This document shows, piece after piece, positions 1 through 22,466 of a stretch of 22,466 bases of DNA. The stretch comes from a virus: IMG/VR virus record IMGVR_UViG_3300007735_000490, positions 1 to 22,466 of that record. The stretch is one strand, 5' to 3'. Every line of letters starts with the position of its first letter. Position 1 is the first letter of the stretch. The notes under the pieces are model-generated. The model ran no database searches. It saw nothing but the letters and a program-made list of their open reading frames with translations, and had not been told where the DNA came from. The position numbers were made by a program, and so were the translations under genes.

Positions 1-93
1 ACAGTAGGAACGGCAGAGAGGATGATTGCTGGCTATCAACAAAGTGCGGATGGAGTTAGCTACACTATTGATATAGCTGACCCAACGACCTAA
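1..93 (+). CDS. 3' end of an upstream virion gene (partial)
   Basis: Frame 1 is open from the first base and stops with TAA at 91-93, giving the last 30 residues of a protein that starts outside the window (ending IADPTT). The stop overlaps the ATG of the next gene (TAATG), so the two are translationally coupled. Its position just before a tail-terminator-like gene suggests a head-completion or head-tail joining protein, but 30 residues are too few to assign a family. Confidence 0.65.
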   Translation, partial: TVGTAERMIAGYQQSADGVSYTIDIADPTT

Positions 94-503
94 TGATCTC
101 AATCGAGCGTCAGATTGAGAATGGGCTGGCAACAGCCCTAGCGGGTGTTTCTGGCGTTAATATCTACAAGAGCGATACCGAAGGCCAACGATTGCTCCCA
201 AACCTAGTAATTCAAGCCTCTATTGGGTCAGAGGAAATCATCCCCTATTCTGGCGTGTTTCGTTGCCCAGCCACAATCACCTATGCAACTAGGGCAGACA
301 CAACCACAAGATCAACTTTCGATGCTAAATTTCAAGAGATTCTGCAAGTGATGTATCAAGAGCCTAATCTGGCTAGTGCTCTAACCACGGCCACTCTCAA
401 GGTATTCTTGGCTAATGTAACATCAGAATCACCAGATATTAGGGCAGAAAATAGGACTTGGGCGAAAACAATCTCCCTAGACATTTCCTGCACAAGTATA
501 TGA
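93..503 (+). CDS. Tail-terminator-like protein, copy A
   Basis: This 136-residue protein is homologous to the next gene product. Both share an N-terminal MIS start, a central block (A/K)ASIGS..IIPYSGVF at about residues 41-56, a T.RTT.A.FD block near residue 70 and a closing R..W.....L.....T strand. Size, the mixed alpha/beta pattern and position upstream of the tail tube and assembly chaperone fit the tail-terminator/tail-completion group that caps the tail tube at the head junction. That role is inferred from context and fold-like pattern. No catalytic motif is present. The gene is coupled at both ends: TAATG with the upstream gene and ATGA with copy B. Confidence 0.55.
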   Translation: MISIERQIENGLATALAGVSGVNIYKSDTEGQRLLPNLVIQASIGSEEIIPYSGVFRCPATITYATRADTTTRSTFDAKFQEILQVMYQEPNLASALTTATLKVFLANVTSESPDIRAENRTWAKTISLDISCTSI

Positions 504-988
504 TTAGCCCCCAGTTCAAGATAGAAGATGCCTTGGCGAGCCTATTAACGCCAATTTCGGGGCTTAATGTGTGTATAGCAAATAGGAGGGGATTAAGATT
601 ATTCCCCTACGCAACCATTAAAGCCTCTATTGGTAGTCAGCAAATCATACCATATTCTGGCGTGTTTGAGATTAGTGTAGAACTCAACTATTCAGATTCA
701 GCCACACGAACTACCCAAGCCATATTCGATGACAATTATTATAGCATCTTTTCCACTCTATATGCAAACAACAACACATTAAAGGAGAAGGTTCAAGATA
801 AAGTTACTGATTTGAAGATATTTATGGGTAGAATCACAACCCAAACCCCCACAATCCGAGCCGACAAAAGGGCTTGGCAGAGGGGGCTTACTCTTTCATT
901 TATAGTAACCCCAGACCCAACGGCTGACGGAACGAGAAATTATGACTTCTCGGATTTCTTAAACAGCTTTTATCTTGGCACGATTTAA
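500..988 (+). CDS. Tail-terminator-like protein, copy B (tandem paralogue)
   Basis: The start is placed at ATG 500, which overlaps the stop of copy A as ATGA. The open frame begins at 458, but the first 14 codons lie inside copy A and have no counterpart in it, whereas from 500 the two proteins align from residue 1 (MIS...IE.ALA). That gives 162 residues against 136. The extra length is a C-terminal tail after the conserved last strand (about residues 136-162, containing DPTADGT and FSDFLN). Two adjacent diverged copies suggest an old tandem duplication, perhaps with one copy specialised as neck or completion protein. The function is inferred only. Confidence 0.55.
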   Translation: MISPQFKIEDALASLLTPISGLNVCIANRRGLRLFPYATIKASIGSQQIIPYSGVFEISVELNYSDSATRTTQAIFDDNYYSIFSTLYANNNTLKEKVQDKVTDLKIFMGRITTQTPTIRADKRAWQRGLTLSFIVTPDPTADGTRNYDFSDFLNSFYLGTI

Positions 989-1004
989 CAAGGAGGATGA
1001 GAAT

Positions 1005-2165
1005 ATGGCACTAGCAGTATTAGACGGAAATCAGTCAGCAACCACACTTTCTTCAGTAGTAACTGGGGGAGAGCATATCGTAGCCCATAGCGTTGTAAGC
1101 CTTGGAACTCAAGCGATTACAAACATTAGTAGTGCAATAAGTGGTAGCACGGTCTGTGTTGGCAATCTCGGCCTCTTGCAATCTACTGTTGCAACTGAAG
1201 GACTTTCTGCATCTGGTAGTTTTATTAAAATTGGTGGGCATACTGGGACATCTACAACCGGGAATATAGTTCACGTTTCTTCTGTTGGGGCGTTGCGTGT
1301 CGATGGTTCTGTTTATACACAGCCAGTATCGATTGCGTCAGTCACAATCGGGAACACAGTTACAATTGCTGGAACAGTCACAGCTAACCCAACTGGAACA
1401 CAGACGATTGCTGGCACGGTGACGGCTGGCGGTCTATGGTATGATGGCTCAAATTATGTGCCAACTCCCTTTGATGTGACAGAAGATGGGTCGCTCTATA
1501 CAATCGCAACCCTAGTATCAGCTGTACCCGCTGGCACAAACCGCATCGGAGTAGTGACTATTGGCGGTGGAACGGTAACGATTGGAGCAGGGACTTCGCA
1601 AATCGGAAGCGTGACCGCATCCATCAGCGGGACTGTCCCCATCAGCATCTCCTCCGTCACAGTTGGAAACTCCGTCACCATCGGCTCGCTCCCTGCTATT
1701 AGCGGGACGGTTACGGCGAATGTTCCATTTTTTAATTTTGGCGAAGGCGTAAGCGATGGTGCGGGAAATTTACCTATTTACGGGATTCAAATTGGTTATG
1801 CTGATTCAATAAGTGGTGAATTTCAGCTTGTTGCTGACAATAAACCCCTCCCCATCTCTGGCACGGTCACAGCTAACTCATCTAACGGCTCTTTAACAAC
1901 TCGATTTGGCTCTGTAACTACCGCAAACACGGCTTTTGCAACATCGGCAGTAACTAACGCAAATCGCAAATATCTTTTAATTCAAAATATAACTACTGCC
2001 TCAAATGTAATCACGGTTGGAATTGGTTTCACTCCAACCACAACGCAAGGCATCCAGCTATTTGCAGGGGCTGGCCTTACCTTCGAGGGTAGTTACATTC
2101 CTACTGGTGCTGTTAATTTATTGTCCAGCGTAACTGCATCTTGCTATACAATCTTGGAGGCGTAA
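1005..2165 (+). CDS. VTIG/GTVTA-repeat structural protein (fibre or decoration)
   Basis: The frame is open from TTG 975, but ATG 1005 has a strong Shine-Dalgarno (AAGGAGG at 989-995) and is chosen, giving 386 residues. The protein is rich in Gly, Ser, Thr and Val and almost free of charged residues. Its centre (about residues 100-290) is built from short beta-strand repeats of the type SVTIGNTVTI, ISGTVTA and GTVTIG. A separate C-terminal part (about residues 310-386) contains NANRKYLLIQNI and looks like a compact beta-sandwich. Such repeats are typical of phage structural proteins forming beta-rich shafts. I see no enzyme motif. It sits between the terminator-like and tail-tube genes, an unusual place for a fibre, so a head or neck decoration role is possible. 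Confidence 0.6.
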   Translation: MALAVLDGNQSATTLSSVVTGGEHIVAHSVVSLGTQAITNISSAISGSTVCVGNLGLLQSTVATEGLSASGSFIKIGGHTGTSTTGNIVHVSSVGALRVDGSVYTQPVSIASVTIGNTVTIAGTVTANPTGTQTIAGTVTAGGLWYDGSNYVPTPFDVTEDGSLYTIATLVSAVPAGTNRIGVVTIGGGTVTIGAGTSQIGSVTASISGTVPISISSVTVGNSVTIGSLPAISGTVTANVPFFNFGEGVSDGAGNLPIYGIQIGYADSISGEFQLVADNKPLPISGTVTANSSNGSLTTRFGSVTTANTAFATSAVTNANRKYLLIQNITTASNVITVGIGFTPTTTQGIQLFAGAGLTFEGSYIPTGAVNLLSSVTASCYTILEA

Positions 2166-2984
2166 GTGGGCTTTTTTGCCACTAGCGGAATCCTTAATGA
2201 AAGAGGATTCTTTGCAGAGGGATTTGACCCAGACGCACTAGACTACATCAATCGGGTTGAGACAGCAGACGGCCAACGACTTGAGTCAAGGGTTAGAACC
2301 GCAATCAACCAATTTGTTCTAGGATGCAAGCAAGACGGAATTTGGACTTCACTTGTAACCTCTTGCATTATGGCTGGGGCGAGAACGGTAGCAGGGGCAA
2401 TTACTCCTCTGGTTGGAAATGCACCAACAAACAATAACTTTGTAGCTGGTGATTACAGCAGGACGCTTGGGTTGCTTGGGAACGATTCAAATAAATATCT
2501 TGCTACTGGATACAACAACAACGACACAACAAATTTTCCTCAAAACAACTCGCATATTTCTTGTTATGTTTCAGCAAGTCAGACAGATGCAAGTGGTGTA
2601 TTGGTTGGAAATAGTACTGCATTAGGGAATTTTTTATTAATTGCACACTCAACAACAACTAACACTATATTTAGAAACAGAACAACCACAAATAATAGAA
2701 CTGTTACTCTAGCTCCGCTTGGATTCCAAGCAATATCAAGGGATGGTGCAACTAGTTTTATTTCAAGACAAACATCATCTGGCGGGACAATTTCTGATTT
2801 AAGCCAAACAACGGCATCTGGCACGCCATCTAATCAATTATATGGCGTGTTTGCTTCTGGTATTGGTGGTAGTCCAACATCAGCTAGACTTTCTTTCTAC
2901 TCAATTGGGAAAAGCCTTTCTATTCCAAATTTAGACACAAGGGTGACAACTCTAATAAATGCAATCGCATCCGCACTAGCCTAA
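2166..2984 (+). CDS. Probable virion adhesin (LamG/lectin-like pattern)
   Basis: GTG 2166 follows the previous stop directly and has TTGGAGG at 2155-2161, so translation is probably coupled. The 272 residues begin with a short Gly/Phe-rich section and a helix with RVETADGQ, as in many phage proteins carrying C-terminal carbohydrate-binding domains. From about residue 95 to 250 there is an Asn/Ser/Thr-rich beta pattern (TGYNNNDTTNF, ISCYVSAS, FRNRTTTNN, LSFYSIGKSL), reminiscent of LamG/concanavalin-like jelly rolls. It may be a surface adhesin or decoration protein working with the upstream repeat protein. The domain assignment is from pattern only. Confidence 0.5.
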   Translation: MGFFATSGILNERGFFAEGFDPDALDYINRVETADGQRLESRVRTAINQFVLGCKQDGIWTSLVTSCIMAGARTVAGAITPLVGNAPTNNNFVAGDYSRTLGLLGNDSNKYLATGYNNNDTTNFPQNNSHISCYVSASQTDASGVLVGNSTALGNFLLIAHSTTTNTIFRNRTTTNNRTVTLAPLGFQAISRDGATSFISRQTSSGGTISDLSQTTASGTPSNQLYGVFASGIGGSPTSARLSFYSIGKSLSIPNLDTRVTTLINAIASALA

Positions 2985-2985
2985 A

Positions 2986-3114
2986 ATGCCCCTCCTCCTC
3001 ATCGCCCTCCTATTCTGCTCCTGCTCGCCAAAGAAGCGTTCGGATAACAACGCCCTGCCAGATTATGGGGAGATGGGTGCGGCTTCTGAAGCAGGGAGAA
3101 CGAAAAGCGAATGA
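2986..3114 (+). CDS. Tiny predicted lipoprotein (42 aa)
   Basis: ATG 2986 to TGA 3112-3114. The protein starts MPLLLIALLFCSC, a hydrophobic signal sequence without the usual basic N-terminus, followed by a plausible lipobox F-C-S-C with Cys13 as the lipidated residue. The mature part is short and polar (PKKRSDN, then GEMGAASEAGRTKSE). Small phage lipoproteins of this size often belong to lysis or superinfection functions, but no family is recognised. Its stop overlaps the next start (ATGA at 3111-3114), and the third gene of the run encodes a membrane protein, which supports real translation. No strong Shine-Dalgarno is visible, so coupling to the upstream gene is likely. Confidence 0.5.
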   Translation: MPLLLIALLFCSCSPKKRSDNNALPDYGEMGAASEAGRTKSE

Positions 3115-3266
3115 GTGCCACGGAAGATACCAACACCCCTAGTTGGCGGGATTTTATGGCAAGCCTAAAGTTCTTGGAGGCCGAGGGCTATATAGAGATA
3201 TTCTATAACGACAAGGGCGAGCGAATGGTTAGGATTGCCCCCGGTGCGGAGCAAGCTACGCTATGA
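3111..3266 (+). CDS. Small hypothetical protein (51 aa)
   Basis: ATG 3111 overlaps the lipoprotein stop, and its own stop overlaps the following ATG at 3263 (ATGA both times), placing it inside a coupled micro-operon. The product is soluble and mildly acidic, with a short helix (SWRDFMASLKFLEAEGYIE) followed by a beta-hairpin-like segment (EIFYNDKGERMVRIAPG). No motif or family is recognised. Confidence that it is translated rests on the two precise overlaps and on length conservation of the frame. Confidence 0.45.
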   Translation: MSATEDTNTPSWRDFMASLKFLEAEGYIEIFYNDKGERMVRIAPGAEQATL

Positions 3267-3517
3267 GTGCAGACCAAGTTGCAGACTTGAGGGAGAGATT
3301 GGCAAGAATAGAAGAGAGGCAGGTTAATCTGATTGCGGTTTTAGAGCGTCACACTAGCGAAATAGCCGAATGGACTGGGAGGATGAACGGCAAGGTAGAC
3401 ACCCTAGAAAGGGATGCCCACACTATCAAAACAAAGCTCTGGCTAGTTGCTCTAGTGTCGGGGGCGGTATTCTCTACAATATGGGAGCTAATCAAGGTCA
3501 GAGTGTTCCCACGATAA
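3263..3517 (+). CDS. XhlA/holin-accessory-like coiled-coil membrane protein
   Basis: The 84-residue product has an N-terminal amphipathic coiled coil (about residues 4-55, with RERLARIEERQ and a second heptad-like stretch TLERDAHTIKTKL) followed by one membrane segment (about 59-76, LWLVALVSGAVFSTIW) and a short basic tail (KVRVFPR). This architecture matches the small haemolysin-XhlA/holin-associated proteins of phages, which help holins permeabilise the inner membrane. The gene is last in a three-gene overlapping run. It lies about 7 kb from the main lysis cassette, so it could instead be a virion-associated or neck protein. Confidence 0.55.
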   Translation: MSADQVADLRERLARIEERQVNLIAVLERHTSEIAEWTGRMNGKVDTLERDAHTIKTKLWLVALVSGAVFSTIWELIKVRVFPR

Positions 3518-3518
3518 T

Positions 3519-3545
3519 TTGACACCCTTAAAGTAGAACTATGAT
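3519..3545 (+). promoter_or_regulatory. Candidate promoter for the tail-tube-like gene
   Basis: A perfect -35 hexamer TTGACA (3519-3524) is followed after 15 bases by TATGAT (3540-3545), one base from the consensus -10. The spacer is shorter than the usual 16-18, which lowers confidence. It lies in one of the few non-coding gaps of the tail region. Transcription would start near 3552, just upstream of the GAGG (3559-3562) before ATG 3573. Confidence 0.5.
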
Positions 3546-3572
3546 TAACAATTTTCTTGAGGTTTCAATCTA

Positions 3573-3917
3573 ATGCCAGCCACGACTATCGGCCAAGCTA
3601 ATCTTACTTTCGGCCTAACAGCGGAGACCATTGGACTTGTTCAGAGCTTCTCAGAGACTCGTAATATCGAGAAGGTGGAGGCTCGCTCTGCCTCTGGAGA
3701 TATTACTGGTGTAGCATACTATAACCCAACCACGGCTTATTCTATCTCAGTAGCTGTTACTGGATTGGGTGCTCTCACAGTTGGCGGTGCTTATGCGACT
3801 CTTGCCAACGCTACTACGGTTGGAACTTGCCGAATCGACTCCATTGCCCTCAATAAGACGAATACTGGATTCGTCACAGTCGACATCTCGGCTACTGGAT
3901 ACCCGAACGTAAGTTAA
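3573..3917 (+). CDS. Probable major tail (tube) protein
   Basis: This 114-residue, beta-rich protein is dominated by Thr, Ala, Gly, Val and Ile and has alternating strand patterns (ATTIGQANLTFGL; SISVAVTGLGALTVGGAY; FVTVDISATGYPNVS). It has no hydrophobic membrane segment and no cysteine-pair motif. Size, composition and position immediately before the chaperone pair (G/GT) and tape measure match the major tail-tube subunit of long-tailed phages. The gene has its own promoter-like sequence upstream and a hairpin straight after its stop, as expected for a subunit needed in many copies. The assignment is by synteny and composition, not by a diagnostic motif. Confidence 0.55.
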   Translation: MPATTIGQANLTFGLTAETIGLVQSFSETRNIEKVEARSASGDITGVAYYNPTTAYSISVAVTGLGALTVGGAYATLANATTVGTCRIDSIALNKTNTGFVTVDISATGYPNVS

Positions 3918-3936
3918 TAGAGGTTCTAATCCTCTA
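3918..3936 (+). terminator. Hairpin after the tail-tube-like gene (possible attenuator)
   Basis: TAGAGG (3918-3923) and CCTCTA (3931-3936) form a perfect 6-bp stem around a 7-base loop, beginning at the first base after the TAA of the tail-tube-like gene. It is followed by A/T-rich sequence (ATTAAAT) but no clear T run, so it is more likely a partial terminator or mRNA 3'-end stabiliser than a strong terminator. Downstream tail genes would depend on read-through. Confidence 0.35.
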
Positions 3937-3952
3937 ATTAAATCCTAAACTT

Positions 3953-4333
3953 ATGGAAGGCACTTCATACTGGGGAACGACAAACTTAAAAGTTGCATCG
4001 TGCGTAGCCGCCTTTGGTGGAACACTTAGACAAAGCGACCCGGTAACGCATATCATTTTGGAGAACGGAACTAGGCAAGTAACATTTTGGTTCAATGGAG
4101 GTACTGGTGCAGAGGCTAAGAAGCAGATGGAATGCAAATGGTCTGATATGACTTGCGATGTTGAGTCTCCTATCAGATATGTTCGAGCCGCACTAGAAAA
4201 CAGAGAGACGCTTCTGGGATTGGTTAAAACAAAGGCCGAGCCAATCCAGATCATAAAGAGGGGGGGGCAGACGCTCCTAGTCCCATTAAACGCCAAACCA
4301 GAGCTAAAGAAGGCCATTCTAAAGGCAATATAA
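3953..4333 (+). CDS. Hypothetical tail-region protein (126 aa)
   Basis: ATG 3953 lacks an obvious Shine-Dalgarno and follows the hairpin region directly. The protein has an N-terminal beta section (SYWGTTNLKVASCVAAFGG, VTHIILENGTRQVTFWF), a central helix with KKQMECKW and a basic C-terminal helix (KPELKKAILKAI). There are three cysteines without a spacing that suggests a metal site. It carries a run of eight G (4260-4267), encoding R-G-G. The stop is one base before the chaperone ATG at 4335. Its place between tail tube and chaperone suggests a tail-assembly accessory role, but no family is recognised. Confidence 0.5.
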   Translation: MEGTSYWGTTNLKVASCVAAFGGTLRQSDPVTHIILENGTRQVTFWFNGGTGAEAKKQMECKWSDMTCDVESPIRYVRAALENRETLLGLVKTKAEPIQIIKRGGQTLLVPLNAKPELKKAILKAI

Positions 4334-4334
4334 T

Positions 4335-4715
4335 ATGAGTGACATCCTAGACGACGAATTGAATGCAACCTTTGTACGCCCTAGCAGGGACTACAAGGGG
4401 CAACCCCTAGCTGAATATACCGAAGGCTCAAGGCTTTTAATGATTCAATGTAAAGACCAACAAGATTCTTCCGTGTATTTTATCTGGTCTTTCCTCTACT
4501 TGCATATTCTATTAGCCAAGAATAGGAAAGAGGCGATTAAGTTGGCTTGGGATAAGGATGCTTTCAGAGAAAAGGTGTTGGACTGGGTAGCAGATAAAAC
4601 CTCAGAAGATCGTGAACTAGCCACAAACATCGTTTCCTCAATCATTGATGAGGCCAGTAAGGCTATGGTGTCGGTTGTTCAAAGTGGCGAAGGAACTACG
4701 CTGGGAAACGAGTAA
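4335..4715 (+). CDS. Tail assembly chaperone, short (gpG-like) form
   Basis: This 126-residue mostly helical protein ends normally at TAA 4713-4715. The N-terminus is acidic (MSDILDDELN), followed by a helical domain containing the motif-like SSVYFIWSFLYLHILLAKN and WDKDAFREKVLDWV. Position between tail-tube and tape-measure genes, plus a canonical slippery site three codons before the stop, identifies it as the gpG-type chaperone that binds the tape measure protein and recruits tail-tube subunits. Such chaperones are absent from finished virions. The frameshift product is listed separately. Confidence 0.75.
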   Translation: MSDILDDELNATFVRPSRDYKGQPLAEYTEGSRLLMIQCKDQQDSSVYFIWSFLYLHILLAKNRKEAIKLAWDKDAFREKVLDWVADKTSEDRELATNIVSSIIDEASKAMVSVVQSGEGTTLGNE

Positions 4716-4924
4716 CGCCAGCTTGGACGGCTTACAACTTTTTCACGCTGGCAGAAAAGACTGGTTGGAGCTTGGAATATATGTTATGGAACATTCCAAT
4801 GGCAATTCTTAACCAAGGCACTCACACCTACTTATACGAGAGTGGCGTTAGGCTAATGAGAGAAACATCAACATCTTCATCAGAAAAGCAAGAGATAGCA
4901 AGTCTGATGGGGATTGAGATTTAA
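4335..4924 (+). CDS. Tail assembly chaperone, frameshifted (gpGT-like) form
   Basis: A -1 slip on GGGAAAC (4703-4709) joins the first 125 codons of the short form to an open -1 frame that runs from CGA 4709 to TAA 4922-4924 and adds 71 residues, about 196 in total. The added segment (with WTAYNFFTLAEKTGWS and LEYMLWNIPMAILNQ) has the aromatic WSLEYMLW-type helix familiar in gpT extensions. It has no ATG with a ribosome site near its beginning, so frameshifting is the natural way to express it. In lambda-like systems the T part contacts the tail-tube subunit and the G part coats the tape measure. Without this reading, 4716-4939 would be an unexplained gap. Confidence 0.8.
4703..4752 (+). promoter_or_regulatory. 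Programmed -1 ribosomal frameshift signal
   Basis: The heptamer GGGAAAC (4703-4709) is correctly phased as G GGA AAC in the zero frame (codons CTG GGA AAC GAG TAA). Seven bases downstream a perfect 6-bp stem can form between GCCAGC (4717-4722) and GCTGGC (4747-4752) around a 24-base loop that contains the zero-frame stop's downstream context and could host a pseudoknot. Heptamer, phase, spacer and stem match the known X XXY YYZ design of tail-chaperone frameshift sites. Confidence 0.8.
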
Positions 4925-4939
4925 CATAAAGATTTTTAT

Positions 4940-5728
4940 ATGATAGAAATTAACCTTCTAAACCAAGCCAAGTTTTTTCATAAATTGCAACAATACCAGC
5001 AAGCGTCAAAAAAAAATATGGCCGATGTTATTAATAGCAAACTTGGGGATGTTGCAGTTACAGCTATTGGAACAACCTATCGAACAACTACCGCACAGAT
5101 TGCAAGCGAGCTACAAAGGGTTGAGGGCAAGGTTGTGACTAAGAAGGTATTTAAGCCATTTGGTCTTACAAAATCTGGAAAGATTAAGAAGCGTAAGATA
5201 GGGGAATTTGCGGTTGGCTATAAGGCAAAATCAGTAAGCTATGCTGGAACATATAAGCTAGTTAATTGGCTCTTGAAAAATAGAGGACTCCCAACATTGG
5301 GAAAAACAAAGCTTGGTCTTGGCGGATTGGGAATGGGTACAAAGCCCGGTACGATTGGGGCACTTGCCAGAAGGCTTGTTGCTGGAAGAAAGCGATCAGT
5401 TAATTATATTAGGAACGGATGGGCAGCGGCGGCGGCTGTTTTTGGGAAACGACCCAATCTAGTGCGGGGCGATTATAGCGAAAAATCAATTCAACGACTT
5501 GGGGGCGGGACGCTTGCTGACAGCCAAAAAAGCCAAATGGAAGGCATCATATTTAATCGTGCCGGCGATCTAGACACAAAGTATTATCCAGTAAGAAAAA
5601 GGGCTATATCTGGTGCGGCAAAGGTTGGTATGCCGGGATTACAAATGGCTGTTGATAAAGTTATGAAAGATATGAATGTTTATCTTGCAAGGAAGAATAA
5701 AGAGGAAAGTGACAAAATAGGATTGTAA
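4940..5728 (+). CDS. Hypothetical basic tail-region protein (262 aa)
   Basis: The gene lies between the chaperone pair and the tape measure. The N-terminal third is helical (FFHKLQQYQQASKKNMADVI), followed by a strongly basic segment (KKVFKPFGLTKSGKIKKRK, about residues 70-90), a Gly/Leu-rich low-complexity stretch (LGLGGLGMGTKPG near 126-138), then Arg/Lys-rich helices and a helical C-terminus (KVMKDMNVYLARKNKEE). It may be a minor tail or tape-measure-associated protein. No family is recognised and no enzyme motif is seen. A nine-A run at 5008-5016 lies near the start of the frame. The Shine-Dalgarno is weak. Confidence 0.5.
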   Translation: MIEINLLNQAKFFHKLQQYQQASKKNMADVINSKLGDVAVTAIGTTYRTTTAQIASELQRVEGKVVTKKVFKPFGLTKSGKIKKRKIGEFAVGYKAKSVSYAGTYKLVNWLLKNRGLPTLGKTKLGLGGLGMGTKPGTIGALARRLVAGRKRSVNYIRNGWAAAAAVFGKRPNLVRGDYSEKSIQRLGGGTLADSQKSQMEGIIFNRAGDLDTKYYPVRKRAISGAAKVGMPGLQMAVDKVMKDMNVYLARKNKEESDKIGL

Positions 5729-5729
5729 T

Positions 5730-7205
5730 ATGGCAGACGCAACACAAGAGCTAATGCTTCGAGTTAGGGGTGATAACTCTGGGGCAGATAAGGCAATAGC
5801 TGGAACAAAAACCGCTATTGATGGCCTTAATGTAAGCGGACAAAAGGCAAGGCAAGCATTTACAAGCTTTAGCCGTAGCCTAGCAGAAGCAAGGGATGCG
5901 TCAGATGTTGCCGCCTCTGCGGCGAATAGTCTTTCAACTATTGTGGGTAGGTCTCTTATGGGGGCGTTTGCGGTTGGCGGTATTAAAATTTTCACAGACC
6001 AGATCAATCGAATGGGGGAGGATGTTAAGGCCGTAGCAACCACAGCCCAGAAAGCATTCGATGATATAGAGAAAGCTGGTCAAGCCATGAGTCTTGCAGA
6101 AGCAAGAAGTCAAGTTAGCCAAATAGATGCCTTATTAGATTCTACAAATAAAAAGATTCAAGACCTAGACAGAAGCCCATTTCAAAACTTTATTGCTGGG
6201 GCAACTGGTGCTAGAGATGCAATGGAAGAACTTGTCGGAACTTCTCAAAGGCTCAGAGATGTAAAATTGGCAGAAGGAATAGCAAGCGAAAATGCAAATG
6301 CTCAACACCTTTCTGGCCTTGATAAACAACAACTCGCAATCGCAAAGGTAAATGAAGAGTATGTAAAGCGAAGCAAGCTTGCCCAAACATTTACAGATGC
6401 AGAGGCATATCGCATATTTCAAGAAGAAAGTGCTGGAATAAAGGTTAGAGAAACGAATGCAATCATAGATAAGGGAATAGAAGAAAGAACGGCAAAGGAA
6501 AGAGAGGCAACAGATATACGCAGAAAAAATGCGATGGATGAGTTTCAGCTTGAGATTGATAGCCGGAATAGAAAGACGGAGGCAGAAAGCAAGGCATTCT
6601 TTGAAAAGCTAGAGCGAGACAAGCAAGTGTTGGAGCAAGTCAAAAAACTTGAGGAAGCAGAAACAAAATTAAATGATCTAATAGCTAAAAGGGCTGAGCT
6701 AGAAGATGCCGTATTAAAAGCAAAACAAAATCAAACACTAAGGCAGGGCGAGCTATCGACTATGACGGCAGGTATTGGTGGTTCATTGCGTGGGCCGGGA
6801 CAAAGACAAACATCTTCTGAAATTGGTATCAATAGGGCTGGAGAGCGTGCATATCAAAACGAGATAAATAGACAAGCAGAGAGATACGATCAAGGGATAG
6901 CCGAGGATTTGTATATACAAAAAACACTTGAGGGTTTAGACCCTCGTGTATCAAAAAGCGAAATCCAGAATGAGAAGCAGAGACGAGTAGAACAAGCGAA
7001 AAGAGAGGAAGCAAAAAAAAGATTTGAGGATTCAACTCAAAAGGACAAAGACAAGGCAACTGGTGATCTCAAAAGAAATCAAAAAGAAATTGATAAGCAA
7101 AAGGGAGAGGTGGACAAGTTAAAGAAAGAGAGGGGGATTGGAGATATTCACGATCTATTATCCAAGAACCTAGAAGAAATGCGAACATACGCATATGTAA
7201 AATAA
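5730..7205 (+). CDS. Tape-measure-like tail protein
   Basis: The 491-residue protein is almost entirely helical, with long charged coiled coils from about residue 105 to the end (for example LERDKQVLEQVKKLEEAE and KEIDKQKGEVDKLKKER). One Gly/Ala-rich, moderately hydrophobic segment (VGRSLMGAFAVGGIKIF, about 70-88) resembles the hydrophobic patches of tape measure proteins. The N-terminus (TQELMLRVRGDNSGADKAI) resembles the start of many tape measures, where Ala/Asp repeats precede the coil. Position straight after the chaperone genes supports the call. By the rule of about 0.15 nm per residue it implies a tail of roughly 70-75 nm. A frame mostly below 500 residues is short for the family, so another coiled-coil tail component is possible. 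Confidence 0.65.
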   Translation: MADATQELMLRVRGDNSGADKAIAGTKTAIDGLNVSGQKARQAFTSFSRSLAEARDASDVAASAANSLSTIVGRSLMGAFAVGGIKIFTDQINRMGEDVKAVATTAQKAFDDIEKAGQAMSLAEARSQVSQIDALLDSTNKKIQDLDRSPFQNFIAGATGARDAMEELVGTSQRLRDVKLAEGIASENANAQHLSGLDKQQLAIAKVNEEYVKRSKLAQTFTDAEAYRIFQEESAGIKVRETNAIIDKGIEERTAKEREATDIRRKNAMDEFQLEIDSRNRKTEAESKAFFEKLERDKQVLEQVKKLEEAETKLNDLIAKRAELEDAVLKAKQNQTLRQGELSTMTAGIGGSLRGPGQRQTSSEIGINRAGERAYQNEINRQAERYDQGIAEDLYIQKTLEGLDPRVSKSEIQNEKQRRVEQAKREEAKKRFEDSTQKDKDKATGDLKRNQKEIDKQKGEVDKLKKERGIGDIHDLLSKNLEEMRTYAYVK

Positions 7206-7206
7206 T

Positions 7207-7983
7207 ATGGCAACAAATATAGTCGGCACATTCCCAATTCTCAATAGCAAAACAAGCCAAACTGATGAGTATGGCTTTGATTACCTTTCGTATGAATACA
7301 CAATAAAAACATCAGACCTACCTAAATATGACATTAAGAAAGATGATGTATTTACTGGTATCGAAACTTGGACTGGAAGTTCTTTTTCAAAGATCCCGAC
7401 CTCGGGTTCGGCATATAGTGTATATGTCGTGGATACTGTGGAAAACGAAAATATGGCTGGAGGGCTAACAAGGCTTACGGTCAATACTATTGGAACTAAA
7501 AATAGTATAGAATCAAATCCACCAAGAGTCTGCTTAATTTCTGGCGGGCCATTGATATTCGGGCTATTTGGAACTCCTCCTAAAATTACAGGTGCTTCTG
7601 CGGATATTGCTGGATATGGAATAGCTGGAGTAGGTCAAGGCATTGAAATAAAGTTTCTTGCAAATGGGGGAGCAGATGGACAGCAAGAGGTTTTTGCACA
7701 AAATTTTGCATCTTTAATGCCATTAACCTTTCGGGGGGTATCGCTTCCAGTTCCGGCACGATTGCCGCATAGATTCAGTAATATAATTATTTCGAATAAT
7801 TTTCAACTAGGTGTAGATGGTTTTTATTATGGTTATGTTTGCAAAACAATCTCAACAGAAAAAAGAGGAAGCCTGCTTTTAGTAACTCTTACATTTTCTG
7901 AGGCTGGGTCTGCGATTGATCACGGCATTATTGGGGGACAACAAGCAGAAGTAGTTCGTTATAATTTCCCCAAAATTGGATAA
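7207..7983 (+). CDS. Probable distal tail / baseplate protein
   Basis: This 258-residue beta-rich protein is placed directly after the tape measure, where distal-tail or hub proteins normally lie. The first half has strands with aromatic residues (FDYLSYEYTIKTSDL, GIETWTGSSFSKIP). A Gly/Pro-rich middle (LISGGPLIFGLFGTPP, about 108-123) is followed by further strands ending in a short basic tail. No peptidase or lectin motif is seen and no family is recognised with certainty. It probably forms part of the tail tip together with the next three genes. The start ATG 7207 lacks a strong Shine-Dalgarno, and the upstream stop is two bases before. Confidence 0.45.
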   Translation: MATNIVGTFPILNSKTSQTDEYGFDYLSYEYTIKTSDLPKYDIKKDDVFTGIETWTGSSFSKIPTSGSAYSVYVVDTVENENMAGGLTRLTVNTIGTKNSIESNPPRVCLISGGPLIFGLFGTPPKITGASADIAGYGIAGVGQGIEIKFLANGGADGQQEVFAQNFASLMPLTFRGVSLPVPARLPHRFSNIIISNNFQLGVDGFYYGYVCKTISTEKRGSLLLVTLTFSEAGSAIDHGIIGGQQAEVVRYNFPKIG

Positions 7984-7986
7984 TTT

Positions 7987-8253
7987 ATGCCAAGAGAGCC
8001 AAAGCTAGATATGTTCCCGGATAAGCCTATGGCAATATCTGGGAATCAATTTAGAAAGATAGTAAGGCGAATTGAGTCTATTGTTCCGATTGCCGGAGAG
8101 CGTATAAAAGTTGAGCCGGTAGATGATGGGCACAAAATAACTGCCGAAGTGCCAGAGCTTAAAATCATCACCCTGAATGTCTGCTCTAATGGAGTTCCAG
8201 ATACGATTGATGTATATGGGCCTCCTCCCGACCTCGAATCTTTTGGAGTTTAA
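7987..8253 (+). CDS. Small hypothetical tail protein (88 aa)
   Basis: The gene lies three bases after the previous stop in the same transcription unit. The product begins with a basic, proline-rich section (MPREPKLDMFPDKPMAI), has one helix (NQFRKIVRRIESIV) and then three or four strands ending with a proline-rich tail (VYGPPPDLESFGV). It may be a small tail-tip or baseplate linker. No conserved motif is recognised, and confidence comes from its position and tight spacing. Confidence 0.45.
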   Translation: MPREPKLDMFPDKPMAISGNQFRKIVRRIESIVPIAGERIKVEPVDDGHKITAEVPELKIITLNVCSNGVPDTIDVYGPPPDLESFGV

Positions 8254-8268
8254 CAAGGACTAATCAAT

Positions 8269-9957
8269 ATGGCATCAAACATTGACATTCTTCTAAACAA
8301 ATCTAGTGGCCTAGTTTTAGGTGGTTCTGCCCCTGCTGGGGCTTTGCCAGCATTTACAAGAAACGATGTCTACCCCTTCCGAATCCGTGTACTTGAACGT
8401 AACGAAGATGGCTCATATACAGACGCAAATCTTTCTAGTCCATCGTTCTCATTGGGCATAGGAAACATTGACTCAATCCCCACAGACGGCCAATTCAAGC
8501 TAACTACAACAACTGGAACATCCAATGCAATCTCATTTAACGCAACAACGGCACAAGTGCTAAACGCTGTATCTGCGATTGCTGGCAATGTTACGGTAAC
8601 CACCTATGGCTCTACCGAAGGTTCTTGGATTATTACTGCGGCCACAGCCAACACCGCCCTATCTTTTGGGGGGCTTTCATTTACGCTCTTCCCAACCTCG
8701 GCAATTCAGATCAACACCCGCCGTGCCCCTACCGCATCTGTTTTTGCCCAGCAAATAATTTCTCTTGGACGTAGCCCGGCGGTATTTGCAGATTCTTTTT
8801 CCTCCGTCTCTGGCGATGGCATCTCACTAACGAAAATACAAGACGGCTCGTCGACAACCAACGAAACCTATGCACTATCGATAGGCAACGATGTCTATGG
8901 TGGCTCTTATTCATTAGCCTATGGAGGCTATTCAGTCGGGATTGAATATAACCAAACAGCGGCAAATGTCACGACCGCCCTTTCCGCAATTACTGGAATT
9001 GGTAGTAACAATATCTCTGTTCAGAGCGACTCAAAGCGTGGTCTAATTATCTCCTTTGTTAATGCGCTCGGCCTTCAGAATGTATCTACTGCCCTCACCT
9101 TGGATTCTTCTGGGGTGCAAGTATATAGCTGGTACATAGCCACAGTCACAATGTCCACAAGTGAGATTGAGGAGTTGTTTAATGAGGCTGGAACAGATAC
9201 TATCACCCCCACTCTTGAGATTGAAATGACGGAGAGTGGCCAAACAAAAACACTTCTTCAATATGCGACAACGATCAACAAGGACTTGATTCTAACTGGT
9301 GCTTCCGTGCCAGCAAGCCAAGCCTCGTATTACACAGCGGCTCAATGCGACTCCTTGTTTATTGCCGATTCTTCCACAAATGTTAATGCGTCTAATAGAT
9401 CGCTTAAATCATCGTCTGGTGTTACAGCCGTAAATTATGGTGGTCGAACGCTAGTCAATGCGGCTGGCTCTACAGTTGTTAGCTTTGGTGCTGGCCTGCA
9501 ATTATCTGGTAACATTGGATTCTATGGGGCAACTGTTACAGCTCAACCATCTGGAACAAATATCGTCTCTGGCCTAACAAACCTTGGGCTTGTTTCATAC
9601 ACCCAGCCCACAGCGGTTAATGTGGTTTCAGCCCTTCATCAAACTGGGCTACTTGTAAATAACAACACGAGCACTTTCGGTGTGTTCCCGCTTTCTTCTA
9701 AAACGCTCACCACAACAGCCTCAATTTATTTTGGACAAGTAAATTCAAACTCAACAAATTCTGTAAGCGTTGTAGTTACTGGATGCCAAATTAACGACAT
9801 AGTTTTACTTGGATTGCCAGCAAGCAATCCTAATGGTCTTTCATTTATAGCCCATTGTACAACGGCTAACGGATTGGAGATTGATGCTGTGAATGCAACC
9901 AACGGAAACATTACGCCAGCCACAGCCACCTACCGAATCACAGTTATCGGTTATTAA
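8269..9957 (+). CDS. Baseplate/receptor-binding (fibre-type) protein
   Basis: AAGGA (8253-8257) precedes ATG 8269. The 562 residues begin with a virion-anchoring region (ILLNKSSGLVLGGSAPAG, then FTRNDVYPFRIRVLERN, about residues 1-60) typical of upper-baseplate or fibre N-termini. Two diverged copies of a repeat follow: GQFKLTTTTG...ISFNATTAQVLNAVSAIAG (about 65-120) and GGSYSLAYGG...IEYNQTAANVTTALSAITG (about 205-245). This repeat type is frequent in phage fibre proteins. The C-terminal head (about 480-562, IYFGQVNSNSTNSVSVVVTG ending YRITVIGY) is a beta-sandwich-like tip seen in environmental phage fibres. It is the best candidate for host recognition in the window. Confidence 0.65.
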   Translation: MASNIDILLNKSSGLVLGGSAPAGALPAFTRNDVYPFRIRVLERNEDGSYTDANLSSPSFSLGIGNIDSIPTDGQFKLTTTTGTSNAISFNATTAQVLNAVSAIAGNVTVTTYGSTEGSWIITAATANTALSFGGLSFTLFPTSAIQINTRRAPTASVFAQQIISLGRSPAVFADSFSSVSGDGISLTKIQDGSSTTNETYALSIGNDVYGGSYSLAYGGYSVGIEYNQTAANVTTALSAITGIGSNNISVQSDSKRGLIISFVNALGLQNVSTALTLDSSGVQVYSWYIATVTMSTSEIEELFNEAGTDTITPTLEIEMTESGQTKTLLQYATTINKDLILTGASVPASQASYYTAAQCDSLFIADSSTNVNASNRSLKSSSGVTAVNYGGRTLVNAAGSTVVSFGAGLQLSGNIGFYGATVTAQPSGTNIVSGLTNLGLVSYTQPTAVNVVSALHQTGLLVNNNTSTFGVFPLSSKTLTTTASIYFGQVNSNSTNSVSVVVTGCQINDIVLLGLPASNPNGLSFIAHCTTANGLEIDAVNATNGNITPATATYRITVIGY

Positions 9958-9986
9958 CGCAGGGTTGATAGCAGTAAAGAAATCCT

Positions 9987-10550
9987 ATGGGCAAAGTTTT
10001 ATTTCCGGGATATTTTCCACTTACGGAAAATGCACCTTGTGACTCAATAGAGGGCTGGGGAGGGCTCTCTCTTGAAATGGCGATGGCCGCCTATTGGAAA
10101 GTAAAAAGCTGGCAGGTGTCCTTTGGGTTTGTATATCCGGGTGCAACAAATCTCGTCACAAAGACAGTAAATCAAACATTCAGCGTAACTTCGCCAGACT
10201 TCGGAATCCCGATAACCGCAGAAGAACAACTCGTTTGTGATAATGGATCAAAAACTTGGGAATTTGATATTCCAGAACCACCGCCGGGTATTTTTAATGC
10301 TCTCACAAATGCAACTTTCAGCATTACAAGTTATTCTTGGGATTTCTTTTCTGACTATATCGAATTTGGTCAGTTACTTTTCCCCTTTACAGGCCAAGGT
10401 TCTCCAGACTTTATTCTTCCCATAACAATAACCATCGGAGATTTAACGACGGTGCTTCAAGCTGGCGGTTTCGGTACTGGCGAGGGGGAAAATCCGGGTA
10501 GCGGAAGTGGCTCAATTACAGCGGTTGAATTTTGGCCTTATTCAGATTGA
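9987..10550 (+). CDS. Hypothetical tail-tip-associated protein (187 aa)
   Basis: This gene follows the fibre gene after 29 bases, with AAAGAAA at about 9976-9982 before ATG 9987. The protein has an aromatic-rich, beta-type body (SWQVSFGFVYPGATNL, YSWDFFSDYIEFGQLLFPF) and a Gly/Ser/Glu-rich C-terminus (GTGEGENPGSGSGS, about 161-174) before a final strand EFWPYSD. It has a proline cluster PEPPPG near residue 95. Probably a structural or fibre-associated protein given its place between fibre and lysis genes. No family recognised. Confidence 0.45.
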   Translation: MGKVLFPGYFPLTENAPCDSIEGWGGLSLEMAMAAYWKVKSWQVSFGFVYPGATNLVTKTVNQTFSVTSPDFGIPITAEEQLVCDNGSKTWEFDIPEPPPGIFNALTNATFSITSYSWDFFSDYIEFGQLLFPFTGQGSPDFILPITITIGDLTTVLQAGGFGTGEGENPGSGSGSITAVEFWPYSD

Positions 10551-10555
10551 TCTTT

Positions 10556-10768
10556 ATGAGTTGTTGTCGTGGCCTCGTAAAATCTACAGTTCACATTTTG
10601 GCTAAAGAAACCTCTAGGAAAAATAGGTTAGATTTATGCAGAAAATGTGAATTTTTTATTGGTAACTTTTGTAAAAAGTGCAAATGTTTTATGCCAGTAA
10701 AGACCAGATTAGCAATCAGCAAATGCCCGATTGGTAAATGGGACAGCGAACCCTTGACACCCTCATAA
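10556..10768 (+). CDS. Small Cys-rich (zinc-ribbon-like) phage protein
   Basis: The frame is open from TTG 10532, but ATG 10556 is chosen because it gives the usual size (70 residues) and begins after the previous stop. The core LCRKCEFFIGNFCKKCKCFM contains two CxxC pairs plus further cysteines, followed by SKCPIGKW. This C..C...C..C.C.......CP.GKW pattern recurs in many small phage proteins and looks like a treble-clef or zinc-ribbon site. Function is unknown. Its place at the junction of tail and lysis genes is common for this type. Confidence 0.6.
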   Translation: MSCCRGLVKSTVHILAKETSRKNRLDLCRKCEFFIGNFCKKCKCFMPVKTRLAISKCPIGKWDSEPLTPS

Positions 10769-10771
10769 GGT

Positions 10772-10942
10772 ATGCAACAAATCTTAACGTTCGTTCAGTC
10801 TCAAGATGTCTTCGCTTGGTTGGGTGCGTTGGTTGCCCTACTCTCTGCCGTGATTGCCGTTGCCTCTTTGATTCCCGGTGACGAGCCGGAGGCCACATTG
10901 ACCAAGGTAGTTTCGTTCTTGAGTCGCTTCTCTAGGAAGTAA
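10772..10942 (+). CDS. Holin-like small membrane protein (56 aa)
   Basis: ATG 10772 to TAA 10940-10942. The product has a polar N-terminus (MQQILTFVQSQDVFAW), one long membrane segment (about residues 17-38, LGALVALLSAVIAVASLIPG), an acidic turn (GDEPEAT) and a basic amphipathic tail (LSRFSRK). A single hydrophobic segment followed by a charged tail, in a cassette with a spanin-like pair and an endolysin, is typical of a small holin, which would form inner-membrane holes that release or activate the endolysin. The call is by topology and context only. It starts four bases after the upstream stop. Confidence 0.55.
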   Translation: MQQILTFVQSQDVFAWLGALVALLSAVIAVASLIPGDEPEATLTKVVSFLSRFSRK

Positions 10943-10944
10943 CA

Positions 10945-11106
10945 ATGTGGGAGGCTATTCTCGCCTCGCTTGCTGGTGTAATTGGAATCATCGCTTGGTG
11001 GACTAAAAATCGTGCAAAGACTCGCAAGGAAAGAGACGATGAAGAAATTGCTTACAACCGCCGTCTCCGTGATTCGGAAGTCGATTCTTGGATTCATCGT
11101 AGGTAG
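10945..11106 (+). CDS. Small membrane protein of the lysis cassette (inner-spanin-like?)
   Basis: ATG 10945 has AGGAAG (10934-10939) at good distance and follows the holin-like gene by two bases. The 53-residue product begins with a membrane segment (MWEAILASLAGVIGIIAWW) and continues with a highly charged helix (KNRAKTRKERDDEEIAYNRR). Its 3' part overlaps, in another frame, the start of a lipoprotein gene (11039). Overlapping membrane/lipoprotein pairs are the hallmark of Rz/Rz1 spanins, which fuse inner and outer membranes at lysis. At 53 residues it is much shorter than usual inner spanins, so a holin partner or antiholin is an alternative. Confidence 0.5.
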   Translation: MWEAILASLAGVIGIIAWWTKNRAKTRKERDDEEIAYNRRLRDSEVDSWIHRR

Positions 11107-11317
11107 TTTGATTTGCGGGTGTGTAACCACCCGCCCTTACGACCTTGGCGAAGTCCCGAACCAAGATTCGATTACGGATTATATTATGCGGTGGGACAAG
11201 CTCGACAGAACCAAGGCAACCCCAGACGAATACAGACAGCTTTTTGGGCAAGCACTCAAAACGATTTCTCGACTCGTGGAGGAGAATGAACGACTCCGAA
11301 AGAGGCTTGACCAATGA
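11039..11317 (+). CDS. Predicted lipoprotein of the lysis cassette (outer-spanin-like)
   Basis: ATG 11039 is preferred over the longer open frame because it has AAGGAA (11026-11031) and creates a proper signal sequence. The first 25 residues (MKKLLTTAVSVIRKSILGF, then IVGSLICGC) end in the lipobox I-C-G-C, so the mature 66-residue protein would be lipid-anchored in the outer membrane. A C-terminal amphipathic coiled coil follows (LKTISRLVEENERLRKRL). The gene begins inside the upstream membrane-protein gene in a different frame and its stop overlaps the endolysin start. That context suggests an outer spanin, although the coiled coil is longer than in classical Rz1. Confidence 0.6.
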   Translation: MKKLLTTAVSVIRKSILGFIVGSLICGCVTTRPYDLGEVPNQDSITDYIMRWDKLDRTKATPDEYRQLFGQALKTISRLVEENERLRKRLDQ

Positions 11318-11820
11318 CGATTCGGGATGCGGTGGAAAGGTCAAGGGGACATATAGAAAAGTGCGAGCCTAGTTTTGGCAAGAGGGTGGGGGCTTGGTAC
11401 TCGGAGTTGATGAGCAAAAAAATTCCAGTTTTAATATACTGCTCAACCAGAACCCCTCAAGAGCAAGAGGAGTTATACGCCCAAGGACGGACAAAGGCAG
11501 GGAGGAAAGTAACAAACGCTCGTGGAATACCCCCACAATCGCTCCACATTGACCTTGGCGTAGGGTCTCACGCAATAGACTATGTACCCCTAGCCCGAAC
11601 CCCTAGCGGTGATTTAGTGGCCTCTTGGGAGGATGACCAGACCTATTCCATTTGCCAGAAGATTGCAGAGAAGCACCAGCTCCGACACCTCGACTGGGAG
11701 CAACCACATTTAGAGGACGCAAACATTTCTGGGTGGAGGGAGTTGGTGTCTCCACAAAAGCAAGAGGTGAATAATCAAAAAGTTTCTCTAGTCAGTAAGC
11801 GTCCGTGGTCTAGCAGATAA
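11314..11820 (+). CDS. Endolysin, M15-type D-Ala/L-Ala-D-Glu peptidase
   Basis: The 168-residue protein has the M15 (VanY/endolysin) core: TRTPQEQEELYAQGRT (residues 45-60), which is the standard YRT..EQ..LYA.GRT signature. It is followed by S76-x-H78 with a later H-A-I-D89 and by the C-terminal W-E-Q-P-H132-L-E. In M15 peptidases the SxHxxGxAxD His and Asp plus the C-terminal His bind the catalytic zinc. Between H78 and AxD89 there are about four more residues than usual. The enzyme would cut the peptide side chains of peptidoglycan. There is no signal peptide, so it depends on the holin. ATGA overlap with the lipoprotein gene fixes its start. The last 20 residues are a basic tail. Confidence 0.8.
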   Translation: MTIRDAVERSRGHIEKCEPSFGKRVGAWYSELMSKKIPVLIYCSTRTPQEQEELYAQGRTKAGRKVTNARGIPPQSLHIDLGVGSHAIDYVPLARTPSGDLVASWEDDQTYSICQKIAEKHQLRHLDWEQPHLEDANISGWRELVSPQKQEVNNQKVSLVSKRPWSSR

Positions 11821-11824
11821 AAGG

Positions 11825-12184
11825 ATGACATCAGAAAAGGTAGTGGAGAAACCCAAAAAGCATTTTACACAAAAACACGAACTGCATTTAACGACTTTGC
11901 AAATGGCGGCGGTAGAGTCGATGGATAAAAAATATAAGCGAGGAGTCGAGGAACACGGCGGGACAAAACTTTGGGAGATGCCGGCGGTGAGGCTTGTTGA
12001 GAATGCGATTGAGGAAGCAACTGATCAGCTAACCTATCTGCTCACGCTTCGCTCACAAATGCATATAGTTTTGGAATTAGCAAGGGATGGATGCACGGAT
12101 GAAACATTGACAAACCCTCGTGCTAGAGAGTGTTGCAATCTTATTTACACAACTCTAACTGGACAAACTAAACCTCCCCTATGA
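11825..12184 (+). CDS. MazG-like/dUTPase-type helical phage protein
   Basis: The 119 residues are all-helical. The core has KKYKRGVEEHGGTKLW followed by VENAIEEATDQLTYLLTLRSQM, with E-x2-E-E-x2-D acidic residues on one helix. This E.a.Ee.iD...Y...L pattern resembles MazG/all-alpha NTP pyrophosphohydrolases and related phage proteins, which hydrolyse (d)NTPs to monophosphates. The full set of metal-binding acidic residues cannot be confirmed by eye. The gene follows the endolysin with AAGG directly before ATG 11825 (poor spacing), and its stop overlaps the phosphoesterase start (ATGA), pointing to shared expression. Confidence 0.4.
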   Translation: MTSEKVVEKPKKHFTQKHELHLTTLQMAAVESMDKKYKRGVEEHGGTKLWEMPAVRLVENAIEEATDQLTYLLTLRSQMHIVLELARDGCTDETLTNPRARECCNLIYTTLTGQTKPPL

Positions 12185-12921
12185 AGCCAATTAAGTTCGT
12201 TGCTTGTGGCGATATCCACGGCGATGAACAAGATGCCCCATCGGTAAAAGCTCTGCTCGCTTTCACAAAAGAATATCAACCCGATCTAGTCGTTTGCATC
12301 GGTGACCTCTGGGATTTTAGGGCGATCAGAAAGGGGGCGGGGGATGAGGAGCAAGCATCGAGCCTTCAGAAGGATTGGGATTGTGGGGAGGAGTTCATTC
12401 GAGAGTTCTTTAAGTTCGGGGATGAGAGAATCTTTTTAAGGGGCAACCACGATGAGCGGATTTTTGATATGGCTAGGAACAGCCGAAGTGGATTGGCAAG
12501 GGACTATGCTAATGATGGGATTGAAAACATTGAGCAGATAATGAAGGACACCAAGGCGAGGATGTTCCCTTACGATTCAGTTGGGGGTATCTATAAGTGC
12601 GGCAACCTATCCTTCGTCCACGGATACGGCCACGCTATGCACAGCGGGAAGCAACACGCAGACGCTTACGGAGATGTTATCTTTGGACACACTCATGCCA
12701 TTGATTATTTTCGTAGCGTCTCCATCGACCCTCGCACCGGGTACAACATTGGATGCCTATGCAACAAAACCCCCGAATACAATAGAGGCCAACTTCGGAG
12801 ACTACGCTGGCAACACGGCTGGGCTTTTGGTATGATCTACCCCGATAAGACCCACGATGTTTTTCAAGCACGACAACGAGGCAACAAGTTCCACCTACCC
12901 ACAAACATAAAATCCTTCTAA
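12181..12921 (+). CDS. Calcineurin-like metallophosphoesterase
   Basis: All signature blocks of the metallophosphoesterase superfamily are present in 246 residues: G10-D-I-H13, G41-D-L-W-D45, G88-N-H-D-E92, H147 in SFVHGYGH, and G169-H-T-H172. These residues bind two metal ions that hydrolyse phosphomono- or diester bonds. Phage members have been linked to nucleotide, DNA-end or cyclic-nucleotide hydrolysis, so the substrate here cannot be named. The C-terminal part (about 190-246) has a conserved-looking RGQLRRLRWQHGWAFG strand-turn and basic tail. Start and stop overlap neighbouring genes (ATGA before, TAATG after). Confidence 0.8.
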   Translation: MKPIKFVACGDIHGDEQDAPSVKALLAFTKEYQPDLVVCIGDLWDFRAIRKGAGDEEQASSLQKDWDCGEEFIREFFKFGDERIFLRGNHDERIFDMARNSRSGLARDYANDGIENIEQIMKDTKARMFPYDSVGGIYKCGNLSFVHGYGHAMHSGKQHADAYGDVIFGHTHAIDYFRSVSIDPRTGYNIGCLCNKTPEYNRGQLRRLRWQHGWAFGMIYPDKTHDVFQARQRGNKFHLPTNIKSF

Positions 12922-13187
12922 TGAAATCCCCACGAAATCCTTGGCAGAAACTTCTCGAAGAACACATCCGAAATAAAGAATGCCCTCCACGACCAGAAGG
13001 ATTCAAGACTCGTGAAGAGATAATGGAATTGAGTGGGAAAAAATCCAGTTCCATTGATCGCATCCTTCGTGAACTCCTAGAAAAAAAGAAATTGGAGGTT
13101 ACGAAAATTAAGGTTGTGATTACAAATAAAAGGGGAAACACATTCTTTAGATGGATAAAAGCCTACAAAATGCTACCTCACAAGTAG
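12921..13187 (+). CDS. Winged-helix-like small protein (88 aa)
   Basis: The ATG overlaps the phosphoesterase stop (TAATG). The basic 88-residue product has an N-terminal segment PWQKLLEEHIRNKE, then KTREEIMELSGKKSSSIDR and ILRELLEKKKLEV, a pattern of helix, turn and recognition helix followed by strands VTKIKVVITNKRG, as in winged helix domains. It could regulate transcription or help DNA metabolism. No family is named. Its stop codon is part of a hairpin (13182-13204) that may end the transcript. Confidence 0.5.
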   Translation: MKSPRNPWQKLLEEHIRNKECPPRPEGFKTREEIMELSGKKSSSIDRILRELLEKKKLEVTKIKVVITNKRGNTFFRWIKAYKMLPHK

Positions 13188-13204
13188 CCTATTTATAGGG
13201 ACTT
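13182..13204 (+). terminator. Hairpin at a transcription-unit boundary
   Basis: AAGT (13182-13185) pairs with ACTT (13201-13204) and CCTA (13188-13191) with TAGG (13196-13199) around a TTTA loop, with a small internal bulge. It covers the stop codon of the preceding gene. There is no T run after it, so termination would be weak or need a factor. Its value is positional: a strong promoter follows 22 bases later. Confidence 0.3.
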
Positions 13205-13226
13205 ACAAATAATCTTAAATAAACCC

Positions 13227-13254
13227 TTGACAAGTTGTGGAGGTGTGATAGAGT
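13227..13254 (+). promoter_or_regulatory. Strong promoter driving the DNA-metabolism genes
   Basis: A perfect TTGACA (13227-13232), a 16-base spacer, and TAGAGT (13249-13254), matching four of six -10 positions including the key T-A and final T, preceded by an extended -10 TG (13246-13247). This is the best promoter sequence I find in the window. Transcription would start around 13260-13262, essentially at the ATG of the next gene, so the mRNA may be leaderless. The GGAGG at 13239-13243 lies in the spacer and would not be transcribed. Confidence 0.6.
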
Positions 13255-13260
13255 GTGGGT

Positions 13261-13719
13261 ATGCAAGAAACAACAACACAGACCGAAGTAGCCACGGTAC
13301 AAGATGGCTTCCAATACAATGACGGTGGTCGTGCCTTGGCTGGATATAAAGGTCTAGCTCGTGATTGTGTGGCAAGAGCAGTCGCAATCGCTTGCGAGAT
13401 TCCTTACAAAGAGGCATACGAGACACTTGCAGATATAAACGAAAGCACCTCTGGCACTTGCTCTGCCAGAAGCGGAATCCAAACAAAATCCAAAGACTTC
13501 AAAAAGTTTATGAATAAACTTGGATGGAGGTGGACGCCAACAATGTTTGTTGGGCAAGGATGCAAAGTTCATTTACGCAAAGAAGAATTGCCAATGGGTA
13601 AAATCATTTGTGCTGTGTCTCGCCATTATGTTGCAGTAATTGATGGAGTAATTAACGACACCTACGATTCCACACGCAACGGCAATCGGTGTGTCTATGG
13701 ATATTGGAGCAAAGCTTAA
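13261..13719 (+). CDS. Papain-like (cysteine-protease fold) phage protein
   Basis: The frame also contains GTG 13255, but ATG 13261 is chosen (152 residues). The sequence has the conserved block YNDGGRALAGYKG (residues 19-31), then D-C36-V-A-R-A as a helix-capping Cys, later TPTMFVGQGCKVHL (92-105) and S-R-H122-YVAVIDGVINDTYD followed by GNRCVYGYW. Cys, then His preceding a strand, then Asn/Asp is the order of papain-like catalytic residues. I recall this as a recurrent phage protein of unknown role. Proteolysis is not shown. Its place as first gene after the strong promoter suggests early expression, possibly host takeover. Confidence 0.55.
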   Translation: MQETTTQTEVATVQDGFQYNDGGRALAGYKGLARDCVARAVAIACEIPYKEAYETLADINESTSGTCSARSGIQTKSKDFKKFMNKLGWRWTPTMFVGQGCKVHLRKEELPMGKIICAVSRHYVAVIDGVINDTYDSTRNGNRCVYGYWSKA

Positions 13720-13747
13720 CCCCAACCCAGAAAGGAAACCAAACCAA

Positions 13748-13834
13748 ATGAATAAAATCCTAATCGCATACATCATCGGCCTAATCGTAGGTGCTGGCTC
13801 AACCATTTTCATAGTTGAGCAACTCCTAAAATAA
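13748..13834 (+). CDS. Membrane microprotein (28 aa)
   Basis: ATG 13748 to TAA 13832-13834, with AAAGGA (13731-13736) upstream. The peptide is essentially one membrane helix (IAYIIGLIVGAGSTIFIV) with a short basic N-terminus MNK and a polar C-terminus EQLLK. It fills most of the gap between two clear genes. It may be a small inner-membrane peptide. The function is unknown and translation is unproven, but the ribosome site and fit in the gap favour it. Confidence 0.4.
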   Translation: MNKILIAYIIGLIVGAGSTIFIVEQLLK

Positions 13835-13873
13835 GTCTTTACACAACCCATAGAAATCCTCTATAAACAAACA

Positions 13874-14443
13874 ATGACATCCTTCCCACTCCCAGCAAGG
13901 CCAGTAGCTTCAGCCGTTCCAGCATCGCACAAAGAATTTGCCATAGGCACATCGATTGAGGGCAAACTGAATGGTTGGGCTGGCTGGTTCGACCAAGAGA
14001 CAAAGCAGGGCTACAACCGCCACGGCAAGTTCGCATCCAATCACAATCTAATGGCAGAGAGAATCATTGGTGCTGGCATCAAATCTCGCTTTGTTCATTG
14101 TGAAATAATGGGGCAGAGAACCAAGACTGGCAAAGGTACAATCGTAGTGATGGATGCCTTCGACCCCGCCAACCCCAAGCCCTACGCCGAGAGGATGAAG
14201 GAGATCGAACACTTGGAGGCCGTGACCTTTGATGTGCAACCCAACAAGCTCCTCCGCTTTGTTCGCCTTGCCCACCATAAGATCAATGCAATCTGGGAAG
14301 AGATGAACTTTCAAAACAATAAGGCTGGTGAAGTAATCTGGGAAGGCTTTGTGATGAAGGCTCTGGACGATGGTAAATATCCGTTCATCACCAACCCCAA
14401 CTACTGCTCACCCGCTTGGCAGAAACAGAGGATTCGATGGTGA
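13874..14443 (+). CDS. Compact ATP-dependent-ligase-type nucleotidyltransferase
   Basis: In 189 residues all motifs of the covalent nucleotidyltransferase core appear in order and spacing: motif I K31-L-N-G34 (normally KxDG, with K as the adenylated lysine); an acidic strand H75-C-E77-I-M; motif III V-M-D94-A-F-D97; motif IV E157-G-F-V-M-K162; and a motif V-like W182-Q-K184-x-R at the very C-terminus. That is a DNA/RNA ligase adenylation domain with no OB-fold domain after it, so the protein is much shorter than T4 or T7 ligase. It would seal nicks in DNA or RNA, or act on an unknown nucleotide end. The start at ATG 13874 has no strong Shine-Dalgarno. It overlaps the next start by seven bases. 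Confidence 0.65.
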   Translation: MTSFPLPARPVASAVPASHKEFAIGTSIEGKLNGWAGWFDQETKQGYNRHGKFASNHNLMAERIIGAGIKSRFVHCEIMGQRTKTGKGTIVVMDAFDPANPKPYAERMKEIEHLEAVTFDVQPNKLLRFVRLAHHKINAIWEEMNFQNNKAGEVIWEGFVMKALDDGKYPFITNPNYCSPAWQKQRIRW

Positions 14444-14655
14444 TTATTTTCCTAGTAGCTTTCTTTGGCCTTCTGATTCTGCAAGGGGTAAGGCTTTTTG
14501 CAAAGCACATCGACCAGCAGAACTACGAGCGAAGGCAGTTCTATTTGTATGTGGCCGCCGAGCTAGAAAAGATGGACAAGATCGTAGCTGAAGGCAACCA
14601 GCCAAAGCAACCAGAGCTAGTTTTACCTAGCAAGAATTGGGTTGGGAGAAACTAA
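14437..14655 (+). CDS. Single-pass membrane protein (72 aa)
   Basis: The frame opens at TTG 14416, but ATG 14437 (with AGAGG just upstream) is chosen. The product has an N-terminal membrane helix (VIIFLVAFFGLLILQGV, about 2-18) followed by a helix rich in charged residues (HIDQQNYERRQFYLYVAAEL) and a proline-rich tail. No family is recognised. Small membrane proteins in early or middle phage regions often act on host membranes or receptors, but nothing here shows that. Overlaps the ligase-type gene at its 5' end. Confidence 0.5.
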   Translation: MVIIFLVAFFGLLILQGVRLFAKHIDQQNYERRQFYLYVAAELEKMDKIVAEGNQPKQPELVLPSKNWVGRN

Positions 14656-14656
14656 A

Positions 14657-14986
14657 GTGAAGCTCACCCCATCTGCCAAGTTTGAACTTCTTTGGAAGAG
14701 TCTTGGGGGCGGGGAGCTAAAGAAGGAGCATAAGTTTGCGGAGGGCAGAAGGTTTCGATTTGATTACTATGTAGACTTCTTAACCTCTGGCATCGCCGTA
14801 GAATTGGAGGGCGGGATTTGGGTGCGTGGCCGCCATACGAATCCATCCGGATTTTTGAACGATATGGAAAAATACAATCTTGCCGCATCAATGGGCATTC
14901 TAGTTTTCCGTGTGCCATCCCACGATATAAGCACCAAGTGGCTTTCCCCAATAATTAAAACCATAAACGAAAGGACAAGCAAATGA
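14657..14986 (+). CDS. Endonuclease-like protein (PD-(D/E)XK-like pattern)
   Basis: GTG 14657 is preferred (GGGAG at 14644-14648) over TTG 14642, giving 109 residues. The core reads RFRFDYYVDFLTSGIAVELEGG in pieces: a strand with D, then E-L-E, then GIWVRGRHTNPSGFLNDMEKYN and a strand GILVFRV. A D, then ExE, then a conserved GRH...D..KYN segment is characteristic of small phage nuclease-like proteins resembling restriction-endonuclease-fold or Vsr-like enzymes. It may trim or resolve DNA during replication and recombination next to the annealing protein. Nuclease activity is inferred. Start and end overlap its neighbours (ATGA at 14983). Confidence 0.5.
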   Translation: MKLTPSAKFELLWKSLGGGELKKEHKFAEGRRFRFDYYVDFLTSGIAVELEGGIWVRGRHTNPSGFLNDMEKYNLAASMGILVFRVPSHDISTKWLSPIIKTINERTSK

Positions 14987-15213
14987 GTGAAGGATTGCCC
15001 ACATTCTGGTATGAAGAACCAGCCAATAAAAAATTACCAAATGAAACTACTGATGAGTGGGTAGTAAGAGTGTTTGGGGCTTTTCCAGATACCGAGTTCG
15101 ACCAGCGGAATGACTTTAGAAGTTTGAATTTGCCAGTCAGAGGAAGCAGAGAAGATCGTGAGTCGCTGGGTGACTACGACTACAACCAACAACCAATAAG
15201 GAGAATGAAATAA
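14983..15213 (+). CDS. Hypothetical protein (76 aa)
   Basis: ATGA overlaps the previous stop, and the stop TAA 15211-15213 overlaps the next ATG (TAATG). The product is acidic, with aromatic residues near the N-terminus (LPTFWYEE) and a disordered, Arg/Asp-rich C-terminal half (LPVRGSREDRESLGDYDYN). No motif is recognised. It may be a binding partner or regulator for the annealing protein encoded next. Confidence 0.45.
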   Translation: MSEGLPTFWYEEPANKKLPNETTDEWVVRVFGAFPDTEFDQRNDFRSLNLPVRGSREDRESLGDYDYNQQPIRRMK

Positions 15214-16046
15214 TGAGTGATAACCAATTAGTAATTCAGAACGGCAACGGAGTCTCAACCCACATTCGCCAAGCGACCGATGTGGCTGGGGCTTGTCGAG
15301 CCATAGTCAAAGAAACTTGCCAACGCATCGGCCAAAAGGATTATGTCCGTGTCGAAGGCTGGCAAGCAATCGCAGTCGCTCATGGATGCGTTGCATCGGC
15401 AAGAGATGTTGAGCGTCTCGAAGATGGCTATCGTTGCATCGGTGAAGTGAAGCGAATGGACAACGGCCAAGTAATCTCAAGTGCCGAGGGGTTCTTGGGT
15501 GATGACGAAAAGATGTGGTTTGAGCGGCCAACCTATGCGAAGAGGGCTATGGTTCAGACCAGAGCAATTAGCAGGGCTTGTCGTTCAGCATTCGCACATA
15601 TCGTTGTGCTAATCGATTCTAAATTGAGTACGACCCCGGCAGAGGAGATTCCACACGGCGGGTTCGAGGACATCAACCTTAACAAATACGAGGAAGCACC
15701 GAAGCCAGTAAAGCTAGATAAGGTTAAGTCTGACTCAATCAGTAAGGCAGACCTAGCAGACATCACGGCCAAGCTGAACGGAGTTGCGGTCAAGACCAAT
15801 GGTGGAGAGCCGAGGGATATGGAGTTGAAGTTCGGCAAGCACAAAGGCTCAACGCTACGGCAGATCGCCGCCTTTGGAAATAAAGGATTGGATTACCTTG
15901 AGTGGTTGTCCAAGCAAGACCTCAAACCGGGAGCAGATGGCAAGCCCTACAAGAACGACATCATTCGCAACGAGATCATAGCAGAGATTCTTGCGGAAGC
16001 AGATGCCATAGGGAAAGGAAATCCCAATGACGAAATCCCATTCTGA
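15213..16046 (+). CDS. ssDNA-annealing-type protein with DUF3820-like domain and SSB-type tail
   Basis: AAGGAG (15198-15203) precedes ATG 15213. The 277 residues comprise three parts. Residues about 20-140 contain QKDYVRVEGWQAIAVAHGC, ERPTYAKRAMVQTRAISRAC and AHIVVLID, a pattern I recall from phage recombination proteins (RAD52/Erf/RecT-like annealing proteins). Residues about 205-235 contain LKFGKHKGSTLRQIA and YLEWLSKQ, the DUF3820/exonuclease-X-type KFGKHKG domain. The extreme C-terminus is NDEIPF, almost the SSB tip DDDIPF that recruits DNA-repair enzymes. It would coat and anneal single-stranded DNA and recruit host enzymes. The annealing call is by pattern, not by search. Confidence 0.6.
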   Translation: MSDNQLVIQNGNGVSTHIRQATDVAGACRAIVKETCQRIGQKDYVRVEGWQAIAVAHGCVASARDVERLEDGYRCIGEVKRMDNGQVISSAEGFLGDDEKMWFERPTYAKRAMVQTRAISRACRSAFAHIVVLIDSKLSTTPAEEIPHGGFEDINLNKYEEAPKPVKLDKVKSDSISKADLADITAKLNGVAVKTNGGEPRDMELKFGKHKGSTLRQIAAFGNKGLDYLEWLSKQDLKPGADGKPYKNDIIRNEIIAEILAEADAIGKGNPNDEIPF

Positions 16047-16215
16047 CCAACTCCAAGACATCATTAACGATGCGATGAGCAAGGCCGCCTCTCTTGAAAG
16101 GGAGAGGTGTGCCGAACTTGTCCAGAAACTAGCCGATGGAACAGAAGATCAAGTTATCCAAGACATTCTCAATGAGGTTGTCGTAGCCATTCGGAGGCTT
16201 ACGGATGAGCGTTGA
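16027..16215 (+). CDS. Small helical protein (62 aa)
   Basis: ATG 16027 overlaps the end of the annealing-type gene by 20 bases in another frame, and its stop overlaps the next start at 16205. The product is helical and amphipathic (DQLQDIINDAMSKAASLERE, then VQKLADGTEDQVIQDILNE) and could form a coiled coil. No family recognised. The long N-terminal overlap means the first codons also encode the SSB-like tail of its neighbour. Confidence 0.45.
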   Translation: MTKSHSDQLQDIINDAMSKAASLERERCAELVQKLADGTEDQVIQDILNEVVVAIRRLTDER

Positions 16216-16423
16216 TGTTGATGTTCCAAGGGTCAAGTGGTCAATGCTTGAATGGAAAACACCAGAGGAGAAACCAAAGAACGATGAAAAAGTGCTTATG
16301 GATATTGGCGGTGAAGTGGCTGTCGGTCGTTTCGTTGATGGCTCGTTTGTGTCTCGAAGCTGGGGACATAGTGAGAACGATGTTCGGCTTTGGGCAAGCT
16401 GGCCGAAAGCACCCAAATGGTAA
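16205..16423 (+). CDS. DUF551-like small protein (72 aa)
   Basis: CGGAGG (16191-16196) precedes ATG 16205. The product has the pattern W..........P.....VLMDIGGEVAVGRFVDGSFV with a C-terminal VRLWASWPKAPKW, resembling the DUF551 type of phage protein that folds as a small beta unit of unknown role. The stop TAA 16421-16423 is overlapped by the next small gene (ATGGTAA). A longer frame starting at 16212 in another register is a shadow of this gene and is not annotated. Confidence 0.5.
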   Translation: MSVDVDVPRVKWSMLEWKTPEEKPKNDEKVLMDIGGEVAVGRFVDGSFVSRSWGHSENDVRLWASWPKAPKW

Positions 16424-16569
16424 CTTTCCTTTTGTCCATCGTGAAACTTTTGTGGGACTTGTTCCTAATAGGTTTAGGGTGCTTGTCTCTCTATCTAACC
16501 ATTCTGTTTGTGAGCGGAGTATTATGGGATTTAGGAAAAGACATTGTAGAAAGGATTAAAAAGAAATGA
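16417..16569 (+). CDS. Small membrane protein (50 aa)
   Basis: ATG 16417 to TGA 16567-16569, overlapping the previous stop and, as ATGA, the next start. The product has a long hydrophobic stretch, probably one or two membrane helices (about residues 2-42, with KLLWDLFLIGLGCLSL, then YLTILFVSGVLWDLG), and a basic C-terminus (ERIKKK), so the C-terminus is expected in the cytoplasm. No family recognised. Its precise overlaps at both ends and the strong membrane character are the evidence for translation. Confidence 0.5.
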   Translation: MVTFLLSIVKLLWDLFLIGLGCLSLYLTILFVSGVLWDLGKDIVERIKKK

Positions 16570-16775
16570 GCGTTAAAAGATTAAAACTGGTGGACGAGTT
16601 CCACGCAATCGTATCAAAGAGGCTGAAGGAATTGTTCAAGGACTTTGATCACGCCAAGCGTGAGAATTACAAAGACATTATCAGTCACCTCGACTACTCA
16701 CATCGTATCACTAAAGAGCTATTAGATAGGGCAAAGAAATACCAGAAGCGTGATATGGAGGACAAAAAGAAATGA
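16566..16775 (+). CDS. Small basic helical protein (69 aa)
   Basis: ATGA overlap with the membrane-protein gene and again with the replication-initiator gene (ATGA at 16772). The product is Lys/Arg/Glu-rich and helical (VSKRLKELFKDFDHAKRENY, then RITKELLDRAKKYQKRDME). Position directly ahead of the initiator suggests a role in DNA replication, but no family or motif is recognised. Confidence 0.45.
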   Translation: MSVKRLKLVDEFHAIVSKRLKELFKDFDHAKRENYKDIISHLDYSHRITKELLDRAKKYQKRDMEDKKK

Positions 16776-17536
16776 GGAGGGATAGCTTCTGGTTTCCCTT
16801 TGAACCTAACCGATGGCTTTCAAACGAAAAGCTGGCCTTGGTGAGTCTTGCCTCTAAAGGGCTATGGATTCACTTGGTATGCCTTATGTATAAGGCCAAC
16901 GCCGGCGGTAAGCTAACCATCAACGGAAACGCCCCAACCCCAGAACAGATTAGCAGAATGGTTGGGCAAGATGCCAAGCCTTTACTGCAAGAGCTTGAGG
17001 TTGCAGGGGTTTATGAGCTAAAGGATGGGGCAATCTATCACGGAGGAGTAGCCTCTGGATTGGCAAAGATGGAGGAAAGATCGGCTGGATATGCACGAAG
17101 GATGACCCATAGATGTACCATAGATGCACCATCTATGAACCATCTATGCACCAAAGATGAACCATCTATTGTATATAATAATAGTAATAGTAATAGTAAC
17201 AATAATAGTAAGACCAATAACAAGAAAGAGAGAGAGGGCTTACGCCCCACGCTCGCTGAATGGATTGCCTTTGCTAAAGAGATTGGGTGGAGGCAGACGG
17301 ATGCAGAGTCGGCTTTTGATTACTACCAGAGCAACGGATGGAGGGTCGGAGGCAAAGCACCAGTTAAAGATTGGCAAGCGTGTGCCAGAAATTGTCAGCG
17401 TAGGAGCAACCAACAACCAAAAGGAAACAACCAACCAATGAAGAAACCAATCAAATCGGGGTGCGAATCCCCTCCAACCTATAAATTAGCTGGCTTTAGC
17501 ACTCACGGAGAGTGGGTAGAAGCGGGGTGTCCGTGA
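16772..17536 (+). CDS. Replication initiator-like protein carrying a candidate origin
   Basis: The 254 residues have two domains joined by a disordered linker. The N-terminal part (about 1-90) has the winged-helix block WLSNEKLALVSLASKGLWIHL, then LTINGNAPTPEQISRMVG and LLQELEVAGVYEL, typical of phage replication-initiator N-termini that bind origin DNA. Residues 134-150 form an Asn/Ser-rich linker. The C-terminal part (about 155-254) is helical with WIAFAKEIGW and AFDYYQSNGWRVGG, the type of domain that recruits a helicase loader. Six iterons (17105-17171) lie inside the gene between the two domains, as in lambda O. No helicase or polymerase gene is seen, so it probably recruits host machinery. 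Confidence 0.65.
   Translation: MRRDSFWFPFEPNRWLSNEKLALVSLASKGLWIHLVCLMYKANAGGKLTINGNAPTPEQISRMVGQDAKPLLQELEVAGVYELKDGAIYHGGVASGLAKMEERSAGYARRMTHRCTIDAPSMNHLCTKDEPSIVYNNSNSNSNNNSKTNNKKEREGLRPTLAEWIAFAKEIGWRQTDAESAFDYYQSNGWRVGGKAPVKDWQACARNCQRRSNQQPKGNNQPMKKPIKSGCESPPTYKLAGFSTHGEWVEAGCP
17105..17171 (+). repeat. Six 11-bp tandem iterons (candidate replication origin)
   Basis: Units start at 17105 (12 bp, one extra C), 17117, 17128, 17139, 17150 and 17161. They read ACCCATAGATGT, ACCATAGATGC, ACCATCTATGA, ACCATCTATGC, ACCAAAGATGA, ACCATCTATTG. Consensus ACCAT(A/C)(G/T)ATG. The central 8-mer is CATAGATG in units 1-2 and its exact reverse complement CATCTATG in units 3-4, so the sites face each other. 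Units 5 and 6 are one mismatch from the core. An 11-bp period is about one helical turn and is not a multiple of three, so it is not explained by a repeated peptide. Confidence 0.75.
17172..17222 (+). other. A/T-rich tract beside the iterons (candidate unwinding element)
   Basis: Directly after the last iteron comes a stretch of repeated TAATAG/AATAG units, nearly free of G and C except within AGT and ACC codons. It encodes the Asn/Ser linker of the initiator. A/T-rich DNA beside iterons is what origin unwinding elements look like (compare the A+T-rich segment next to the lambda O sites). Function is inferred from the position. Confidence 0.5.
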
Positions 17537-17937
17537 TTGCCCACCCACAAGAGCTAGTTCTAGCGGCAACAATCCACCGGGTGAAGATGTGCGAGGACAA
17601 ATTGCGTGAATTTGAGCAAATGGTGACCACACTCACTTCTACAATGGCACAAAATCGAGCAGAATTGGCCTCACAAGGGCTTGAGAAGTTCGTTTTAGGG
17701 GTAACTACCCCCCTCGACATCCCAAAAGAGCTTGTTCCGACCTATGGAAAGGCTGGGGCAAGGCGAAATCGTGAGTATTCGACTGTTAAGAAGCGATGGA
17801 CGCTCTGGAAGCACCAACTAGAAAGCGGGATGTCGATGAGCGAGCTTGCGAAGGCTTGGGGAGTTCATAGAACAACAATTATGTTCGCCAAGAGCCGTAA
17901 CTTCATTGTTAGGAAAGCGAAAGGAGGCTCACGATGA
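17533..17937 (+). CDS. HTH-containing protein (134 aa)
   Basis: The frame has several GTG codons (17512, 17527, 17533). GTG 17533 is chosen because it overlaps the initiator stop as GTGA. The first half is helical (RVKMCEDKLREFEQMVTTL, a coiled-coil-like segment). The C-terminal third has a helix-turn-helix (MSELAKAWGVHRTTIMFAKS) preceded by a basic stretch (RRNREYSTVKKRWTLW). It may be a transcriptional regulator or a replication partner of the initiator. No named family. Its stop overlaps the next start (ATGA at 17934). Confidence 0.5.
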   Translation: MIAHPQELVLAATIHRVKMCEDKLREFEQMVTTLTSTMAQNRAELASQGLEKFVLGVTTPLDIPKELVPTYGKAGARRNREYSTVKKRWTLWKHQLESGMSMSELAKAWGVHRTTIMFAKSRNFIVRKAKGGSR

Positions 17938-18200
17938 TTGCGATGGTTGAAACAGAGCAGTTTGAGTTGCCTTTTATGAGGACAACACACCCAGTAAAGA
18001 CGGAAGGCCACGACCAGAACGCCAGAATCCTAGCCCACTTGCAATCTGGCCGAACACTAACGGCTCTGGAAGCGTTGGAGTGGTTCAAGTGCTTCCGACT
18101 GGCAAGCCGAGTGTGTGACTTGCGGAAGGCTGGTTATGATGTGCAGAAGCGAACCATCAAGACGAACAGCGGGAAAAGTGTAGCGGAGTATTATTTGTGA
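17934..18200 (+). CDS. Helix-turn-helix protein (HTH_39-like)
   Basis: The 88 residues contain QNARILAHLQSGRTLTALEA followed by LEWFKCFRLASRVCDLRKAGYDV and KRTIKTNSGKSVAEYYL. This arrangement (short first helices, L.S...DLR..GY.I recognition helix, and a beta wing) is typical of the HTH_39-type small phage DNA-binding proteins. It probably regulates transcription or modulates DNA access near the methyltransferase genes. ATGA overlap with the HTH gene before it and GTGA overlap with the methyltransferase start after it show tight coupling. Confidence 0.6.
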   Translation: MIAMVETEQFELPFMRTTHPVKTEGHDQNARILAHLQSGRTLTALEALEWFKCFRLASRVCDLRKAGYDVQKRTIKTNSGKSVAEYYL

Positions 18201-19285
18201 AGTTCATAGAGTTATTCGCTGGCATAGGTGGTTTTAGGCTTGGCCTAGAACGGACTGGACATCAATGTGTCTGGGCTAACGAGTGGCTCGAAAAACCAAG
18301 GAGAATATATGCAAAACAATTCGGAGACAAACCAGACGGAAGAGACATCAGAACTATTCGAGCCGAGGACATACCAGAGGCAGATTTCATTTGTGGCGGA
18401 TTTCCTTGTGCCACTTTTTCGATTGCAGGGAAAAGGGCGGGTTTCTCTTTGGAGGACACAAGAGGGACTCTTGCTTTTGAAATGTTTAGATTGGCTAGGG
18501 ATAAAGGAATCCCATACATATTTTTTGAAAATGTTAAAGGACTCCTCAACCACGACAACGGAAGAACCTTTGGAATCATACTCGAAGTCTTGGATGGGAT
18601 GGGGTATGACTCTCAATGGGAACTTCTTGACAGCCAAAATTTCGGAGTCCCACAGCACCGAGAAAGGGTATTCCTTATCGCAAGTGTTAGAGGAAAACCC
18701 AGACCCAAAGTATTTCCTATCGGACAGTCAGGCGAAAAAAATGATAGAGAAAAAACCTGCGGAGCAGAGTTCCTCCAATTCATTAGAAGAGAAAACAAAT
18801 TCAGAAAATTCTCTGACGGAATATCCCCAACTCTTTTAGCTCATATGGGAACTGGCGGTAACAATGTTCCATTTGTTACTGGAAGAGACCCCAAAATGGT
18901 TAATGTATTCCCAACAATAGACGGACATTATTGGAAGGGGATTCAGAATAACCAAGGCAGGGGTGCGGTCTTTATTCATTATATGGCACACACCAAATCC
19001 AATATGACGGAAAGAAATAGAGAAAGCGATTACATATGGGGGCTAGATGCAAGCCCCCAAAATAAAATGGGCGTGTCATTAGATGGATTCAAAATAAGGA
19101 AATTGACTCCAAAGGAATGCGAGCGTCTCCAAGGCTTTCCAGACGATTTCACGAAACATATGCTTATGGACGATGGTAGTCTAAAAGAAACCCAAGACTC
19201 GGAACGCTACGAACGATGCGGGAGAACTGTTACAGTTCCAGTCATTGAAGCAATAGGAAGGAAGTTTGGATATGAATGGTATTAA
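18197..19285 (+). CDS. DNA (cytosine-5-)-methyltransferase
   Basis: GTG 18197 overlaps the previous stop. The 362 residues carry the C5-methyltransferase motifs in order: I F7-AGIGGF13, II A-N28-E29, IV G-F-P70-C71-ATFS (the catalytic Cys), VI E111-N-V, VIII Q153-HRERVF, a target-recognition region of about 100 residues, IX RKLTPKECERLQGFPDDF, and X RTVTVPVIEAIG. It transfers a methyl group from SAM to cytosine C5. Motif X reads G-R-T-V instead of the usual G-N-S/A-V. No cognate restriction enzyme is in the window, so self-protection from host restriction is more likely than a restriction-modification pair. A +1-frame ORF lies inside (18309-18839). Confidence 0.9.
   Translation: MKFIELFAGIGGFRLGLERTGHQCVWANEWLEKPRRIYAKQFGDKPDGRDIRTIRAEDIPEADFICGGFPCATFSIAGKRAGFSLEDTRGTLAFEMFRLARDKGIPYIFFENVKGLLNHDNGRTFGIILEVLDGMGYDSQWELLDSQNFGVPQHRERVFLIASVRGKPRPKVFPIGQSGEKNDREKTCGAEFLQFIRRENKFRKFSDGISPTLLAHMGTGGNNVPFVTGRDPKMVNVFPTIDGHYWKGIQNNQGRGAVFIHYMAHTKSNMTERNRESDYIWGLDASPQNKMGVSLDGFKIRKLTPKECERLQGFPDDFTKHMLMDDGSLKETQDSERYERCGRTVTVPVIEAIGRKFGYEWY
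18298..18311 (+). promoter_or_regulatory. Internal Shine-Dalgarno for the +1-frame ORF
   Basis: AAGGAG (18298-18303) is followed after five bases by ATG 18309, a strong start signal in the +1 frame of the methyltransferase gene. In the methyltransferase frame this stretch simply encodes K-P-R-R-I. It is one of the better Shine-Dalgarno/ATG pairs in the window, better than that of several accepted genes. Confidence 0.5.
18309..18839 (+). CDS. Candidate overprinted gene in the +1 frame of the methyltransferase
   Basis: A 176-codon ORF starts at ATG 18309 behind AAGGAG and lies wholly inside the cytosine methyltransferase. The product is hydrophilic at both ends (MQNNSETNQTEETSELFEP; SSSNSLEEKTNSENS). 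Its middle holds GKGRVSLWRTQEG, WGMTLNGNFLTAKISES and SLSQVLEENPDPKYFLSDSQ. From memory, phage proteins with a pattern LT..TSE...SLS.ILE...PKY.LS are widespread, and they look like the +1 reading of methyltransferase motif VIII. That makes a true overlapping gene or a widely annotated shadow both possible. Minus-strand frames here are also long, so openness alone is weak evidence. Confidence 0.35.
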   Translation: MQNNSETNQTEETSELFEPRTYQRQISFVADFLVPLFRLQGKGRVSLWRTQEGLLLLKCLDWLGIKESHTYFLKMLKDSSTTTTEEPLESYSKSWMGWGMTLNGNFLTAKISESHSTEKGYSLSQVLEENPDPKYFLSDSQAKKMIEKKPAEQSSSNSLEEKTNSENSLTEYPQLF

Positions 19286-19919
19286 ATCTTGGTCGTTCAA
19301 AAACAAAAAGATAGCAAAGGGATTTGATTCTCACATCCGAGAGCAGTTGCCTTGGTACGAACTGGCAACCAAAGCAGTTGAATTTATTGCAAGAAACTAC
19401 CTTTCAGAAGGTGGCACAGTTTATGACATAGGGGCATCAACTGGTAATATCTCTCTAGCTTTAGACTCTCTAATAAGAGAAAGGGGTGGACGGCTCATAG
19501 CCATAGAAGAGAGCTGGCAGATGGTAGCAAAGTACCGAGGCCACGGAACAATGATAGCGTCTAATGCTTTAGATGTAGCATACGAAGGATTCGATGTGGC
19601 GATATTCTTTCTTACTTTTATGTTCCTTCCGGTATCCAAGAGGCAGGGATTTTTAAGGCAACTTATCCAACGAATGAACAAAGGCGGAGCAATCATAATG
19701 GTTGAAAAGGTCAATCCTAGAGATGGTTACGCTGGCTCTGTAATTAGGCGAATGACTATGAACTGGAAGATGCTTGCTGGTGCAAAACCAGAGGAGATAA
19801 TCAAAAAAGACTTGAGTCTTTGCGGAGTTCAAAGGCCAGTATGTCCAAGCGAAATAGGGCAAGCCACAGAGTTCTTTAGAATGGGTGAATTTGTTGGGTG
19901 GATAATTGAGAAAGAATAA
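19272..19919 (+). CDS. SAM-dependent methyltransferase (CmoA-like)
   Basis: ATG 19272 (two codons after TTG 19266) begins inside the end of the cytosine-methyltransferase gene. The 215 residues contain WSFKNKKIAKGFDSHI and LPWYELATKAVEFIA ahead of SAM motif I V-Y-D-I-G-A-S-T-G-N-I, motif II-like LIAIEES, and motif post-I to III strands DVAIFFLTFMFLPVS and GGAIIMVEKV. The N-terminal F.FD.H...+P.Y layout resembles CmoA, the tRNA U34 carboxymethyltransferase family, but the key residues for carboxy-SAM are not established here. A small-molecule, protein or tRNA methyltransferase is equally possible. It follows a DNA methyltransferase, so joint action on DNA cannot be excluded. Confidence 0.65.
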   Translation: MNGIKSWSFKNKKIAKGFDSHIREQLPWYELATKAVEFIARNYLSEGGTVYDIGASTGNISLALDSLIRERGGRLIAIEESWQMVAKYRGHGTMIASNALDVAYEGFDVAIFFLTFMFLPVSKRQGFLRQLIQRMNKGGAIIMVEKVNPRDGYAGSVIRRMTMNWKMLAGAKPEEIIKKDLSLCGVQRPVCPSEIGQATEFFRMGEFVGWIIEKE

Positions 19920-19970
19920 CCCAAAACCACCCCTTGCCTCAATCAAAACTCAAAGTAGCTTGAAAACTCA

Positions 19971-20267
19971 ATGAACGAATCCTATGTAACCGCAGAGGCA
20001 AAGGCCAATGGCATACTTTCTGACCGCTACCCCGGTAAGGAACTGGAAAAACTTTACGCCACGACCCGAAACCAAGCTACCATCGATATGTTGAGGGATG
20101 CCGTGTTCACTTTGATTACAAACGAAATCCCCACTTGCACGATTGCCGAAGTGCTGAAGAAAACCCACGGAGCAATCCAGTACCACCTACGATATTTAGA
20201 GGGCAGGGGCAAGATCAAAAGACCAAACAAGCGATGCCATTGGACGGAGGTGAAGCGTGAAGATTAA
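19971..20267 (+). CDS. Winged-helix DNA-binding protein (98 aa)
   Basis: A 51-base gap precedes ATG 19971. The product has an N-terminal helical segment (AEAKANGILSDRYPGKEL) and a C-terminal winged-helix-like block: TLITNEIPTCTIAEVLKK, then GAIQYHLRYLEGRGKIKR. The YHLRYLE.RG.I pattern resembles winged-helix recognition helices (like ArsR/IclR-type ends). It may regulate late genes or the adjacent accessory genes. It overlaps the next gene by 11 bases (start GTG 20257). Confidence 0.55.
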   Translation: MNESYVTAEAKANGILSDRYPGKELEKLYATTRNQATIDMLRDAVFTLITNEIPTCTIAEVLKKTHGAIQYHLRYLEGRGKIKRPNKRCHWTEVKRED

Positions 20268-20811
20268 CAAGATGGAGGCAAAGGCAATCGAGGAACAGAT
20301 CGACAAGCTCAAGACCACGATTGACAACGCAGAAGGCAAAAGAACCAAAGGGGATGAATCCCCATCGAGACGCTATCAGCACCTATGCGAGCGACTCCAC
20401 TTCTTAACGATGAAAAAAGCACTCATCATCCTAGCCATCACGATATTAACCTCGGTGCAGGGGGCGAACATCCTCATCGAAACCCCAAAGCCACCAGCCA
20501 AGAAAACAATCAAGGCCAGAATCACGGCCTACTGGTTGGGCGAGGACGAGTTCGGGTGGAAAAGCTCAACTGGAAAACGGTTGGTTTCTGGCAAATCTTG
20601 TGCAGTAGACCCCAAAATTATCCCATACGGAACGACCCTGCTCATCGAGGGCAAGGCATACCACGCTCACGACACCGGCACGGCGGTTATCTCACGGAAG
20701 GCATCGGGCAAAACAAAGCTCCCAGTTATCGACCTATTTTACGCAACGGAACGGCAAGCAAAGCGGGAGTTGGCAAGGGTTGGACGGACAGCACTCGTAG
20801 AAATCCAATGA
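20257..20811 (+). CDS. 3D-domain (double-psi barrel) protein with signal-anchor
   Basis: GTG 20257 has GGAGG (20246-20250), so the full frame of 184 residues is favoured. The first 51 residues are a charged helix (KAIEEQIDKLKTTIDNAEGK). Residues 52-70 (MKKALIILAITILTSVQGA) form a signal peptide or membrane anchor. The rest, about 85-184, is a 3D/RlpA-like domain: RITAYWLGEDEFG, SGKSCAVDPKIIPYGTTL, HAHDTGTAV and VIDLFYAT, with the three conserved Asp (D of VDP, HDTG and VIDLF). Such domains occur in cell-wall-active proteins. An internal start at ATG 20410 would give a secreted 133-residue form, but no Shine-Dalgarno is seen for it. Confidence 0.65.
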   Translation: MKINKMEAKAIEEQIDKLKTTIDNAEGKRTKGDESPSRRYQHLCERLHFLTMKKALIILAITILTSVQGANILIETPKPPAKKTIKARITAYWLGEDEFGWKSSTGKRLVSGKSCAVDPKIIPYGTTLLIEGKAYHAHDTGTAVISRKASGKTKLPVIDLFYATERQAKRELARVGRTALVEIQ

Positions 20812-21341
20812 ACCACCAAGGCCAAGACCCAGCCGACAGCATCTTGGCAAGCTATACGCCAAATATGGCAGACCATATCGACACCCTAGAAGATCGGGTA
20901 AAGGAACGGCTGGCAAAAATGAAGGCGATGAACCCAGCCATCGACCTCGACCAATTAGCCAAGCTCACGGCAGAGGTTGTGGAGCAAACAATAAAGCACG
21001 AAGGCGATTCACAGATGTTGAGGCATAGGCGGGATGATACCTTGGACGAAGCCCTACTAGCCCTAGCCAGCAACCGAAGCCCAGACAGCCTAACAGCCAT
21101 AGCCAAGCGTTACATCAACCCATCAACTGGAAAGCCCTATACCAGAGCCGCCATATCGGCACGGCTTACGGAGTTGAGCCAACGCACCGGGTTAGTCCTG
21201 CGGATTCAGCGAAGCGAAAGAGTAAGGCAGATTTACAAGGAGCGAGCCTTGAGGGTGCACAAAAAGAGGCGGGAGGAATGCCCAAAATGGAACTCAGAAG
21301 CGTGGCAAAAAGGCATTAAAAAGCGAGGGAAAAAACGGTGA
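20808..21341 (+). CDS. HTH-containing phage protein (177 aa)
   Basis: ATG 20808 overlaps the previous stop (ATGA). The in-frame extension further upstream lies over another gene and is rejected. The product is highly helical and basic: DHIDTLEDRVKERLAKMKAM, then a region rich in Arg/Asp (QMLRHRRDDTLDEALLALA), a helix-turn-helix candidate SLTAIAKRYINPSTGKPYTR followed by AAISARLTELSQRTGL, and an Arg/Lys-rich tail. It may be a DNA-binding protein such as a small terminase-like or packaging-related protein. No family is certain. Confidence 0.5.
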   Translation: MNHQGQDPADSILASYTPNMADHIDTLEDRVKERLAKMKAMNPAIDLDQLAKLTAEVVEQTIKHEGDSQMLRHRRDDTLDEALLALASNRSPDSLTAIAKRYINPSTGKPYTRAAISARLTELSQRTGLVLRIQRSERVRQIYKERALRVHKKRREECPKWNSEAWQKGIKKRGKKR

Positions 21342-21472
21342 ACATATTTCAAGAGAGGTTGAGAATAGGGTCAGAGGAGAGCTCTGAACATCATTGCAAA
21401 ATGTTTGTGTGCTCATTTTGCCATGAATCTTATAACACTCGCCCTCTTGTTTTTAAGGGACAAAGACAATGA
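21338..21472 (+). CDS. Cys/His-rich microprotein (44 aa)
   Basis: GTG 21338 overlaps the previous stop as GTGA, and its own TGA overlaps the following ATG at 21469 (ATGA). GAGGG (21325-21329) lies eight bases before the start. The product contains H18-H19-C20 and C25-S-F-C28-H29, a possible small metal site. No family is recognised. Two exact overlaps and a ribosome site argue for translation of what would otherwise be a 127-base gap. Confidence 0.4.
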   Translation: MNIFQERLRIGSEESSEHHCKMFVCSFCHESYNTRPLVFKGQRQ

Positions 21473-21759
21473 CAACTGGGTCGAAAGTAGTGTGTGTGGA
21501 TGACCGATTCCCACCCGACATCATCGCCTACTACAACGCCCTACCCATAAAGGATAGGCAGTACACAATAAGGGGCATAGGCATAGGGGTGGCGCTGAAC
21601 GGAGAGGCAGGGGAAGTTGTGGTCTATTTAGAGGGGCTAGAAAACCCCTGCTCAACTACCCCACCCCACCCGGAGCGAGGCTTTGCCCATCATAGATTTC
21701 GAGAGATCGAACCACCCGCAGAAGTTGAGGCCGAGGAGTTGGCCGAGGCTTACGCATAA
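21469..21759 (+). CDS. Small beta-type phage protein (96 aa)
   Basis: The product starts with KVVCVDDRFPPDIIAYYNALP, then YTIRGIGIGVALNGEAGEVV and LEGLENPCSTTPPHPERGF, followed by HHRFREI and an acidic tail (PAEVEAEELAEAYA). The pattern V.CVDD.FP........Y..R...........L.....NP.......GF...RF.. recurs among small phage proteins and suggests a beta-barrel fold of unknown role. ATGA overlap with the microprotein before it. Confidence 0.5.
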   Translation: MTTGSKVVCVDDRFPPDIIAYYNALPIKDRQYTIRGIGIGVALNGEAGEVVVYLEGLENPCSTTPPHPERGFAHHRFREIEPPAEVEAEELAEAYA

Positions 21760-21781
21760 CCCCAAAAAGGACATCCCAAAA

Positions 21782-22264
21782 ATGAGTGAAAAACAAGTCG
21801 GAATGGAACTGCTTAAAACTATAAGGCTACTGGACAAGGCCAAGGAAAATGCCATCGAGCAGATGGGACAAGCCATCGGACTAGCCGCAGACGCTGGCGA
21901 TATTTTGCTATCGGCTCGCCAAGAGGGCTTAGACGTAGAGGCCATCCAGACCCACGCCCAAATAAACGGTGAGCAAGCTAGGCGGTATGAGCGAGTAGCC
22001 AAATCTCGCCCCTCCCTTCAAGCCCCTAGCCCTAGTGGCCTCAAGCAACTAGCCCTTTGGACTGGCTTACTCCCCGACCCCATCGAGACCAGCAACCCCA
22101 AGGCCGAGCAAGCGTGGCACGCCTATATAGTCAAGGCTAGGCAATGGCTCGCACGTAAGAACGTAAAGGCTTGGTCTTTAAGCCAAAAGGAACAGTTCCT
22201 TCAAGAAGCAAAGCCAATCGTTGATGCCTATCTTGAGGCTGGTGGTGAGCTCGAAAAGGCTTAA
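21782..22264 (+). CDS. Helical DUF3102-like protein (160 aa)
   Basis: The frame is open from 21683, but ATG 21782 (AAGGA at 21766-21770) is chosen, giving 160 residues. It has MGQAIGLAADAGDILLSARQ, then QINGEQARRYERVAKSR and a linker PSLQAPSPSGLK, followed by a C-terminal helical segment (WLARKNVKAWSLSQKEQFLQ). The layout AA..G..L..A.......... AR.Y..VA resembles DUF3102-type proteins, which are small helical DNA-associated proteins. It precedes the 178-base intergenic region with the repeats. Confidence 0.5.
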   Translation: MSEKQVGMELLKTIRLLDKAKENAIEQMGQAIGLAADAGDILLSARQEGLDVEAIQTHAQINGEQARRYERVAKSRPSLQAPSPSGLKQLALWTGLLPDPIETSNPKAEQAWHAYIVKARQWLARKNVKAWSLSQKEQFLQEAKPIVDAYLEAGGELEKA

Positions 22265-22442
22265 AGAGTGGCTAAATTTGACCAAAAAGACGAAACAACG
22301 ATGATCACTTACGCAAGTTTTTACACAAAAAAGGCAAAAGAAAAAATGCGATTTACACAAGTCTTGTCGTTGATTTTCAGCGAGTTACGCAGTTTTTGTA
22401 AGTCATTCAAAATCAAAAAGTTAGGAGACTCCTATTTTGGAA
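22265..22442. repeat. Intergenic region with direct repeats and palindromes
   Basis: This is the largest non-coding gap. It holds: an imperfect 16-17-bp direct repeat TTACGCA(A)GTTTTT(A/G)(C/T)A at 22309-22325 and 22385-22400; TTTACACAA twice, at 22320-22328 and 22352-22360 (32 bp apart, about three helical turns); odd-centred palindromes ACAAG-T-CTTGT (22357-22367) and TAGGAG-A-CTCCTA (22422-22434); and a promoter-like pair TTGACC (22278-22283) with GATGAT (22300-22305). TTTTACACA (22319-22327) is one mismatch from a DnaA box (TTATNCACA). These suggest operators, a regulatory or a second replication-related site. Confidence 0.45.
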
Positions 22443-22466
22443 ATGCCCTCCAAACAGGTTCCGAGG
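22443..22466 (+). CDS. Start of a gene running off the window (partial)
   Basis: ATG 22443 opens a frame that remains open to the last base (MPSKQVPR). The M-x-S-K-x-V-P-R opening reminds me of some phage endonuclease and small DNA-binding proteins, but eight residues cannot identify it. TAGGAG (22422-22427) lies upstream at an unusually long distance, so the start is uncertain. Confidence 0.3.

Follow-up and report, generated by a model that had tools for sequence, protein, structure and literature searches.

A probable replication origin of a freshwater phage within the gene for the protein that would recognise it

Results

The locus and its predicted protein

The stretch of DNA analysed here, referred to as the window, comprises all 22,466 bp of a virus record from IMG/VR. 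Its putative initiator gene contains a series of short phased repeats, which are listed together with the predicted domains of the protein in Table 1.

Table 1. Coordinates of the putative initiator gene, its predicted domains and the repeats within it (positions in the window)
Feature	Position	Strand	Remarks
Putative initiator gene (ORF)	16772–17536	+	254 aa; N-terminal winged-helix-like domain, disordered linker, helical C-terminal domain
N-terminal putative DNA-binding (winged-helix) domain	16805–17107	+	codons 12–112; AF2 and structure matches
Upstream iteron CAAAGATG	17064–17071	+	in the array's 11-bp register
Upstream iteron GAAAGATC	17075–17082	+	in the array's 11-bp register
Degenerate upstream iteron GAAGGATG	17097–17104	+	one mismatch; in the array's 11-bp register
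Six units, in order: ACCCATAGATG TACCATAGATG CACCATCTATG AACCATCTATG CACCAAAGATG AACCATCTATT	17105–17170		
Iteron 1 core CATAGATG	17108–17115	+	
Iteron 2 core CATAGATG	17119–17126	+	
Iteron 3 core CATCTATG	17130–17137	-	CATAGATG on the other strand
Iteron 4 core CATCTATG	17141–17148	-	CATAGATG on the other strand
Iteron 5 core CAAAGATG	17152–17159	+	
Iteron 6 core CATCTATT	17163–17170	-	AATAGATG on the other strand
A/T-rich tract (AATAGT)n, putative unwinding element	17172–17222	+	82% A/T; codes for Asn/Ser linker
C-terminal helical domain	17246–17407	+	codons 159–212; exchanged between relatives; putative helicase/loader contact

In the AF2 model of the protein, residues 12–112 were folded, residues 110–155 had a pLDDT below 50 and residues 161–212 formed helices, and the predicted disordered stretch coincided with the array and the A/T-rich tract. 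The N-domain, which reached a pLDDT of 86 when modelled alone, matched predicted viral proteins annotated as DUF1376, as replication protein or as phage replisome organiser N-terminal domain, with the best structure matches (DUF1376, Phage_rep_org_N and Lin1244-Lin1753 proteins) at E-values of 4e-3 to 2e-2 and TM-scores of 0.58–0.73. No PDB fold match to the initiator was found at E <0.001; the weak winged-helix matches included CRP-, MarR- and PrfA-type transcription regulators. No curated family named the window protein, its Pfam and NCBIfam matches being weak, and its family fell below the curated cut-off of both PF09681 (Phage_rep_org_N) and PF07120 (DUF1376), although the fold is alike.

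Upstream of the initiator region, the product of 15213–16046 has a weak ExoX-like C-terminal match (PF20600) and a strong match to phrog_19042 (unknown function), and is possibly a recombination protein. Directly downstream lies a small winged-helix gene (17934–18200; PF14090), followed by a C5 cytosine methyltransferase (18197–19285).

A phased 11-bp array between the two domains

The six 11-bp units occupy codons 112–133 of the gene, between the N- and C-domains, and TRF detected periods of 11, 22 and 33 in them. An earlier note on this DNA, made from the letters alone, had placed six such repeats at 17105–17171; these were recovered with their end at 17170, but the array is longer than described. 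Two more sites in the same register, at 17064 and 17075, bring the total to at least eight, and a degenerate one with a single mismatch follows at 17097; all three lie upstream of 17105, where the gene encodes the final helix of the N-domain. These upstream iterons are mostly retained among relatives: within the one at 17075, AGA makes up 45 of 46 Arg codons at residue 103, and TCG, which is rare elsewhere in the N-domain, makes up 34 of 38 Ser codons at residue 104.

The earlier note had further held that the translation shows no repeat and that no peptide repeat could explain the DNA repeat. The former statement failed, since three units of 11 bp make 33 bp or 11 codons, and the translation does contain an imperfect 11-residue repeat (THRCTIDAPSM and NHLCTKDEPSI, 6/11 residues identical). 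The latter stood. The lag-11 self-match of the array was 0.69, against 0.465 ± 0.059 in synonymous recodings of the same peptide, and none of 20,000 recodings reached the observed value, so the protein does not force the DNA repeat. Likewise, the array holds four exact copies of CAT(AG|CT)ATG, a number reached by only 2 of 20,000 recodings; across the remaining window this exact motif was absent.

As the same note had remarked, the repeats are followed by an A/T-rich tract. The 50 bp of lowest stability in the entire 22.5-kb window begins at 17164. In a class A relative of 37.7 kb the least stable place also adjoins the array, which is there the sole phased chain of the motif. An easily melted A/T-rich tract next to the array was thus found in the window and in this class A relative, whereas the stability minimum of a class B relative lies elsewhere. 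The length of the (AATAGT)n tract varies between relatives. As a side observation, L063 (4001–4723) and other class B loci (L064–L081) carry a non-triplet 7-bp GAAGCTA repeat after their 11-bp units, replacing the A/T-rich tract.

Of other origin signals, a GC skew switch at 17.1 kb was not seen in the window, and its 21 DnaA box matches (19.5 expected) showed neither a cluster nor enrichment. A reading of the tract as a DnaA-trio element (TAA/TAG triplets) was dropped because Asn, Ser and Lys codons yield such triplets for free.

Conservation of the array as DNA

Relatives were gathered from 80 viral loci, plus more from further searches; related sequences are not independent samples. Class A relatives at 53–94% protein identity retain the 11-bp array, and in 55 distinct class A arrays successive sites were spaced by exactly 11 bp in 236 of 245 cases. 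The motif AWAGATS occurs in both orientations among these relatives, and both orientations change together: where the window has CATAGATG and CATCTATG, reverse-complement cores already pointed out in the earlier note, L172–L179 have CAAGATG in one sense and CATCTTG in the other. Moreover, the centre of CATnnAT[GC] was AG or CT in 185 of 189 cases, and the site is therefore asymmetric and read in both orientations, not a palindrome with a free centre.

The order of orientations also differs between relatives (++--+- in the window, +---+- in L002 and +++-+- in L172), so that individual units have reversed direction without moving, at the expense of the encoded residues. Unit 2, for instance, is in the plus orientation in the window and in the minus orientation in L002, which changes the residues TID to TIY while the DNA site is retained. 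The number of units shifts by three, with three fewer in L027 and three more in L026, L033 and L047; such a change of 33 bp keeps both frame and phase.

Comparison across related phages had been proposed as a check, with iterons expected to be conserved as DNA while the codons around them drift. In agreement with this expectation, variability was lower in core columns than in spacer columns, whichever codon position was considered (p = 0.002 by permutation within positions), even though the encoded residue changed at 12 of 22 codons in the array and at only 18 of 110 in the N-domain. Synonymous diversity in the array, at 0.152 against 0.220, was calculated from 10 codons and does no more than hint at a reduction.

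Iterons travel with the N-domain

Relatives with another N-domain have an 11-bp array of their own at the corresponding position, so that, together with the retention of the array throughout class A, the comparison did not turn up the initiator without conserved iterons, the case that the earlier note had named as telling against it. In class B (L063 and others), which has the window's C-domain behind another N-domain, the 11-bp units are of the type (A/G)ATGTCC, and in L136, L138 and L075 units of the GTAACG or AACGCAAATGA type recur at 11 bp with a few 12-bp steps. Comparison domain by domain showed that iteron type is inherited with the N-terminal domain. The window protein and L063 share 31% identity in the N-domain and 93% in the C-domain, and their iterons differ; L172 and L040 (74% and 95%, respectively) also differ in motif; L013 and L043, at 99% in the N-domain and 55% in the C-domain, have the same iterons. 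This is what an initiator and its origin should show as a pair, and neither selection on the peptide nor slippage predicts it.

A second C-domain type (FFYYGSVGWMIGNKPMKNWKLCARTCQRR) was observed on the same N-domain and iterons in L014, L043–L045 and L049, and some loci of this group end in a different tail, RRNQNQKKGGD.

Neighbouring genes and the wider C-domain family

The window's C-domain was found in many prophage proteins, and the phage reference genomes yielded two distant matches to the window protein. Among ten neighbourhoods of C-domain relatives scanned, four had a DnaB-type helicase gene (L225, L253, L273 and Pam1, upstream in the latter) and four an IstB/DnaC-type ATPase gene (L239, L244, L252 and L302, one of them matching DnaA best). 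Pam1 itself has a 12-bp repeat. No DnaB_C or IstB/DnaC gene was found in seven records of the window family (33–38 kb).

Repeats beyond what synonymous recoding yields were present in 35 of 74 dereplicated bacterial-genome genes sharing the C-domain, compared with 13 of 154 control ORFs, in a gene set that was recruited via one C-domain, is phylogenetically non-independent and is a lead, not a survey of all phages. A looser version of the test gave 40/74 against 18/250. The best period was 10–11, 20–23 or 31–34 bp in 26 of the 35 repeat-bearing genes (these periods make up 36% of the lags tested), and the repeats lay at mid-gene (median relative position 0.47, quartiles 0.45–0.55).

Two further loci are worth recording. 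In L300 (an Oscillospiraceae MAG), a 10-bp-phased array of about 27 units (ACCAGTGGNN / ACCAGTCGCA) fills codons 114–206, the linker of a C-domain relative. In the DUF1376 gene ydaU of the E. coli K-12 Rac prophage (L306, 1620–2477), weak 11-bp units resembling GATGTTCAAAC lie in the linker (lag-11 p ~0.02), which is suggestive only of an intragenic 11-bp repeat. The gene is directly upstream of ydaV, encoding a putative ATP-binding protein, and the Rac prophage has an active origin, oriJ (PMC3945230). Among the DUF1376 and PF09681 genome loci, the repeat reading is valid for those on the plus strand (L307, L308, L309, L313, L314 and L316).

Discussion

A putative origin within the initiator gene

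Judged from sequence comparison, the segment is probably the replication origin of a tailed phage, located inside its own initiator gene. This reading is based on the repeats, their register and both orientations, their conservation as DNA, their co-inheritance with the N-domain, the low duplex stability beside them and the helicase and loader neighbours in relatives. The origin function proposed in the earlier note, and the name initiator with it, draw support from these helicase and loader genes next to C-domain relatives, as well as from the demonstrated intragenic origin of lactococcal phage Tuc2009 Rep.

We infer binding, unwinding, helicase recruitment and use of the segment as the origin. 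The winged-helix N-domain would bind an asymmetric site of about 8 bp (consensus NAWAGATS), with sites exactly 11 bp apart that span 17064–17170, occur in both orientations and lie on one helix face. Bound cooperatively, the protein would then wrap or bend the array DNA and melt the adjoining (AATAGT)n tract, after which the C-domain would recruit the replicative helicase, either directly or via a loader. Because the N-domain and the iterons are contiguous in the gene, they would be inherited as one specificity cassette, with C-domains recombining downstream.

The repeats could instead be bound by the protein for control of its own operon or to block transcription, the true origin lying elsewhere. 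The N-domain is a generic winged helix whose structure matches include regulators, and an intragenic DNA-binding array could serve as a roadblock. We nevertheless regard this as improbable, since a site some 330 bp into the gene is unusual for an operator and a second motif chain was not found at a promoter, while the adjoining tract is the least stable DNA of the phage, helicase or loader genes lie beside C-domain relatives and the precedent of Tuc2009 Rep is an origin. Autoregulation and origin function may, however, coexist.

It is very unlikely that the array is a functionless slippage repeat, in which expansion and contraction by 33 bp merely keep the frame of a disordered linker. Slippage predicts identical tandem copies, whereas here the cores are kept and the spacers vary; units flip in place, the motif changes in both orientations together and is retained at 53–60% protein identity, and different N-domains carry different 11-bp arrays. 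These observations stand against the disorder of the linker in the AF2 model, the variation of unit number by three and the simple-repeat nature of the neighbouring (AATAGT)n, variable in length, all of which would suit slippage. Selection on an 11-residue peptide (HRCTIDAPSMN / HLCTKDEPSIV), with the DNA repeat as its by-product, has the in-frame 33-bp period and the 6/11 common residues in its favour, but we give it scarcely any credence: synonymous recodings almost never reach the observed lag-11 or lag-22 match, residues change while the DNA site stays (TID to TIY in the flip of unit 2), and the other N-domain classes have unrelated peptides in the same 11-bp phase.

Possible generality of the design

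The frequency of mid-gene repeats in C-domain genes (35/74 versus 13/154 in controls) supports a broader reading, towards which we lean slightly. Phased iterons in the linker codons of winged-helix initiators may be general to tailed phages and prophages, with N-domain and iterons as a mobile specificity cassette and with origins readable at mid-gene, possibly including that of Rac ydaU. Phased-iteron origins would then be no speciality of lambda, and for phages of unknown replication the origin could be read from mid-gene sequence wherever a gene is of the DUF1376 type or lacks annotation. For phages known only from metagenomes, this suggests a search rule, namely repeats phased at 10–11 bp halfway along a winged-helix gene that has a helicase or loader gene as its neighbour. 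With the present locus, a previously unannotated family of putative initiators is added whose putative origin can be read from sequence, and its relatives form a natural experiment on protein–DNA specificity, in which one C-domain is combined with different N-domain/iteron pairs and sites flip or change in step.

Comparison with known systems

In iteron plasmids of the RepA/RepE type, winged-helix initiators bind direct repeats that are in helical phase and adjoin an A/T-rich region, and the iterons lie outside the rep gene. The window differs in having them inside the initiator gene, and no sequence similarity was found, although the plasmid Rep structures 4pta and 5kbj were among the weak matches to the N-domain.

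The iterons of lambda are about 18 bp long with an internal dyad. The window instead has asymmetric 11-bp sites in both orientations, and its protein had no Pfam match to the lambda O family. The O gene of lambda and of Stx phages has its iterons at mid-gene together with an A/T-rich region, and four versus six iterons correspond to 13 extra residues (PMC7466680). The mid-gene iterons with their A/T-rich tract, and a number of iterons that varies in frame between relatives, are thus common to both, and the earlier comparison with lambda O, as the same layout with other repeats, was borne out.

A closer model is Tuc2009 Rep (ORF16, Rep2009): the linker part of its gene likewise contains units of 11 bp, similar to CAACCAAATGT, and a tract of simple repeats comes after them. 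Tuc2009 Rep and ORF13 of TP901-1 have been reported to bind direct repeats within their own genes that serve as the phage origin (PMC8965321), and the database record of Tuc2009 says that the gene contains the origin. The rep gene of TP901-1 showed repeats of 15, 21 and 22 bp and no clear 11-bp repeat. The N-domain of Tuc2009 Rep recurs at 38–44% identity in L239, L241, L271, L277 and L302, in each case fused to the C-domain type of the window; two of these, L239 and L241, have 11-bp units of the same kind as the Tuc2009 gene. By blastp, Tuc2009 Rep was connected to proteins that have this C-domain but not to the window protein itself, to which neither its N-domain nor its C-domain (PF06926, Rep_Org_C) has detectable sequence similarity; among the proteins scanned, PF06926 was found in Tuc2009 alone. 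Its units also differ from those of the window, being of another sequence and in one orientation only. The kind of initiator is already known from lambda O and Tuc2009 Rep, and the window protein is a new family within that kind.
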